Of a stretch of 59,539 nucleotides of DNA, positions 1-59,539 are shown piece after piece. The stretch's first letter is position 1, and each line of letters starts with the position of its first letter. The stretch is from Clostridiales bacterium. GTDB lineage: Bacteria; Bacillota; Clostridia; Christensenellales; Aristaeellaceae. Both the position numbers and the translations under genes were made by a program. The stretch lies in contig SVGW01000006.1 of NCBI GenBank assembly GCA_015056125.1, positions 1 to 59,539 on the forward strand, given 5' to 3'. A model generated the notes under the pieces. That model did not search any database. It saw nothing but the letters and a program-made list of their open reading frames with translations, and was not told the DNA's origin.

Positions 1-156
1 CAGGAAATGCTGGAAAGCGCCCACCGGGAATGTGAAGATTATACCACCCGGGTGCACGGCGCTGTGGCCCAGATGATGGAGCATGCCGATATCGGCCTTT
101 CTCAGCAACTGGATGCTCTGCGCACATTGCGCCAGGAAATTAACTTAAACCAGTAA
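1..156 (+). CDS. C-terminal fragment of an unrecognised coiled-coil protein
   Basis: The window opens inside a reading frame that runs 51 codons to a TAA. The visible end is polar and helical, with alternating charged and Leu/Met residues (for example AQMMEHADIGLSQQLDAL), like the tail of a DivIVA-type or coiled-coil protein. I do not recognise the family. The gene is co-oriented with rpmH; in Bacillus the gene upstream of rpmH is dnaA and is divergent, so this is not dnaA in its classical place. The N-terminus lies outside the window. Function unknown; that it is coding is supported only by the open frame and composition. Confidence 0.5.
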   Translation, partial: QEMLESAHRECEDYTTRVHGAVAQMMEHADIGLSQQLDALRTLRQEINLNQ

Positions 157-204
157 GTAACGCCGAAAATGAAAAGAAAACCCTAAGAAAAAACGGAAAA
201 TCTC

Positions 205-233
205 TTGACATAATCGGGCGTCGCGGATATACT
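205..233 (+). promoter_or_regulatory. Sigma-A promoter of rpmH
   Basis: TTGACA at 205-210, a 17-base spacer, then TATACT at 228-233, about 90 bases upstream of the rpmH start. A TATAAT at 233-238 also lies here but would need a 22-base spacer. Confidence 0.8.
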
Positions 234-322
234 ATAATGGCTGTCTTGTGGTGCTTTCGATCACAATACACATGAAGTAAATGCCCCTGAGGCATTTTGA
301 ATTAGAAGGAGTTGTTGTCGTC

Positions 323-457
323 ATGAAACGTACTTATCAGCCCAAAAAGCGCCAGCGTAACAAGGTTCATGGTTTCCGTGCCCGCATGAGCACCAAGAAC
401 GGTCGTCGCGTTCTCGCCGCCCGTCGTCGTCGTGGCCGTAAGGAGCTGACGGTCTAA
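323..457 (+). CDS. rpmH: 50S ribosomal protein L34
   Basis: A 44-residue, Arg/Lys-rich protein beginning [19 protein letters not shown], the invariant L34 start, and ending in the basic [11 protein letters not shown] tail. L34 is a small protein of the large ribosomal subunit. The length equals the family norm. The start has an AGAAGGAG-type ribosome binding site at 303-310. It heads the rpmH-rnpA-yidD-yidC-jag set that commonly lies beside the replication origin in Bacillota. A strong terminator-like hairpin follows, so the downstream genes probably receive only part of its transcription. Confidence 0.97.
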
Positions 458-488
458 TCCGTTTGCTTCCATTCCTTGCATGGCTTAG

Positions 489-541
489 CCCGCCCCCGAC
501 GCTTGCCAACGTGCATTGAAACGTGGGGCGGGTTTGCTTTG
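489..541 (+). terminator. Intrinsic terminator/attenuator between rpmH and rnpA
   Basis: CCCGCCCC (489-496) pairs with GGGGCGGG (525-532), with an inner ACG/CGT extension, followed by TTTGCTTTG. It would lower read-through from the highly expressed rpmH into rnpA. Confidence 0.75.
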
Positions 542-598
542 TCTTTCCGGCTATTGAAAAATAGGGGAAAAAGGAATGCAATCCGCCAGGAGGCGTGT

Positions 599-937
599 AT
601 GGAACAGCAGTATCGGCTGCGGAAAAACAGCCAGTTTCGCTATGTATACAGAAAGGGCAAAGGATCGGGCTGCAGGGAGCTTTCCCTAGGATTTGTGCGC
701 GCCCCAAAGCTTCTGGTAGGCTTTGCGGTGAGCAAGAAAATTGGCAACGCCGTTACCCGCAACCGGGTAAAGAGGAGGTTGAGGGAAGCATTCCGAGCTG
801 AATTGCCCCGCCTGAAAAGAGGCCTGTATGTGATTACGGCCAGGGAAGCATCGGCTCAAGCTGATTTTTCCAGGCTGGTGGGCTCGATGCGGTATCTGCT
901 GAAAAAGCAGGGCCTTTACAGGGAAGAAAAGCTATGA
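599..937 (+). CDS. rnpA: Ribonuclease P protein component
   Basis: This 112-residue basic protein is the protein subunit of RNase P, which removes 5' leaders from tRNA precursors together with the catalytic RNA. The RNase P signature is clear: the central basic helix with [16 protein letters not shown], preceded by [13 protein letters not shown] chose the ATG at 599 ([17 protein letters not shown]) because family members start at this point and an AGGAGG sits just upstream at 588-593; the open frame extends further upstream without matching the family. Its stop overlaps the yidD start by four bases (ATGA), indicating translational coupling. Confidence 0.95.
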
Positions 938-1182
938 AGCGCCTTTTGCTCGCCTGTATCCGTTTTTACCGTCAATCCATCAGCCCGAACAAGCGCCCGT
1001 GCTGCCGCTACATCCCCACTTGCTCTGAATACGCTATGACCGCAATCCAGCAATACGGGGCAGCGTGCGGATCATGGCTGGCTATCAGGCGCATTTTGCG
1101 CTGTCATCCTTTGGCGAAGGGTGGGTACGATCCGGTGCCCGAGCCTGTAAGCACCATTATTAGGAGGGACGAGAATCCTTGA
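934..1182 (+). CDS. yidD: Membrane protein insertion efficiency factor YidD
   Basis: An 82-residue protein with the YidD (Haemolytic domain) core: [12 protein letters not shown], then [16 protein letters not shown] with its conserved cysteines, and [18 protein letters not shown]. YidD is a small membrane-associated protein thought to assist YidC-dependent insertion. It overlaps rnpA upstream by four bases and overlaps the TTG start of yidC downstream, so the three genes are probably translated as a coupled unit. Length and motif order are typical; identification is secure, the exact mechanism is not established. Confidence 0.95.
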
Positions 1183-2231
1183 ACGCAATTGCTGAATTTC
1201 TCTACAATATCCTGGAAGCAATTACGGGTATTGTGAAAAACCACGGCGTATCCATCATCATTTTTACTACGTTGATGCGCATGGTGTGCATGCCTTTTGA
1301 CTATAAGAGCCGCAAGAGCATGCGTAAAATGCAGTTGATTCAGCCCAAGCTGAATGCGCTGCAGAAAAAGTATGCCAATGATAAGCAGAAGTATCAGCAA
1401 AAGCAGGCTGAACTGATGCGTAAAGAGCACTACAATCCCCTGTCCGGCTGCCTGCCTATGCTGCTGACCTGGCCGCTGATGATCGCCATGTTCACCGCCA
1501 TGCGTGAAATCGCCAATGAGCAGTTGGCGATGCAGGCGTTCCGCTATCTGGCGGGCGATCCCAATCCCATCATGGCAGCGGATCGCTTCCTGTGGATCAA
1601 GAACATCTGGATGACCGACTCTCTCTTTACGCCCATTGCCCCCGATGCCACCAGCCTGCAGATGCTGACAAAGGAAGTGTGGCAGAAAGCTTATGCCATG
1701 CTCTCTGAAGAACAGCTGACGGCTATCACTGCCAGTCTGTCCGCGATCGATGGAGCCGTGCTGGATTTTTCCACCACTGATGCCATGCAGCTGACCGTGG
1801 CCAATATCGTTAGTGCCCTGCAGAAGCTGGATGGCTATAATGCCGCCGTTGCCACCGTGCCCGGATGGACCGGCCTAAACTTTCTCCTCTTCTCCATCAC
1901 CCTGTATCAGAATTTCAACGGTTTCCTGGTGCTGCCTGCTTTGGCTGGCGTTACCCAGGTGCTGCACACCAAGCTCAATCCCCAGCAGAATGGGCAGGAG
2001 CAGATGGCTGCGCAGAATAACGACCAGAAGAACAGCATGTCCAATTTCATGAAATATTTCTTCCCCATTCTGTCCGTATTCTTCTGCTTGACTTCGAATG
2101 CCGGCTTTGCTCTTTATTGGGTCACTTCCAACGTGGTAACCGGTATCCAGAGTGTTGTGATCACGAAGATGCTGGAGCACCAGGATAAGAAGAAAACGAA
2201 AAGCGAAGCCGTAGAGGGGGCTAAAAAATAA
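1179..2231 (+). CDS. yidC: YidC/Oxa1/SpoIIIJ membrane protein insertase
   Basis: A 350-residue polytopic membrane protein that inserts proteins into the cytoplasmic membrane. The Oxa1 core is visible: a first membrane segment with the conserved Arg in [19 protein letters not shown], the basic cytoplasmic stretch [18 protein letters not shown], and later segments [17 protein letters not shown] and [21 protein letters not shown]. The start is TTG at 1179, with AGGAGG at 1162-1167. There is no lipobox, as in many clostridial versions. A region of roughly 90 residues between [11 protein letters not shown] and [10 protein letters not shown] is longer than in typical SpoIIIJ. The gene abuts jag, the usual partner. 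Confidence 0.93.
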
Positions 2232-3115
2232 TGAAAAGCTATGAAGTGTCTGCCCGTACCATCGAAGAAGCCATTTCCAATGGCCTGGAGCACCTGGGCG
2301 TATCTCTCAGCGAAGTGACGGTGGATATTCTGGAAGAGGGCAGCAAGGGCTTGTTTGGCCTGTTTGGCTCCCGTCCTGCCAAGGTTCGCCTGACGCTGAA
2401 AGAAGAAGAAAATGAAGAGAGCATGGCGCATGCCCTCTTTGAAGGCACCCTGGATGAAGAAAAGCCCGCGCCCAAAAAGGAAGAAAAGAAAGCGGCCCCC
2501 AAGGCCGAAAAGGCTGCCCCTGCTGCGGAAGCCAAGCAGGAAAAGAAGACCGAAGAAAAGGCTGAAAAGCCCGCGCCCAAGGCCCGCAAGCCCCGCGAAC
2601 CCAAGGAGCCCAAGGCCCCTGCCGAGCCTAAGGAGATTGTGCCAGCTGAGCAGGCGGATCGCGCTACCGCTGCCGGCCGCGCCCAGGAATTCCTTCAGGA
2701 ATTGACCAAGCTGATGAATGTGAATGTATCTGTGGCTGTGGCTACGGATGAAGAGGGCAATGTGCGGGTGAATATGGAAGGCGATACCCTGGGCATCCTC
2801 ATTGGCCGCCGGGGCGAAACCCTGGATGCGCTCCAGTATCTTACCAGCCTGCAGGTGAACAAGGGCCAGAATAATTATACCCGCGTGACCCTGGATACCG
2901 AAGGCTACCGCGCCAAGCGGGAAGAAGCGCTGATTCGCCTGGCGAATCGCATGGCCAACCGCGCCCAGAAGACGGGCCGCAAGGTAGCCATGGAGCCCAT
3001 GAATCCCTATGAACGCCGCATTCTTCATAGCGCGCTGCAGGATCATCCTGCTGTGACCACCCATTCTGAAGGGGAAGAGCCCAACCGCCATGTGGTGATC
3101 ACCCTGAAGCAGTAA
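2231..3115 (+). CDS. jag: RNA-binding protein Jag/KhpB
   Basis: A 294-residue cytoplasmic RNA-binding protein with the three Jag parts in order. Residues 1-55 form the Jag_N domain (KSYEVSARTIEEAI, then EEGSKGLFGLFGSRPAKV). Residues about 60-140 are a low-complexity Lys/Glu/Pro/Ala linker, unusually long. A KH-II domain follows with ILIGRRGETLDALQYL, and then an R3H domain with NPYERRILHSAL and HVVITLKQ at the C-terminus. In other Bacillota KhpB affects cell division and morphology. Its ATG overlaps the last base of the yidC stop codon. The gene is followed by a repeated terminator hairpin. Confidence 0.94.
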   Translation: MKSYEVSARTIEEAISNGLEHLGVSLSEVTVDILEEGSKGLFGLFGSRPAKVRLTLKEEENEESMAHALFEGTLDEEKPAPKKEEKKAAPKAEKAAPAAEAKQEKKTEEKAEKPAPKARKPREPKEPKAPAEPKEIVPAEQADRATAAGRAQEFLQELTKLMNVNVSVAVATDEEGNVRVNMEGDTLGILIGRRGETLDALQYLTSLQVNKGQNNYTRVTLDTEGYRAKREEALIRLANRMANRAQKTGRKVAMEPMNPYERRILHSALQDHPAVTTHSEGEEPNRHVVITLKQ

Positions 3116-3130
3116 TTGGAAAAAATATAA

Positions 3131-3154
3131 AGCCGGAGGCAGCAGCTTCCGGCT
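3131..3154 (+). repeat. Terminator hairpin of jag, copy 1 (lacks a U-tract)
   Basis: A 24-base palindromic hairpin beginning AGCCGGA and ending TTCCGGCT. It is identical, loop included, to 3344-3367. After this copy the sequence continues CAGACC instead of a T-run, so it has lost its terminator tail. Confidence 0.85.
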
Positions 3155-3343
3155 CAGACCGCTGACAAACCCCGCAAACGCAAAAATGGCTGCAAGCATG
3201 CGGCCATTTTTGCTTTCTGCGTTGGCGTCGGCAGCAAAACGCGGTCACTTACGTCTATGTAAGCTCCCTTTTTTGCAGCCTCGCCGCCTTGACTTGCAGG
3301 GTTTGTCTCAGTCTGCCCAATCATTGACTTTGTCAATGATTTG
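3155..3343. mobile_element. Putative non-coding palindromic element, copy A
   Basis: This 189-base gene-free stretch lies exactly between two identical copies of the jag terminator hairpin. Its left end CAGACCGCTGACAAA and the reverse complement of its right end, CAAATCATTGACAAA, match at 11 of 15 positions, with transitions at the other four, so they look like terminal inverted repeats. Inside are GCAAAAATGGC paired with GCCATTTTTGC (3180-3212), a GTCAATGATT palindrome (3319-3341), and a second inverted match to the left end (GGGTTTGTCTCAGTCTG at 3299-3315). It shares GCAAAAATGGCT and CCTCGCCGCC with copy B. No protein is encoded. Mobility is inferred. Confidence 0.55.
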
Positions 3344-3371
3344 AGCCGGAGGCAGCAGCTTCCGGCTTTTT
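3344..3371 (+). terminator. Terminator of jag, copy 2 (with U-tract)
   Basis: The same 24-base hairpin as at 3131-3154, here followed by TTTTTAATTT. This is the functional-looking intrinsic terminator for jag or for the intervening element. Confidence 0.85.
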
Positions 3372-3387
3372 AATTTCGCTGTAAAAA

Positions 3388-3442
3388 TTCGACATTCCCT
3401 GCAACTTCATTCGACGGCTGGATTTGAAAATGAATCTATAAT
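3388..3442 (+). promoter_or_regulatory. Spo0A-type promoter of spoIIE
   Basis: Two direct TTCGAC motifs, TTCGACA (3388-3394) and TTCGACG (3410-3416), are reverse complements of the Spo0A box TGTCGAA (the second with one mismatch). They are 22 bases apart. A perfect TATAAT lies at 3437-3442, 21 bases after the second TTCGAC. Spo0A-activated sigma-A promoters such as spoIIG and spoIIE of Bacillus have a 0A box overlapping a -35 at this atypically long spacing. The predicted transcript start near 3449 excludes the ATG at 3441 as the spoIIE start. Confidence 0.75.
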
Positions 3443-3476
3443 GAAACCATCCCAAATAAAGGATGGAGGAATGGGA

Positions 3477-5822
3477 GTGGAGCAGGTGTTGGTGCGCCCA
3501 GAAAACAGGCGCACAAAAAAGGGGGAAATGAATGCATCGTCCAAGCTGAAGGCGGCGCTTGGGTGGCTGGGGCGAAGGCTGCCAGGGGCCGCCGCCTTTT
3601 TTCTACTGAGTATTGCCCAGTGTTTTTCTGTGCCTTCTCCCTATGCCATTTGTTGCCTGGCTGCCCTGATCAGCGCCCGGGTGCGCCCTTATGGTGCCGT
3701 GATAGGGGTAACGACAGGATTTTTATTGCGAATCGCGTGGGGCATTTCCTGGGATTTGGAGCAATTGATCGCCTGTCTGGTATGTTTATTTGCCATGAAG
3801 CGGCGCTTTCGAAAAACATGGGAAATATCCCTAATGGCGGGGCTGATTTTGCTGGGGCGGGCCATGCCCGGCATCATAAAGGCCGAAGAGATGCAAAGCG
3901 TCATTCTTCATATTACCAGCGTGCTATTGGGCGTTGCTTCCATGCCGGCCCTCTGCCGGGCAGCCCAGATCATTCGCAATCGGCGGATGCAATTGGAGGA
4001 GGATGATCTATTATGTATGCTGCTGCCCTGCCTTTTAATGATTGCAGGCAGCGGGCGTTTGGCGGCATTTGGCGGAAATATTGGCTATTGCCTATCTGCT
4101 GTGCTGGTGCTGATGCTTTCCTGGATGACGGGAGGCACCATTGGCATTTGCGGGGGAATGGCCTGCGGGGCAGCGCTGCTGATTGGCGGGCAGAATGCCC
4201 TGATGCTGATTAATCTTTCCTTCGGCGCATTTGTGGCAGGGCTCTTTCAAAGAAAAAACAGGCTACTGTCGGGATGCGGATTTTTGCTGGCATCCGCTGC
4301 CATTACTTATCTGACGGCCTTTGCATTTGTGCCTTCTCTTTTTTTCCCCGGGATGATTGCAGCAATATCATTTTGTATTCTTCCGGGAAGATATATCCGG
4401 CGCATGGCCTTATGGGTGAGGCGCATTCGCTGGACCAAGCCCAAGGACAATGCCTATACCCGACTAAAAATGCAGCGCTGGGTGCGTGCTATTGAACAGA
4501 TTGCCAGCGCCCTGCCAAAGCCACGGATGGAGGAAAGAGATACCGAGGAAGAAAGCGAAGAGATAACCGAAAAGCTCTGCCTGGAATGCGATCGGTTGCC
4601 CATCTGCTGGCATGAGCAATTTGACAGAACCAAAGGGGCTATGATGGCTTTGACAGAGCGACAAGGGCCGGAAAGCTACTTGCACTTGATCAATGAGCAT
4701 TTTTCATTTTGCGAAAGAATTGGCAGGATCCCCGGAATTTTAAATGAAATGGATGAAGCGAGGCAAAAGCGCTGCCAGCGGGTGATGTGCGCAGAATATG
4801 AGCGTGCCATGATTCAAACCCATCTTTCCGCCCTTTCTCAGGCGGCGCAGCTGATCAGCCTGGAGGGAAGCAGCCAGGATGGGGAAGAGGGATATTGGCT
4901 TTCTCAAGTGGAGGACGCCATCGGTGCTATCCGTTTTCCAGGAGAAGTAGCCTTTGCCAAAAGGGTGGACGGGCGGATGGCGGTATGCCTGAAATGCGAT
5001 CCTTTGGCGATCCGAGCCCATTCCCAGGATGCCCTTGTGCAGCATATCAGCATCCGGCTCCACGCGGCCATGCAGATTACCGAGAATAAAAACGGAAAAA
5101 TATTACTGGAAGAAGAGCCGCCCTTGGTTGTATTTACCGGCGTGGCCACGGCCTGTGCCATGGTAAAGGAGCGTGAAGGAGAAAGAATGGCGCGGGATAA
5201 CGGCGATGCAGTGCTGGTGCGCCAGCTTTCGGGCGGCCAAGCTGTATTGGCGCTGAGCGATGGCATGGGCCATGGAGCAGGCGCGCAGGATGAAAGCCGT
5301 AAAACCTTGGAGCTGCTGGCGCACTGCATAGAAGCAGGATATACCAGAAGCCAGGCCATGACGGCGGTAAACGGCATGATGCTTTCCGCTACCGGGGGCG
5401 AAAAATTTGCTACGGTGGATTTGTGCATGATGGATTTGTGGACGGGAGAAGCATGGCTGAATAAGCTGGGCGCCTGCGCCTCCGTGCTGGTGCAGGGGCA
5501 AAAGCTGAGGGTGATTGAAGGAGAAGCGCTGCCCCTTGGGATTATTGAATATGTGGTGCCTATGGAACACAGGTTTATGCTGGGGGAAGGAGATCTTTTG
5601 CTGCTGATGAGCGATGGCATCACTGATGCTTTTTCATCCGAGGAAGAAATTTATGGCGTAATCCGAAAAAAACGGGATGAATCCCCCCAGCGCATGGCAG
5701 AATCCTTGCTGCAAGCAGCGCTTATGGCAAGCAACGGCTTGGCCCAGGATGATATGACGGTGCTGTGTGCCAGAGTGGCCAGCCGGCATCCGGAAAGAAA
5801 AAGACGGGCGGGAATTGCATAA
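3477..5822 (+). CDS. spoIIE: Stage II sporulation protein E, PP2C-type phosphatase
   Basis: SpoIIE dephosphorylates the anti-anti-sigma factor SpoIIAA to release sigma-F in the forespore and also acts at the polar septum. The protein of about 781 residues has an N-terminal block of about ten membrane segments (residues 20-310), a cytoplasmic linker with the Cys motif CLECDRLPICW near residue 368, and a C-terminal PP2C domain with the metal-binding LSDGMGHG near 592 and LLMSDGITDAF near 709. I prefer the GTG at 3477 because GGAGGA (3465-3470) is six bases upstream; an ATG at 3471 touches that site. A Spo0A-type promoter precedes it. It implies a sporulating organism. Confidence 0.92.
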   Translation: MEQVLVRPENRRTKKGEMNASSKLKAALGWLGRRLPGAAAFFLLSIAQCFSVPSPYAICCLAALISARVRPYGAVIGVTTGFLLRIAWGISWDLEQLIACLVCLFAMKRRFRKTWEISLMAGLILLGRAMPGIIKAEEMQSVILHITSVLLGVASMPALCRAAQIIRNRRMQLEEDDLLCMLLPCLLMIAGSGRLAAFGGNIGYCLSAVLVLMLSWMTGGTIGICGGMACGAALLIGGQNALMLINLSFGAFVAGLFQRKNRLLSGCGFLLASAAITYLTAFAFVPSLFFPGMIAAISFCILPGRYIRRMALWVRRIRWTKPKDNAYTRLKMQRWVRAIEQIASALPKPRMEERDTEEESEEITEKLCLECDRLPICWHEQFDRTKGAMMALTERQGPESYLHLINEHFSFCERIGRIPGILNEMDEARQKRCQRVMCAEYERAMIQTHLSALSQAAQLISLEGSSQDGEEGYWLSQVEDAIGAIRFPGEVAFAKRVDGRMAVCLKCDPLAIRAHSQDALVQHISIRLHAAMQITENKNGKILLEEEPPLVVFTGVATACAMVKEREGERMARDNGDAVLVRQLSGGQAVLALSDGMGHGAGAQDESRKTLELLAHCIEAGYTRSQAMTAVNGMMLSATGGEKFATVDLCMMDLWTGEAWLNKLGACASVLVQGQKLRVIEGEALPLGIIEYVVPMEHRFMLGEGDLLLLMSDGITDAFSSEEEIYGVIRKKRDESPQRMAESLLQAALMASNGLAQDDMTVLCARVASRHPERKRRAGIA

Positions 5823-5852
5823 AATGAGTATATTGAGATTTTAATCGAAACG

Positions 5853-5889
5853 GTCACGGCATTGCGCATTGCCGTGACTTGTTTTTTGC
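5853..5889 (+). terminator. Terminator of spoIIE
   Basis: GTCACGGC (5853-5860) pairs with GCCGTGAC (5871-5878), followed by TTGTTTTTTGC. Confidence 0.85.
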
Positions 5890-5907
5890 TTATATACATG
5901 ATAATAT
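5879..5907 (+). promoter_or_regulatory. Probable promoter of the CTP-transferase gene
   Basis: TTGTTT (5879-5884), a 17-base spacer, and TAATAT (5902-5907). The -35 overlaps the U-tract of the spoIIE terminator. Confidence 0.45.
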
Positions 5908-5955
5908 AAAATAAATGGGGATTCACCTTGAGAAACTTGCAAAGGAGATGAGCGC

Positions 5956-6666
5956 ATGTACCCGGTGCTATTGGGAAGTGCCAATCTATTGATTTATTTC
6001 GTAATAGCCGTTATCCTTGCTTTTTCGGGGCGCATGCTATTCCCGATCCCGGAAGAGGTGTTTCGGAAGATCCTGCATTTTATTTTGCTGGGTTCATTTT
6101 ATGTGTTGATCATTTCTTATCCCACATGGCTCATTACTGCATTGGCGGCCATTGCTTTTGAGATCATTGTTTATCCGGTTCTCTTGTGCCTTGAAAGAAT
6201 CAAAAAATATTCTGAATTTACTACAGAAAGAAAGTCCGGCGAATTGAAGCAGAGCCTTTTGCTGGTTTATACCATGTTTGCCATTGTGGTTGCTGTTTGC
6301 TGGGGAGGCTTTGGCGATAAATATCTCGCTCTTGCAAGCTTTTATGCCTGGGGGATCGGTGATGCGGCAGCAGCTTTGATCGGCAAAAAATATGGAAAGC
6401 ATAAAATTCATGCTCCAGGCTTGGATGGCAAGAAGAGCTATGAAGGAACCGTTTCCATGTTTATTACGTCCTGGATCAGTGTGGTTTCCATTCTGATCTG
6501 GCGCGGCGGAATGGGCGCTGCCTCATGCGTGATCATCGGCGCGATTGTGGGCGCGGTAAGCGCTGTGGCAGAGCTTTATTCCAAAAACGGAAATGACACC
6601 GTTATTTGCCCGCTTGCAGCCATGATCGCGTTATTGCCGATGGTTTATCTCTTGGGGGGTATGTGA
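5956..6666 (+). CDS. Dolichol kinase/phosphatidate cytidylyltransferase-type CTP transferase
   Basis: A 236-residue protein with six or seven membrane segments. The family signature is clear in the second half: GIGDAAAALIGKKYGKHKI followed by DGKKSYEGTVSMF. This motif (GDxxAaxxGkkyGk, then KSxEGs) is shared by CTP-dependent lipid kinases such as DGK1 and dolichol kinase, phytol kinase, and cytidylyltransferases. The likely reaction is CTP-dependent transfer to a lipid alcohol or lipid phosphate in the membrane; the substrate cannot be told. An AAGGAG ribosome binding site precedes the start at 5956. Its stop overlaps the start of the next gene (TGATG), so the two form an operon. Confidence 0.75.
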   Translation: MYPVLLGSANLLIYFVIAVILAFSGRMLFPIPEEVFRKILHFILLGSFYVLIISYPTWLITALAAIAFEIIVYPVLLCLERIKKYSEFTTERKSGELKQSLLLVYTMFAIVVAVCWGGFGDKYLALASFYAWGIGDAAAALIGKKYGKHKIHAPGLDGKKSYEGTVSMFITSWISVVSILIWRGGMGAASCVIIGAIVGAVSAVAELYSKNGNDTVICPLAAMIALLPMVYLLGGM

Positions 6667-7277
6667 TGAAGAACAAAAAATCCGGCACGAAAACCTTGCT
6701 TATGTCCGTGCTTATGAGTGCGCCGGGGCCGCTGATCATCGGCCTGGGCCTGATCGTTGGCCAAAGCTCTACACAGATCGCTGATTTTGTGCGCAGAACT
6801 GCGGAGCTTCTGGGCATTATTGTGGCCTATGCGGTGTATAGAATAACGGCAAGGGAAGGCATGGGGAACGGCCAAAGGGAGCGCTTGGAGCGGTTTTCCA
6901 ATATTTTTGTGGGCGCCATGATGTGCCTTGGCGGTTCGCTGATGCTGTGGCTGGCTTTTGCAGCGAACAATACGGATAAAGGCAATGTGATTCCGGGCCT
7001 GGTTATTGCTTTACTGGGTGTTGTGGCCAATACGCTTTTCTGGTTAAAATACAGAAAGCTTAATCAGGCGGAGCCCAATGCCATTATGGCGGTGCAGACA
7101 CGGCTTTACAGGGCCAAAAGCCTTGTGGATGGCTGTGTTACCATTGCTTTATTATCCGTTACGCTGTTTCCGGGAACTGATATTTCTTATTATCTGGACT
7201 TTGTAGGATCAGTGATCGTAGCCCTTTACCTCATTTGGTGCGGGATAAAAACGATCCGGGAAAGGGCGAGCAAATAA
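6666..7277 (+). CDS. CDF-like membrane protein lacking metal-site residues and C-terminal domain
   Basis: A 203-residue protein with about six membrane segments. Its layout resembles the membrane domain of cation diffusion facilitators: the stretch STQIADFVRRTAELLG sits where CDF proteins have the metal-binding ADALHSLSD-type helix, SLVDGCVTIALL recalls the second metal helix, and YYLDFVGSVIVALYLIWCG recalls the final helix. Most metal ligands are missing and the cytosolic domain is absent. It may therefore be a non-canonical relative rather than a zinc transporter. It is co-transcribed with the upstream CTP transferase. The CDF call is structural resemblance only. Confidence 0.5.
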   Translation: MKNKKSGTKTLLMSVLMSAPGPLIIGLGLIVGQSSTQIADFVRRTAELLGIIVAYAVYRITAREGMGNGQRERLERFSNIFVGAMMCLGGSLMLWLAFAANNTDKGNVIPGLVIALLGVVANTLFWLKYRKLNQAEPNAIMAVQTRLYRAKSLVDGCVTIALLSVTLFPGTDISYYLDFVGSVIVALYLIWCGIKTIRERASK

Positions 7278-7298
7278 CTGCGATTCCATAAAATGAAA

Positions 7299-7328
7299 AT
7301 GCCAAGCTGCATCTGGGCAGCTTGGCAT
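7299..7328. terminator. Bidirectional terminator between convergent genes
   Basis: ATGCCAAGCTGC (7299-7310) pairs perfectly with GCAGCTTGGCAT (7317-7328), followed by TAATTTATT on the plus strand and TTTTCATTTT on the minus strand. Confidence 0.75.
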
Positions 7329-7348
7329 TAATTTATTGAATGCGGCTT

Positions 7349-8272
7349 TTAGTGGGGCAAAGGGCTCTTATACATCAGTTCTCCGGCTACGGAAATCTGA
7401 TCGCAGATGAGATCGGTCATCTTCTGGCCCTCTTCCCCGGCAGAGAGCACATTGGCTACCGCCGCTTCCACACATCCGGCCTCCACGGGCAGATCCAGAG
7501 AAAAGCGAAGCATCTTGGCCACGGAAAGGGCGGCGGCAGCAGGATTGAGCTCTTCATCATCCACAACCGGGGGAATGAATGGCGCATACACACCCAGGTG
7601 ATCATGGAAGGAAAGATCATGCATCAATAGGGGCTGAGTGCACAGGGCGGTAGCAGATGCGTGAAGAATGCTGCCTGCATAGGGCGGGCAAAGGAGCATG
7701 CCCATGCGGAATGGAGAAGTAACCAGGGCGGATGCTGCATCCGGCGCAGAAAGGGAAGAAAGAGGCACCTGGGGCTGGGACACTTCCTGCACACGAAGAG
7801 CAGCCTCCCATTCCGTCTTTGCAGCCCCTGAGGGGGCCACATGCACAATGCCTGCCTCCATCTCCTTGGCAAAGCGAAAAGCCGCCTGGGCGCCTTCTCT
7901 GAGGGTTTCTGGGTCAAGAGAAAGGATTTGAGCCAGCCAGAGACTTACAGGAGCCTCGTGGCGGCCGCACAGCGCTTCGGGCACGCAAAGGGAACGGATG
8001 CGAATGGGCAAATCCAGGGCATCGTAAAGATCCAATGCGCCTGGGCAGGCAGCATCCCCCAGGAATACGGCATGGCAATCCTGGCAGGCCTCCACCGTTT
8101 CCTGGGTGAGGGCTTCCTGATAAGCTTCCAGGGATTCCTCCCCAATTTTTTCTTGCATCAGGGAAATACTGTGCCCAAAGGAAGCGGATACCTCGGTGAG
8201 AATCTGCTGGGCATATTGGCACATCACTTTTCCGGCTGCGTTGCCGTTGAGGAGCATGATTTTGGCGCGCAC
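7349..8272 (-). CDS. Degenerate isocitrate/isopropylmalate dehydrogenase-family protein
   Basis: A 307-residue protein that follows the isopropylmalate dehydrogenase fold from end to end but lacks its key residues. The N-terminus MRAKIMLLNGNAAGKVM parallels the usual KIALLPGDGIGPEV. LGDAACPGALDLYDALDLPIRI parallels the LLGAVGGP...LdLyaNlRP block, FRMGMLLCPPYAGSIL parallels the FDVIVTENMFGDILSD block, and NPAAAALSVAKMLRFSL parallels NPiatilSaamML. The metal-binding aspartates and the arginines that hold the substrate are not preserved, so dehydrogenase activity is unlikely. The start is GTG with a weak AAGGA site. It is last in a six-gene minus-strand run. Confidence 0.65.
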   Translation of the reverse strand: MRAKIMLLNGNAAGKVMCQYAQQILTEVSASFGHSISLMQEKIGEESLEAYQEALTQETVEACQDCHAVFLGDAACPGALDLYDALDLPIRIRSLCVPEALCGRHEAPVSLWLAQILSLDPETLREGAQAAFRFAKEMEAGIVHVAPSGAAKTEWEAALRVQEVSQPQVPLSSLSAPDAASALVTSPFRMGMLLCPPYAGSILHASATALCTQPLLMHDLSFHDHLGVYAPFIPPVVDDEELNPAAAALSVAKMLRFSLDLPVEAGCVEAAVANVLSAGEEGQKMTDLICDQISVAGELMYKSPLPH

Positions 8273-8307
8273 GGCGGCATCATCCTTTGCGATATATAAT
8301 CAGGGGA

Positions 8308-9474
8308 TCAATCCCATTCAAGGGGGTAGGACTCCACGGCATAATCCAGGGATTTACTGTTTTTGCGCATGGTATCCAGCACGGTGGTGATATTGCTTTG
8401 CTCGGTGAGGGGGGTAATGGCAAAATCGTTGTAATCCTTGCGGGAGGAAATGCGGCAGGGAATGATGCGGAAAGAGTTATCGGTAATTTCGCCATCCTTG
8501 ATTTTAAAGCGGGTTTGGAAAATGAAAGTGAACATATCGCTGGGCTTATTATTGCCTGCAAAGGAGCAATTGGCCAGAGAATAGACGATATACTTGTCTT
8601 TATAGCACTCGATGGGGTTGATGCGGTGGCTGTGATGGCCCAGCACCAAATCAGCGCCGGAATCAATGGCGGCGCGGCCCAGCATCACCTGATTATCCCG
8701 GGGAGAATAGTCCAGCTCATTGCCCCAGTGGAAGGAAACGATTACCAGATCGCAGGTTTCTTTGGCTTTGGCGATATCATCGGCTACTACGTGCTTAAGT
8801 TCCTGGGAAGTGATGGGCTGATTCAGGGTCTGATAAGCCAGCATAGCGATTTTAACGCCCTGCACTTCATATACGCCCATGTTGCCCTTGTTGCTCCATA
8901 CGATGCCAGCCTTTTCCATGGTGGCGATGGTGGAGGCAATGCCGGCGTCGCCAAAATCGCCCACGTGATTATTTTCCATGGTAACGGCTTCCACACTGTT
9001 GCTGGACAGGGCTTCCACATAGCTGGTGGGCGCCAGGAAGAGATAGCTGTTTTCCCGCTTATTGGAGGGGATGCTGTATTCATCCGCCAGCACGCCTTCA
9101 AAATTGGCGATGGTGAGATCATCGGCTTCAAAAATTTCCTTCACGTTGCGGAAAATGAAGTTGATGTCGCCGTCTTGCTTATTCAGCTCTTTCTCAAAAA
9201 TGGATGTGCCGCTGTGCTGCACGTTGCGGCCAATGGTCACATCGCCTACGGCCGTGATGGTTACGTGGACGGAGCCATCCGCCTGGATCAGAGGCGTGGC
9301 GGTAGGAACGGGCGAGGGTTCGGGAGAGGGGGTTGCGTTGGGGTCGGGCGTTGGGGTGGGAGGATTGAGCATTTCATACAGAGAAACCTCCTCTTCTTCC
9401 TCCGCCTGCACGGCCAGCACATTCAGCGTGACCAGCATCAGAAGCACAAGCGCAACAGACCAGATTTTTTTCAT
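8308..9474 (-). CDS. Secreted CapA-family metallophosphatase-like protein
   Basis: A 388-residue exported protein. It has a signal peptide (residues 1-27), a Pro/Thr-rich linker (PTPTPDPNATPSPEPSPVPT) that probably spans the wall, and a CapA/PGA_cap calcineurin-like domain with AVGDVTIGR, ANFEGVL, TMENNHVGDFG, SFHWGNE and LVLGHHSHRINPIE. These residues match the metal-site motifs of the family. CapA proteins take part in poly-gamma-glutamate capsule synthesis, but lone CapA-like proteins are common in Clostridia and their substrate is unknown. I chose the ATG at 9474 because AAGGAGG lies just upstream; the longer frame adds six residues before the signal peptide. No other capsule genes lie nearby. 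Confidence 0.85.
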   Translation of the reverse strand: MKKIWSVALVLLMLVTLNVLAVQAEEEEEVSLYEMLNPPTPTPDPNATPSPEPSPVPTATPLIQADGSVHVTITAVGDVTIGRNVQHSGTSIFEKELNKQDGDINFIFRNVKEIFEADDLTIANFEGVLADEYSIPSNKRENSYLFLAPTSYVEALSSNSVEAVTMENNHVGDFGDAGIASTIATMEKAGIVWSNKGNMGVYEVQGVKIAMLAYQTLNQPITSQELKHVVADDIAKAKETCDLVIVSFHWGNELDYSPRDNQVMLGRAAIDSGADLVLGHHSHRINPIECYKDKYIVYSLANCSFAGNNKPSDMFTFIFQTRFKIKDGEITDNSFRIIPCRISSRKDYNDFAITPLTEQSNITTVLDTMRKNSKSLDYAVESYPLEWD

Positions 9475-9498
9475 GGTTTCCTCCTTGATCAAAGCAGG

Positions 9499-10671
9499 TT
9501 ACAAAGATTGAATGAATTTTTCCATCCGGGAGAAGGCTTCCAGCATCAATTGCATACCCGTGGCATAGCAGCAGCGAATATGCCCGCTTCCGCTTTGGCC
9601 AAAGGCATCGCCGGGAACGCAGACCACCTTTTGCTCCTTAAGCAGGCGGGTGCAAAATTCTTCGCTGGAAAGCCCGGTTTTGGCAATGGAGGGGAAGCAA
9701 TAGAAAGCGCCCCGGGGCTCAAAGCAATCAAGGCCCATTTCTCTCAGGGCGTCCACCATCACCCTGCGTCGGCGATCATAACTGGTGCGCATGGTTGCCA
9801 CGTCGTCATAGCCGTTTTCCCGGCCGTGCTTCAGGGCCTGGATGCCGGCCACCTGGGCCTGGCGGGGAGCGCACATGATGGCATATTGGTGGATTTTATT
9901 CATTTCATAGAGGATTTCCCGGGGAGCACAGGCATAGCCCAGGCGCCAGCCGGTCATGGCAAAGGCCTTGGAAAAGCCATTGATCAGAACGGTGCGCTCC
10001 TGCATGCCGGGAAGGGATGCAAAGGAGAGCATTTCGCCTGCATAAGTGAGCTCGATATAGATTTCATCGGCGATCACCAATAAATCATGCTTTGCTGCTA
10101 CGGCAGCGATTTTTTCCATTTCTTCCCGGGTCATTACGGCGCCGGTAGGATTGTTGGGATAGGGAAAGATCAGCGCACGGGTTTTTTCCGTGATAGCTGC
10201 TTCCAGGCGGGCGGCCGTTAAGCGAAATTCATCGGCAGCCAAGGTGGGAACGGCCACAGGCACGCCGCCTGCAAAGGTGACACAGGGGGCATAGCTCACA
10301 TAGCCGGGATCCGGAATGATCACTTCGTCTCCGGGGCGCAGGCACACCCGAAGCGCCAGGTCGATGGCTTCGCTGGCGCCCACCGTGACCATGATTTCCT
10401 TGGCAGGATCGTAGGAAACATGGAAGCGACCGGAAAGATACTGGGCAATTTCTTCCCGCAGGGAGAGCAGGCCCATATTAGGGGTATACTGGGTTTCGCC
10501 ATCCAGCAGGCTTTCGATGGCGGCGTTGCGAATGTGATAGGGCGTTACGAAATCCGGCTCGCCAACGCCCAGGGAAATGGCGCCCTTCATGGTGCCCGCA
10601 ATATCAAAGAAGCGGCGGATACCGCTGGGGGGCACCTGGGCTACATGGGGGGATACGAAGCGATTGCTCAC
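9499..10671 (-). CDS. PLP-dependent class I/II aminotransferase
   Basis: A 390-residue fold-type I aminotransferase of the AspC/PatA group. Visible motifs are VGEPDFVTP, PNPG-like YPNNPTGAVM, the aspartate that holds the PLP ring in LVIADEIYIEL, the Schiff-base lysine in INGFSKAFAMTGWRLGY, and the carboxylate-binding arginine in GHIRCCYA. The GTG start overlaps the stop of the upstream lrp-like gene by four bases (GTGA), so the pair is translationally coupled. Lrp-type regulators next to aminotransferases usually control amino-acid metabolism. Substrate (aspartate, alanine, aromatic or N-acetyl-diaminopimelate) cannot be decided from the sequence. Confidence 0.9.
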   Translation of the reverse strand: MSNRFVSPHVAQVPPSGIRRFFDIAGTMKGAISLGVGEPDFVTPYHIRNAAIESLLDGETQYTPNMGLLSLREEIAQYLSGRFHVSYDPAKEIMVTVGASEAIDLALRVCLRPGDEVIIPDPGYVSYAPCVTFAGGVPVAVPTLAADEFRLTAARLEAAITEKTRALIFPYPNNPTGAVMTREEMEKIAAVAAKHDLLVIADEIYIELTYAGEMLSFASLPGMQERTVLINGFSKAFAMTGWRLGYACAPREILYEMNKIHQYAIMCAPRQAQVAGIQALKHGRENGYDDVATMRTSYDRRRRVMVDALREMGLDCFEPRGAFYCFPSIAKTGLSSEEFCTRLLKEQKVVCVPGDAFGQSGSGHIRCCYATGMQLMLEAFSRMEKFIQSL

Positions 10672-11159
10672 GGAGATACCGCCAGCCGCTTATCGGCGGT
10701 TTCGCCCACGAATACTACGCCATCCTGCTTATAGCGCTTGAGCACAAAGCTGGTGGCCGTGCCGGTAACGGTATCCAGCGGGCTGAGTTTTTCGCTGACA
10801 AACAGGGCCAGCTCCTTGAGGGTTCGTGCTTCTACCAGCACCAGCAGGTCATAGCTGCCGCTCATGAGATACACGCTTTTTACTTCATCAAAGCGATAAA
10901 TGCGGCCTGCAATGGCGTCAAAGCCCATATCCCGTTGGGGGGTTACTTTCACTTCAATCATGGCTTCCACCCGCTCCCGGTCGGTGCGGTCCCAATTGAT
11001 GATGGGAGAGTAGTGGAGGATCACCCGGTCGTTTTCCAATTCCTCAATGGCCTGGGCCACTTGGGTAAGCTGGCTTCCGGTCATAACGGCAATGCGTTCC
11101 AGAGGTGTGCGGCAATCTTCGTTCAGGATTTCAAGAATCTGCATTTTTAAGGATTTCAT
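10668..11159 (-). CDS. Lrp/AsnC-family transcriptional regulator
   Basis: A 163-residue regulator with an N-terminal winged helix-turn-helix (residues 1-60, MQILEILNEDCRTPLERIAVMTG) and a C-terminal RAM ligand-binding domain (residues about 68-145) containing GFDAIAGRIYRFDEVKSVYLMSGSYD, with the family's G.yD pattern. Such proteins sense amino acids. The gene is directly coupled to the aminotransferase downstream (four-base overlap) and lies 13 bases after pepF, which suggests control of amino-acid or peptide use. Start ATG at 11159 has AGGAGG upstream. Confidence 0.88.
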   Translation of the reverse strand: MKSLKMQILEILNEDCRTPLERIAVMTGSQLTQVAQAIEELENDRVILHYSPIINWDRTDRERVEAMIEVKVTPQRDMGFDAIAGRIYRFDEVKSVYLMSGSYDLLVLVEARTLKELALFVSEKLSPLDTVTGTATSFVLKRYKQDGVVFVGETADKRLAVSP

Positions 11160-11172
11160 AGCTGCCTCCTGA

Positions 11173-12939
11173 TTATTCGTTCATCAGTTCATCGGCCAGG
11201 GCGATGAAGGAATCGATCTGCTTTTCGTATACCTTCAAGGATTCCCGCCAGAAATCTGCGCTACGCACATTGATGCCAACGCTCTTGGCTACATCGGCGA
11301 TCATACCCGAGCCGCAGGAGCGAAGCAGCTGATTATACCGGGGCACAAAGGTAGCGCCCTTTTCCTGATACTGAGCAAACACGCCGGCGCCAAAGAGCTG
11401 GCCGAAGGCGTAGGGGAAATTGTAGAAGGAGAGGCCGGAGAAATAATAGTGGCATTTGCAGGCCCACATGTAGGGATGGCGCACTTCCTTGGAAAGGCCA
11501 TCGCCGTAGCTCTGCTCCTGAGCAGAGAGCATCAGTTCCTTGAGCTCATTTACGGAAAGGGTGCGCTCCTTGCGCTGCTCAATCACCGCGGATTCAAAGA
11601 GATAGCGGCTGTAAATATCCACGATGGTCTGGGTGGTTTCCATGAGGTTGCCTTCCAGCAGCGCAAATTTTTCCTTTTTTTCGGCCTGGGCCATGGCGGC
11701 GTTGGCCAGCAGGGTTTCATTAAAAATGGAGGCGGTTTCAGCCAGGGGCATGGGGGCATCAATCATGCAGGCGGGAAGACCGGCCATGCAGCGGTTGTGC
11801 CAGGCGTGGCCCAGCTCATGAGCCAGGGTGGATACATCGGAGAAGGAGCCAGCAAAATTGGTGAGCACCCGGCTCTGATCCAGGTGATGCAGTTCAGAGC
11901 AGAAAGCGCCGCCACCCTTGCCTTCCCGGGGGAATACATCGATCCAGCGGTTGTCAAATGCCTCGGCAATGAACGCGCCCATTTCAGGGGAAAACTTACT
12001 CATTTCATAAATCAGCTTTTCCCGGGCTTCCTCGATGGTATAAGTCTTGGGGGTATAGCCCTTGGGAGAAATGGGGGCGAAAAGATCATAGAAGGGCAGG
12101 CCGTCCTTGTGTCCCAGAATTTCGCCCTTTTTGCGCAGATATTTGCGGAAAGCGGGCAGGGATTCCCGGATGGCGGTGAGCATGGCGTCCAGGGTTTCTC
12201 TGTCCATATTGGACTGGAACAGGGTTTGATCCAGAATGGAATCAAAATGAGTGGCTTCAATGGTGGTAAGGGCCTCGCCCTTGATGCTGTTTAAGCAAGC
12301 CGCCATGGGAATTTCAATCTTGGCGTAGGAGGCGATTTCGGCTTCGTAAGCATCCTTTCTCACCTGGGGATCGGGGTCATAGGCCTTGGCACGGGCAGCG
12401 GCCAGAGGAATCTGTTCGCCCCGGTAATCTACCATCAAGGTAGCGTCCAGTTTATCCCGGAGGTTGGAGAAAGCATCGCCGCCGGTCAGGGACATTTTCA
12501 GCATCCATTCTTCAATGGCGGGATCCATCAGATGCTTGGCGGCTTCCTTTTGCTGGCGCAGAGAGAAATCCACCGCCTTGAGCTTTTCGCTGGAAGCAAT
12601 CAATTCTTCCAGATTATCAAGGCTGCCCACATAGCGGGTGTAGGCGGAGGAAAGGAGGGACAGCTGCACAGAAAATACCATCAGCCGATCCATCAGCTGC
12701 TGGGCGGGCTCGTTGGTGGCTTCAGTGGCCAGGGTAAGATTGGCAAAGCTGCCAAGGCGGCTGGTGAGGCGGCTAATTTCCTCCATGGCATCGGTCATAT
12801 TTTCCAAAGCTTCCTTGGGATCGCCATTCATCAATCCCTGGGCTTTTTGAGAAAGCTGCTGGAGCATAGAAAAATCTTCTTCGATTTTTGGATCGTTAAA
12901 ATCCTGATAAAGAACGCTTAAATCCCAGGTATATTCCAT
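11173..12939 (-). CDS. pepF: M3-family oligoendopeptidase F
   Basis: A 588-residue cytoplasmic zinc peptidase that cleaves short peptides. The M3 zinc site is intact: HELGHAWH near residue 374, with the third ligand in the downstream ETASIFNET. The N-terminal half carries the helical PepF_N region (WDLSVLYQDFNDP at the start). The length fits the family. It stands between the GntR and Lrp regulators, 16 and 13 bases away, and probably shares their transcript; the set looks like a peptide and amino-acid utilisation operon. The start ATG at 12939 is preceded by AGGAGG. Confidence 0.92.
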   Translation of the reverse strand: MEYTWDLSVLYQDFNDPKIEEDFSMLQQLSQKAQGLMNGDPKEALENMTDAMEEISRLTSRLGSFANLTLATEATNEPAQQLMDRLMVFSVQLSLLSSAYTRYVGSLDNLEELIASSEKLKAVDFSLRQQKEAAKHLMDPAIEEWMLKMSLTGGDAFSNLRDKLDATLMVDYRGEQIPLAAARAKAYDPDPQVRKDAYEAEIASYAKIEIPMAACLNSIKGEALTTIEATHFDSILDQTLFQSNMDRETLDAMLTAIRESLPAFRKYLRKKGEILGHKDGLPFYDLFAPISPKGYTPKTYTIEEAREKLIYEMSKFSPEMGAFIAEAFDNRWIDVFPREGKGGGAFCSELHHLDQSRVLTNFAGSFSDVSTLAHELGHAWHNRCMAGLPACMIDAPMPLAETASIFNETLLANAAMAQAEKKEKFALLEGNLMETTQTIVDIYSRYLFESAVIEQRKERTLSVNELKELMLSAQEQSYGDGLSKEVRHPYMWACKCHYYFSGLSFYNFPYAFGQLFGAGVFAQYQEKGATFVPRYNQLLRSCGSGMIADVAKSVGINVRSADFWRESLKVYEKQIDSFIALADELMNE

Positions 12940-12955
12940 TTTAGGAGCCTCCTCA

Positions 12956-13633
12956 TTAAAATCTTTTTTCGGCCACGGCCTGTAGGCAGGTTTCCTTGCT
13001 TTCTTCCAGATGATGATGCATCAGGGTTTTCAAGCCTTCCAGATCCCTGTTTTCCAAGAGATCCACCATCTGATGATGCTCTTTGTGGGCATTGGAGCGG
13101 CGGATGATATTGGAAATGGTAAGGGCAGAGAAGCGGGTAATATATTCTTCCTGGCTGTCAATCACCCGGAGAATGCGCTTTTTATCGGAAAGATGCTCAA
13201 TGGCGCCGTGGAAAGCGCGGTTGTGAATCGCAACGGCGTTCACGTCCTCCTTTTCATGGGCGATATCCATTTCATGCAGGATATTGCGCAAATTTCCAAT
13301 CGCTTCCTCCGTTACATTTTCCACCACAGAGGGCAGAATCAGCATCATCATGGCGTTGCGGATGGTAAAAATTTCATCGATATCACTGATGGTGAAGGCG
13401 CGCACCACTACGCCCCGGTGAAGCAGATATTCCACCAGGCCGTCTCTTTCCAATTTGCGCAGGGCCTCCCGGAGGGGGGTGCGGCTAATATGCAGCTGCT
13501 CTGCATAAACGGTTTCCACTATTCGGGAACCGGCAGGAATTTCGCCGGTAATAATGGCGTGCTTTAATTGCTCATAGGCGATATCGCGAATGGGCCGGCT
13601 TTCCATCGTTGCATCAAAAGTCTGGTTTGCCAT
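12956..13633 (-). CDS. GntR-family (FadR subgroup) transcriptional regulator
   Basis: A 225-residue repressor-type protein. The winged helix-turn-helix is at residues about 10-75 (YEQLKHAIITGEIPAGSRI, then ISRTPLREALRKLERDGLV). The all-helical FCD domain follows, with the metal-binding pattern built from HNRAFHGAIEHL and later histidines (HKEHHQMVDLL, LKTLMHHHLEES). The ATG at 13633 is favoured by GGGAGGAG upstream. It is the first gene of the minus-strand run leading to pepF, and an inverted repeat in its own promoter region (13657-13680) suggests autoregulation. Confidence 0.9.
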   Translation of the reverse strand: MANQTFDATMESRPIRDIAYEQLKHAIITGEIPAGSRIVETVYAEQLHISRTPLREALRKLERDGLVEYLLHRGVVVRAFTISDIDEIFTIRNAMMMLILPSVVENVTEEAIGNLRNILHEMDIAHEKEDVNAVAIHNRAFHGAIEHLSDKKRILRVIDSQEEYITRFSALTISNIIRRSNAHKEHHQMVDLLENRDLEGLKTLMHHHLEESKETCLQAVAEKRF

Positions 13634-13656
13634 AAGGACTCCTCCCATTGGAATGT

Positions 13657-13680
13657 TTGTATACAGTATCCATAATACAA
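13657..13680. promoter_or_regulatory. Putative operator of the GntR regulator
   Basis: Inverted half-sites TTGTAT (13657-13662) and ATACAA (13675-13680) in the divergent gap between gntR and comF. On the minus strand they overlap a plausible promoter (TTGTTT, 17 bases, TACTGT). GntR/FadR proteins bind such AT-rich dyads; assignment is inference. Confidence 0.35.
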
Positions 13681-13776
13681 TTGAAAAACAATGATGTCAA
13701 GTTTTCCGGATAAATTCGGAAATATGATGAAATTTTGAGAAAAATATGATAGAATTTGCAAAGGGAGGCGAGAAAA

Positions 13777-14535
13777 ATGGCGGAAAAGCTGGGCGAAAAA
13801 ATGATGGCAAGGCTGGGCGTTTGGGTTGGAAACCTGCTATTTCCCCGGGGCGCCAATTGCCTGTGCTGCCATGATCCACGGCTTGCCGCTTTGGAAGACT
13901 GCCTGTGTGATCGCTGCCGGGAGGAACTTAAAAATCTTCGCGTACCCCCTGAAGCCTGCGACAGATGCTTATCGCCTGTGAAGAAGGGGAAGAAATGCTC
14001 CCGCTGTGCTTCTGCCTTGATGAAGGAAATCGACAGGGTATTTGCGCCCTATCAATATAAAAACGCTGTGCGCACCCTGATTCATGCGTTCAAATTCAAT
14101 GCCTGCAACGAAGCGCTGCCCATTCTTGCAGATGCAATGGAAATGGCGCTTGCTGAGCGGGATTTTGATTGCCTGGTGCCGGTGCCTCTGCATCCCAAAA
14201 GGCTTCGCCAGCGGGGCGTGAATCAGGCGCTTTTAATGGCGGAAGCGCTGGCCCGGCGTACCGGGATTCCGGTGTGCGAATTACTCCGACGGGTGCACTA
14301 CCACAGGCCCCAGAGCCTGCTTTCCGAAAAGGAAAGAATGAAAAATGTGGAAGATGCCTTTCTGGCAGAAGAAACGGCGAAGGGGCTGAAAATATTGCTG
14401 ATCGATGACGTGCGCACCACCGGCAGCACGGCTCATGCCTGCGCCAAGGCGTTGAAGAAAGCAGGGGCATATAGCGTGAGCCTGTGTACGGCGGCAGTGG
14501 TTTATAAGTATCCACGAAAAAAATCCCGGCCATAG
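13777..14535 (+). CDS. comF: ComF-family phosphoribosyltransferase-like protein
   Basis: A 252-residue cytoplasmic protein. Residues about 25-85 hold the paired-cysteine zinc site (CLCCHDP, CLCDRC, CDRCLSP, CSRCAS). The C-terminal half is a phosphoribosyltransferase fold with VPVPLHPKRLRQRGVNQA and the PRPP-binding LLIDDVRTTGSTAHAC. ComF supports handling of incoming single-stranded DNA in natural transformation; comEC and a ComEA-like gene lie in the same window. The ATG at 13777 follows GGGAGG; an in-frame ATG 21 bases upstream overlaps that site. Expressed alone, divergently from the GntR gene. Confidence 0.92.
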   Translation: MAEKLGEKMMARLGVWVGNLLFPRGANCLCCHDPRLAALEDCLCDRCREELKNLRVPPEACDRCLSPVKKGKKCSRCASALMKEIDRVFAPYQYKNAVRTLIHAFKFNACNEALPILADAMEMALAERDFDCLVPVPLHPKRLRQRGVNQALLMAEALARRTGIPVCELLRRVHYHRPQSLLSEKERMKNVEDAFLAEETAKGLKILLIDDVRTTGSTAHACAKALKKAGAYSVSLCTAAVVYKYPRKKSRP

Positions 14536-14546
14536 CGCCGGGATTT
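14521..14546. terminator. Bidirectional terminator between comF and the quinone reductase gene
   Basis: AAATCCCGGC (14521-14530) pairs with GCCGGGATTT (14537-14546). The stem includes the comF stop codon region and serves both convergent genes. Confidence 0.8.
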
Positions 14547-14558
14547 TCATATGACAAA

Positions 14559-15545
14559 TTATTTGACGGTGAGAACCACCTTGCCGATGTTTTCGCCCCG
14601 CTGGAGGATATCGTGGGCTTCGGCGGCCTGGGTGATGGGCAGAGTCTTATAGATGGTGGGCTTGAGCATGGAACCGTCTTCCACCTTGGGCCATACATCC
14701 CTGACCAGGCTGGCCAGGATCTGGGCCTTCACGCTGGGATGACGGGAGCGCAGGGTACTGCCGATAATGCGCACGTTGCGCACATAGATATTTTTAAGGT
14801 CTACCTGGGTCATGTTGCCGGCCAGGGTGGCAATCATGATCCAGCGGCCGCCCCGCTGCATATAGGGCAGGCAAGGCCCCATCATTTCGCCGCCCAGGCA
14901 GTCGATGGCCACGTCCACAGGATGGCCTTCATCCAGCTGCTCTTTGAGCACCTGGGCGATATCCTGCTTACGGCTGTTTACGATCACATCAGCCCCCAGA
15001 TGCTTGATGGAAGCGGCAATTTCATCGGAGAGCACGGTGGTGATCACCCGGGCACCGAAGGCCTTGGCCATGGGGATCACCACGCTGGCCAATCCGCTTG
15101 CACCGGCGTGCATGAGCAGGGTATTGCCTTCCTTAATACCGCCTTCCAGGAAAAGATTGAGATAAGCGGTAGCGAAAGCTTCCGGCATAGCAGCAGCTTC
15201 CACCAGGGAGCAATTGGCGGGAACGGGCATGAGCATATCATATTTTACGGATACATATTCCGCATAGCCGCCGCCGCCCAGGAGCGCGCATACCTGATCG
15301 CCGATTTTCCAATTGGATTTTTCTTTGGCCTCTGCGCCCATTTCCTTGATCACGCCGGCCACCTCCAGGCCCATCCATTCGGGGCAGCCGGGAGGCGGGG
15401 GATAATCCCCGGCCCGCTGCATCAGATCGGCGCGGTTGAGAGCGGCGGCGTGGATTTCCACCAGCACATCTTCGGAGGATAATACGGGATCGGGCACATT
15501 GGACCAGGTGAGTTCTTGTTCTTTACCAACGAGAATCGCTTTCAT
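14559..15545 (-). CDS. Zinc-independent MDR NAD(P)H:quinone oxidoreductase
   Basis: A 328-residue medium-chain dehydrogenase/reductase of the quinone oxidoreductase (PIG3-like) branch. It has the GroES-like N-domain with HAAALNRADLMQRAGDYPPPPG and the Rossmann cofactor domain with LLMHAGASGLASVVIPMAKAFGARV. The catalytic zinc cysteine of alcohol dehydrogenases is absent. It reduces quinones or enone-type carbonyls with NADPH in the cytoplasm; the physiological substrate is unknown. AGGAGG precedes the ATG at 15545. The AraC-type gene upstream on the same strand is 25 bases away, so they may share a transcript. Confidence 0.9.
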   Translation of the reverse strand: MKAILVGKEQELTWSNVPDPVLSSEDVLVEIHAAALNRADLMQRAGDYPPPPGCPEWMGLEVAGVIKEMGAEAKEKSNWKIGDQVCALLGGGGYAEYVSVKYDMLMPVPANCSLVEAAAMPEAFATAYLNLFLEGGIKEGNTLLMHAGASGLASVVIPMAKAFGARVITTVLSDEIAASIKHLGADVIVNSRKQDIAQVLKEQLDEGHPVDVAIDCLGGEMMGPCLPYMQRGGRWIMIATLAGNMTQVDLKNIYVRNVRIIGSTLRSRHPSVKAQILASLVRDVWPKVEDGSMLKPTIYKTLPITQAAEAHDILQRGENIGKVVLTVK

Positions 15546-15570
15546 GGGAAAACCTCCTGAAATATAATAA

Positions 15571-16314
15571 TTATTTGATATCGTTTGTGGGGGCGTGGCC
15601 GAAATATTGCTTATAGGCCCGGCTAAACTGGTAAATATCGCAGTAGCCTGCTTCTTTGGCCACGTGCTGAATGGGCATTCTTTCCTGGATCAGGCGGCGG
15701 GCATGCTCCATACGGATGGTTTTTAAATATTTGGCGGGGGCCACGCCATATTTTTCCTGGAAGAGGCGGCGGAAATAGACGGTGCTGATGTGCAAGGTTT
15801 CCGCCAGCATCTGGCAGGTGATCTTTGGATTTGAAAAATCCTCCCGCATAATGGAAAGGGCAGGAGCCAGGAATTCCTCTGCCCGGTCCGGGCGCTTTTG
15901 ATTATTCTGACAGCGATAGAAAATTTCATAAAGCATGGACAGAATGGAAAGATTTCCGCCCGGGGCGTGGGACGCTTTGAGATGAGCGATTTTATTGAAA
16001 TATTCCTGAAATTCCAAGGGGGAGATGCCGCTGAAAGTGGTGAGGCGATCGGGCACGCCCTCTGCATGGAAATTGAATACCAGGCTGTAGCCTTCTCCGC
16101 ATTCAATGGAATAGCTGGCGCCGGCAGGAACAAAGAGAAAATGATCCTTATTGATCAGATGGGGCGCGCCATCCTGGGTATAGACGTAATCACCGGACAG
16201 GGGAACGATCATGGCGGAGGCCGCCCGTTTTTTTACGCTTACCCGATTGCCCTGGTCATGATACACCCGGAGGACATTTACAAATTCTTTTACCACAAGG
16301 GATGAAAAATCCAT
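15571..16314 (-). CDS. AraC-family transcriptional regulator
   Basis: A 247-residue regulator with an N-terminal cupin-like sensing domain (PLSGDYVYTQDGAPHLI, FLFVPAGASYSIECGEGYS) and two C-terminal helix-turn-helices (CQMLAETLHISTVYFRRLFQEKYGVAPAKYLKTIRMEHARRL split over the two motifs, then AGYCDIYQFSRAYKQYFG). Such proteins activate carbohydrate or redox genes. I chose the second ATG (16314) because AGGAGG directly touches the first. It is divergent from the SDR gene at 16479, which is a likely target, and is followed on its own strand by the quinone reductase. Confidence 0.88.
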   Translation of the reverse strand: MDFSSLVVKEFVNVLRVYHDQGNRVSVKKRAASAMIVPLSGDYVYTQDGAPHLINKDHFLFVPAGASYSIECGEGYSLVFNFHAEGVPDRLTTFSGISPLEFQEYFNKIAHLKASHAPGGNLSILSMLYEIFYRCQNNQKRPDRAEEFLAPALSIMREDFSNPKITCQMLAETLHISTVYFRRLFQEKYGVAPAKYLKTIRMEHARRLIQERMPIQHVAKEAGYCDIYQFSRAYKQYFGHAPTNDIK

Positions 16315-16478
16315 ACACATCCTCCTTTTTATTAATTCGGCAAAATTATATCACAAAATAAAAGGATAAGCAAGAAAAATAAGATCATTTCTGCTAAATA
16401 AATAATCGTTTTAGTTATTGATAAAAAAGTGGGAAAGTAGTATGCTAAAAAAAATCAAATGAAATGAGGCGAAGAAAC

Positions 16479-17201
16479 ATGCGATTTGAAGGAAAAGTAG
16501 CTGTAGTGACCGGTGCCGGTCGGGGAATTGGCCTTGCCTGCGCGGCGGAACTGCTGGAAGGCGGCGCTTATGTGGTGGTCATGGATGTGGCGGAAGCGGC
16601 CCTTGCGGAAGCGGATGCCCGCCTGAAGGCCATCGGAAGCGCATATGAACTGATGGTATGCGATGTAAGTGATGAAGACAAGGTGAAGGAACTGCTTAAG
16701 GGCGTGGAAGAAAAGCAGGGCCATATTGATATTTTGATCAACAATGCCGGCATTTACCGGGAAGGTAGAGATCGGTTTGTCAACCAGAAAAGCGATGTGT
16801 GGAAGAAGCGCATTGACGTGAATATCTACGGAACCCTCTATCCCACCCATGCGGTGCTGCCTGGCATGATTGAGCGGAAATACGGCCGCATTGTGAACCT
16901 GGCTTCCGTTGCAGGTGTGTATGGACTGCGCAACATGGTGGACTATTCCCTCACCAAGGGCGCCGTGATCGCCTTTACCGCTGCCCTTGCTAAGGAAGTG
17001 GGCCCCCACAACATCACTGTGAATGCTATTTCTCCCGGCAATATCAGCGTGGATGGGACGGATAGATCCGGCATGTCTTTCCTGGAGCGCTCCGGTACCC
17101 CGGAAGAATGCGCTCATGCCATTTGCTTCCTGGCCAGCGATGACGCCAGCTTTATTTCCGGCCAGAATTATCAGGTGGACGGCAGCCGGAAAACGATGTA
17201 A
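16479..17201 (+). CDS. Short-chain dehydrogenase/reductase (SDR)
   Basis: A 240-residue classical SDR. It has the cofactor motif VVTGAGRGIGLACA, the structural NNAG in ILINNAGIYREG, the catalytic Ser (LASVAGVYG) and the YSLTK active-site Tyr-Lys pair, then the substrate-loop region NAISPGNISVDGTD. It catalyses NAD(P)(H)-dependent interconversion of an alcohol and a ketone; the family includes FabG and sugar dehydrogenases and the substrate is not evident. The ATG at 16479 follows GAGG. The divergent AraC-type gene is its probable regulator. Confidence 0.9.
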   Translation: MRFEGKVAVVTGAGRGIGLACAAELLEGGAYVVVMDVAEAALAEADARLKAIGSAYELMVCDVSDEDKVKELLKGVEEKQGHIDILINNAGIYREGRDRFVNQKSDVWKKRIDVNIYGTLYPTHAVLPGMIERKYGRIVNLASVAGVYGLRNMVDYSLTKGAVIAFTAALAKEVGPHNITVNAISPGNISVDGTDRSGMSFLERSGTPEECAHAICFLASDDASFISGQNYQVDGSRKTM

Positions 17202-17221
17202 TCATTATCACCATCAATATG

Positions 17222-17254
17222 CCTGCTTCCCTTCTTGGAGGCAGGTTTTCTTTT
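17222..17254 (+). terminator. Terminator of the SDR gene
   Basis: CCTGC-TTCC pairs with GGA-GCAGG across a short loop, followed by TTTTCTTTTG. Confidence 0.65.
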
Positions 17255-17329
17255 GCTCTTACGCTTGCCTTTCCAAAGAAATTTGATATAATAAATAAGA
17301 TAGCAAACCTACCATGGAAAGGATACAGC

Positions 17330-18130
17330 ATGCGATTCACCTTTTGCCCGCTGTATAGCGGGTCCAGCGGAAATGCGCTGTTTATCGGCGCAGGAGACAC
17401 CCGAATTTTAATAGACGCCGGAATGCCCGGAAAAGCCATTGAAGGCGCGCTGAGAGAAATCGGCATTTTGCCGGAAACATTGGATGGCATTGCCGTTACC
17501 CACGAGCATAGCGACCATGTAAAAGGCGTGGGGATTATAAGCCGCAAATATCACGTACCCATTTATGCTAATGAGCGCACCTGGAACGCTATGGCCCGCT
17601 CCATTGGCGAAGTGCAGCCCCGGGATCGGCGGATTTTTGAGGATGAAGAGGATTTCTATATTGGGGATCTGGCTCTGCATCCCTTTTCCATCCCTCATGA
17701 CGCGGCGGACCCTGTGGGCTACCGGGTGTTTTACGGCGGGCGCAGCGTGGCAACGGCTACGGATATGGGGTATATGCAAAAAAAAGTATTGAAAATTCTT
17801 TCCGGGGTGGACGTGCTTTTGCTGGAAAGCAATCATGATCCCGATCTGTTGATGCAAAATCCCCATTATTCCTCCTATCTAAAGCAGCGGATTCTCAGCA
17901 ATCACGGCCATTTATCCAATGAGGCCAGCGCAGAAGCGCTTTTGAAGCTGTATGAAACCGGGGTGCGCCAGGTGCTGCTGGGGCATTTGAGCGCAGAAAA
18001 TAACACGCCGGAATTGGCCCTGGCTACGGCAATGGAAAAGCTGTGCCAGGCAGGAATCGCCGTGAATGAAGAAATCGGCCTGGGCCTTGCCTGGCGGGAC
18101 CGGGTGAGCAAAAAATTTGAAATAGAGTGA
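17330..18130 (+). CDS. YycJ/WalJ-type metallo-beta-lactamase-fold protein
   Basis: A 266-residue metal-dependent hydrolase of the YycJ (WalJ) group, a possible nuclease with a role linked to cell-wall and division control in Bacillus. The start RFTFCPLYSGSSGNALFIG is typical of the subfamily, the metal motif VTHEHSDHVKG lies near residue 60, and later ligands are in TATDMG and LLGHLSAENNTPELA. The ATG at 17330 follows GGAAAGG. In Bacillus yycJ sits with walRK; here it leads an MBL-comEC-holA-rsmG run instead. Confidence 0.85.
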   Translation: MRFTFCPLYSGSSGNALFIGAGDTRILIDAGMPGKAIEGALREIGILPETLDGIAVTHEHSDHVKGVGIISRKYHVPIYANERTWNAMARSIGEVQPRDRRIFEDEEDFYIGDLALHPFSIPHDAADPVGYRVFYGGRSVATATDMGYMQKKVLKILSGVDVLLLESNHDPDLLMQNPHYSSYLKQRILSNHGHLSNEASAEALLKLYETGVRQVLLGHLSAENNTPELALATAMEKLCQAGIAVNEEIGLGLAWRDRVSKKFEIE

Positions 18131-18149
18131 AGAAAAGCGAGGAAAAAAT

Positions 18150-18857
18150 ATGAAGCTGCATATTCTGGGCTGCCATGGGCCTTTTCCCGGAGCGGAGGGC
18201 GCCACATCCGGCTATCTTATTGAGCATAAGGGGCAGGCGATTCTCATGGACTGCGGCTCCGGCGTGCTGGGGCGGCTGATGAAAAAGTGGGATCCTAAAG
18301 AGCTTAGCGGCATTGTGATGAGCCATCTTCATTTTGATCACGCCTGTGATCTATTGGTGCTGCGGTATTATCTGGAGAAGATGGGGAAGCAGATCAAGGT
18401 GTATGTGCCGGGGGAAGATCAATCTCCTTTCCGGGCGCTTCTGGAATCTTCTGCCTTTGAAGTGCTTCCGTATCCTGAAAAGCTGACCCTGGCGGGGCTT
18501 GATATTACTTCTTTCCCGGTGCGCCATCCCGTTCCCTGCCGGGCGATTCGCTTCACCGATGGTGAAAAAACGCTGGTATTCACCGGCGATACCAACAATT
18601 GCGATGGACTTTCCGATTTTGCGAAAGGCGCGAATGTATTGCTGGCGGACGGCGCATTTCTGGAAAGCGAATGGAATGAGAAGCTGCCCCATATGAGCGC
18701 AGCGGGCACGGCTCGCCTGGCTGTGGAAGCCAAGGCGGAAAGGCTGTATGTGACCCATCTGCCCATTCACCATGCGCCGGAAACCCTGGAAAATGAAGCC
18801 AAGGCGATTTTTCCCCATGCGCAGGCAGTGAAGCCCGGGATGGTGATCTCCCTGTGA
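18150..18857 (+). CDS. MBL-fold metal-dependent hydrolase
   Basis: A 235-residue metallo-beta-lactamase-fold protein with the metal site SHLHFDHACDLLVL, the aspartate in VFTGDTNNCDG, and the final ligands in YVTHLPIHHAP. It resembles RNase Z-like and lactonase-like hydrolases; the substrate is unknown. It lies 19 bases after the yycJ-like gene and its stop overlaps the GTG start of comEC by four bases, so expression is coupled to DNA uptake and replication genes. The first residues KLHILGCHGPFPGAEGATSGYL are typical of the family. Confidence 0.85.
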   Translation: MKLHILGCHGPFPGAEGATSGYLIEHKGQAILMDCGSGVLGRLMKKWDPKELSGIVMSHLHFDHACDLLVLRYYLEKMGKQIKVYVPGEDQSPFRALLESSAFEVLPYPEKLTLAGLDITSFPVRHPVPCRAIRFTDGEKTLVFTGDTNNCDGLSDFAKGANVLLADGAFLESEWNEKLPHMSAAGTARLAVEAKAERLYVTHLPIHHAPETLENEAKAIFPHAQAVKPGMVISL

Positions 18858-21163
18858 AGAAGATACGCCCGTTCCATCATCAGCGGCCCCTGGCGGCGTT
18901 TGCCCTTGCCTATGGCGCCGGGATATGGGCGGGCGTTCGCTTTTCCTGGCAGCCGATTCCGATCCTGTTGGCATTGCTCCTTTCTGTGGGGCTGATCATT
19001 CTGTTAAAGAAAGGCGGCAGGCGAGCCATTGCCGGATGGATGTGCGCGGCATTATGCGCAGGCTACCTGCTGGCGGGCCTTATTTGCAACCCTTCTTTGC
19101 CGCCCAAGGGCCGCTATCTGGTGACGGGTATTGCGGCTCAGGATATGGTGATTCGGGAGGATGGAAAGGTGGGCGGGTATCTTGAACAAGTTACCCTGGA
19201 AGGCGATAACGTCAAAACCGATGCTCCCAGGGTGTATTGGACATATGTGCCGGAGGCGGATCATCCCTTTTTGCCCCTGGAGGGACAAAGCGTATCCTTT
19301 TTGGCCACTCTCTATTATCCGAATGATCAGGATAACCCCTATGGCTTCGATTTTCGGCTTTTCCTTTTGCAAAGGGGCGTTTCCATCGGTGTATCCGGGG
19401 CTAACGATGCCGTGATTACCGGCACGCCCACAAGGGGCGTTGCCTCTCTTTTTTATCAGGCCAGAAAAGCATTGAGCAGGCAGATTCAATTGATCTTTGG
19501 GGAAGAAAGCGCTTTGCCCGAAGCGTTGCTGGTGGGCGTGAAGGATCATTTGCCGGAGGAAACCACCCGGCTTTTTTCCGATGCGGGCGTTGCGCATATT
19601 CTTTCTGTATCCGGTCTCCATGTGGCGTTATTGGCCAGCGTGCTCATGTGGCCGCTGCGCAGCTTATTATCGCCCGGGAAAAGATTTGGCGTGATGAGTA
19701 TATTCCTGGTGGCGTATTGTGCGCTGCTGGATTTTGCTGCGCCGGTGGTGCGGGCGTCGCTGCTTTTGCTCTTTGCCCAGGCGCGAAGGATGGTAAGGAA
19801 GGCACCCGACCAATTGACTACGCTGGCGGCTGCATTCCTGATGATTTTGCTGGTACGCCCCTTGGATTTATTTTCGGCGTCCTTCCAGCTTTCCTTTGCC
19901 GCCGTGCTGGGCATTGCGCTTTTTACCGAGCAATTGACGGCCAAATTGCATTTTTTCAAATTTCGATCCGTGATGGAAGGCTGCGCTGTGACGATCGGCG
20001 CCACAGCCGGCACGGCAATTCCTACTATTCAATTGTTTAACCGCTTTTCAATCATTGGAATATGGATCAATCCGGTGGTTTGCGCATTTTTATCCATTCT
20101 GCTTCCTGTCTATGCGCTTGTTGCGCTGGTGGGATGCATCTATCTGCCTTTGGGGCAGATGCTGGCAGGACCGGTGAATTTTGCAGCGTCTTTGGTGATT
20201 CGGGGCATTGAATGGATGGGCGCGCTGCCTTTTGCCACGGTGAATTGCCCGAATCTTCCTTTCTATGTGGTGCTTGCGCTGGTATTTGCCATGCTGCTTT
20301 TCAGCCGTTATGTGGTGTGGCCAGGAAGAACACGGCTGATAGCCGGCGTGTGCAGCGTGGCAGCGGCGACGATGATTTGGCCCCTGTCCACATGCCGGGA
20401 TGTGCAGTATATTCAATTGGATGCAGGCCAAGCGGATTGCGCCATGGTGCTGGATGGAAATGAAACCTGGGTGCTGGATGCAGGCGACTATGGCGGCGAT
20501 TTGGCTTCTTACCTAAAGGCCACAGGAAGAAGGGCCGATCATGTGCTGATCACCCATCTTCATAGCGATCATTGCCTGGGTCTCAATGAGCTGATGGAAG
20601 AACATGTGTCCATCGGCGTGATCTATTTGCCTGTGGGCGCCCTTGATCAGGAAGTGGCGGAGGAATGCAGGGAAGTGATTGCTGCGGCAGAGCGCACAGG
20701 CGCGGATATTCGTTTCCTTTCAGCAGGTGACGTGCTGGAAAGTGAGCGCACAAAGATCACAGTTACATGGCCAAATGGGGATGCAGTAAAGCCAGGCCAT
20801 GATCCCAATCGCTTTGCCCTGGCCCTTTTATGGGATTTGGATGGCGTGAAGCTATTTTCCGCCAGCGATTTGGAGGGAAATTTTGAGCATTACGCGGCCA
20901 TGGATGCGGATGTGCTGAAAGTATCCCATCATGGCAGTAAAAATGAAACAAGGGAGCGCTTTTTGGAAATGGTATCACCTCAGATCGCGTTGATTACCGC
21001 CAGTGAAGGCAGCAGCACCCATCCTCATCCCGATACTTCAAATCGCCTTGCACAATCCGGCGTTTCGGTTTACAATATAGGAGAAACCGGCGCGCTCACC
21101 ATTCGCGTGAAGGATGGCGATGCGGCCATTACCACTTTCCATCAAGCAGAGGAGAAAAAATGA
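18854..21163 (+). CDS. comEC: DNA internalization channel protein ComEC/Rec2
   Basis: A 769-residue membrane protein that carries single-stranded DNA across the cytoplasmic membrane during transformation. It has an N-terminal DUF4131 region with two or three membrane segments, the Competence domain with FSDAGVAHILSVSGLHVALLAS and many helices (residues about 220-500), and a C-terminal metallo-beta-lactamase domain with ITHLHSDHCLGLNEL near residue 566, thought to degrade the non-transported strand. All parts look intact. GTG start in a four-base overlap with the preceding gene; holA overlaps its end, the same neighbour as in Bacillus. Confidence 0.93.
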   Translation: MKKIRPFHHQRPLAAFALAYGAGIWAGVRFSWQPIPILLALLLSVGLIILLKKGGRRAIAGWMCAALCAGYLLAGLICNPSLPPKGRYLVTGIAAQDMVIREDGKVGGYLEQVTLEGDNVKTDAPRVYWTYVPEADHPFLPLEGQSVSFLATLYYPNDQDNPYGFDFRLFLLQRGVSIGVSGANDAVITGTPTRGVASLFYQARKALSRQIQLIFGEESALPEALLVGVKDHLPEETTRLFSDAGVAHILSVSGLHVALLASVLMWPLRSLLSPGKRFGVMSIFLVAYCALLDFAAPVVRASLLLLFAQARRMVRKAPDQLTTLAAAFLMILLVRPLDLFSASFQLSFAAVLGIALFTEQLTAKLHFFKFRSVMEGCAVTIGATAGTAIPTIQLFNRFSIIGIWINPVVCAFLSILLPVYALVALVGCIYLPLGQMLAGPVNFAASLVIRGIEWMGALPFATVNCPNLPFYVVLALVFAMLLFSRYVVWPGRTRLIAGVCSVAAATMIWPLSTCRDVQYIQLDAGQADCAMVLDGNETWVLDAGDYGGDLASYLKATGRRADHVLITHLHSDHCLGLNELMEEHVSIGVIYLPVGALDQEVAEECREVIAAAERTGADIRFLSAGDVLESERTKITVTWPNGDAVKPGHDPNRFALALLWDLDGVKLFSASDLEGNFEHYAAMDADVLKVSHHGSKNETRERFLEMVSPQIALITASEGSSTHPHPDTSNRLAQSGVSVYNIGETGALTIRVKDGDAAITTFHQAEEKK

Positions 21164-22194
21164 AGCACGGGGAATTTTTTGCGGCGGTGAAAAAAGGCGA
21201 GATTGCCCGCTGCTATCTATTTGAAGGGGAAGAGGAGTATACCAAGCGCTCGGCGCTGAAAATGATTCGCGCAGCAATAGCGGAGGGCGATTTTGCCGCC
21301 ATGAATGACGCCAGGCTCATGGACCCGGCTCCGGATGCTTTGATTGCTGCGGCGGAAACCCTGCCCTTTCTCAGTGATCGCAGGTTCCTTGAAATCAGGG
21401 ATTGCGCCATGCTGCAAACGGGCAAGGCCAAAGAATATGATGAAGACAGCGCGGTGAAGCGCCTGGATGAATATATGGACCATCTGCCGGATACGGTGTG
21501 CATGGTATTTTATGTGCGCGGAAAAGCGGATGGAAGAAAGAAGCTGTATCAGATTCTAAAGAAAAAGGCATGCATCGTTTCCTTTGATCCTCTGGATGAT
21601 AAGGAATTAGCCCAATGGATCGCCAAGAGACTGGCCAAGGACGGGAAAAGGATCAGCGTGGGCGCCTGCCAGCGACTGTGGTTTTCGGCGGGCAGGGAGC
21701 TGACGCTGCTGGAAAATGAAATTGGAAAGCTCAGCGCCTATGCAGGCGGCCGCGATGAAATTACAGAAGCGGATATTCAGGAAATCTGTGTAAAGTCTAC
21801 TGAATTTAAGGTATACGATATGGCGGATACCCTGCTTTCCGGCCAGGGCACCAAGGCCTTTGAAATGCTGGATGGATTGCTCAGGGAAGGGGAAGAGCGG
21901 CTGATGCTTTTATCTCTGCTGGGCCGCCAGTGCCGCCAGCTGCGCTATGCTAAGGCGCTTTTCGCCAAGGGCGCTCAGGCGGGGGAGATTGCCGGTAAAA
22001 TCGGCGTGCCGCCCTTTGCAGTGAGAAAAACGCTGGAACTGGCCCGGGCTTACTCCATGGAACAGCTTGACCAGATGACGAAAATGTGCCTGGAAACGGA
22101 ATATTTGGTGAAAAGCGGTCAATTGATGGATGCAGGGGCTTTGGAACAGGTAATGCTCAAAATATTGGCTTTGAGAGGAAAGAAAAATGGCTGA
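21160..22194 (+). CDS. holA: DNA polymerase III subunit delta
   Basis: A 344-residue clamp-loader subunit that opens the sliding clamp on DNA. The N-terminal HolA domain has YLFEGEEEYTKRSALKMI (the degenerate P-loop region), and the C-terminal helical collar contains LLSLLGRQCRQLRYAKAL. The length fits the family. ATGA overlap with comEC upstream and an eight-base overlap with rsmG downstream. The comEC-holA order is conserved in Bacillota. Confidence 0.92.
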   Translation: MKHGEFFAAVKKGEIARCYLFEGEEEYTKRSALKMIRAAIAEGDFAAMNDARLMDPAPDALIAAAETLPFLSDRRFLEIRDCAMLQTGKAKEYDEDSAVKRLDEYMDHLPDTVCMVFYVRGKADGRKKLYQILKKKACIVSFDPLDDKELAQWIAKRLAKDGKRISVGACQRLWFSAGRELTLLENEIGKLSAYAGGRDEITEADIQEICVKSTEFKVYDMADTLLSGQGTKAFEMLDGLLREGEERLMLLSLLGRQCRQLRYAKALFAKGAQAGEIAGKIGVPPFAVRKTLELARAYSMEQLDQMTKMCLETEYLVKSGQLMDAGALEQVMLKILALRGKKNG

Positions 22195-22912
22195 TTTGAA
22201 ACATGCGCTGCTGGAGGCTGGCTTGAATATTCCGGATGAGCGGATAGAGCGCTTGAATATTTATCATGAAATGCTGCTGGAATGGAATGAAAAAATGGAT
22301 TTAACCAGCGTATCCAAGGAGGATATGGCCGCCCGGCATTTTCTGGATTCCTTGATGCCGCTGATGCAGGGGCGTCTTTTTCCGGAGGGAATCAAGCTCA
22401 TCGATGTGGGCACGGGCGCAGGTTTTCCGGGGCTTCCTTTGGCCATTGCGCGGCCTGATATGCAGGTGACGCTGCTGGAAGCCCAGGGAAAGCGGTGCCA
22501 GTTTCTTTCTGCGGTGTGCCAGCGGCTGGAGCTTGCCAACGTGGAAGTGATCAATGATCGGGCGGAAGTATTTGGCAGGGTGGATGGGCGCAGAGAAAGC
22601 TATGACCGGGCGGTGGCCCGGGCAGTAGCGCCGCTGAATATTTTATGCGAATATCTTTTGCCCTTTGTGAAGGTGGGAGGAATGGCCCTTTGCTGGAAGG
22701 GACCTGCCGTAGCGGAGGAACAGAAGGATGGCGCCGCCGCTGCCTTGAAGCTTGGCGGTCAATTGGATTTCCTGATCGAAATGGCTATGCCGGGAAAGGA
22801 AAGCGGCCACGTGCTGGCGGTTATTCAAAAAACAGAAGAAACCATTCCCCAATATCCGCGGAAAAACGGCATTCCTGCCAAGCGTCCCCTAAAAGCTGAT
22901 AAGGAATCCTGA
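22187..22912 (+). CDS. rsmG: 16S rRNA (guanine527-N7)-methyltransferase
   Basis: A 241-residue SAM-dependent methyltransferase (GidB/RsmG) that modifies G527 of 16S rRNA. Motifs are LTSVSKEDMAARHFLDSL, the SAM-binding LIDVGTGAGFPGLPLAIARP, and RAVAPLNILCEYLLPFVKVGG. Its start overlaps holA by eight bases. In Bacillus it lies in mnmE-mnmG-rsmG-noc near the origin; here mnmE and mnmG are absent from the window, but rsmG is still followed by a noc-like gene after a strong terminator. Confidence 0.94.
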   Translation: MADLKHALLEAGLNIPDERIERLNIYHEMLLEWNEKMDLTSVSKEDMAARHFLDSLMPLMQGRLFPEGIKLIDVGTGAGFPGLPLAIARPDMQVTLLEAQGKRCQFLSAVCQRLELANVEVINDRAEVFGRVDGRRESYDRAVARAVAPLNILCEYLLPFVKVGGMALCWKGPAVAEEQKDGAAAALKLGGQLDFLIEMAMPGKESGHVLAVIQKTEETIPQYPRKNGIPAKRPLKADKES

Positions 22913-22956
22913 TGTATTCTGCGAAATCGAAAATTCTATGTCGCACGGTTCCAGGG

Positions 22957-22992
22957 CCTCCTGCCGAAAAAATGGCAGGAGGTTTTCTTTTT
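22957..22992 (+). terminator. Terminator of the comEC-holA-rsmG operon
   Basis: CCTCCTGCC (22957-22965) pairs perfectly with GGCAGGAGG (22974-22982), followed by TTTTCTTTTT. Confidence 0.9.
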
Positions 22993-23104
22993 CACGGAGA
23001 AATGAATGGCAAGGAGCGCGGCCGGAGCCCTGAAAACCAGGGGGAGGGCAGGAGGGGCCCGGCTGCGCCCCGATTCATCGGATCAAATGAAAAGGAGGCG
23101 GGCC

Positions 23105-23917
23105 ATGAGCGTTTTGCAGGAAGGAAGCCAGGGAAATGGTCGCCAGGTATGCTGGCTGCCCATGGATTCCATCTTTCCAAATCCCGGGCAGCCCAGAAAA
23201 GAATTTAATGATTTTGCGCTGATGGAGCTGGCATCCTCCATTCGGCAATTCGGCCTTTTGCAGCCCATTACTGTACAGAAGAAAAAGGCGGGATATGAAA
23301 TTGTGATGGGGGAAAGGCGATACCGTGCATGCCAGATGCTGGGGTTTACCCATATTGATGCTTTTGTGCTGCCTGCTGCACAAGATGATTGCGCATTCCT
23401 TGCGTTGATTGAAAATATCCAGCGGGAAAACCTGCATTACTTTGAAGAGGCAGAGGCATATGCTGAACTGCTTAAGCAAGGAATCACCCAGGAAGCATTG
23501 GCCAGACGGCTGGGGAAAAGTGCATCTGGTATTGCCAATAAGCTGAGGCTTATGAAATTGGAGCCGGAATTGAGGCATTTTTTGATGGAGGAAGGGCTAT
23601 CCGAGCGCCATGCCCGGGCGCTTCTTTCCCTTCCGGATGCCAAAGGGCGGGAGAGGATCGCCCATCAGGCGGCCTTGCAGCATCTGACGGTGCGGGAAAC
23701 AGAAATGCTGGTGCAGCGGGCACAAAAGCGGCTGCCTGTGCCGCCGCCGCCCCGCCGTATGATTTCTTTGGTACGGGATTACAGGCTTTATCTCAATGCC
23801 ATCAAAAGCGTGGTGGCCCAGATGCAGGAAACAGGGGTGGAAACGCAGATGGATATAAAAGAAGCCTCTGGCTGGGTGGACGTGTGCATTCGGATACCCA
23901 AACGAAGAGAAAAATAA
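23105..23917 (+). CDS. noc: ParB/Noc-family nucleoid occlusion-type protein
   Basis: A 270-residue ParB-fold DNA-binding protein. It has PNPGQPRKEF, the CTP-binding motif region GERRYRACQMLGF and ENIQRENLHYFEEAEAY, then the helix-turn-helix ITQEALARRLGKSASGIANKLRLMKLEPEL. The IANKLRL reading is closer to Noc than to Spo0J, and the position after rsmG also fits Noc, which keeps division from occurring over the nucleoid. The ATG at 23105 follows AGGAGG; longer frames upstream lack that site. No parA/soj or second parB lies beside it. A ParB function cannot be excluded. Confidence 0.82.
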   Translation: MSVLQEGSQGNGRQVCWLPMDSIFPNPGQPRKEFNDFALMELASSIRQFGLLQPITVQKKKAGYEIVMGERRYRACQMLGFTHIDAFVLPAAQDDCAFLALIENIQRENLHYFEEAEAYAELLKQGITQEALARRLGKSASGIANKLRLMKLEPELRHFLMEEGLSERHARALLSLPDAKGRERIAHQAALQHLTVRETEMLVQRAQKRLPVPPPPRRMISLVRDYRLYLNAIKSVVAQMQETGVETQMDIKEASGWVDVCIRIPKRREK

Positions 23918-24013
23918 TATTCTGTTATTCATTCTATATTCAAAATTTCTTCACAGATGTGAATTATCATGAACATATGGACAAGCTTTTGTCCATCCTC
24001 TCTCCCCTTCTTA

Positions 24014-24056
24014 AAGGCGGGCCTACGGCGCACAAGCGCTGTGGGCCTTGCTTTTT
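24014..24056 (+). terminator. Probable terminator of noc
   Basis: AAGGC (24014-24018) pairs with GCCTT (24045-24049), with an inner GCGC/GCGC stem, followed by CTTTTTG. A separate perfect palindrome, ATGGACAA/TTGTCCAT with a GCTT loop, lies at 23977-23996 without a T-run. Confidence 0.55.
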
Positions 24057-24079
24057 GATGAAAAAAAGGGAAAATTATT

Positions 24080-24108
24080 TTGATGGCGAATAATTATATT
24101 GATACAAT
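24080..24108 (+). promoter_or_regulatory. Promoter of the tandem hydrolase genes
   Basis: TTGATG (24080-24085), 17-base spacer, TACAAT (24103-24108), 20 bases upstream of the first hydrolase start. Confidence 0.6.
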
Positions 24109-24128
24109 AGGCGAAAGGAAGGGACAGC

Positions 24129-24956
24129 ATGAGTATTCGGAGTATTAAAAATAATCCGGGCTTAAAGGGCATCGCAATAATGAAGCCTGCGCTGATTTAT
24201 TCCAATGCGCACAATCTTGAAGCTGTTGTTTTAAAGCCTGTAAACAAGGAAAATCAGAAAAAACCCGCCATCGTATTCGTACAGGGATCCGGTTTTGGAA
24301 AGCCTGTCATTTATACCAAAATTCCTCATTTGGCCAGGTATGCAAAAGCGGGATATGTGGTGATGAGCATCTGCCATCGGAGCTGCCGCGAAGGGCATCC
24401 TTTCCCGGCTTATCTGGAAGATGTAAAATGCGGCATCCGCTATCTGCGGGCGCATGCCGAAGAATACGGCATTGATCCGGAGAAAATAGGGATTCTGGGC
24501 ACATCTTCCGGCGCCAATGCTGCCATGCTGGCCGCCATGACGTCCAATGATCCGCGCTATAAAACGGAAGAATATGCTGAATACAGCGATCATGTGGCGT
24601 GCGCGGCAGAATGCTTCGGCCCAAGCCTGATGGAAAAAATGCCGGAGGAACTGCTGGCAAAGCTGCGCGGCCCCTTGAGCGGCTCCCGTGATGCGATGGA
24701 AGTGATGCGGGAAATGAGCCCATATTATCTTGTGAATGAACATTCACAGACGCCTCCTCTTCTTATTTTGCACGGGGACGCCGATCCGGTTGTTCCCTAT
24801 GAACAGGGAAAACTTCTTTACGATAAAATGACGTCGCTTGGAAAGAACGTGGAAATGATCCGGATAGAGGGCGCAGATCATGAAAGCAGCAGCTGGAGTG
24901 AAGAAGTGTATGCATTGATCCATGAATTTTTCGATCAGCATTTGAAAACATTATAA
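24129..24956 (+). CDS. Alpha/beta-hydrolase (esterase/acetylxylan-esterase-like), copy 1
   Basis: A 275-residue cytoplasmic alpha/beta-hydrolase with the nucleophile elbow GTSSGAN (GxSxG), the acid residue in LHGDADPVVPYEQG, and the catalytic histidine in GADHES. The oxyanion region FVQGSGF replaces the usual HGGG. HRSCREGHPFPAYLEDVKCGIRYLR matches the BD-FAE/lipase-esterase layout. It probably hydrolyses a small ester; the substrate is unknown. It is followed 17 bases later by a paralogue of the same length, evidently a tandem duplication. Confidence 0.82.
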   Translation: MSIRSIKNNPGLKGIAIMKPALIYSNAHNLEAVVLKPVNKENQKKPAIVFVQGSGFGKPVIYTKIPHLARYAKAGYVVMSICHRSCREGHPFPAYLEDVKCGIRYLRAHAEEYGIDPEKIGILGTSSGANAAMLAAMTSNDPRYKTEEYAEYSDHVACAAECFGPSLMEKMPEELLAKLRGPLSGSRDAMEVMREMSPYYLVNEHSQTPPLLILHGDADPVVPYEQGKLLYDKMTSLGKNVEMIRIEGADHESSSWSEEVYALIHEFFDQHLKTL

Positions 24957-24973
24957 CGAAGAGAGAAATCAAT

Positions 24974-25798
24974 ATGAGTTTTGTTAGTTTAAAAAATAAT
25001 CCTGATCTGAAAGGCATCGTTACAGCCCATAAAAGCTTCATCTATTCTGAACGTCACCAGCTGGAAGCCATCCTGATTTCCCCTGCAAATTTTAATAACA
25101 CGAATAAGGCTGCCATTTTGTTTGTGCAGGGTTCGGGTTTCAAAGGTCCTTTGCTTCATCCCACCAAGATTCATCATTTGAGCATGCTTGCCAAGGCAGG
25201 CTATGTGGTGATGAGCATCACGCATCGGGATTACCGTGAAGGGCATCCCTTCCCTGCCTATTTGGAGGACGTGAAATGCGCCGTTCGTTATTTGCGATCC
25301 CATGCAGAGGAGTTTAACTTTAACCCGGATAAGATCGGCATGTTCGGCACTTCCTCCGGGGCCAACGCCACCATGCTCACTGCCATGACGGCCAATGATC
25401 CCAGATACAAAACGGAAGAATATGCTGAGTACAGCGATCACGTTGCCTGCGCTGTGCAGGCCTTTGGCCCTACATTTATGGAAAAAATGCCGGATCATTT
25501 AAAAGAGGAGCTTGGGAAACCCTTGGCCGGCTTAAGGGATGAAATAGAAGTGATGCGGGAAATGAGCCCGTATTGCATTTTAAACGAAAAAACACAGATG
25601 CCGCCGCTCCTTATGATTCAAGGGAGTGCAGATCCCACTGTGCCTTATGAGCAGGCTGAATTGATGTATGAAAAAATGACGGCCTTGGGCAAGGAAGTGG
25701 ATTTCATCCGTGTGGAAGGTGCTGTGCACGAAAGGGACTGCTGGAGCGAAGAAGTGTATGCGCGGATTCACGCATTTTTTGATAAGCATTTGCTTTAA
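24974..25798 (+). CDS. Alpha/beta-hydrolase (esterase-like), copy 2
   Basis: A 274-residue paralogue of the preceding gene, sharing long stretches such as HPFPAYLEDVKC, GTSSGAN and NDPRYKTEEYAEYSDHVAC. The GxSxG serine, the aspartate in IQGSADPTVPYEQ and the histidine in GAVHERDCW are all kept, so both copies look active. Differences cluster in the loop after VQGSGF (KGPLLHPTKIHHL versus a shorter loop), which may alter substrate range. The Nudix gene follows after 14 bases, so the three form an operon. Confidence 0.82.
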   Translation: MSFVSLKNNPDLKGIVTAHKSFIYSERHQLEAILISPANFNNTNKAAILFVQGSGFKGPLLHPTKIHHLSMLAKAGYVVMSITHRDYREGHPFPAYLEDVKCAVRYLRSHAEEFNFNPDKIGMFGTSSGANATMLTAMTANDPRYKTEEYAEYSDHVACAVQAFGPTFMEKMPDHLKEELGKPLAGLRDEIEVMREMSPYCILNEKTQMPPLLMIQGSADPTVPYEQAELMYEKMTALGKEVDFIRVEGAVHERDCWSEEVYARIHAFFDKHLL

Positions 25799-25812
25799 AG
25801 CCTGGAGAAATT

Positions 25813-26382
25813 ATGCTGAAAGAAGCTTTACAAAAATATCGTCCGTTTAATAAGCAAGAGGAGCGGGATAAGGCCGTTCTTTTGCAGGCGCTGGATATGG
25901 AAAACTGCTTTTCCCGGGAAAACCTGATTCTGCATTTTACTGCCTCCGCCTGGATTACCGATCAAAGCCGGGAGCATGTATTGATGGCTTATCATCGGCT
26001 GTATGATTCCTGGGCGTGGACGGGCGGGCATGCGGATGGGGAAGAGGATCTGCTTTCCGTGGCGCTTCGGGAGGCCAATGAAGAAACGGGCGTGCATGCC
26101 AAGCCCTTAAGCAAAGAAATTTTTTCTGTGGAAGTTTTGACGGGAAACGGCCATGAAAAGCGGGGCGTCTATGTGCCCTCCCATCTGCATATGAATGTAA
26201 CCTATCTCCTGGAAGGGGATATAGGCGAGGCCATACGAAGTAAGGCGGATGAAAACAAGGCGGTAGCATGGTTTTTGCTGGATGAAGCACTGGAAAAATG
26301 CTCGGAGCCATGGATGGCAGAAAGAGTATACAGCAAGCTCAATGAAAAGCTAAGGCTTTTTCGGCAGGGAGAGAAAAGATGA
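25813..26382 (+). CDS. Nudix hydrolase
   Basis: A 189-residue Nudix enzyme that cleaves nucleoside diphosphate-linked compounds. The Nudix box is complete: GGHADGEEDLLSVALREANEETG near residues 72-94, matching Gx5Ex7REUxEExGU when the first G is at the second glycine. N-terminal residues 1-45 are outside the core. It is co-directional with the two hydrolases, 14 bases after the second. Substrate not predictable. Confidence 0.88.
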   Translation: MLKEALQKYRPFNKQEERDKAVLLQALDMENCFSRENLILHFTASAWITDQSREHVLMAYHRLYDSWAWTGGHADGEEDLLSVALREANEETGVHAKPLSKEIFSVEVLTGNGHEKRGVYVPSHLHMNVTYLLEGDIGEAIRSKADENKAVAWFLLDEALEKCSEPWMAERVYSKLNEKLRLFRQGEKR

Positions 26383-26453
26383 ACGGCGAAATCGCCTGCT
26401 TTGATGATTTTTACCGGCCGCAGATGGGCATGCATATCCCTATCTGCGGGCGG

Positions 26454-26502
26454 AAAAAAGAAAAACGCGCATTCCGGAGATGAAACCTCACAGCAATGCG
26501 CG
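26454..26502 (-). terminator. Terminator of the comEA-like operon (minus strand)
   Basis: CGCGCATT (26466-26473) pairs with AATGCGCG (26495-26502). Read on the minus strand the stem is followed by TTTTTCTTTTTT. Confidence 0.65.
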
Positions 26503-26516
26503 CAAAATAGAAAAAT

Positions 26517-26927
26517 TCATTCTGGGCTCCCAGGGCAGATGATCAATTCCTGCAGCGCTTCAAAGCGCTTGGCTCCGATCCCGGGGATATCCATAATCTC
26601 TTCGATGTAGTAGAAATTCCCCTGCTGGGCCCGGTAATCCAGGATGGCCTGAGCAAGAGTGGGGCCGATACCGGGAAGCACATCCAATTCCTCCAGGGTG
26701 GCGGTGTTCAGATTCAGCTTATCCTCGCCTGCCGAATGATGGGATGCATAAACGGAAACGGCAGATGGCTGATGGGAAAAGAAGCGGGCTTCCCGCCGGA
26801 ATGAAAGGATGAATTGGGAAAGATAGCATGCCCAGATCAAAAGGAAGCAGAAGGAAAAGAGCATAAGAAGCAGGCGCGCCACAGAAATGCGGCGCGCCGT
26901 TTTAATGCCAGGCTCAGTTTTCTTCAT
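26517..26927 (-). CDS. ComEA-like helix-hairpin-helix protein with N-terminal membrane anchor
   Basis: A 136-residue protein with a membrane segment (residues about 17-40, [18 protein letters not shown]) and a C-terminal double helix-hairpin-helix domain: [25 protein letters not shown] and then [21 protein letters not shown]. This is the DNA-binding end of the ComEA receptor; the SLBB domain found in Bacillus ComEA is missing. It could bind incoming DNA outside the membrane for ComEC. Its start lies inside the end of the polysaccharide deacetylase gene (14-base overlap), an unusual neighbour for a competence gene. Confidence 0.85.
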
Positions 26928-27915
26928 AGGGGCTGGCGGGCAGTTCCACGCCGGCGTGGGCCATCACTTCGGTGACGGGCACCAGATTCAGGCCCAAGGT
27001 TTCAGTGTAGTAGGGAATCACTTCACGGATGACTTCGGGAGTGAAATAGCCGTCCAGATGGAAAAGGATAATGGTACCAGGCTGAATATCCTTGGTGACC
27101 CGCTTGATCACCTGAGGGGCCTTCACATTCCAATCCCAGTCCTTGGAGTCGATGGTCCAAAGGCACATTTCCATGCCTTCGGCCCGGGCAACGGCGGAAA
27201 TGCTCACGTCAAATTCACCAAAGGGAGGCCGGAAGAGCCGGGGATTCACGCCCAGGGTTTCCTGGATGATTTCCACATTGCGGCGCACCTGCTTGACGCG
27301 CATATTCAGCGCATAGCTGAGCAGATGGGGGTGGGAAAGGCTGTGGCAGCCGATTTCATGGCCGGCATCCCGGATTTTCTTGGCGGATTCAGGGAAATTC
27401 AGCACGAATTCGCCCGTCATGAAGAAGGTGCACTTAATGCCGAATTCATCCAGAATCTGAAGAATTTCGTCGGTGGGGGTTTCAATATAAGCGCAATCGA
27501 AGGTGATGGCCATGTAGGGTTCTTCGGTTTCGATCCGCTGAAGGGCCTTCTGATGCTTATCGGTTACGGCCACATAGGCGCTGCCCGTGCTTACCTGGGT
27601 ATCGCCGCACCATACGGTAAGATCGTAGCCGCCTTTGTGGCTTTCATCCAGGGCCATTTTGAAGGTAAATTGCTTGGTGCCGGGCTTAAATTCCTTGATG
27701 GCCCAAACGCGGCCATCCTGATCCCGCAATTCCAGGGTTTTTGCAGAGGTGATATTGCCGGTGCTGTTCACTTGCATTTGGATGGAAAAATCGTAATTGC
27801 TGTAGCCAATATAGTTGGCAGCGGGGAAGGTAAGGCGGGGCAGCTTTTCTTCCGCGCCTGCTGCAGCAGGGAGCGCCAGGCACAGGGCCAGAAGCAGGAT
27901 CAACCAACGTTTCAT
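26914..27915 (-). CDS. Secreted polysaccharide deacetylase
   Basis: A 333-residue exported protein: signal peptide (residues 1-21, ending AAAGA), a beta-rich N-domain (residues about 25-125), then a NodB deacetylase domain with [27 protein letters not shown] (metal histidines), [21 protein letters not shown] and IILFHLDG. In canonical enzymes the first motif is TFDDG; here it is TFDCA, so one conserved Asp is replaced, but many sporulation-type PdaA-like proteins vary at this place. It probably deacetylates cell-wall glycan. It lies 39 bases downstream of the repeat-protein gene and overlaps the comEA-like gene. Confidence 0.85.
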
Positions 27916-27954
27916 GTGAAAAACCTCTCTCTCATCCTTTGTGGAAATCTATGG

Positions 27955-30900
27955 TCAGCGCTCCGTATAGGGACGCCAATCCTTGGTGGGAATAGATTCC
28001 ATGGCTTCGGGATACACGCCCTTTTTCCGAAGCTGGAAGCCAAGATCATAATGCAGGTTCTGCCCGCCGCTGGGCACGATGATGCCGCTTACGGTGATAA
28101 TGTTATCATCGCTTTCGGGCAGAATGCTGGCCACCAGGGGGAATTCGGTCTGGCAGGCAGTAGCCTTTAGCTCATCATGCATGGCCACGCGCATTTCATA
28201 TTCCCCGGGATAGAGATTGGAAATGCTGTAAAGGCCGTATACATCCGTGGTAGCAGAAGCGATAAACTGGCCGTGCTGATACAGCTCCACCAGAATGCCG
28301 GGCATATTCGCTTCGCCAATATCCTGCATGCCGTTTCCGTTTTCATCCAGCCAGGCCCTGTCGCCAATGCGGCCCATGGCGCCCATGCCGATATCAATGC
28401 CGGATACGTCATCACCCATGGGAAGATCAATGGGAAGGGGCGCGGCGGTGCCATCAGGCTGGCTGATGATATAGCTGGATTGCTCCTGGGTATCCTGCTC
28501 TCGGGCAAAGAGATAGCCATCCGGTAGCTGAGCAGAAAGCGTATATTCCCCGGGCAGCAGCGTGGTAAATTCAAACCAGCCTTCGCTGTCAGTTACAGCG
28601 GAGGAGACGGAAGCGCCGGTTGCATCCATCAGGGAAACAGGGATGCCTCCCACGCCATTGGAAGTGCCGTCCAGGCTCCATACCTCGCCGGAAATGGAGG
28701 CATAGCGGAGAATCGGCACGGAAAGATGCGCGGCAGCATCACCCGCCAGATTGATGGTGACAATTGCTTCGGTGCCAGGCGCGGCCGGATCATTGACTGG
28801 CACCTCCTGCTCATCCAGGGGAATGCGCAGGGTGTACATACCAGGCACCAGGCCGTCTAAAGAAAATTCGCCGTTTACATCCGCATCTCCTTCCGCCACC
28901 GGCAGATCTCCCAGCCACAGGGAATAGGAACGCATTTCAATGCCCTTTTCGCCGTCCTCCTGGGCGGCGGAGAGATTGGCATCGTAGAAAATGGAGGCGG
29001 AGAGGGAAGAAGGAAGCGCGGCCAGGAAATCTGCATTGTCATGCACATCGCCCATGGCAAAGGTGACGGTGGTTTCGCCGTGATGATTGGCAATGGCATA
29101 AAGGGGAGAATTTTCTTTTGCGCCAAATACATAGCCATCCGGCAGCGTGACGGAAAGGGTATAGGTATCGGGCCGGAGACCATAGAACATATAGAAGCCA
29201 TCCTCCATCGCCGCCGTTTCATACAACGTGCCAAAGGTATGGGAGGTGAGGGTAAGCTGCGCATCCACAGGGATGGAAAGATCATCCATGACCCAGCCGG
29301 CCATGGTGGCCGTATGCACGGCGCCCAGGGGATTCATCAGAATCTTGGAGCCGCTGCCGATGGTAAAGGATTCGCTTTCCGTTTCGGCGTCATCGGTTAA
29401 GGGAAGGGTGAAAGCAGCATCTTCAGGCAGGGTATAGAGCAGGGAATAGTTTCCGGGCAGCACACCCTTTACCTGATAATAGCCATTTTCATCGGTGATA
29501 TCGTAGGCATAATCGGCGACGGGCGCGCCGTATTCATCCAGCAGGGTTACAGTAACGCCGGCCATGCCGCCTTCGGATGTGGCCAGGTTATCATGATTGG
29601 CATTGAGCTGCACATAGCCTTCCACTACGCCAGCACGGAATACGGCGCCATCCACATCCGCTTCATGCTGGCCAGGCAGCAGCTGCATTTCAATCGTTTC
29701 GCCATAATCTGGGGTTTGGTTTACAATGCGGCAGCCATTGGATACATCGGCATAAGGAGAGGCCACATAAGGATCATTCAGGAGGAAATGCACGGTATAG
29801 TTGCCCGGAAGAAGAGGAAAAAGAGAATAGTTGCCATCGTGATCCGTAACGGTTTCCGCCATAACGGCGCCGGAGGCGTCCACGGCCTGCACGGTGAATC
29901 CGGGTAGGGGAGAGCAATTTTCAGTATACACGCCGGCATTTACAGGATCCTCAAATAAGAATCCGGAGATAGCGGCAGGGCGGGTAACGTAAATCATGAT
30001 GCCATTTCCACCCACCGCCGTTTCATCCACGGTGATCAGGCATTCATGCGCATCGGTGGCAAATGAAATGGAATGGGTGAATACATTGGCAGAATGGGGC
30101 ATGAATACAAAACCCTCAGGCAGAGTGCACTTTAATGTAGCTTCACCTGGACGCAAATGGAAAAGGACGCTGCCATTTTCATCGGAAATGAGGGATTTCA
30201 CCTGCTTTCCGCTCTGATATACGGAAAGAGAAGCACCGGCAAAGCCGGGAGCCGCTTCGGGATGATCCCCTTCATACACATGTACTGTGTAGGGCGTGCC
30301 ATGCACCGCTCCGATGGGATTTAAAGTGGTGGTTGTTTCCACCTGTACGGATACATTCAATTTGCCAACGGGCGTTGGATCGGAGATCAGGGAAGAGCCG
30401 GGATAGGTAAAAAGCATCCCATCGGGCAGGGTAACGGTTAATTCATAATTGCCGGGCTGCAAGCCCTTAAAGGCATAATCGCCGCTTGCGGATACGATGG
30501 TTTCCCGCGTCAAATTCAGGGAGGGGGAATAAAGGGTGATCAAAGCGCCTTCCATGCCGCTTTCCTGGGATTCCCAGGCGTTGGAATCCCATTTTCCGTT
30601 GGCATTTTCATCCAGCCATACTTGGCCCTTGAGGGACCCGGTGCGTACGGTGCCAATGCCAAGGGCGATGGAAGATTTGGGCTCCAGGGTGAAGGGGGCG
30701 CTCACACCCAAATTATCATCCTGGGCGAGAATGCAATTGTAAAAGCCGTTTATTTTTTCGCCCAGCGGGCCGATGACGTAATTTTCCGGCAGGGTGGTTT
30801 TGATATAGTAGGTGCCGGCGGAAAGATCACGGATGCTGATTTCGCCATCCCGATTGGTGGTAGCAGAAGCCACAAGATAGGATTTTTCTTCATACTCGTA

Positions 30901-31422
30901 AAAAAGCTCCACCAACACATTGCGCAGCTTGGGTTCGGATTGCATGCGGCCGCCATTTTGATTTTCATCTTCAAAGGCATAAATGGAAATATAGCAGGTG
31001 CTCTTGGTGGCGCCGATATTCATTTCCGCCATTTCTCCATTGGCCAGGGTGAAATAGGGGGTGCGGCTCACATTTTCCTGAGCGGGCAGGGCGCAGCTAT
31101 CCTGCCCATGGATGGTAAACTGATAATCCTTGGGCAGCTTGATTTCAAGGCAATATTCCCCAGGCTGGGAAACGGCAAAAGCATAGGAACCGTTCTTGGC
31201 GGATTTGGCTGTGGCCAATTCTGTTTCCGTGCCGTCCAAATTGCGCTGGATCAGCGTCACTGCAGCATCGGAAAGGCCCAGTTCATCCACCCGCAAGCCG
31301 TCCACCGTTTTATCCAGCCACACAATGCCGCTGACCTGGGCGCCCTCAGCCTGGCAGACGCCCATGCCTAAAAACAGGCATAGCACAGCCAGAAGAATAA
31401 AAATCCATTGCTTCTTCATCAT
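27955..31422 (-). CDS. Large secreted protein of SdrD B-like/Cna-B-type repeat domains
   Basis: An approximately 1155-residue exported protein with a signal peptide (residues 1-24, ending CQAEG after the hydrophobic core) and about ten to twelve tandem Cna-B/SdrD-B-like beta-sandwich repeats. Recurrent signatures are GxVWLDxNxNGxxD (LDENANGKWD, LDENGNGMQD), DGxYxFxGLxPGxYxLxVxLPDGYxF, seen many times. EF-like Asp/Asn loops suggest calcium binding in some repeats. There is no LPxTG motif, membrane tail or S-layer domain at the C-terminus, so the mode of anchoring is unknown. The ATG at 31422 follows GGAGG. It heads an operon with the deacetylase and ComEA-like genes. Confidence 0.85.
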   Translation of the reverse strand: MMKKQWIFILLAVLCLFLGMGVCQAEGAQVSGIVWLDKTVDGLRVDELGLSDAAVTLIQRNLDGTETELATAKSAKNGSYAFAVSQPGEYCLEIKLPKDYQFTIHGQDSCALPAQENVSRTPYFTLANGEMAEMNIGATKSTCYISIYAFEDENQNGGRMQSEPKLRNVLVELFYEYEEKSYLVASATTNRDGEISIRDLSAGTYYIKTTLPENYVIGPLGEKINGFYNCILAQDDNLGVSAPFTLEPKSSIALGIGTVRTGSLKGQVWLDENANGKWDSNAWESQESGMEGALITLYSPSLNLTRETIVSASGDYAFKGLQPGNYELTVTLPDGMLFTYPGSSLISDPTPVGKLNVSVQVETTTTLNPIGAVHGTPYTVHVYEGDHPEAAPGFAGASLSVYQSGKQVKSLISDENGSVLFHLRPGEATLKCTLPEGFVFMPHSANVFTHSISFATDAHECLITVDETAVGGNGIMIYVTRPAAISGFLFEDPVNAGVYTENCSPLPGFTVQAVDASGAVMAETVTDHDGNYSLFPLLPGNYTVHFLLNDPYVASPYADVSNGCRIVNQTPDYGETIEMQLLPGQHEADVDGAVFRAGVVEGYVQLNANHDNLATSEGGMAGVTVTLLDEYGAPVADYAYDITDENGYYQVKGVLPGNYSLLYTLPEDAAFTLPLTDDAETESESFTIGSGSKILMNPLGAVHTATMAGWVMDDLSIPVDAQLTLTSHTFGTLYETAAMEDGFYMFYGLRPDTYTLSVTLPDGYVFGAKENSPLYAIANHHGETTVTFAMGDVHDNADFLAALPSSLSASIFYDANLSAAQEDGEKGIEMRSYSLWLGDLPVAEGDADVNGEFSLDGLVPGMYTLRIPLDEQEVPVNDPAAPGTEAIVTINLAGDAAAHLSVPILRYASISGEVWSLDGTSNGVGGIPVSLMDATGASVSSAVTDSEGWFEFTTLLPGEYTLSAQLPDGYLFAREQDTQEQSSYIISQPDGTAAPLPIDLPMGDDVSGIDIGMGAMGRIGDRAWLDENGNGMQDIGEANMPGILVELYQHGQFIASATTDVYGLYSISNLYPGEYEMRVAMHDELKATACQTEFPLVASILPESDDNIITVSGIIVPSGGQNLHYDLGFQLRKKGVYPEAMESIPTKDWRPYTER

Positions 31423-31462
31423 TGATTCATCCTCCGAATCAGTCGATAATTTCATATCCTCC

Positions 31463-31491
31463 ATGATAATCCAAAGCAGGAAGAATGTCAA
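31463..31491 (-). promoter_or_regulatory. Promoter of the repeat-protein operon
   Basis: On the minus strand TTGACA (31486-31491), 17-base spacer, TATCAT (31463-31468). Confidence 0.7.
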
Positions 31492-31555
31492 TGAAAAGGA
31501 GGGAAAGCATTTGTAAATTCTTGTATTTTCTCATTGCTTCTTTTCTGTTTTTCAT

Positions 31556-31584
31556 TTGGCAAAAGGATGAAAACAGGCTATAAT
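31556..31584 (+). promoter_or_regulatory. Promoter of the prolyl-tRNA deacylase-like gene
   Basis: TTGGCA (31556-31561), 17-base spacer, TATAAT (31579-31584), 32 bases upstream of the start. Confidence 0.75.
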
Positions 31585-31616
31585 GGAACATATAAAAGAA
31601 AAGGAGAAGCAATGTA

Positions 31617-32090
31617 ATGTCGATTAAAGCCGTCAGGGCACATTTGGCTGCCCATGGCCTGGAGGAAAGAATCCGCACGTTTGAGGTATCCAGCGCCACA
31701 GTGGATTTGGCTGCCCAGGCGCTGGGCGTAATTCCTGCCCGGATTGCTAAAACCCTTTCGTTTCTCACGAAGGAAGGCTGCCTGATCATCGTGGCGGCAG
31801 GGGATGCCAGGATAGATAACAGCAAATTTAAGCATTTGTTTGGAGAGAAAGCGAAAATGCTGCCCCATGAAATGGTGGAGGATTTGACCGGGCACCCGGT
31901 AGGGGGCGTGTGCCCTTTTGCAGTCAAAGAGGGCGTCAGGATTTATTTGGATGAATCCATGAAGCGCTTTGATATCGTTTATCCGGCGGCCGGAACGCCA
32001 CAATCCGCCGTGGAAATGACCTGTGAGGAGCTGGCGCGTGCGTCATTGGCCCTTGGCTGGGTGGACGTGTGCAAGGATTGGCAGACATAA
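31617..32090 (+). CDS. YbaK/ProX-type aminoacyl-tRNA deacylase
   Basis: A 157-residue cytoplasmic protein of the YbaK/prolyl-tRNA editing-domain family, which hydrolyses mischarged tRNAs. The family core is visible: VDLAAQALGVIPARIAKTLSF with the key lysine in IAKTLSF, VAAGDARIDNSKFKHLFG, LPHEMVEDLTGHPVGGVCPFAV, and the closing TPQSAVEMTCEEL. The ATG at 31617 follows AAGGAG. It is a single-gene unit with its own promoter and terminator. Confidence 0.88.
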   Translation: MSIKAVRAHLAAHGLEERIRTFEVSSATVDLAAQALGVIPARIAKTLSFLTKEGCLIIVAAGDARIDNSKFKHLFGEKAKMLPHEMVEDLTGHPVGGVCPFAVKEGVRIYLDESMKRFDIVYPAAGTPQSAVEMTCEELARASLALGWVDVCKDWQT

Positions 32091-32095
32091 TCATG

Positions 32096-32125
32096 GGATT
32101 TTCTATAAAAATCCGTCCGTTTTTT
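32096..32125 (+). terminator. Terminator after the deacylase-like gene
   Basis: GGATTTT (32096-32102) pairs with AAAATCC (32108-32114), followed by GTCCGTTTTTT. Confidence 0.6.
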
Positions 32126-32136
32126 GCAAATAATGA

Positions 32137-32165
32137 TTGTAATTTTCCCCAAATATTGTTACAAT
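32137..32165 (+). promoter_or_regulatory. Promoter of the DUF1508 gene
   Basis: TTGTAA (32137-32142), 17-base spacer, TACAAT (32160-32165). Confidence 0.6.
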
Positions 32166-32194
32166 AAAGAAAAAACTGAAAGGGAGATTTTTGT

Positions 32195-32572
32195 ATGGGT
32201 AAGTTTGTTATTCAGGAAAAGAACGGTAAGTACAGTTTCCGCCTGAAGGCGGGCAATGGGGAAGTGATCGCCGTATCCCAGAGCTATAAGAGCCTGCAGA
32301 CCTGTAAGGCTGGCGTGGCTTCCGTAAAGGTCAATGCCGCTGCAGCAGCCCTGGAAAATCAGACGGTGGAAGGCTATGCCAAGGAAAAGCATCCCAAGTT
32401 TGAAGTATATCAGGATAATGCCGGGGAATATCGCTTCCGCCTCAAGGCCAAGAATGGCCAAAATATCGCCGCGTCCGAGGGCTATACGGCCCTGGCCAGC
32501 TGCCTCAATGGCGTTGAATCTGTTCGCAAGAATGCTGCGGATGCCCCCGAAGCCGTAGAAGTGGAGCAGTAA
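32195..32572 (+). CDS. DUF1508 (YegP-type) two-repeat protein
   Basis: A 125-residue protein made of two DUF1508 repeats: FVIQEKNGKYSFRLKAGNGEVIAVSQSY at residues 4-31 and FEVYQDNAGEYRFRLKAKNGQNIAASEGY at about 69-97, each followed by a helix with CxxGVxSVxxNA. This YegP-like fold is small and beta-rich; its function is not established. It is followed three bases later by a small helical gene, so the two are probably made together. Strong promoter and AAAGGGAG ribosome binding site suggest good expression. Confidence 0.85.
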   Translation: MGKFVIQEKNGKYSFRLKAGNGEVIAVSQSYKSLQTCKAGVASVKVNAAAAALENQTVEGYAKEKHPKFEVYQDNAGEYRFRLKAKNGQNIAASEGYTALASCLNGVESVRKNAADAPEAVEVEQ

Positions 32573-32575
32573 AAA

Positions 32576-32812
32576 ATGGATATTGAAAAAATCATTGAGC
32601 AGATCGTGGAAAAGCTCACCGGCGACGATCAGCTGATGGAAAAATTCAAGAAGGATCCCGTGAAAATGGTGACAGACGTCCTTGGCATCAAGCTGGATGA
32701 TGATATCATCGACGCCGTTGTAACGGCCGTCAAGGGAAAGCTCGATCTGGATGAACTCAAGGATAAGGCAGAGGACCTGCTTGGCGGGCTCAAGGGCCTG
32801 TTTGGGAAGTAA
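32576..32812 (+). CDS. Small acidic helical protein of unknown function
   Basis: A 78-residue protein with no membrane segment or cysteine. The sequence is helical and charged: an N-terminal amphipathic helix (IEKIIEQIVEKLTG), a central KFKKDPVKMVTDVLGIKLDDDII, and a Gly/Leu-rich tail (DLLGGLKGLFGK). I recall similar small proteins in clostridial genomes but no assigned function. The spacing of the KKDP...LGI...DDDI block faintly resembles leader peptides of the nitrile-hydratase/Nif11 type; this is speculation. It is immediately downstream of the DUF1508 gene. Confidence 0.75.
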   Translation: MDIEKIIEQIVEKLTGDDQLMEKFKKDPVKMVTDVLGIKLDDDIIDAVVTAVKGKLDLDELKDKAEDLLGGLKGLFGK

Positions 32813-32822
32813 TTTCAATATG

Positions 32823-32854
32823 AAAGAGCCATGCAAATGCAGGGCTCTTTTTTT
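32823..32854. terminator. Bidirectional terminator
   Basis: AAAGAGCC (32823-32830) pairs with GGCTCTTT (32843-32850), followed by a T7 run on the plus strand; AAAGAG gives a weaker tail for the convergent EamA remnant. Confidence 0.8.
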
Positions 32855-32860
32855 CGCGAT

Positions 32861-33750
32861 TTATTTTTCCGGGGCTTGATCCGTTGCCGCCAGATAGGCG
32901 CCTGCCAGCATAATGGGCAGCGCAATCCAGAAAAGGAATGCGGGTGGCTGGCCAAAGAGAATGAGGGAGAGAAAAGTGCCGATAAAGGGCGCAAAGGCGT
33001 AGTAAGCGCTGGTTTTGGCTGCGCCCAGGGTGCGCTGGGCATGAATGTAGAAACAAATGCTCAGTCCGTAAGCGATAAAGCCAAGAAGGAGAGAAAAGAA
33101 AAGGGGCAGGGGAGCAGGCAAAGCTTCACTTGCTATGCGGGCTACGATCAGGGCACCGACGCCGGAGCCAAAGCCCTTTACCACCACGATTTCCAGGGGA
33201 TCTTTTTCGGAAAGACGACGGGTGCAGTTATTTTCAAAGCCCCAGCAGATGCAGGCGGAAATCACCAGCAAAGAACCCGGAGAAAAGGATAACGTGGCAC
33301 CTTTTTCAATGGAGAGAAGGGCAGAAGAGAGGGTCACCAGAGCGATGGCCAGCCAGAGCCTTCCAGAAATGGCCTCTTTGAAAAGCAAAAGCGCAATGAG
33401 GCTGGTGGCCACGATTTCAAAATTATTGAGGAGAGATGCGGCGGCGGCGCTGGTATTTTTGAGCCCCAGCATCAGCAAAATCGGCGCTGCAATATCCAGC
33501 ACCACCATGCCGATCACGTAGGGAAGATCATTTTTTCCAGCTTCTGTTCCCGGCCATTTTTACCGAGCTTTCTTTGGATAAAACCCGTCAGCGCCATGCC
33601 CAATCCTGCGCCCACGTAAAGAAGCCCTGCCAGCATGGTGGGGCCTACGGCATCCTTGGCAAGCAAAAGCTTGGATAAAGGGGCGTTCAGGGCATAGAGT
33701 ACAGCCGCCAGAAAGGCCCAGAATATTGCGCGGCTTTGCTTTTTAAGCAT
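32861..33750 (-). pseudogene. EamA/DMT-family transporter, frameshifted
   Basis: A drug/metabolite transporter with ten expected helices, split into two frames. The first frame (33750 down to 33514, 78 residues) holds two helices and ends LEKMIFPT. The second (33517 to 32861, 218 residues) holds the rest, from VIGMVVLDIAAPILLMLGL to LPIMLAGAYLAATD. The break is in a run of six A on the coding strand (33531-33536): one extra A would restore EKNDLPYVIGMV, a natural continuation. The second frame has a GTG start overlapping the first stop (GTGA), so re-initiation is possible, as is a sequencing error. The start overlaps prmA by eight bases. Confidence 0.75.
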
Positions 33751-34666
33751 GGCAGGCGAAGGCGACCCAATCGCCCTTGTGCTGAATTTCGTCGATCACA
33801 TAGCCGGCGGAAAGGAGCGCGGCATTTACATCCGCTTCTGCTTCTGCGATAATACCGGAGCAAATGAAGCGGCCGCCGGGCATCAGATGATTTTTCAGCG
33901 GCGCAGCCAGCATGCAGATCACCGGGGCCAGAATATTTGCCACCGCAAAATCAAAACGCTGGGAAAGGCCCTGGAGCAGATCGCCTTCCCGCACATCGAT
34001 AGCAGAAGAAAGGCCGTTGTGCTCCACATTTTCTTTGGCCACCCGCACGGCGTCCGGATCGATATCCACGGCTACAATGCCCTTGGCTCCCAAGCGCGCC
34101 GCAGCAATGGCCAGGATGCCGCTGCCGGTGCCTACATCCAGAAGCGTGCCGCCCCGATAGTACTTTTCGATTAACCCTACGCACATGGCGGTGGTTTCAT
34201 GGGTGCCGGTGCCAAAGGCCATGCCGGGGTCGATTTCAATGATCAGATCGCCCTCCTGGGTATCCCAGGGCTCCCAGGTGGGCTTGACCACCATATGATC
34301 CCCCAGGCGGAAGGGTTTGTAATACTGCTTCCAGTTTTCTGCCCAATCCTCTTCTTTTACGCCCTGCAAAGAAAGAGAAAGCGCGCCCATGCCGGGCCCC
34401 TTCATAAGGGAAAGTTGCTCCCGGAGGGGACCCAGGATATTATTCAGCGTTTCTTCATCAAACCAAGCCTTCACCTGCACATCTTCCGGCATAGCGTCAA
34501 TGACGGACTGATCCATCAGTTCCCAGTTGCCGGTAGGGCGGGAAGGATCGGGCAGGTCGGCCCGATCCAGAATCTGGGTTCCGGTGGCGCTGAGGCGCAT
34601 CAAAAGATCGGATACCAGTTCTGCGCCTTGGGTGGTGGTAGAAACGGTTACTTCTGTATATTCCAT
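33743..34666 (-). CDS. prmA: Ribosomal protein L11 methyltransferase
   Basis: A 307-residue SAM-dependent enzyme that trimethylates ribosomal protein L11. The N-terminal substrate domain (residues 1-110) begins MEYTEVTVSTTTQGAELVSDLL; the catalytic domain has DPGMAFGTGTHETTAMC, the SAM motif LLDVGTGSGILAIAAARLGA, and the active-site region VANILAPVICML. Length and motifs are typical. It lies three bases after the GNAT gene and overlaps the EamA gene start. GGAGG precedes the ATG at 34666. Confidence 0.94.
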   Translation of the reverse strand: MEYTEVTVSTTTQGAELVSDLLMRLSATGTQILDRADLPDPSRPTGNWELMDQSVIDAMPEDVQVKAWFDEETLNNILGPLREQLSLMKGPGMGALSLSLQGVKEEDWAENWKQYYKPFRLGDHMVVKPTWEPWDTQEGDLIIEIDPGMAFGTGTHETTAMCVGLIEKYYRGGTLLDVGTGSGILAIAAARLGAKGIVAVDIDPDAVRVAKENVEHNGLSSAIDVREGDLLQGLSQRFDFAVANILAPVICMLAAPLKNHLMPGGRFICSGIIAEAEADVNAALLSAGYVIDEIQHKGDWVAFACHA

Positions 34667-34669
34667 GAT

Positions 34670-35200
34670 TCATTCCTCCGTATTGTGGAAGCGGGCCATC
34701 ATGATCACGTCGTGATACGCCCCTTCCCGATAGATTTCTTCTTTCAGAATACCTTCCTTTGCAAAGCTGCACTTTTCATAGCAGCGGATAGCAGCTTTAT
34801 TAAAGGAAAAGACGGTAGCTTTGATTTTGTGAAGATTCAATTCATCAAAGCCAAAGCGGCATAGGGTGGAAACGGCATCGGTGCCGTATCCCTTGCCGTG
34901 GCAGGCTTTATCGCCGATAAGAATGGCCAGTTCACCCACGCGGTTTTTCCAGTTGATTTTGATAAAGCCGCATTTACCGATAAAGCGTCGTTCTTCCTTG
35001 GTTTCAATGGCAAATTGGTATTCGCCGGAGGTGTAGCTGGTGTTGTTGCCCATGGCCCGGGCTTCATCATCCACGGTGGAGGGGTAGAGAATGCCGCCGC
35101 TGGCTCCGCGCATCACTTGATAATCATTGCTGTAATCCAGGCACTGCATCAGGTCGCTGTTATCAAAAGCCCTGAGCCGTACCAGTTTTCCTTCATACAT
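34670..35200 (-). CDS. GNAT-family N-acetyltransferase (RimJ/RimL type)
   Basis: A 176-residue acetyltransferase of the RimJ/RimL-like group, transferring acetyl from acetyl-CoA to an amine. Motifs are LVRLRAFDNSDLMQCLDYSND at the N-terminus, AIETKEERRFIGKCGF, ELAILIGDKACHGKGYGTDAV (the acetyl-CoA pyrophosphate loop, with GKGYG), and FNKAAIRCYEKCSFAKEGIL at the end. Target unknown. It precedes prmA by three bases on the same strand and is probably co-transcribed; AGGAGG lies before the ATG. Confidence 0.88.
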   Translation of the reverse strand: MYEGKLVRLRAFDNSDLMQCLDYSNDYQVMRGASGGILYPSTVDDEARAMGNNTSYTSGEYQFAIETKEERRFIGKCGFIKINWKNRVGELAILIGDKACHGKGYGTDAVSTLCRFGFDELNLHKIKATVFSFNKAAIRCYEKCSFAKEGILKEEIYREGAYHDVIMMARFHNTEE

Positions 35201-35368
35201 GGCATTTCCTCCTGCGCAATTGGCGCTTTCTTCATAATAATGCCCAAAGGGCCCGCTGTCAATGCCGGGAGAGAAAGAAAATGCGTTTTTTCAAAAAATC
35301 AGGGCACACATGAAAGAAACGGTATGATATAATCGTAAAAAATGAACGCTGGCAAGGAGAATAAGTAT
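35201..35368. promoter_or_regulatory. Intergenic region with a plus-strand -10 element
   Basis: A divergent gap upstream of the GNAT gene. A perfect TATAAT (35328-35333) faces the plus strand, but the -35 (CACACA) is poor. An AAGGAG (35354-35359) precedes the remnant frame. Nothing else is recognised. Confidence 0.4.
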
Positions 35369-35512
35369 ATGAGTGTGTCAAGGGGGGGCCTACTCGGCTG
35401 TTTTGGAAATGGGATCACGGCACCAACTGGTATGTGAATACATGGTGCACCCCAGAACAGCGGCATATCTGGCAGCTTTTTTTTTGATGAAAATGAAGAA
35501 TTTGGCAGATGA
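35369..35512 (+). pseudogene. Short degenerate reading frame with two homopolymer breaks
   Basis: An ATG at 35369 with AAGGAG ten bases upstream opens MSVSRGG. A run of seven G (35382-35388) then shifts it out of a frame that reads FWKWDHGTNWYVNTWCTPEQRHIWQLFF, here given only as the pattern WDHGTNWYVNTW and CTPEQRHIW. A run of nine T (35477-35485) breaks it again before DENEEFGR and a stop. One added G and one lost T would give a single 47-residue frame. I do not recognise the protein. The Trp-rich composition argues that it was once coding. Confidence 0.35.
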
Positions 35513-35556
35513 ACGCGTCTTATAGGTGATCGATCAAATCATTTGGGAGAATCGGT

Positions 35557-36027
35557 ATGACGGATGAAGCATTTGCCAAGGCGATCTTGGCCCTGACGGA
35601 AACCATGTATCGGGTGTGCTATGCTCAGCTGCGTCAGCAGGCTGATCGGGAGGATGCTGTGCAGGAAGCGTTAAAAAAAGCATGGGAAAAGCGCCGAACC
35701 CTTCGGGATGAAAGCGCCATCAAGCCTTGGATGCTGCGCATTCTGATGAATGAATGCCGCAATATTCAAAGAAAAAACAGGTGGGAAACGGTAAATAACC
35801 AGGAGGAAAGGATTGCATACCCCCAGGATGCAGATCGGACAATGCACGATTTGATCCTGTCCCTGCCGGATAAGTTAAGGCTGCCTGTGGTATTGGTGTT
35901 TATGGAGGGCATGACTGGGGCCCAAGCGGCAAAGGCCCTTGCTATTCCTCAGGGAACGGTGCACTCCCGCATTCATAAAGCCCGGCAGATATTAAAGACC
36001 AAATGGGAGGAGGCGAACCGGGAATGA
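35557..36027 (+). CDS. ECF-type RNA polymerase sigma factor
   Basis: A 156-residue extracytoplasmic-function sigma factor. Region 2 is visible in YRVCYAQLRQQADREDAVQEALKKAWEKR and KPWMLRILMNECRN; region 4 in LPDKLRLPVVLVFMEGMTGAQAAKALAIPQGTVHSRIHKARQIL. It redirects RNA polymerase to stress or envelope promoters. The stop overlaps by four bases the ATG of the next gene, a membrane protein that is very probably its anti-sigma factor. GGGAG precedes the start. Confidence 0.92.
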   Translation: MTDEAFAKAILALTETMYRVCYAQLRQQADREDAVQEALKKAWEKRRTLRDESAIKPWMLRILMNECRNIQRKNRWETVNNQEERIAYPQDADRTMHDLILSLPDKLRLPVVLVFMEGMTGAQAAKALAIPQGTVHSRIHKARQILKTKWEEANRE

Positions 36028-37400
36028 AAAAAGAACTGGATATTTCCCGGGCCTTTGGCCGGGCGGATCAAAAATTTGTATATTGCGTGCATAGCACATT
36101 GGAAGGGCTGAAAGCCCAGGAGGAGAAGAAAATGAAGAAGAAAATGGGAATTGGCATGATCGCGATTGCTCTTTTGCTGCTGCTTGCCATGGGAACGGCG
36201 ATTGCCCTAAGCATGCATTGGAATCATATTGAAACTGCCATGGATTTGGCAGTGGAAAGCGGCGCATATTTTGAATGGGGATTGGATGAAAAGCTTCGCC
36301 TGATTCAGGATATGAAGGAGGACAATGTAGACATATCCGATGATGAAATGGCAGTGCTTATGGATGAAGCAGCATCCAAAGAAGAAAAAATGAAGCTTGC
36401 GGATGAAATTTTGACCCGTCACTATGGAGAAGAGGAATTTCTGTATTATTACACCATGGCAGAGCGCGAATGGGGGCTGCCCATTGCATGGACGCTGGAA
36501 CAGAAGCATTGGTTTTATCAGATGGAGCGGGAAAAGGGACTGTATCATGATCTTTCCTGGATTGATCTATTGCCCGAGGAGGGGGATATTTCCCGGGAAA
36601 AGGCGGTGGAAACCGCAAGGAAAGGGATTATGGATGCCTTTGAATTAAAACAGGAGGATATGGCAGCCTTTGAAACAGGAATTTCTTTCTTTATTACGGA
36701 TACCTGCGATGTGCCTCGGTGGATGATCGAATTTTATATTCCCAGAGAAGGGACATGGCAAACCCAGTATTCTGTGCTGCTGACCAGAGAAGGAGATATA
36801 ACAGAGGACGGCGATTTATATGTGCTGACCCCTGAAAATGCAAGGATCCAAAAAGAAGAGGACGCTCTTCGGGAACAAGAAGCAAGCGATTGGGAAAAGC
36901 GGGGACAAAAAAAGCTGAAGGATATGGAAAGCGTTTATTACAATCCCAACGGCGGCAAAAATTATCACTTTATTTCGGATTGCCCCATGGTGAAAAAAGA
37001 GTTGCTGCCGATGAAAGAACTGCAAAAGACGGATAGTGCTTTCCAGCGGCTCACTCCTTGCCCTGCCTGCGTAAATAATCAGGATTACTGGTCGCTGGAG
37101 GATAAAATTCTGTATGAATGCGGAAATTGGGTGATACCGGAGGAAGGATGGATCGCATCAGATGAAGCGGTGAAAAAAGCCAGGGAAGCCCTGGAAACGC
37201 AAGGTTTTGTGCTGGATGGGCTATATCCGGCGGTATTCAGCCATGAAATGGACGGAAGATATGTTTATCAAATTTATTTTGACAGGCTGGAGATAGAGGC
37301 CCAAACCGGATATGTATATATTGAGCCGGTATATGAAGTGATGCTGGATGCCCATACAGGGGAGATGATTCGCGCCGGGGAAAACCAAAGCAACGGATAA
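36024..37400 (+). CDS. Putative anti-sigma factor with large extracytoplasmic sensor part
   Basis: A 458-residue single-pass membrane protein. The cytoplasmic part is short (residues 1-39), the membrane helix is at about 40-65 (MGIGMIAIALLLLLAMGTAIALS), and about 390 residues lie outside. The outer part has two PepSY-like segments and, near residues 310-350, a module VYYNPNGGKNYHF with DCPMV and LTPCPACVN whose cysteines could bind metal or form a disulfide. The ATGA overlap with the ECF sigma gene is the main reason for the anti-sigma assignment; no zinc anti-sigma motif is present. The GGGAGG site is within the sigma gene. Confidence 0.65.
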   Translation: MKKELDISRAFGRADQKFVYCVHSTLEGLKAQEEKKMKKKMGIGMIAIALLLLLAMGTAIALSMHWNHIETAMDLAVESGAYFEWGLDEKLRLIQDMKEDNVDISDDEMAVLMDEAASKEEKMKLADEILTRHYGEEEFLYYYTMAEREWGLPIAWTLEQKHWFYQMEREKGLYHDLSWIDLLPEEGDISREKAVETARKGIMDAFELKQEDMAAFETGISFFITDTCDVPRWMIEFYIPREGTWQTQYSVLLTREGDITEDGDLYVLTPENARIQKEEDALREQEASDWEKRGQKKLKDMESVYYNPNGGKNYHFISDCPMVKKELLPMKELQKTDSAFQRLTPCPACVNNQDYWSLEDKILYECGNWVIPEEGWIASDEAVKKAREALETQGFVLDGLYPAVFSHEMDGRYVYQIYFDRLEIEAQTGYVYIEPVYEVMLDAHTGEMIRAGENQSNG

Positions 37401-37415
37401 AATTCTGTGGGATGC

Positions 37416-37443
37416 TTGACAAAGGACGGTAATTCGGTATACT
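37416..37443 (+). promoter_or_regulatory. Promoter of the SGNH hydrolase gene
   Basis: TTGACA (37416-37421), 16-base spacer, TATACT (37438-37443). Confidence 0.75.
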
Positions 37444-37474
37444 AAAAAAAAATAATGAAAGGATCAGTGCGCTT

Positions 37475-38104
37475 ATGGACAGCAAAGTATATTTGGAAGA
37501 TGCAGTCAATGAAAAGGCAATAGAGGCTGGAGAAAAAAGAATCGTTTTTTTGATTGGCGATTCCATTCGCATGGGCTATTGCCACACGGTGAGAGAGGAA
37601 CTGAAGGATATTGCAGAGGTGGTTTTCCCGGAGGAAAACTGCAAATTTTCTCAGAACATTATTACGTCTTTGAATGCATGGGCCGGGCTGTGCGATCCTG
37701 ACAAGGTGGCGCTGGTGCAATTTAACTGCGGCCACTGGGATGTTGCGCATTGGGGCGGAGAAGAGGTGTCGCTCAATTCCATTCCGGTGTATCAGGAGAA
37801 TATCTGCAGGATTATCAAAAAACTAAAAATGACTTTTCCTAATGCCAAAATCATTTTTGCCACCACTACCCCCATGAATCCGGATGGCACCATTGGGAAA
37901 AATCCCAGAACCACGGAGGAGATCATGGCTTATAACCGGGCGGCGGCGGAGGCAACGGAAGAATCCGGTGTGCCGGTGAATGATCTGTTTGCTGTGACGA
38001 AAAATTGGCCCTCTTCCTGCTATCGGGATTACTGCCATTACACCCAGGAGTATGCTGCGGTGCTTGGCCGGCATGTGGCCCAATTTATCAGAGCGAAATT
38101 ATAA
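37475..38104 (+). CDS. SGNH/GDSL-family hydrolase
   Basis: A 209-residue esterase-type protein with block I FLIGDSIRMGY (catalytic Ser), an asparagine/histidine block in VQFNCGHWDVAHWGG, IIFATTTPMN and the catalytic Asp-His pair in YRDYCHYTQEY. No signal peptide is visible, so it is probably cytoplasmic. Substrate unknown; relatives deacetylate carbohydrates. It is a single-gene unit with its own promoter and a shared bidirectional terminator with the convergent GDPD gene. Confidence 0.8.
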   Translation: MDSKVYLEDAVNEKAIEAGEKRIVFLIGDSIRMGYCHTVREELKDIAEVVFPEENCKFSQNIITSLNAWAGLCDPDKVALVQFNCGHWDVAHWGGEEVSLNSIPVYQENICRIIKKLKMTFPNAKIIFATTTPMNPDGTIGKNPRTTEEIMAYNRAAAEATEESGVPVNDLFAVTKNWPSSCYRDYCHYTQEYAAVLGRHVAQFIRAKL

Positions 38105-38113
38105 AGAAAACAG

Positions 38114-38155
38114 AAAAAGAGCCTTGGAGCAGCGAAATGCTCCGAGGCTCTTTTA
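38114..38155. terminator. Bidirectional terminator between SGNH and GDPD genes
   Basis: GAGCCTTGGAGCA (38119-38131) pairs with TGCTCCGAGGCTC (38138-38150) at 12 of 13 positions, flanked by an A-run and by TTTTAT. Confidence 0.85.
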
Positions 38156-38164
38156 TGATACGAT

Positions 38165-38884
38165 TTATTCGATGATGTTGCTGGTGATATAGTCCACGCC
38201 GTATTCCACCATGCGCTGGGCGTCTTCCAGAGAATCCACCGTCCACACATTCACTTCGATACCGGCGTCATGGAGCTCCTTCACCCGTTCAGCGGTAAGC
38301 GCCTTATACTGAATATCCAGATCCAGATGATATTTTTTCAAGGTATCCAGCAGCCAATCGGGATAGGAGCCGATCAGAAACTGCAGCTTCTGATCGGGCA
38401 GCATTTCACGCAGGCAGATCATGTTGGTGAGATCAAAGGCGATGAAAACCGTCTTTTCCAGCCAGCCCATTTCACGGATAGTATTGACTACTTGCTCCAA
38501 TTCCGCAGGCTTATAGGCTCCTTTGATTTCCAGCACGCTCACTTTATCATATTTCCGGCAGATGGAAATATATTCTTCCAGCGTGGCAAGGCCAAGATCC
38601 TTCCGGGTCTTGGTGCCATCCTTATCGCAAAGACGGAGAGCGCGAAGGGTATCAAAGGTGGTCTTTTCAATCACCAATTCATCCATGCCTACGCGCTTGG
38701 TATCGTTATCGTGGAAAAGGATAAACTTGCCGTCCGCCGTGCGGCGGATATCGGTTTCAATGCCATAATAGGAACGGTTGCCGGCAGCCACGAAAGCAGC
38801 GCAGGTATTTTCCGTTTCCAGGCCGCTCAGGCCGCGATGGGCCACCATCTTTACATTGGAATCATTGAGATGCAGTGTATCCAT
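38165..38884 (-). CDS. Glycerophosphodiester phosphodiesterase
   Basis: A 239-residue GDPD/UgpQ-type enzyme that hydrolyses glycerophosphodiesters to glycerol-3-phosphate and an alcohol. Motifs are MVAHRGLSGLETENTCAAF (HRG with the general-base His), GIETDIRRTADGKFILFHDN (metal-binding Glu/Asp and second His), and VSVLEIKG. No signal peptide, so it acts in the cytoplasm. It is the last gene after a glycerol-3-phosphate dehydrogenase-like set on the same strand (28-base gap), which would oxidise its product: a coherent pathway. Length is typical. Confidence 0.93.
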   Translation of the reverse strand: MDTLHLNDSNVKMVAHRGLSGLETENTCAAFVAAGNRSYYGIETDIRRTADGKFILFHDNDTKRVGMDELVIEKTTFDTLRALRLCDKDGTKTRKDLGLATLEEYISICRKYDKVSVLEIKGAYKPAELEQVVNTIREMGWLEKTVFIAFDLTNMICLREMLPDQKLQFLIGSYPDWLLDTLKKYHLDLDIQYKALTAERVKELHDAGIEVNVWTVDSLEDAQRMVEYGVDYITSNIIE

Positions 38885-38912
38885 GATGATTTCCTCACTT
38901 TATTAAGAATCC

Positions 38913-39257
38913 TTACAGATCCTTGGTTACCACCACGTTGGCATCGGTGCCGGCTACCTTTTCGATAACCACCTGACCGATCTTCACGGGGGACTTAAGC
39001 TCTACCGCGTTAAGAAGCTGCATTACTTCCATGAGCTTGCCCTTGGGAACGACGGCGTCGGTCTTCACGGGGCAACGGCGATAGAGGCCGCCGGTGATTT
39101 TCACGGTGGAAGTGAGCACGCGGGTGGGGTTCTTGATTTCGCCATGGCCATATACCGCGCCGCGGGGGCAGGCATTACCGGTTACGGCGTAATCGTTTTC
39201 TTCATCCACCTTCAGGCGGCAGCCCTTGGGGCATACAATACAAACCAGTTCTTTCAT
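38913..39257 (-). CDS. DUF1667 iron-sulfur/redox partner protein
   Basis: A 114-residue protein with four N-terminal cysteines arranged as CIVCPKGCRLKV and GNACPRG, and a fifth in RRCPVKT: the DUF1667 family. These proteins are regularly encoded beside glycerol-3-phosphate dehydrogenase-like and FAD/NAD(P) oxidoreductase genes, as here, and probably carry electrons through an iron-sulfur or other metal centre. The start is ATG at 39257, with GGAGG in the end of the upstream gene, five bases away. Confidence 0.85.
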   Translation of the reverse strand: MKELVCIVCPKGCRLKVDEENDYAVTGNACPRGAVYGHGEIKNPTRVLTSTVKITGGLYRRCPVKTDAVVPKGKLMEVMQLLNAVELKSPVKIGQVVIEKVAGTDANVVVTKDL

Positions 39258-39261
39258 TTCC

Positions 39262-40515
39262 TTACGCCTCCTTGACCGCGATGGTGATGGTATCGCCGGC
39301 AGCCTGATCCAGCTGGGCGCGGGTAAGCAGGATATGCTCCATTTCGCCGGGAGCCATATGCTCCCGCTTGTAGGAAGCCAGCACCTTTTCGCCATCGGAT
39401 ACTTCGATCACGCTCTTCTTGTATACCTGACGCACACGGAAGAACACATCGGCCAGCTTTTCTACCCGGCTGACGCGGATCTGCTGGGGCACGGTGTAGC
39501 CGATGCCGTTGCCGTTTACCAGCTTCACAGCTTCCGCTTCGCTCTTGCCATTCAACACGTAATCCGCAGCGGCAGCGCCGGCGCGTTCGCTCTCGGCAGA
39601 TACATAGTCCACCAGGTCATGCACATGCACAACATTGCCGCAGGCGAAGATGCCGGGCACGCTGGTTTCCATGTTTTCATATACGATCGCACCGTTGGTG
39701 CGGCCATCCATCTGGATGCCGGCAGCGCGGGTGATTTCGTTTTCGGGGATCAGGCCCACGGAAAGGAGCACGGTGTCGCAGTCAAATTCCATTTCGCTGC
39801 CGGGGATGGGATTGCGGTCATCGCCCACCTTGGAAACGGTCACGTGGGACACACGGCCATTCTTGGATTCGATATTGGTGATGGTGTGGGAGAGATACAG
39901 GGGAATATCCCAGTCTTCCAGGCACTGCACGATATTGCGCATCAGGCCGCCGGAGTAGGGCATTACTTCCACACAGGCCAGCACCTTGGCGCCTTCCAGA
40001 GTCATACGGCGGGCCATGATCAGGCCGATATCGCCGCTGCCCAGAATGATTACGCGCTTGCCAACCATGTAGCCTTCCATATTCAGGTAGCGCTGGGCGC
40101 TGCCGGCGGTGAATACGCCGGCGGGGCGATCGCCGGGGATGGCGATGGCGCCGCGGGTGCGCTCGCGGCAGCCCATGGCCAGCACGATGGACTGGGCCTT
40201 GAGCACCTGATAGCCCTTTTCGGCGTTGATCACGTGCACTTCGTGATCCTTGTTAATTTCAAGCACCATCGCGTCCAGCATCACTTCCACGTTGGTGTCC
40301 TTGAGCATTTCGATGAAGCGACCGGCATATTCAGGGCCGGTCAATTCTTCCTTGAAGCGGTGCAGGCCAAAGCCGTTATGGATGCACTGATTCAGGATGC
40401 CGCCCAGTTCCTTATCGCGTTCCACGATCAGGATTTTCCGCAGGCCCTTCTGATAAGCGCTGTTTGCTGCGGCAAGGCCCGCAGGGCCGCCGCCTACTAC
40501 GATCAGATCATACAT
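39262..40515 (-). CDS. NAD(P)/FAD-dependent oxidoreductase of the glycerol-3-phosphate cluster
   Basis: A 417-residue pyridine-nucleotide-disulfide-fold flavoprotein. The FAD motif VGGGPAGLAAANSAY is at residues 7-21, the NAD(P) motif VIILGSGDIGLIMARRM near 150, and the second FAD contact PGIFACGNVVHVHDLVDYVS near 300. It lacks the CxxxxC redox pair of disulfide reductases; a Cys in LGGILNQCIHNGFG is conserved in this group. It probably passes electrons from the DAO-type partner to NAD(P)+ or to DUF1667. One-base overlap (TAATG) with the upstream gene and five bases from DUF1667 indicate a tight operon. Confidence 0.88.
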   Translation of the reverse strand: MYDLIVVGGGPAGLAAANSAYQKGLRKILIVERDKELGGILNQCIHNGFGLHRFKEELTGPEYAGRFIEMLKDTNVEVMLDAMVLEINKDHEVHVINAEKGYQVLKAQSIVLAMGCRERTRGAIAIPGDRPAGVFTAGSAQRYLNMEGYMVGKRVIILGSGDIGLIMARRMTLEGAKVLACVEVMPYSGGLMRNIVQCLEDWDIPLYLSHTITNIESKNGRVSHVTVSKVGDDRNPIPGSEMEFDCDTVLLSVGLIPENEITRAAGIQMDGRTNGAIVYENMETSVPGIFACGNVVHVHDLVDYVSAESERAGAAAADYVLNGKSEAEAVKLVNGNGIGYTVPQQIRVSRVEKLADVFFRVRQVYKKSVIEVSDGEKVLASYKREHMAPGEMEHILLTRAQLDQAAGDTITIAVKEA

Positions 40516-41951
40516 TACGCATTTACCTCCTGCTTGGTTTCAGAAAGCAGGATCTTGCTGCCTTCGCCATCCTGCAAGATTTCCATGGGATTTACCTTCA
40601 GCTCGCGGGCGAGGATATCCACCACGCGGGGGCCGCAGAAGCCGCCCTGGCAGCGGCCCAGGCCGGAACCGGCACGGCGCTTCACGCCATCCACGCTGCA
40701 GGGGGGGATGGGGCTGTGGATCGCATCCACGATTTCGCCTTCAGTGATGGTTTCGCAGCGGCAGATCACGCGGCCGTAGAGGGGATTCTTCTTGATCACT
40801 TCCTGCTTCTGAGCATCAGAAAGGGTGCGGAAGTGGATCCGCTCACGGGTGGTGACGGCCTTTTCGTTCTTTTCGGCTTCCAGGCCGCATTCCTTGAGCA
40901 GCTTCACGGCTTCCAGGCCGATGGCAGGAGCGGAGGAGAGACCGGGAGACTTGATACCCGCCAGATCCACAAAGTTTTCAGCGGCAATACCAATCTGGAA
41001 TTCATCGTGATCGGAATTGGCGCGGATACCGGAGAAATTACGGATAGAATTGCGATAGTTGATGGAGGGCACGCTCTTAGCGGCCTTTGCCCGCACGAAG
41101 GCCATACCGGCGGCGGTGTTGTTCACGCGCTCGGCATCTTCAACGGCTTCGGCATTGGGGCCTACGATCAGGTTGCCGCCGGTGGTGGGGGAAACCAGAA
41201 CGCCCTTGCCGTCCTTATTGGGGCACTGGAAGAGAACGTGATTGGCCCGTTCCACTTCGCATTTATCCATCAGATAATATTCTCCGCGGTTGGGCAGGAT
41301 GGTGAAGGTCTTTTCCGCCACCATTTCGTGGATCTTATCGCTCTGCACGCCGGCGGCGTTGACGATATATTTGGCTTCTACATCGCCCTTATTGGTGTGG
41401 ATCACGTAGTGGCCATCTTTCTTTTCGATGCCTTCCACCTGGGTGTTCAGCTTCATTTCGGCGCCGTTCACCACGGCCACTTCAGCCAGAGCCAGAGTGT
41501 ATTCCCAGGGGCAGATGATGCCGGCAGAGGGAGCATACAGCGCGCCCACTACCTGATCGCTGACCATGGGCTCCATTTCGCGCACTTCCTGAGCATTAAG
41601 GATCTTCATGCCGGGTACGCCATTCTTGGTGCCCCGGTCAAACAGATCGCGCACGGTAGCCATTTCTTCATCGGAGAAAGCCATTACCAGAGAACCGATG
41701 CGGCTGAAGGGCACGGACAGATCCTTGCACAGCTGTTCGGCCATGGCATTGCCTTCCACATTCAGGCGGGCCATCAGGGTACCGGGCTTGGGATCGTAGC
41801 CGGCGTGGATAATGGCGCTGTTGGCACGGGAAGCACCCATACCAATGTCGTTTTCCTTTTCAAGCACAGCGATGCTGAGCTTGTACTTGCTCAATTCAAA
41901 GGCCGTCGCAGCACCGATTACGCCGCAGCCAATGATTGCAACATCATACAT
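40515..41951 (-). CDS. Anaerobic glycerol-3-phosphate dehydrogenase-like FAD oxidoreductase with [2Fe-2S] domain
   Basis: A 478-residue DAO-family flavoprotein. The FAD motif VAIIGCGVIGAATAFEL is at the N-terminus, followed by GMGASRANSAIIHAGYDP. The C-terminal BFD-like [2Fe-2S] domain has CRCETITEGEIV and GRCQGGFCGPRV, giving the four cysteines. This is the GlpA-like arrangement that oxidises glycerol-3-phosphate to dihydroxyacetone phosphate without oxygen. It leads the operon with its oxidoreductase partner, DUF1667 and GDPD. I chose the ATG at 41951 (MYDVAIIG); upstream in-frame ATGs lie inside the weak ribosome binding site. Confidence 0.88.
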   Translation of the reverse strand: MYDVAIIGCGVIGAATAFELSKYKLSIAVLEKENDIGMGASRANSAIIHAGYDPKPGTLMARLNVEGNAMAEQLCKDLSVPFSRIGSLVMAFSDEEMATVRDLFDRGTKNGVPGMKILNAQEVREMEPMVSDQVVGALYAPSAGIICPWEYTLALAEVAVVNGAEMKLNTQVEGIEKKDGHYVIHTNKGDVEAKYIVNAAGVQSDKIHEMVAEKTFTILPNRGEYYLMDKCEVERANHVLFQCPNKDGKGVLVSPTTGGNLIVGPNAEAVEDAERVNNTAAGMAFVRAKAAKSVPSINYRNSIRNFSGIRANSDHDEFQIGIAAENFVDLAGIKSPGLSSAPAIGLEAVKLLKECGLEAEKNEKAVTTRERIHFRTLSDAQKQEVIKKNPLYGRVICRCETITEGEIVDAIHSPIPPCSVDGVKRRAGSGLGRCQGGFCGPRVVDILARELKVNPMEILQDGEGSKILLSETKQEVNA

Positions 41952-41995
41952 ACCACACATTCCCCACTTTCTTTCCATTCGTACAATAAAAGTAA

Positions 41996-42012
41996 GCGTG
42001 AGGGCATCACGC
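41996..42012 (-). promoter_or_regulatory. Leader hairpin of the glycerol-3-phosphate operon
   Basis: GCGTGA (41996-42001) pairs with TCACGC (42007-42012), between promoter and start codon. On the minus strand it is followed by TTACTTTTATTG, a weak attenuator-like tail. Confidence 0.35.
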
Positions 42013-42032
42013 TGAGTTTATTGAACAGATAT

Positions 42033-42061
42033 ATATTATCACATTTTGTCAGTTCATTCAA
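42033..42061 (-). promoter_or_regulatory. Promoter of the glycerol-3-phosphate operon
   Basis: On the minus strand TTGAAT (42056-42061), 17-base spacer, TAATAT (42033-42038). Confidence 0.55.
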
Positions 42062-42073
42062 GGATGAAAATGG

Positions 42074-42103
42074 TTCAGAAAGGGCGGAAAAGTGCTCTAT
42101 AAT
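42074..42103 (+). promoter_or_regulatory. Probable promoter of the GH109-like gene
   Basis: TTCAGA (42074-42079), 18-base spacer, TATAAT (42098-42103). It leaves an AT-rich leader of about 150 bases in which I recognise no riboswitch. Confidence 0.5.
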
Positions 42104-42264
42104 ACACATATGTGAATTGTAGGCGCATATGCGGGCGGCATCTGTCCCGATGTAATAATTTTTTCAAAAAACAGCAGGAAACGGCAAAAGAAAGCAGAAA
42201 TATATGGCGGTAGCAAAAATGCAAATATACGCGTATTGATATCAAGCGGATGAGGTGATTTGGG

Positions 42265-43488
42265 ATGAAGCTCACTGAAAACGGACGGATACTTAAGGTT
42301 GGCGTTATCGGCCTTGGCGGTCGGGGACGGGGCCAATTAAGACTGATCTGTACCATGCAGGATGTGGAAGTAATGGCGGTGTGCGATCTGCATGAAGACC
42401 GGGTGAAGATGGGCATGGATATTGCCAAGGGCGCCGTGGGTACTCAGGAGTATCATGATATTCTGGCCATGCCCGAAGTGGAAGCCGTGTTTATTTTCAC
42501 CGATTGGGAAACTCATATTCCCATTGCTCTTGAAGCCATGCGCGCCGGCAAGGATGTGGGCATGGAAGTGGGCGGCGCCACTTCTGTAGGCGAATGCTGG
42601 GAAATGGTGCGCACTGCTGAAAAGACCGGAAAAAAGTGCATGTTGCTGGAAAACTGCAGCTATGGCGAAACGGAAATGGCCCTCTATAATATGATTGACC
42701 ATGGCCTTTTTGGAGAACTGGTGCACTGCGAGGGCGCCTATGCCCATGATCTGAGGGATGAAGTGGGCAACGGCGATATCAATCGCCATTACCGCCAGCA
42801 CAATTTCCTTCATCGCAATGGAGAACTGTATCCCACCCACGAGATGGGTCCCATTGCCAAGTATCTGAAGTTGAACCGGGGCAACCGGATGGTAACCCTC
42901 TGCGCCATGGCCAGCAAGGCCCGTGGGCTTACCCATTGGCTGAAGGAAAACCGGCCTGATTCTCCTCTTTGCAATGCCCAGGTGAATGAAGGGGATGTGG
43001 TGACCACCCTAATCAAATGCGCAAACGGCGAAACCATCGTGCTCTCTCACGACTGCACCCTGCCCCGGCCCTATTCCCGTCGCGGGGTTATTCGCGGGGT
43101 GAAGGGCATCTGGATGGAGGATAACAGTTCCATCCATATTGAGCACCTCACCCCTCAAAAGGAAGGGGATTGGACCCATTCCTGGGAAAGCGATGAAAAG
43201 TATATGCAGGAATATCGCCATCCCCTTTGGAAGGCCTATGATGAATTCGGCCAGCGGGGCGGCCATGGCGGCATGGATTATCTGGTGCTTCGCGGCTTTA
43301 TTGAAAGCGTGCAGAACCACACCCCCGCGCCCATTGACGTATATGATACCGCTATGCTCATGAGCATTACGGCCTTGAGCGAAGAATCCATCGCCATGGG
43401 CGGCATGCCGGTGCCTGTTCCTGATTTCACCCAGGGCGGATGGATGAAGGATATTGATACCAAGGGCGAAGGCAACTATAAGCTTTGA
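42265..43488 (+). CDS. Gfo/Idh/MocA-family protein of the GH109 (alpha-N-acetylgalactosaminidase-like) type
   Basis: A 407-residue NAD(H)-binding oxidoreductase-fold protein. The Rossmann motif VGVIGLGGRGRGQL is at the N-terminus. GH109-like blocks follow: LLENCSYGETEMALYNMI, GLFGELVHCEGAYAHDLRDE, HRNGELYPTHEMGPIAKYL and GHGGMDYLVLRGFIES. GH109 enzymes use a bound NAD+ to cleave terminal alpha-GalNAc by a redox-elimination mechanism; the tyrosine/histidine-containing NGELYPTHEMG block agrees. No signal peptide, so it acts inside the cell. Related inositol or sugar dehydrogenases remain possible. AGGTGA precedes the ATG at 42265. Confidence 0.75.
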   Translation: MKLTENGRILKVGVIGLGGRGRGQLRLICTMQDVEVMAVCDLHEDRVKMGMDIAKGAVGTQEYHDILAMPEVEAVFIFTDWETHIPIALEAMRAGKDVGMEVGGATSVGECWEMVRTAEKTGKKCMLLENCSYGETEMALYNMIDHGLFGELVHCEGAYAHDLRDEVGNGDINRHYRQHNFLHRNGELYPTHEMGPIAKYLKLNRGNRMVTLCAMASKARGLTHWLKENRPDSPLCNAQVNEGDVVTTLIKCANGETIVLSHDCTLPRPYSRRGVIRGVKGIWMEDNSSIHIEHLTPQKEGDWTHSWESDEKYMQEYRHPLWKAYDEFGQRGGHGGMDYLVLRGFIESVQNHTPAPIDVYDTAMLMSITALSEESIAMGGMPVPVPDFTQGGWMKDIDTKGEGNYKL

Positions 43489-43496
43489 TAAAAAAA

Positions 43497-43523
43497 TCCT
43501 GCTTTCTTAAATGGAAAGCAGGA
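43497..43523 (+). repeat. Terminator hairpin of the GH109-like gene, copy 1 (lacks a U-tract)
   Basis: A 27-base hairpin TCCTGCTTTC...GGAAAGCAGGA, identical in all 27 bases to 43781-43807. Here it is followed by TAGTTTG, the start of element B. Confidence 0.85.
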
Positions 43524-43780
43524 TAGTTTGTCGAAAAAGTATTTTCGACAAACTGCGAATGGAAGTCAGCTAAAGCAGTCTTCCATTCGATCCATCACAT
43601 TTACTGCAAAAATGGCTTTCCAGCCCTTTTCACAGGGCTGGAAAGCCTATTTTTGCGGTCGTAAATTGATATGGGAAGCGGAATACTTCCGCTCCTCGCC
43701 GCCGCGCATGTCGCCGGCTGCGGATTATAGTCGAAGGGCAGCGGCCCTTCGACGCATCCCAGGGGTTTTTTGACAGGCTG
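43524..43780. mobile_element. Putative non-coding palindromic element, copy B
   Basis: A 257-base gene-free stretch lying exactly between two identical copies of a terminator hairpin. Left end TAGTTTGTCGAAAAA and reverse-complemented right end CAGCCTGTCAAAAAA match at 11 of 15 positions. Five hairpins are packed inside: GTTTGTCGAAAA with its complement (43526-43553), GAATGGAAG (43557-43588), a 21-base-pair stem built from GCAAAAAT-GGCTTTCCAGCCC with one bulge (43606-43656), GCGGAA/TTCCGC (43679-43692) and GTCGAAGGGC (43730-43753). Positions 43525-43691 match copy C with three differences in 167. No coding capacity. Confidence 0.6.
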
Positions 43781-43814
43781 TCCTGCTTTCTTAAATGGAA
43801 AGCAGGAATTTTTT
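43781..43814 (+). terminator. Terminator hairpin, copy 2 (with U-tract)
   Basis: The same 27-base hairpin as 43497-43523, here followed by ATTTTTTGC. It serves the GH109-like gene or the element transcript; the convergent GDPD gene ends four bases later. Confidence 0.85.
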
Positions 43815-43818
43815 GCAT

Positions 43819-44553
43819 TTACAGGCGGCCCAGCACCTTTAGAAGGGGAACGGGATCATTGGCCGTGATAAGATCGGCGCCTTGATTGATAAACAATTGC
43901 ACGTCTTCTTCCGTATCCGCGCAGTACATATGCACCGGCAGGCCCTTGGCCATGAAAATGGGAAATACCTCGGATTTTACGATATTTAAATTCAGACCAA
44001 TTTCATCATAATAATTGTAGGAACCTGCTTCGAATTCCTTCATCTGGAAATCGGGATAGCCCATGGTGCGGCCATTATATTTTTCCTTGATATAGCGAAT
44101 AATGCGGGCATTGAAGGCATAGAAGTAGCAATGCTCAAAGAAACCGTATTTTTTCAGCAGCGCGATGGTCAGATCCACATTTTCTTCGGTGTATTCCTTA
44201 ATTTCCACGCCCAGCCAGATATCGGGGCGCTTTTCCTTGCAAAGGATCAAAAGCTCCTCCAAGGTGGGAACGGTGATACCTTGGTTTTTATAGGTATCGC
44301 CGAATTTTTCTTCATAAATGGGGGAAAGCTCCTTTACCTGGGCAAGGGACAGGGAAGAAAGCAGCACATTTTTTCCGCAGGTGCGAAGGGCATTGGCGTC
44401 ATGCATGAGCACCGGCACCTTATCGGTGGTAAGCCATACATCAAATTCAATGGCGTCCACTCCCAGTTCCATGGCGGCGGCAAAAGAAACCAGGGTGTTT
44501 TCGGGATATTTGGCGCAATAACCGCGATGACCTTCTACCACGATTTTCTTCAT
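43819..44553 (-). CDS. Glycerophosphodiester phosphodiesterase (second copy)
   Basis: A 244-residue GDPD enzyme with VEGHRGYCAKYPENTLVSF, GVDAIEFDVWLTTDKVPVLMHD and WLGVEIKEY, giving the histidines and acidic metal ligands of the family. It shares the reaction with the gene at 38165 but differs widely in sequence, so it is not a recent duplicate. No signal peptide. It is a single-gene unit with GGAGATCA before its ATG. Together with the nearby G3P-oxidation operon it suggests active turnover of glycerophospholipid head groups. Confidence 0.93.
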   Translation of the reverse strand: MKKIVVEGHRGYCAKYPENTLVSFAAAMELGVDAIEFDVWLTTDKVPVLMHDANALRTCGKNVLLSSLSLAQVKELSPIYEEKFGDTYKNQGITVPTLEELLILCKEKRPDIWLGVEIKEYTEENVDLTIALLKKYGFFEHCYFYAFNARIIRYIKEKYNGRTMGYPDFQMKEFEAGSYNYYDEIGLNLNIVKSEVFPIFMAKGLPVHMYCADTEEDVQLFINQGADLITANDPVPLLKVLGRL

Positions 44554-44627
44554 AAAATGATCTCCTTTACAAGTATTAAGAATATTTTAACACAATTTCT
44601 TTTCATGAGCAAGACAGGTAAATCCTG

Positions 44628-44656
44628 TTGACGGATGAAAGGAAAAAATTTATAAT
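44628..44656 (+). promoter_or_regulatory. Promoter of the M20 amidohydrolase operon
   Basis: TTGACG (44628-44633), 17-base spacer, TATAAT (44651-44656). Confidence 0.75.
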
Positions 44657-44711
44657 ATAGAATGATCGGTAGCTTGAATAATTCATCAATATAAAGGAGA
44701 GCGTGTGAACC

Positions 44712-46049
44712 ATGCATGATATGCTCAAATCGGTGGATCGTTACAGAAGCTTGATTCTGGAGGCGGAAAGATATATTTGGCAACATCCGGAAACGGGCTA
44801 CAAAGAAGAAAAAACCAATCAATATATGAAGGAACAGTTTGAAAAGCTGGGCTACGAACTGCATCTGGCGGAGGGCATCACCGGCTTTTATACCTGCCTG
44901 GATACCGGGCGGCCGGGCCCTGAAATCCTGATTCTTGGGGAATTGGATTCCATTATCTGCCCTAATCATCCTCAGTGCGATCCGTTGACCGGCGCCGTGC
45001 ATTCCTGTGGGCATAATGCCCAGTGCGCGGCACTGCTGGGCATTGCGGCGGCGCTGAAGGAAGAAGGAGCGTTGGATGGGCTTTGCGGAAAAATTCGGCT
45101 TTGCGCGGTGCCTGCTGAAGAGCTTTTGGAAATCGGCTATCGCAGAAAGCTGCGCAACGAAGGAAAAATTAAATATTTTGGCGGCAAGACGGAATTTTTA
45201 TCCCGGGGTTATTTTGACGGGGTGGATATTGCTTTTATGGTGCACACCGGCGTGGGCAATAGCTACCATGTGAATCTGGGCTCTGTTGGATGTATTGCTA
45301 AAAATATTCAGTACAAGGGCGTGGCGGCTCATGCCGGCGGAAGCCCCTGGGCGGGAAAGAACGCCCTGTACGCCGCCACCTGTGGCATCAACGCCATCAA
45401 CGCCATCCGGGAAACCTTTAAAGAAAAGGATATTATCCGGGTACATCCCATTATTACCCATGGCGGCGATATGGTGAACGCTATTCCTGAGGAAGTGACC
45501 TTGGAAAGCTATGTGCGGGGCAGCAGCTATGAAGGAATCACGGCGGCCAATAAGCGGGTAAATCAGGCCCTTTGCGGCGCGGCTCTTTCGATCGGCACCA
45601 ATATCGAAATTACGGATATTCCCGGCTATGCGCCCTTGAATAATTCCCTTGGCATGATGGAGCTTTGCCGGGATGCAGCGAAAAAGGCGGATCCGGAATG
45701 CAATTTTGTGTGGGATGAGCATATGGGCTCCGGCAGCACGGATATGGGCGATCTTTCCTGCATTATGCCGGTAGTGCATCCTCACATGGGCGGCGCAAAG
45801 GGGCGCTCCCACGGAAACGATTATGAAATTGCCGATCCTGAAATGGCTTGCGTTTCCAGCGCCAAGTGGCAATTGACCATGCTGCAGATGCTCCTTGAAA
45901 ACGGCGCAGAACGGGCAAAGAAGATCATCGCCGATTACGAGGCACCCTTTGCATCCAAGGAGGCTTACCTGGAATATGTCACCGGCTTGAATGATTGCGG
46001 CGACAGAATCGAATACACAGAAAACGGAAATGCCAAGGTGCGTTTGTAA
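44712..46049 (+). CDS. M20-family metallo-amidohydrolase
   Basis: A 445-residue enzyme of the M20D/AbgA-like amidohydrolase family. Metal-site and catalytic motifs are GELDSIICP (Asp), VHSCGHNAQCAALLG (HxCGHxxQ), PAEELLEIG (the Glu-Glu pair), HTGVGNSYHVN and the dimerisation lid KGVAAHAGGSPWAGKNALYAA. It would hydrolyse N-acyl or peptide amide bonds in the cytoplasm; the substrate is unknown. It lies 24 bases before an FAD oxidoreductase gene, forming a two-gene operon with a strong promoter. Confidence 0.87.
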   Translation: MHDMLKSVDRYRSLILEAERYIWQHPETGYKEEKTNQYMKEQFEKLGYELHLAEGITGFYTCLDTGRPGPEILILGELDSIICPNHPQCDPLTGAVHSCGHNAQCAALLGIAAALKEEGALDGLCGKIRLCAVPAEELLEIGYRRKLRNEGKIKYFGGKTEFLSRGYFDGVDIAFMVHTGVGNSYHVNLGSVGCIAKNIQYKGVAAHAGGSPWAGKNALYAATCGINAINAIRETFKEKDIIRVHPIITHGGDMVNAIPEEVTLESYVRGSSYEGITAANKRVNQALCGAALSIGTNIEITDIPGYAPLNNSLGMMELCRDAAKKADPECNFVWDEHMGSGSTDMGDLSCIMPVVHPHMGGAKGRSHGNDYEIADPEMACVSSAKWQLTMLQMLLENGAERAKKIIADYEAPFASKEAYLEYVTGLNDCGDRIEYTENGNAKVRL

Positions 46050-46073
46050 AACAATACATAAGGAGATACGCAT

Positions 46074-47420
46074 ATGCCTGTATATCAGAAGGAATTAAAG
46101 ATTCGCCATGAAGCGGATATTTGCGTGGTAGGCGGCGGCCCTGCTGGGGTAAGTGCAGCGGTAACGGCGGCCAGAATGGGAAAAAAAGTGCTGCTGATTG
46201 AAGCGATGACTTCTCTTGGCGGCCTGGGCACCCATGGGCTTGTGCCCATGTTTTGCCAGTTTACAGATGGCATTCGTTTTCTGGCCGGCGGCTTTGGCTG
46301 GGAAATTCATGAGCGCTGCCTGAAAGAAGGCGCCTGCAGCCCCAATGATGAAAAGGATCATCCCCATAAAAAGGGCAGCATCAGCATCTACTGTGAAAAG
46401 CTGAAAAGAATGTATGATCAGATCGTGCTGGAGGCCGGGGTGAAGGTGCTGTTCCATACCAAGCTGTGCGATGTGATCATGGATGGCAGCAAGGTGGATA
46501 CCCTGGTGGTAAGCGGCCTTGGAGAACTTTACGGCATCAAGGCGCATACCTATATCGATTGCACGGGCAATGGCATTCTTTCCGTATTTGCCGGGGCGGA
46601 ATATGGCCTTGGAGATGAGGATGGCAGCCTTCAGGCCTGTACGCTTTGCAGCAGCTGGGCGGGCATTGATTGGGAAACCGTGCGGGCAAACGGGTTCCAT
46701 GATCTGTGGCCCCGGAATACCCAGTTTATCGAAAAGGCCTATGAAGAGGGCGTATTGGATACCTGCGATCTGCATCTTTCCGGCATGTGGCGTACGGGGG
46801 AAATCCTGGGCGGCGCCAATGCGGGACACGTGTATGGCATCCAGGATACGGATGAAGAGCAGGTGACCAAAGCATTCTTCCGGGGCAGGGAACAGGTGGC
46901 CCAGTATGAGCAGTATTACAAGCGCTATCTCAAAGGATTTGAGCATATGGAGTGCACCGGTACCGGTGCGCTGCTGGGGGTGCGGGAATCCAGGCGCATA
47001 ATGTGCGATTATGTGCTCACCAGGGAAGATTATATGAACCGGGCGGTATTTGAGGATGAAATCGGCCGCTATAATTATAATATCGATATTCATCCCCCTA
47101 CGTCCTCCAAGGAAGACTATGCACAGTTTGAAAAGGATATGAAGTTGGAGATGGGCGTAGGAGAAAGCTATGGCATTCCTTATCGCAGCCTGACGGTGAA
47201 AGGCATTGAAAATCTGCTGGTGGCCGGCAAGTGCGTCAGCGCGGACCACGCCATGCAGGCTTCCATCCGCGTGATGCCCGGTTGCTTCATTACCGGCCAG
47301 GCCGCCGGCTGCGCCGCCGCCATGACGGAAGGGGACGGAAACGTGCGCAAGGTAGATATTAAGGCGCTGCAGAAAAACCTGAAAGCGATCGGCGCTTATT
47401 TGCCCAATTATAAAGAATAA
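46074..47420 (+). CDS. FAD-dependent oxidoreductase (FAD_oxidored family)
   Basis: A 448-residue flavoprotein with VVGGGPAGVSAAVTAARMGKKVLL (FAD dinucleotide motif) near residue 17, LGGLGTHGLVPMF, YIDCTGNGILSVFAGAEYG, and the C-terminal SLTVKGIENLLVAGKCVSADH with a second FAD contact. This family is common in anaerobes beside sugar or amino-acid catabolic genes; the substrate is unknown. It is co-transcribed with the M20 amidohydrolase. Its 3' end overlaps the remnant of a glutathione peroxidase gene on the other strand, and no clear terminator lies downstream. Confidence 0.85.
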   Translation: MPVYQKELKIRHEADICVVGGGPAGVSAAVTAARMGKKVLLIEAMTSLGGLGTHGLVPMFCQFTDGIRFLAGGFGWEIHERCLKEGACSPNDEKDHPHKKGSISIYCEKLKRMYDQIVLEAGVKVLFHTKLCDVIMDGSKVDTLVVSGLGELYGIKAHTYIDCTGNGILSVFAGAEYGLGDEDGSLQACTLCSSWAGIDWETVRANGFHDLWPRNTQFIEKAYEEGVLDTCDLHLSGMWRTGEILGGANAGHVYGIQDTDEEQVTKAFFRGREQVAQYEQYYKRYLKGFEHMECTGTGALLGVRESRRIMCDYVLTREDYMNRAVFEDEIGRYNYNIDIHPPTSSKEDYAQFEKDMKLEMGVGESYGIPYRSLTVKGIENLLVAGKCVSADHAMQASIRVMPGCFITGQAAGCAAAMTEGDGNVRKVDIKALQKNLKAIGAYLPNYKE

Positions 47421-47506
47421 GCGTTGTACTGAAAAAAGGCAGAAATCCATTTCATAGATACCTCGGCTCCGTTCGCTTTTTTAATAGAAAAATCATAGAT
47501 ACTCAT
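47408..47506 (-). pseudogene. Truncated glutathione peroxidase gene (5' fragment)
   Basis: On the minus strand an ATG at 47506, with AGGAGG (47519-47524) upstream, opens MSIYDFSIKKANGAEVSMK, the standard N-terminus of bacterial glutathione peroxidases. The homology stops near 47450, before the expected GKVLLIVNTAS block with the catalytic residue, and the frame ends after 32 codons inside the 3' end of the FAD oxidoreductase gene. Its promoter is intact. This is the stump left after a deletion or an insertion. It was too short to notice as a long frame. Confidence 0.7.
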
Positions 47507-47551
47507 AAAAAAGTGTGTCCTCCTTTTCAAAAAGATTTTATACAATTTAAT

Positions 47552-47580
47552 AGTGTATATAAAATTTAGAAAGATGTCAA
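47552..47580 (-). promoter_or_regulatory. Intact promoter of the truncated glutathione peroxidase gene
   Basis: On the minus strand TTGACA (47575-47580), 17-base spacer, TACACT (47552-47557). Confidence 0.65.
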
Positions 47581-47608
47581 TAGATAATTATATCTGAATT
47601 AATCCATG

Positions 47609-47640
47609 AAAAAAGCCCTGAGCGCAGGCTCAAGGGCTTT
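47609..47640 (-). terminator. Terminator of the SGNH hydrolase gene
   Basis: AAGCCCT (47633-47639 complement) pairs with AGGGCTT (47613-47619 complement), with an inner GAGC stem, followed on the minus strand by TTTTTTC. Confidence 0.8.
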
Positions 47641-47652
47641 GGGCAATGATCT

Positions 47653-48585
47653 TTAGGGGCGGAGGCAAGCTTCCACGCATGCCAGTTCCTGAGCAACAAC
47701 GCGATCCAAATCCTGCGCATATCGAAGATACTGATCACGCATGTTGTTCCAGAAGGGGGAAGGACCCTCATAGGCCTCCATAAATGCTTTTCGCGCCTGG
47801 GGATCCTCCGGCTGCTGGCGCAGGAGCAGCCATTCGGCATTCCAGAGGGTACGGATGATTCTTTCTGCATCATACCGCTTTTGATTGACCGGCAACAGAT
47901 CATCAAAAGCAGGCAAGTTATTGAAGGAAGCGAGAGTGGGGCAGGGAACCAATCCCTGAGCAGCCAGGAAAAGATGCGCCATGAACACGTGACCTGCTTC
48001 AAGGGGGTGCACCCGATCCTCCCGGATAATATTCTTGGCAGCGTTCAGATAACGCACAGGCGCATGGAAATTGACAAAATCCGCGCCATATTCCTCCGCC
48101 AGGCGGCGACACATCTCTCCCATATATTCCAGTGCGGCATCGCAGCCGACCGCATCCAGGGCGCGGGGGCGCGATGATTCGTCATAGCAGGTGGGGGTAA
48201 TCAGAGTAATGGAAATATTACGGGATTGAAGGCGGTCAATCAGCTCCCGCATGCCCTGTTCATAAACGGTCAGCGATTCCTGCCAGCCAGCGGTATCTTT
48301 ATCGATATGATCCCCCGCCTCATCCACCAGATAGCGGCTGCGGCCCACGTCATTCATCCCCAGCATAATAACAGCATGGGTGGGATCATACCGCATGATA
48401 TTTTTTTCAAAATACAAAAGAGCGCTTTTCACCGAGCCGCCGGAGATGCCGGTGTTGTACATGCGGATATCCGCATCAGGAAAATTTTTGAGATAATGAT
48501 CATAAACATGGGCAATCCAGATTCCACCGGCAGTAATGCTGTCGCCGATAAAAACGACACGGGCATGGTTGGGGAAACGCTTCAT
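47653..48585 (-). CDS. SGNH/GDSL-family hydrolase (second)
   Basis: A 310-residue SGNH hydrolase with VVFIGDSITAGG (Ser), GISGGSVKSALL (Gly), VIMLGMNDVGRSR (Asn) and EDRVHPLEAGHVFMA (Asp-His): all four blocks are present. No signal peptide. The C-terminal 90 residues, including LLPVNQKRYDAERIIRTLWN, extend beyond the core and resemble carbohydrate-esterase relatives. Substrate unknown. The start ATG at 48585 follows AAAGGCGG; the frame continues upstream without a ribosome binding site. Not closely related to the gene at 37475. Confidence 0.87.
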   Translation of the reverse strand: MKRFPNHARVVFIGDSITAGGIWIAHVYDHYLKNFPDADIRMYNTGISGGSVKSALLYFEKNIMRYDPTHAVIMLGMNDVGRSRYLVDEAGDHIDKDTAGWQESLTVYEQGMRELIDRLQSRNISITLITPTCYDESSRPRALDAVGCDAALEYMGEMCRRLAEEYGADFVNFHAPVRYLNAAKNIIREDRVHPLEAGHVFMAHLFLAAQGLVPCPTLASFNNLPAFDDLLPVNQKRYDAERIIRTLWNAEWLLLRQQPEDPQARKAFMEAYEGPSPFWNNMRDQYLRYAQDLDRVVAQELACVEACLRP

Positions 48586-48705
48586 ATTTTTTCCGCCTTT
48601 CTCACGCTTTTTTAATTTGTATTTTAGCATAAAAAAAGAATCAAAGCAACATATTGGTTCTTTCATGGCAGAAGACGGAAAAAACGGGTGCCATAGCTTT
48701 CTCAC

Positions 48706-49371
48706 TCAAAGGGAATACAAGGTTTCCTGACACCAGGAAAACAGAAGCTGAAAGCTTTTATCAAAATCATGAGAAATGCCGCTGCTCAAATCCAGCGCCT
48801 GCTTCAGCACCGCTCTGTTTTTGCCCTCCAGGCATTCGAGCAATTCTGCTTTTGTGGCGATAAATTGCCCATTTGTGAGGTAATAGAGGTTCTGAAGGAT
48901 AAAGAATACGCCCTTATACGTGGCTGGCAATGCCTCTCTGCTCCGTTCCGGGCCTGCGTGGATATAGCGGTGGCAGATTTCGTGATAAAGATTATTCAAG
49001 CTCATTTTCACGAAATTTTGCACATCCTGCCGAGAATAGGATGGGATCAAATCTTTCAGCGTACCATAAAAATCCTTTGTTGTGTGAAGCACATGGCAAA
49101 TTTCCAAAGGATTCCAGCAGGCCAAATCTAACTTGCTGCAGATGAAGCCACAGGATAGTTCAAAATATTCCATGGATTGAATGACGGCACGATAGGCGGC
49201 AAGATCAGAAGCACTGAGCTCATCAATCACTGCCATGATATCAATATCGCTGGTGTCGGTGGCTTCACCGCGAAGATAGCTGCCCTGCAGGCCAACATAC
49301 AGGAGTCTGGAACCGAAGCGCTCCTGCAGTAAATGGGTGAGACGTGAAAGATAATGCTGTATGTCAACCAT
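48706..49371 (-). CDS. Nucleotidyltransferase-domain protein
   Basis: A 221-residue protein with the polymerase-beta-type nucleotidyltransferase signature GLQGSYLRGEATDTSDIDIMAVID (GS followed by DxD) near residues 22-45. The C-terminal half (CHVLHTTKDFYGTL to the end) is helical and resembles the HEPN-like region of kanamycin nucleotidyltransferase-type proteins. It could adenylylate a small molecule, tRNA or protein; target unknown. The ATG at 49371 follows AAAGGAG; upstream the frame runs through the tRNA gene and is not coding. Confidence 0.82.
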   Translation of the reverse strand: MVDIQHYLSRLTHLLQERFGSRLLYVGLQGSYLRGEATDTSDIDIMAVIDELSASDLAAYRAVIQSMEYFELSCGFICSKLDLACWNPLEICHVLHTTKDFYGTLKDLIPSYSRQDVQNFVKMSLNNLYHEICHRYIHAGPERSREALPATYKGVFFILQNLYYLTNGQFIATKAELLECLEGKNRAVLKQALDLSSGISHDFDKSFQLLFSWCQETLYSL

Positions 49372-49389
49372 AAACTTCTCCTTTCGAAC

Positions 49390-49419
49390 AAAAAAGAGCA
49401 TCAATACATCTTGATGCTC
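49390..49419 (-). terminator. Terminator of tRNA-Leu
   Basis: GAGCATCAA (49396-49404) pairs perfectly with TTGATGCTC (49411-49419); on the minus strand the stem is followed by TTTTTT. Confidence 0.9.
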
Positions 49420-49423
49420 CAAT

Positions 49424-49508
49424 TGGTGCGGTCGACGGGACTTGAACCCGTACTCGGTTAAGAACACGCCCCTCAAACGTGCGCGTATGCCAATTCCGCC
49501 ACGACCGC
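49424..49508 (-). tRNA. tRNA-Leu (anticodon GAG)
   Basis: On the minus strand an 85-base tRNA with a 7-base-pair acceptor stem (GCGGTCG with CGACCGC), discriminator A and encoded CCA (49424-49426). The anticodon stem CACGT/GCGTG closes a 7-base loop TTGAGGG, giving anticodon GAG (reads CUC/CUU). A variable arm of class II length and the T-loop GTTCAAGTC are present. A terminator follows at once. Confidence 0.95.
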
Positions 49509-49612
49509 ATTTGGCTTGCTGTCTCAAACAGCATATATGATTATAAGGCAGAACAAGGAAAAAGTCAATAGGGGAAATGAAAAAAATATTTATTTGGAAT
49601 TTAGGAGCGCAA

Positions 49613-50467
49613 TCAGGCAGAATGCCGCATTCTGGCAGCATAGCGTCCTGGGGTTTCGCCTTTAAAATGCTTGAAGGTGCGAATGAAATAGCCGGGATCG
49701 TTAAAGCCGTTATCCAGCGCAGCTTCCGTCACATTGCAATCGGTGGCAGCCAGGGCATAGCAGGCCATTTCGATGCGGTAATAATTCAGATAATCCATGG
49801 GGCTGCGGTGCACGGCCTGCTTAAAAAAACGGCAGAAATATTTGGGGGTCATGTGCACGGAGGCAGCCAGACGGGAAAGGGTGAGAGGAGAAGCATACTC
49901 GCTTTCAATCAATTCAAATACGCGCTTTAATTGCAGTACCCGCCTGCAATCCTCCTCGCCGGGGGCATCCTGATACAGATGCAGACGGAAGATTTCTCCC
50001 ACCAGCCGCAGAAGGCAGCCCAGGGCGATGGGCTCGCAGCCGATTCGCTTTTCCCTGAGGGCGTCAAACAGGGGAGAAACGGCCTGGGCCGCCTCGCTTC
50101 CGGCTGGAAATACAGGGGTGACGGCGATGCGCCGGTGGAGCACATCGCCCACAAAGCGGCGGCAGGCATCCCCGGTTTTCAGCAAAAAGCGCATATCAAA
50201 TACCACGCATTCATACACGGCGTTTTCCGGCACGCCGCCATGGAGGCAGCCGGAGGGGATGAAAGCCACATCGCCGGGAGCGAGAGAATAGGTGGTTTCA
50301 TCCATGGAAAGGGTGAAAACGCCGGAAATGACCCGCAAAAGCTCAATTTCTTCATGCCAGTGGAAGGACATTTCATAGCGGCTGTGCTGCTGATTGAGCA
50401 GATAATATTCCAGGGGAAAATCGGGAGAACCCCGCTGCAGGCTTTCGTGGAATCGGAACGCTGGCAT
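49613..50467 (-). CDS. AraC-family regulator, probably of the fucose genes
   Basis: A 284-residue regulator with an N-terminal cupin (FHWHEEIELLRVISGVFTL, APGDVAFIPSGCLHGG) and two C-terminal helix-turn-helices (LTLSRLAASVHMTPKYFCRFFKQAVHRSP and CNVTEAALDNGFNDPGYFIRTFKHFKGETPG each in its usual place). The ATG at 50467 follows AAAGGAGG; the frame upstream, across the divergent fucA gene, is not coding. It is divergent from fucA-fucI, 126 bases away, so it is probably their sugar-responsive activator. Confidence 0.88.
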   Translation of the reverse strand: MPAFRFHESLQRGSPDFPLEYYLLNQQHSRYEMSFHWHEEIELLRVISGVFTLSMDETTYSLAPGDVAFIPSGCLHGGVPENAVYECVVFDMRFLLKTGDACRRFVGDVLHRRIAVTPVFPAGSEAAQAVSPLFDALREKRIGCEPIALGCLLRLVGEIFRLHLYQDAPGEEDCRRVLQLKRVFELIESEYASPLTLSRLAASVHMTPKYFCRFFKQAVHRSPMDYLNYYRIEMACYALAATDCNVTEAALDNGFNDPGYFIRTFKHFKGETPGRYAARMRHSA

Positions 50468-50593
50468 CTTTTCCTCCTTTTCGATGAAAAAAGTGAATAT
50501 CGTCCTACTATTGGCTATTATATCATAAGAAAATGGATGCCGCAAGGGATATGATGAAACCAGAGAATGAATATTGAAATGAGGTGACACCCT

Positions 50594-51307
50594 GTGGAGC
50601 TTCAAATGCTTCGGGAACAGATATGCGATGTGTGCCACAAAATGTGGCAGCTGGGCTGGGTGGCGGCCAATGACGGAAATGTATCCGTGAAATTGGATGA
50701 CGGCACCTTCCTTTGCACCCCTACCGGGATTAGCAAATCCTTTATTACGCCGGATAAGCTGGTGCGGATTGACAAGGATATGAATGTGGTGGAAGGCTTG
50801 CCCGGATATAAGGCCTCCAGCGAAATCAAAATGCATCTTCGCTGCTATCAGGAAAGAGAAGACGTGGGCGCGGTGGTGCATGCCCATCCCCCTACGGCCA
50901 CCGGCTATGCGGTGGCAGGGAAGAGCATGGATGAATATTCCATGATCGAAACCGTGATCGCCATTGGCTCGATTCCCCTGACCCCTTACGGCACGCCTTC
51001 CACTTATGAAGTGCCCAATGCCATCGCGCCGTATCTGAAGGAACACGATGTGCTGCTTTTGAAAAATCACGGCGCGCTGACGGTGGGCGCCGATTTGATT
51101 ACGGCTTATTATCGGATGGAAACCTTGGAGCTGTATGCCAAGATCAGCCTGACGGCCCATCTGCTGGGCGGCGCAAAGGAAATCCCCGGTCCCCAAATCG
51201 ATAAGCTGCTGGATCTGAGGGAAAACTATTATCACGTAACCGGCAAGCATCCCGGATATAAAAAATACGATGATACGGCAGTAAATAACCACGAAACGGA
51301 AAAATAA
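50594..51307 (+). CDS. fucA: L-fuculose-phosphate aldolase-type class II aldolase
   Basis: A 237-residue zinc aldolase. Motifs are AANDGNVSVKLDD, the catalytic Glu in ASSEIKMHLRCYQE, the zinc histidines in VVHAHPPTATGYAVAG, and the third zinc His in KNHGALTVGADL. It would split L-fuculose-1-phosphate into dihydroxyacetone phosphate and L-lactaldehyde; the same family includes L-ribulose-5-phosphate 4-epimerase, but the neighbouring fucI favours fuculose. GTG start at 50594 with GAGGTG seven bases upstream. It lies 15 bases before fucI. No fuculokinase gene is in the window. Confidence 0.85.
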   Translation: MELQMLREQICDVCHKMWQLGWVAANDGNVSVKLDDGTFLCTPTGISKSFITPDKLVRIDKDMNVVEGLPGYKASSEIKMHLRCYQEREDVGAVVHAHPPTATGYAVAGKSMDEYSMIETVIAIGSIPLTPYGTPSTYEVPNAIAPYLKEHDVLLLKNHGALTVGADLITAYYRMETLELYAKISLTAHLLGGAKEIPGPQIDKLLDLRENYYHVTGKHPGYKKYDDTAVNNHETEK

Positions 51308-51322
51308 AAGGAGGAACAATCA

Positions 51323-53104
51323 ATGATTTATCCCAAGATCGGTATTCGTCCCGTAATCGACGGCCGCTGGGGCGGCGTAAGGGAAAGCCTGGAAGAAAAG
51401 ACCATGAATATGGCCAAAGCAGCCAAGGCCCTGATCGAAACTCTGCGTTATCCCGACGGCACCCCTGTGCAGGCAGTGATTGGCCCTTCCACCATCGGCG
51501 GCGGCGCGGAAGCTGCCAAGTGCGAGGAATACTTCTCCACCCAGAATGTGGTTGCCACCCTGTCCGTCACCCCCTGCTGGTGCTACGGTATGGAAACCTT
51601 CGATATGAACCCCAATACGATTAAGGCGGTGTGGGGCTTTAACGGCACCGAGCGCCCCGGCGCCGTATATCTGGCTGCGGTGATGGCGGCTTATGCTCAG
51701 AAGGGGCTGCCCTGTTTCTCCATCTACGGCCATGATGTGCAGGATCTGGATGATAATTCCATTCCCGCCGATGTGCAGGAAAAGATTATCCGCTTTGCCA
51801 AGGGCGCTGTGGCGGTTGGCTGGATGAAGAATAAGGCGTATGTGAATCTGGGCGGCGTATCCATGGGCATCATGGGCTCCTTCTGCGATCACAGTGTGTT
51901 CCAGAAGTATCTGGGCATTCGCCCTGAGTGGGTGGATATGACGGAAATTCTCCGCCGCATCACCCTGGAAATCTACGATCATGAAGAATATGAAAAGGCC
52001 CTCAAGTGGGTGAAGGCCAACTGCAAGGAAGGCTTTGACAAGAATGCCGGCAAGAATCTGCCCGAAATCATCCGCAAATCCAAGGTAGTTCCCGCCGATA
52101 AGGATTGGGAATTTGTCATAAAGCTCACTTTGATCGCAAGGGATATCCTCTATGGCAACGCCAAATTGGATGAAATGGGCTGGCACGAAGAGGCACTGGG
52201 CAAGAACGCCGTGGCCGGCGGCTTCCAGGGCCAGCGCCAGTGGACCGACTGGCTGCCCAATGCCGATTTTACCGAAGCCATCATGGCTTCCACCTTTAAC
52301 TGGAACGGCGTGAAGTCCCCCACTCCCTTTGCTACTGAAAACGACACCATGAACGGCCTGGCCATGCTCCTTGGCACCATGATCACCAATACCGCGCCCT
52401 GCTTCCATGACGTGCGCACCTATTGGAGCCCCGAGGCAGTGAAACGGGTGACCGGCTGGCAGCCCGAGGGCGTGGCGGCAAACGGCTTCATTCATATGAT
52501 TAATTCCGGCGCCACTGCCCTGGATTGCACCGGCGCTTCTGTCAACGAAAAGGGCGAAAACTGCATGAAGCCCTTCTGGGAAATGACGGAGAAGGACGTG
52601 GATAATTGCCTCAAGGCCACCGACTGGTGCCGGGCGGACTATGAATACTTCCGGGGCGGCGGCTTCTCCAGCCATTTCCGCACCCGCGCTCAGATGCCCG
52701 TAACCCTGCTTCGCACCAATGTGGTGGAGGGCGTGGGCCTGGTGATGCAGATTGCTGAGGGCTATACCGCCGATCTTCCCGATGATGTGCATGATAAGCT
52801 GGATAAGCGCACCGACCCCACTTGGCCCACCACCTGGTTTGTGCCCAAGCTCACCGGCGAAGGGGCGTTTAAGGATGTATACAGCGTGATGGCCAATTGG
52901 GGCGCCAATCATGGCGTGACGGTATACGGCCATGTGGGCGCCGATCTGATCACCCTGTGCTCCATGCTGCGTATTCCCGTGAATATGCATAATGTGGATG
53001 AGGATAAGATTTATCGTCCCCATTCCTGGTCTGCTTTCGGTACTCAGAATAAAGAAGCGGCCGACTATGCTGCCTGCAAGCATTACGGCCCGCTGTACAA
53101 ATAA
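51323..53104 (+). CDS. fucI: L-fucose isomerase
   Basis: A 593-residue cytoplasmic isomerase converting L-fucose to L-fuculose. The family start [21 protein letters not shown] is present, then [35 protein letters not shown], and the manganese-site region [21 protein letters not shown] near residues 335-355. Length matches the E. coli enzyme. AAAGGAGG precedes the ATG. It follows fucA, divergent from an AraC regulator. Fucose is common on host glycans, which fits a gut habitat. Confidence 0.93.
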
Positions 53105-53118
53105 AAAAGATTGGTAAT

Positions 53119-53144
53119 GGGGGAAGCGGTCGCGCTTCTCCCTT
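53119..53144 (+). terminator. Possible terminator of fucI
   Basis: GGGGAAGCG pairs with CGCTTCTCC across a short GTCG loop; only CCCTTTG follows, so termination would be weak. Confidence 0.4.
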
Positions 53145-53202
53145 TGCATGTGGAGGGATATGTGATATACTGATTGGGATAATATAAGTGAGGAGCAGAA
53201 AA

Positions 53203-53697
53203 ATGAAACCGAAGGCGATCGTATACACGTCCAATACCGGCTTCACCGCCCGCTATGCCAAAATGATTGGAGAAAAGGCTAAATTGCCTGTTTATGAAAT
53301 GGCGGAGGCTGAAAGCAAGCTGGCTCAGGGAAGTGAAATTTTGTATATGGGCTGGCTCATGGCCAGCACGGTAAAGGATTACAGAAAGGCGGCCAAGAGA
53401 TACGCAATTGCAGGCGTATGCGGCGTGGGGCTGTGCGATACGGGGGCGCTGCTGAAGGAAGTGCGTAAAATCAATAAGATTCCAAAGGATGCGGCTGTTT
53501 TCACCCTGCAGGGCGGGATGAATCATGAAAAATTGGAAGGAACCTATAAATCCATGATACAGGTGCTGCAAAAGGTGCTGTCCCTTAAAAAGAACCCGGA
53601 TGAGGGAACGGCTCGGATGATCCGCTTGATTCACGAGGGCGGGGACTATGTGGCAGAAGAAAATATCGCCGCCGTGATGGAATGGCTGAATCCATAA
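53203..53697 (+). CDS. Flavodoxin-like domain protein
   Basis: A 164-residue protein whose N-terminus KAIVYTSNTGFTARYAKMIGEK matches the FMN phosphate-binding loop of flavodoxins (TxxTGxT). LYMGWLMASTVKDYRKAAKRY corresponds to the second flavodoxin strand-loop, and AVFTLQGGMN to a later strand. It probably binds FMN and carries electrons, but it is not a standard short-chain flavodoxin and may be a protoporphyrinogen-oxidase-like or unknown relative. The ATG at 53203 follows GAGGAG. Single-gene unit. Confidence 0.7.
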   Translation: MKPKAIVYTSNTGFTARYAKMIGEKAKLPVYEMAEAESKLAQGSEILYMGWLMASTVKDYRKAAKRYAIAGVCGVGLCDTGALLKEVRKINKIPKDAAVFTLQGGMNHEKLEGTYKSMIQVLQKVLSLKKNPDEGTARMIRLIHEGGDYVAEENIAAVMEWLNP

Positions 53698-53701
53698 TCG
53701 G

Positions 53702-53730
53702 ATGCGCCGCGCTCTGCGGCGTATTTTTTA
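53702..53730 (+). terminator. Terminator of the flavodoxin-like gene
   Basis: ATGCGCCGC (53702-53710) pairs with GCGGCGTAT (53716-53724 region), followed by TTTTTT. Confidence 0.85.
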
Positions 53731-53778
53731 CGGAAATCTTAATTCTGACCAAATTCGATATAAAATGGCAGATTTTCA

Positions 53779-53807
53779 TTGACAAAATGGGCGAAAACAG
53801 CTATAAT
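53779..53807 (+). promoter_or_regulatory. Strong sigma-A promoter of uraA
   Basis: Consensus TTGACA (53779-53784), 17-base spacer, consensus TATAAT (53802-53807). Confidence 0.9.
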
Positions 53808-53813
53808 TCCCAA

Positions 53814-53952
53814 GGTTCATCTTCTGGAGCAGCATTTGCAGGCTGGTAAATGAGGATCAGCTGACCTGTCTTGCCGCTGCCCGGCAAGATATTTTTTTGC
53901 GGTATTGACGCTCATGCGTTGATATAAATAAAAAACTACGGGGGGACAACAA
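53814..53952 (+). promoter_or_regulatory. uraA leader with transcription attenuator
   Basis: The promoter lies about 140 bases before the start codon. Between them a perfect intrinsic terminator is formed by TCTTGCCG (53869-53876) and CGGCAAGA (53882-53889), followed by TATTTTTTT (53890-53898). Upstream pairing partners such as CAGG/CCTG and CTG/CAG (53840-53868) could build an alternative structure. I do not find the PyrR-binding consensus nor a known purine riboswitch core, so the regulator is unidentified. Confidence 0.65.
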
Positions 53953-55278
53953 ATGAAACTGGTTTACGATATCGGCGATAAGCCGCCGATCAAACAAAAC
54001 CTGATCTACGCTCTTCAGCAGCTGCTGGCCATCATGGCCGCTACCTTGCTGGTGCCCGTGCTGGTGGATGCTTCCGGCACCTACATGAGCCAGCCCGCGG
54101 CCCTGTGCGGCGCCGGCTTCGGTACGCTGTTCTATCTGTTCATGACCAAGAAGAAGAGCCCTGTGTTCCTGGGCAGCTCTTTCGCCTTCATCGGCCCCCT
54201 GTGCGGCGCTGTGGCCTTTGGCTTCATGGGCATCTTCCTGGGCGCTGTGTTCGCCGGCCTGGTATACGTGCTTATCGCCCTGATTGTGAAGAAGACCGGC
54301 TCTGCCTGGGTGAACAAGCTTCTTCCTCCCGTTGTCATCGGCCCCACCGTGGCCCTGATCGGCCTTAGCCTTTGCGGCAGCGCCGTGAATAACCTGAACA
54401 ACACCGCCGCAGGCTCCTACAGCCTGGTGCACATTGCTCTGGGCGTTCTGGCCTTCTTCATCACCGTGTACGCTTCCACCAAGGGTTCCAAGGGCATGAA
54501 GCTGATCCCCTTCGTGATCGGTATCCTGGGTGCCTACATCATCGCTCTGGTGCTCACCCTGATCGGCAATGCCGCCGGCATCGATGCCATCAAGGTTGTG
54601 AACCTGGCTGCTTTCAATAATGTGAAGATCTTTGAAGTGCCCAACTTTACCTTTGTTGGCATGTTCAAGGAAGGCTTCTCTAAGTTTGAAGGCTTCAGCA
54701 CCGTGCTGAATATCTTCATGCTCTTTGCGCCCGTTGCCTTCGTTGTGCTGGCCGAGCATATCGCCGACCACAAGAACCTTTCCACCATCATTGACCGCGA
54801 CCTGATCACCGAACCCGGCCTCCATCGCACCCTGCTGGGCGACGGCGTTGGTTCCATTATCGGTTCTTTCTTTGGCGGCTGCCCCAACACCACCTACGGC
54901 GAATCCGTGGGCTGCGTGGCTATCACCGGCAACGCTTCCATCTCCACCATTGCCCTGGCTGCTGTGTACTGCATCGTGCTCAGCTTCTTCGGCCCCTTCA
55001 CTGCTTTTGTTAACTCCATCCCCTCCTGCATCACCGGCGGCGTTTGCATCGCTCTGTATGGCTTCATCGCCGTAAGCGGCCTGAAAATGGTGCAGCATGT
55101 GAATCTTAATGACAACCGCAACCTGTTTGTGGTCGCTGCCATACTGGTAACCGGTATCGGCGGCCTCACCCTGAACCTGGGCCCCATCACCATTTCTTCC
55201 ATTGCCACCGCCCTGATCCTGGGCATCCTGGTGAACGTGATTTTCAATAAGCGCACTGAGGAAGAAAAGGCGGAATAA
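53953..55278 (+). CDS. uraA: Uracil permease (NCS2 family)
   Basis: A 441-residue membrane protein with 14 expected segments, a proton-linked nucleobase carrier of the NCS2 family. Uracil-permease features are the start LVYDIGDKPPIKQNLIYALQQL, FLGSSFAFIGPLCG, VIGPTVALIGLSLC, and the substrate and signature region LGDGVGSIIGSFFGGCPNTTYGESVG, where the Glu in TTYGE follows the uracil-type pattern. GGGGGG precedes the ATG. It has its own strong promoter and a leader attenuator, so expression is probably controlled by nucleotide supply. Confidence 0.93.
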   Translation: MKLVYDIGDKPPIKQNLIYALQQLLAIMAATLLVPVLVDASGTYMSQPAALCGAGFGTLFYLFMTKKKSPVFLGSSFAFIGPLCGAVAFGFMGIFLGAVFAGLVYVLIALIVKKTGSAWVNKLLPPVVIGPTVALIGLSLCGSAVNNLNNTAAGSYSLVHIALGVLAFFITVYASTKGSKGMKLIPFVIGILGAYIIALVLTLIGNAAGIDAIKVVNLAAFNNVKIFEVPNFTFVGMFKEGFSKFEGFSTVLNIFMLFAPVAFVVLAEHIADHKNLSTIIDRDLITEPGLHRTLLGDGVGSIIGSFFGGCPNTTYGESVGCVAITGNASISTIALAAVYCIVLSFFGPFTAFVNSIPSCITGGVCIALYGFIAVSGLKMVQHVNLNDNRNLFVVAAILVTGIGGLTLNLGPITISSIATALILGILVNVIFNKRTEEEKAE

Positions 55279-55313
55279 TTCCGAAAAAAGCTGAAAAAAA
55301 TTCCATAAGCATA

Positions 55314-55342
55314 TTTACAAACCACGCCGTTCATGATAAAAT
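55314..55342 (+). promoter_or_regulatory. Probable promoter of rpsO inside the uraA terminator
   Basis: TTTACA (55314-55319), 17-base spacer, TAAAAT (55337-55342) with a TGA extended -10. The -10 lies in the loop of the terminator hairpin at 55319-55358. Confidence 0.55.
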
Positions 55343-55358
55343 GAAAGGCGTGGTTTTT
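55319..55358 (+). terminator. Terminator of uraA
   Basis: AAACCACGCC (55319-55328) pairs perfectly with GGCGTGGTTT (55347-55356), followed by TT. The loop of 18 bases is long. Confidence 0.75.
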
Positions 55359-55453
55359 AGAACCGCTTTCTCGGGCCGGCGCTGCTCCAACGCACGCCTG
55401 AGGATGCGGCGATTGAAGCAGGGGTCGCCACACCCCAAAAGGAGGAAACACTC
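55359..55453 (+). promoter_or_regulatory. rpsO leader, possible S15 autoregulatory RNA
   Basis: About 95 GC-rich bases before rpsO can fold: GGCGA pairs with TCGCC (55410-55432 region), and GGGGT with ACCCC just before AAAAGGAGG. S15 represses its own mRNA through structured leaders in several bacteria; here the last hairpin abuts the ribosome binding site. Fit to a known S15 leader class was not established. Confidence 0.35.
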
Positions 55454-55717
55454 ATGGATAAGCAGCTCAAGGCCCAGATCATGGAAACCTACGCCCGCCA
55501 CGAAGGCGACACCGGTTCCCCCGAAGTGCAGGTAGCTCTGCTCACCGAACGCATCAACCACCTCAACGAGCACCTCAAGCTCAACAAGAAGGACCACCAC
55601 TCCCGTCGTGGTCTGCTGCTGATGGTTGGTCAGCGCCGCGGTCTGCTGGATTATCTTAAGAAGACCGATATCGAGCGTTATCGTGAACTGATCGCCAAGC
55701 TGGGTCTGCGCAAGTAA
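55454..55717 (+). CDS. rpsO: 30S ribosomal protein S15
   Basis: An 87-residue, 16S rRNA-binding protein of the small subunit platform. The family signature is complete: [53 protein letters not shown], here cited for the blocks [14 protein letters not shown] and HHSRRGL. AAAAGGAGG precedes the ATG. It is followed by a strong terminator and then pnp, the neighbour found in many bacteria. Confidence 0.96.
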
Positions 55718-55726
55718 TGCGCATGG

Positions 55727-55768
55727 GGCTATCGGCTGGAAGGACTTTCAGCCGATAGCCTTTTGTTT
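55727..55768 (+). terminator. Terminator/processing hairpin between rpsO and pnp
   Basis: GGCTATCGGCTG (55727-55738) pairs perfectly with CAGCCGATAGCC (55749-55760), followed by TTTTGTTT. Confidence 0.9.
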
Positions 55769-55822
55769 CTTTCTATCGGCAGGGGCCGGTAGAAAAGTGT
55801 GTGTGTGAGGAGAAAAAGAAAA

Positions 55823-57982
55823 ATGGATTACAAGTCTTACTCGATGGAATTTGCTGGCCGCACTCTTACCTTGGAGTTCGGCAAGTACGCTCAGCAGGCC
55901 GGCGGCTCCGCCGTGGTCCGCTATGGCGATACCGTGGTGCTTGTGAACGCAACCGCGTCGGACAAGCCCCGCGATGGCGTGGATTTTTTCCCGCTGACCG
56001 TTGACTTTGAAGAAAAGCAGTATGCTGTGGGCAAGATCCCCGGCGGCTTTATCAAGCGCGAAGGCCGTCCCACCGAAAAGGCGACCCTGACCTGCCGCCT
56101 GATCGACCGTCCTCTGCGTCCTTTGTTCCCCAAGGGCCTGCGCAATGATGTGCAGGTGGTGGCCCAGACCCTGTCTGTGGATCCCAATACTCCCCCTGAA
56201 TTCCCCGCCATGCTGGGCTCTTCCATCGCCCTTTGCATCAGCAATATTCCCTGGGGCGGCCCCACGGCTGCCGTGGTGGTAGGCCGCATCAATGGCCAGC
56301 TGATTATTAACCCCGATGAAGAGCAGAGCGCCAAGTCCGATATGCATGTGACCGTGGCTGGCACCAAGGACGCCATCATGATGGTGGAAGCCGGCGCCAA
56401 TGAAGTGAGCGAAGACGCCATGATGGATGCTATCCTCTTTGCCCACGAGAGCATTAAGGAACTGGTGGCTTTCCAGGAAAAGATCACCGCCGAAATCGGC
56501 AAGGAAAAGAGCGAATTTCCCCTGGTGCTTACCGGCGATGATATCAAGGAAGCTGTGCGGGAATATGCTTATGAAAAGTGCCAGTATGTATTTTCCACTT
56601 ATGTGCGCAAGGAACGCCAGGCCCGTGAAGCGGAAGTATCCGCCGATGTGGCTGCTCACTTTGCGGATATCTTCCCCGGCCGGGAAGGCGAAGTGGCCGA
56701 TGCGCTCTACTACCTGAATAAGGAAGTGATGCGCCGCAAGATTCTGGACGAAGGCATTCGTCCCGATGGCCGCAAGGTTACCGAAGTGCGCCCCATCTGG
56801 TGCGAAGTGGGCGTGCTGCCCCGCACCCATGGCAGCGCCGTGTTCACCCGCGGCGAAACCCAGGCGCTCACCATCACCACCCTGGGCATGGTTTCCGAAG
56901 CCCAGCAGCTGGATGGCCTCTCCAATGAAGAGAGCAAGCGCTATATGCATCAGTATAATATGCCCTCCTACGCCACCGGTGAAGCCGGCCGCCTGCGCAG
57001 CCCCAACCGCCGCGAAATCGGCCATGGCGCCCTGGCAGAGCGCGCTTTGGTGCCTGTGATCCCCTCCGAAGCGGAATTCCCCTATGCGCTTCGCCTGGTT
57101 TCCGAAATTATGGGCAGCAACGGCTCTTCCTCCATGGCTTCTGTGTGCGGCAGCACCCTTAGCCTTATGGATGCCGGCGTTCCGATTCATGCCCCTGTGG
57201 CCGGCGTGGCCATGGGCCTGATCCAGGATGCCGAAACCGGCAAGATCGAAGTGCTCACCGATATCCAGGGCCTGGAAGACTTCCTGGGTGATATGGACTT
57301 TAAGGTGGCCGGCACCATGAACGGCATCACCGCTATCCAGATGGATATCAAGATCAAGGGCATCAACCGCGAAATTCTTTCCCGCGCCCTCAATCAGGCG
57401 CTCAAGGGCCGGCTGCATATTCTGGGCATCATGCTGGAAACCATCGGCCATCCCCGGGAAAACCTTTCTAAGTTTGCCCCCAAGATCATCAACTTCACCA
57501 TCAACCCCGATAAGATCCGCGAAGTAATCGGGCCCGGCGGCAAGATGATCAATAAGATTATCGCCGAAACCGGCGTGAAGATCGATATCGAAGATGACGG
57601 CCGCGTGTTTATCTCCACGCCCGATCAGGCTGCCGCCGATAAGGCCAAGGCCATCATCATGGGCATTGCCAAGGATATCGAAGTGGGTGATGTGTTTACC
57701 GGCAAAGTGGTTCGCATTATGAACTTTGGCGCCTTTGTGGAACTGGTGGGCGGCAAGGATGGCATGATCCATATTTCTAAGCTGGATAACAAGCGCGTGG
57801 AAAAGGTGGAAGATGTAGTGAATATCGGCGATGAAATCGAAGTGAAGGTGTGCGAGATCGATTCTCAGGGCCGCATCAACCTGATCCGCAACGATATCAC
57901 CTATGAAAATACCAATTTCACCCGCCCCGCCCCTGCTGGCGCTCGTCCGCCCCGCCGTGACGGTCGTCCCGAGCGGAAGTAA
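55823..57982 (+). CDS. pnp: Polyribonucleotide nucleotidyltransferase (PNPase)
   Basis: A 719-residue 3'-5' phosphorolytic exoribonuclease of mRNA decay. Domains in order: first RNase PH domain (residues about 10-140, [20 protein letters not shown]), an alpha-helical linker, second catalytic RNase PH domain (about 310-540, [38 protein letters not shown]), KH domain ([17 protein letters not shown]), and S1 domain ([19 protein letters not shown]) with a basic C-terminal tail. The ATG at 55823 ([13 protein letters not shown]) follows GAGGAG; the longer frame is unlikely. All catalytic blocks look intact. Confidence 0.96.
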
Positions 57983-58006
57983 TTCCGGGTTATAATTTCC
58001 AAAGAC

Positions 58007-58040
58007 AAGGGGGAAGCTAATACAGTTTCCCCCTTCTTTT
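58007..58040 (+). terminator. Terminator of pnp
   Basis: AAGGGGGAA (58007-58015) pairs with TTCCCCCTT (58027-58035), followed by CTTTT. Confidence 0.8.
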
Positions 58041-58060
58041 CAAATATAAGGAGATTTCAA

Positions 58061-59305
58061 ATGGATAAATTTGTGCTGAAAAATGGATTGACCGTGCTGG
58101 TGGAGGCGATGCCGTATCTTCGATCTGCATCCATGGGCGTATGGGTGAAGGCGGGCTCCATGCTGGAGCAGTCCAGCGAAAACGGCCTTTCTCATTTTAT
58201 GGAGCACATGGCATTTAAGGGAACCCAAAAACGCACTGCCCGGCAGATTGCTGAGGAAATGGACGCGGTGGGCGGCCATCTGAATGCCTCCACCAGCAAG
58301 CTGTGCACCAATTATTATGCCAAGGTGATTGATGAAGATTTGCCTTTGGCGGCGGATGTGCTCAGTGACATTGTGATGAATCCCGCTCTGGATCCCATTG
58401 AAACAGATAAGGAGCGCGGCGTAATCCTGGAGGAAATCTCCATGGTGGAGGATTCTCCGGAAGACGTGGTATATGATGTGCTGTCTGAAGCCGTGTTCGG
58501 CGATCAGGCCCTGGGGCAAACCATTCTGGGCCCTGCTGAGAAGATTGCCGCTTATACCCCGAATGATCTGCGTGCTTTTAGATCGCGCCACTATGGCCCT
58601 AAAAATGCGGTTGTGGCCGTTGCAGGCAATGTGGACAGAGATCAGGTTCGGGATTTGATGGAAGAAAAGTTTGGAGGATGGGAAAGCGAAGCGGGGGAGG
58701 AATTCCCGGTAAGCGTGGCCATTGATCAGCCCCGCAAGCTTTTTCGGGATAAGGATACGGAGCAGGTGCATCTTTGCCTTTCCTTCCGGGGCACCGAAAT
58801 GGGAAGCAAGGAGATTTATCCCGCTGCGGTGATGAATACGGTGCTGGGCGGGGGGATGAGCTCACGGCTGTTTCAGCGAATCCGGGAAGAATTGGGCATG
58901 GCCTATTCTGTGTACTCCGGCCCTTCCAATTATCCTCATTGCGGCGAATTTACCATTTATGCCGCCACTTCTCCTAAACACGCCAAAACTGTGCTAGAGC
59001 AGATTGATATTGAGCTTAAAAAATTCCTGGACAGCGGCATCACTGAAAAGGAATTTTCCATGGCCAAGGCCCAATTGAAAGGCAGCTTTATCCTGGGCCT
59101 GGAAAGCGCATATAACAGAATGAGTGCCCTGGGGCATAATCAGATTCTTCTTGGCAAGGTGATTCCGCCAGAGGAAACCATAGCAGCCATTGAAAAGGTA
59201 AGCATGGAAGATGTGAAAAACACCTCTCACCGAATCCTTACCGGGCCAAGGGCCTATGCAGTGGTTGGCAAAAAGGCGGAAAAATATTTGCAATATATGA
59301 AATGA
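58061..59305 (+). CDS. M16-family zinc peptidase (processing-peptidase-like)
   Basis: A 414-residue peptidase of the pitrilysin/M16B family. The inverted zinc motif HFMEH is in NGLSHFMEHMAFKGT near residue 48, with the second Glu ligand in the following helix region (KERGVILEEISMVED). The C-terminal half has the Arg/Tyr block of M16 (GGGMSSRLFQRIREELGMAYSVYS). It is the gene that often follows pnp in Bacillota (mlpA/ymxG of Bacillus). Likely cytoplasmic; native substrate unknown. AAGGAG precedes the ATG. A terminator follows and directly abuts repeat element C. Confidence 0.92.
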   Translation: MDKFVLKNGLTVLVEAMPYLRSASMGVWVKAGSMLEQSSENGLSHFMEHMAFKGTQKRTARQIAEEMDAVGGHLNASTSKLCTNYYAKVIDEDLPLAADVLSDIVMNPALDPIETDKERGVILEEISMVEDSPEDVVYDVLSEAVFGDQALGQTILGPAEKIAAYTPNDLRAFRSRHYGPKNAVVAVAGNVDRDQVRDLMEEKFGGWESEAGEEFPVSVAIDQPRKLFRDKDTEQVHLCLSFRGTEMGSKEIYPAAVMNTVLGGGMSSRLFQRIREELGMAYSVYSGPSNYPHCGEFTIYAATSPKHAKTVLEQIDIELKKFLDSGITEKEFSMAKAQLKGSFILGLESAYNRMSALGHNQILLGKVIPPEETIAAIEKVSMEDVKNTSHRILTGPRAYAVVGKKAEKYLQYMK

Positions 59306-59307
59306 AA

Positions 59308-59330
59308 AAAGCAGCCGTCATGGCTGCTTT
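59308..59330 (+). terminator. Terminator hairpin of the M16 peptidase gene
   Basis: AAAGCAGCC (59308-59316) pairs perfectly with GGCTGCTTT (59322-59330). Element C starts at 59331 instead of a U-tract. Confidence 0.75.
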
Positions 59331-59539
59331 CAGTTTGTCGAAAAAGTATTTTCGACAAACTGCGAATGGAAGTCAGCTAAAGCAGTCTTCCATTCGATCC
59401 ATCACATTTACTGCAAAAATGGCTTTCCAGCCCTTTTCATAGGGCTGGAAAGCCTATTTTTGCGGTCGTAAATTGATATAGGAAGCGGAATGCTTCCGAA
59501 CCTCACAATTCGGCATTGTCGCCTGTAAGCGGGGTAAAG
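59331..59539. mobile_element. Putative non-coding palindromic element, copy C (left part)
   Basis: Begins CAGTTTGTCGAAAAA directly after a terminator hairpin. Positions 59332-59498 match 43525-43691 of copy B with three differences (all single-base transitions, in a loop and near the GGAAGCGGAA hairpin). After 59498 the two diverge, with only weak similarity (CGGCATTGTCGCC against CGCGCATGTCGCC). The right end lies beyond the window. No reading frame is plausible. Confidence 0.6.

Follow-up and report, generated by a model that had tools for sequence, protein, structure and literature searches.

A 257-bp mobile element lies in the window (the whole 59,539-nt stretch of DNA analysed here) between two copies of a terminator hairpin that belongs to the host site rather than to the element. 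It is most likely a non-autonomous MITE moved in trans by an IS1182-family transposase, with terminators extruded as cruciforms as its target and with gap repair that copies the target hairpin. We identify the family, IS1182, with good confidence, and we infer that movement takes place in trans. The evidence obtained by computation consists of flanking hairpins that are specific to each site, an empty site in a relative, the duplication of hairpins within a group of IS1182 elements, ends that agree with those of this group, and a core with covarying stems. The features of the locus are as follows.

42265..43488, plus strand: left-hand gene ending at the terminator, 407-aa ORF
43490..43496, no strand assigned: A-tract before the first hairpin copy, the U-tract for transcripts of the right-hand gene (from sequence)
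43497..43523, no strand assigned: host terminator hairpin, first copy, target site duplication (from direct repeat and fold)
43524..43780, plus strand: mobile element, 257 bp, with no ORF of at least 100 aa listed within it
43524..43538, plus strand: left terminal inverted repeat, TAGTTTGTCGAAAAA; CAGTTTG is the start of most copies
43525..43554, no strand assigned: left-end palindrome, formed by the terminal repeat and its inverted copy
43556..43589, no strand assigned: hairpin 2 (helix 2), in which compensatory changes preserve pairing
43593..43760, plus strand: folded core, a 159.8-bit match to model R1, the window copy being among the model's own input rows
43608..43653, no strand assigned: strong central hairpin (helix 4) of the core, with A and T runs on its flanks, terminator-like both ways
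43730..43753, no strand assigned: last hairpin of the core
43766..43780, minus strand: right terminal inverted repeat, whose reverse complement is CAGCCTGTCAAAAAA in the window copy and CAGACTGTCAAAAAA in most copies
43781..43807, no strand assigned: host terminator hairpin, second copy (from direct repeat and fold)
43809..43814, plus strand: T-tract, terminator of the left-hand gene (from sequence)
43819..44553, minus strand: right-hand gene ending at the terminator, 244-aa ORF
59331..59539, plus strand: second element copy, long form, cut by the contig end, with a different hairpin on its left

The two flanking ORFs converge, 42265-43488 on the plus strand and 43819-44553 on the minus strand ending towards each other. 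A preliminary description of this DNA had noted a 27-base identity between 43497-43523 and 43781-43807, a U-tract after the second copy only and insert ends resembling each other as inverted repeats, and all three observations were upheld. The 27-bp direct repeat is exact, is the sole one of at least 12 nt reported in 43300-44000 and folds as a hairpin with an MFE of -16.4; six T follow its second copy and none its first, and the insert ends are imperfect inverted repeats. Seven A before the first copy provide the U-tract of transcripts entering from the opposite side. The same description had also called the 257-base insert palindromic, which we correct here: the insert is a row of separate hairpins and not one palindrome, its left end being itself palindromic. 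Elsewhere in the window, a 24-bp hairpin repeat (3131-3154 and 3344-3367) surrounds a second element, perhaps the one previously named element A; the insert ends of this 3131-3367 element, CAGACCGCTGACAAACCC and CAGACTGAGACAAACCC, are IS1182-like, and an extra hairpin precedes the second repeat copy.

In the draft assembly, which totals 2.86 Mb on 122 contigs and is 82% complete, about 40 matches to the insert were found; at least 11 of them reach a contig end, so that some pairs of matches may represent a single split copy. The element thus breaks up the assembly, and the window's own contig ends within an element copy. We ran the genome-wide check proposed earlier, namely, whether each copy is bounded by identical hairpins whose sequence changes from copy to copy. 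Hairpin repeats of 22-38 bp with a site-specific sequence bound 18 of the 20 copies with both ends readable, a count that omits copies cut by contig ends or missing an end (e.g., L019, L022, L031). A script recovered 17 of these repeats, all distinct in sequence; 16 are exact and the remaining one contains a single mismatch. The 18th, 32 bp long, was read by eye at a diverged copy before rpsB (L025, L041). Copy L016 has an imperfect hairpin repeat, and copy L012 has no hairpin repeat. The attribution of the duplicated sequence to the host site is thus borne out by the difference from copy to copy and by the one-terminator empty site described below, and the hairpin is ruled out as a part of the element since its sequence changes from site to site. 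The long form of the element measures 371 bp (L032). The copy L022 lacks its left end together with half of the first hairpin, and AACTGCG, common to terminator and element, stands at the joint.

The borders of the duplication follow the hairpin closely. Repeat edges lie at most 3 nt from the stem foot in 18/18 repeats of the source genome, and the same was observed in 25 hairpin repeats of IS elements, a set preselected as hairpin repeats. As a control for chance, random window segments of matched lengths were required to have an MFE no higher than -8 and a stem extending to both ends of the segment; 860/20000 segments passed, versus 17/17 repeats tested. Similarly, a strict hairpin (arms of at least 7, loop of 3-8, foot within 4 nt) abuts 26/32 left junctions versus 83/4000 random positions. 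A lenient one-sided fold test was dropped, as random positions passed it in 578/1500 cases; two of the right-end rows counted in it were not element ends. In 15/24 loci, an ORF of at least 90 aa, unconfirmed as a gene, ends within 250 bp on both sides and faces the element. Similar long hairpins were hit at the foot of the outer stem or at that of the inner stem in L005, L029, and L034, as if the stem foot guided the cut.

One locus allowed comparison with a site free of the element. Upstream of rpsB, the relative G021 carries the same upstream gene followed by one terminator and a T run, with no element, whereas the source genome carries at this site the element between two copies of its terminator; the rpsB-site terminators of the two species differ in part, and the comparison is one of one terminator versus two, not a base-exact empty site. 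Orthologues of the window's left gene in four other genomes have differing neighbourhoods and provided no second empty site. The source draft genome has two rpsB genes that are 89% alike and are preceded by different sequences (L184 on C94, L207 on C29), possibly reflecting mixed strains in the assembly. The empty site bears on hairpin replacement as in IS1272 and TnSha1, by which the target would be deleted and the flanking hairpins would be something else. Replacement has been described in the same family and at the same class of target in the available text of two reports (PMC4923244, PMC5678879), but the flanking hairpins observed here are copies of one site-specific sequence and the sole empty site found has one terminator. 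The IS1272-type outcome, with the hairpin deleted and no duplication, is not what the element displays, and we consider replacement scarcely conceivable.

Duplication of the hairpin extends to relatives. Element matches were found in 30 of the 60 genomes searched, comprising every one of the 29 genus genomes, the source included, and a single genome from another genus, and a DNA search detected parts of the element in 31/150 genomes of the family. Among 39 same-genus copies (19 fetched with the search and 20 chosen as near full length), a script used without random control reported a direct repeat of at least 12 nt in 29, of which 27 fold at -5 or lower and two barely fold; the other ten, one of them cut by a contig end, have no repeat.

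The ends of the element point to IS1182. The IS element L178 starts with CAGACTGTCAAAAAAGG, and most copies in the source genome end with CAGACTGTCAAAAAACC when read inwards; the first 15 bases of the L178 start and of this common right end are identical, and the window copy agrees at 14/15. Likewise, the right ends of several relatives, CAGACTGTCGACAAAGTCCCC, are close to the left end of a same-genus IS, CAGACCATCRRCAAAGTCCCGCC. The two IS elements of the genus have CAGACCATC ends, unlike the CAGTTTGTC/CAGACTGTC ends of the element, and the latter agree with the ends found in the hairpin-duplicating group of the IS1182 tree. As regards membership in the IS1182 family as a non-autonomous element, the terminal inverted repeats are IS1182-like, and target and duplication are as in part of the transposase-bearing elements, mostly those of one tree group. 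The element is also short, repeated and without a transposase gene, with inverted-repeat ends and a target duplication, which are the attributes of a MITE. The exact 32-nt left-palindrome pattern gave 0 hits in genome_contigs.

Searches of the 82%-complete source draft with NF033551 and PF13751 found no IS1182 transposase, nor was one with matching ends found in the same genome, and 14 of 29 genus genomes, source included, have no NF033551 match at E 0.001 though all carry the element. A transposase of another family, with similar ends and a similar choice of hairpins, might move the element in the source genome and in the 13 other element-carrying genus genomes where the IS1182 search was negative. 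Such a mover is improbable given that IS1182 elements share the long hairpin duplication and the CAG..TGTC..AAA-type ends with the element, and several of them also a palindromic left end. The IS1182 family remains our preferred source of the transposase.

The transposase-bearing elements were then examined for the same duplication. Within the genus, the NF033551 cut-off is exceeded at two loci (2/29 genomes: G019, G027), one of them with an in-frame stop, and exact hairpin repeats of 33 and 22 bp flank them; other NF033551-matched loci of the genus have no hairpin repeat, only 2/20 (L065-L084, mostly fragments) having one. Eight of 22 named relatives were tested, and hairpin repeats of 33, 22, 32, and 25 bp were found in four, the first two being the two genus loci. 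Among the remaining named relatives tested, L090 carries a different hairpin on each side, two loci are truncated by contig ends and one has a partial gene, which leaves hairpin repeats in 4/5 named relatives with both flanks and a near-full gene. A sample of the phylum contained IS1182 at E 1e-60 or lower in 60/299 genomes; nine of its best 30 loci have hairpin repeats, eight of them exact, and 21 have none, at least four of these being cut by contigs. Further copies drawn from multi-copy genomes have hairpin repeats in 13/20 cases, some with a mismatch, from five genomes, and the seven copies without repeat come from these same five genomes (one copy) and from five others (six copies). On plasmids, exact hairpin repeats flank 3/6 IS1182 loci, in Cetobacterium (22 bp), Sutcliffiella (30 bp, annotated), and Acetoanaerobium (24 bp), while the Exiguobacterium locus has different hairpins on its two sides, the Peribacillus locus shows a hairpin on one side and the Thermocaproicibacter copy runs past the edge of the record. 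An IS1182 family transposase is annotated at 4/6 of these plasmid loci, and the match is unannotated at the other two. A search of the order (L127-L150, 24 loci, mostly diverged or partial) yielded no strong hairpin among exact repeats of at least 14 nt at IS spacing; such repeats occurred at two places, L140 (16 nt) and L143/L146 (one site, 18 nt within a longer imperfect palindrome).

Hairpin duplication is concentrated in one part of the family. In a transposase tree of 33 rows, which omits L128 and L129 and leaves seven rows ungrouped, 11/12 hairpin-duplicating loci fall in one supported group (97/96) of 17 rows, whose single labelled negative is L161. The hairpin-duplication label requires 3 changes on the tree versus 9.0 in shuffles (0/500 as low). 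These hairpin-duplicating elements, from Bacillota and one Fusobacteriota plasmid (L066, L086, L087, L089, L155, L178, L237, L238, and others), share with the element the whole-hairpin duplication, similar ends and, in several, a palindromic left end; they differ in carrying a transposase gene and, in those searched with model R1, in having no folded core. IS1182 elements with a hairpin at each end, the two differing, were seen at L090, L161, and L240, as if these had recombined between copies. In L237, L238, and L240, the palindromic left end is followed by a T run and resembles a terminator of its own.

Usual DDE transposases produce a fixed short stagger, and the repeat lengths listed for the IS1182 family in public IS catalogues vary widely. 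In the hairpin repeats that we read, the duplication is 17-38 bp long and matches, give or take a few bases, the combined length of stem and loop. We propose that the target is recognised by its shape, as an intrinsic-terminator palindrome that probably adopts an extruded, cruciform state. Irrespective of stem length, the two 5' feet of the extruded hairpin would adjoin at the junction, and both strands would be attacked there, each 3' end of the element being joined to the 5' foot of the stem on a different strand. Gap repair would then copy the whole hairpin to both sides. Attack at the feet followed by gap repair would explain why the duplication scales with the stem and loop instead of having the constant size of a staggered cut. 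The left copy would retain the A-tract and the right copy the T-tract, and, to judge from the sequence, both convergent genes can keep a complete terminator after insertion. With a terminator left to each gene in this way, insertion may be near harmless and may be neutral for fitness.

This outcome has a counterpart in a published model. For IS1272, the available text of Wan et al. includes hairpin duplication only as one branch of a model (pathway b) and argues for pathway a, stem-loop removal (PMC5678879). For TnSha1, the accessible part of Furi et al. describes hairpin targets, several of them confirmed terminators, with deletion and no duplication (PMC4923244). Both Staphylococcus papers, in the same portions, cite Siguier and colleagues for the targeting of palindromes by some IS1182 members (PMC5678879, PMC4923244). 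IS1272 and TnSha1/TnSha2 (Staphylococcus, IS1182 family) therefore resemble the element, on the text available, in choosing a hairpin, often a gene terminator, with no sequence consensus, a likeness that concerns their targets; they delete the hairpin with no duplication, whereas the element duplicates it (PMC5678879, PMC4923244). Within the literature covered on IS1182, terminators, palindromes, and MITEs (including the available text of PMC5678879, PMC4923244, PMC9208149, and PMC8868234, with subscription papers mostly outside coverage), we found no report of an observed hairpin duplication. The preliminary description had held that a duplication equal to a whole terminator stem would be unusual for any known transposon; as far as the available text goes, this stands for the duplication of the hairpin and does not stand for its targeting, which is known for IS1272 (PMC4923244, PMC5678879). 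Bacterial MITEs in general (for a review, PMC10969869) are likewise short, multi-copy and gene-less, with terminal inverted repeats and a target duplication. Unlike them, the element duplicates a whole hairpin of variable length and has a covarying core found across families of one order.

The core was analysed on an alignment of 29 genus copies, from which 72 consensus pairs were obtained. Pairing holds in 96.8% of cells, a figure favoured by the derivation of the structure from the same alignment, and slid controls pair 40-56%. Changes on both sides were observed in 32/72 pairs (0/500 shuffles as high), with 239 both-side-change cells versus 72.7 in shuffles (0/500), and further pair types show no clear excess (40/500 shuffles as high). 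A covariance model of the core detected it at E 1e-4 or lower in 14/248 genomes of the order, representing 9/115 genera and six families. The core lies between hairpin repeats in at least 11 of the 34 loci read in other genera (16 loci of a first set of 20, and all 18 of a second), and two of these, L284 and L288, belong to other families. Model R1 had no convincing match among 23 IS1182 loci (best E 1), and no Rfam family matched at gathering score in the copies scanned. Sub-threshold Rfam hits to PyrR (41.3 bits versus 54, E 0.00023), RNAI, and STnc310 differ between copies and were taken as chance. The exact 35-base core pattern gave 0 hits in viral_contigs, and the core DNA of L256 had no match in phages.

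Selection on a fold is one source of such compensatory changes; another would be palindrome repair, by template switching or gene conversion between arms. Consistent with repair, mismatched cells are few, and L001 and L006 carry the central-hairpin loop in opposite orientations (TTTTCACA versus TGTGAAAA), which suggests flipping of the palindrome. Moreover, G-U and A-C cells reveal no clear strand, with 63 versus 34 in one count and 93 versus 50 in another, from which 13/80 aligned matches (weak reverse-strand matches in the palindromic part) and one duplicate row were dropped. However, the unpaired linkers CTCCTCG, CTGCGGAT, and GCATCCC are largely kept between genera and partly between families while stems change, the most distant copies changing more, and arm repair does not explain this. 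Arm repair could account for part of the covariation, and we regard it as a possible, though less favoured, explanation of the compensatory changes in place of selection.

The variable duplication length and the folded core with covarying stems also recall an RNA-borne, SINE-like retroelement, whose structured RNA would be copied by a reverse transcriptase at a nicked terminator. However, the element shares its inverted-repeat ends and its duplication of hairpins with protein-coding IS1182 elements, so that a reverse transcriptase is not needed, and we judge this origin highly improbable. Group IIC introns are likewise structured and insert at intrinsic terminators; they insert beside the hairpin, are not known to duplicate it and encode a reverse transcriptase, whereas the insert here has no ORF of 100 aa. 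Transposition by an IS1182-type enzyme remains the preferred reading, and from the conserved pairing we infer that the element relies on the core, acting either as DNA hairpins or in the form of RNA, to spread itself. A bolder and less certain part of the finding than the hairpin duplication is the mobile conserved fold. We tentatively raise the possibility that the element represents a novel class of mobile structured nucleic acid. Its fold measures ~130-170 nt and occurs in several families, the stems being conserved and the unpaired linkers largely so. Such an element would hitch-hike on IS1182-type transposases, land on and duplicate terminators and leave transcription units intact, and the fold, as RNA or extruded DNA, would be required for movement or would work in the cell.

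Taken together, these loci offer many natural examples of an outcome that, in the published text available, was previously only a model, a target duplication consisting of a whole hairpin of variable length. With them, structure-guided choice of a cruciform target by a transposase becomes directly testable. The covarying core represents an unclassified fold common to parts of one bacterial order. Finally, the arrangement suggests how a mobile element can fill the ends of genes at little cost, as both neighbours can keep a terminator.
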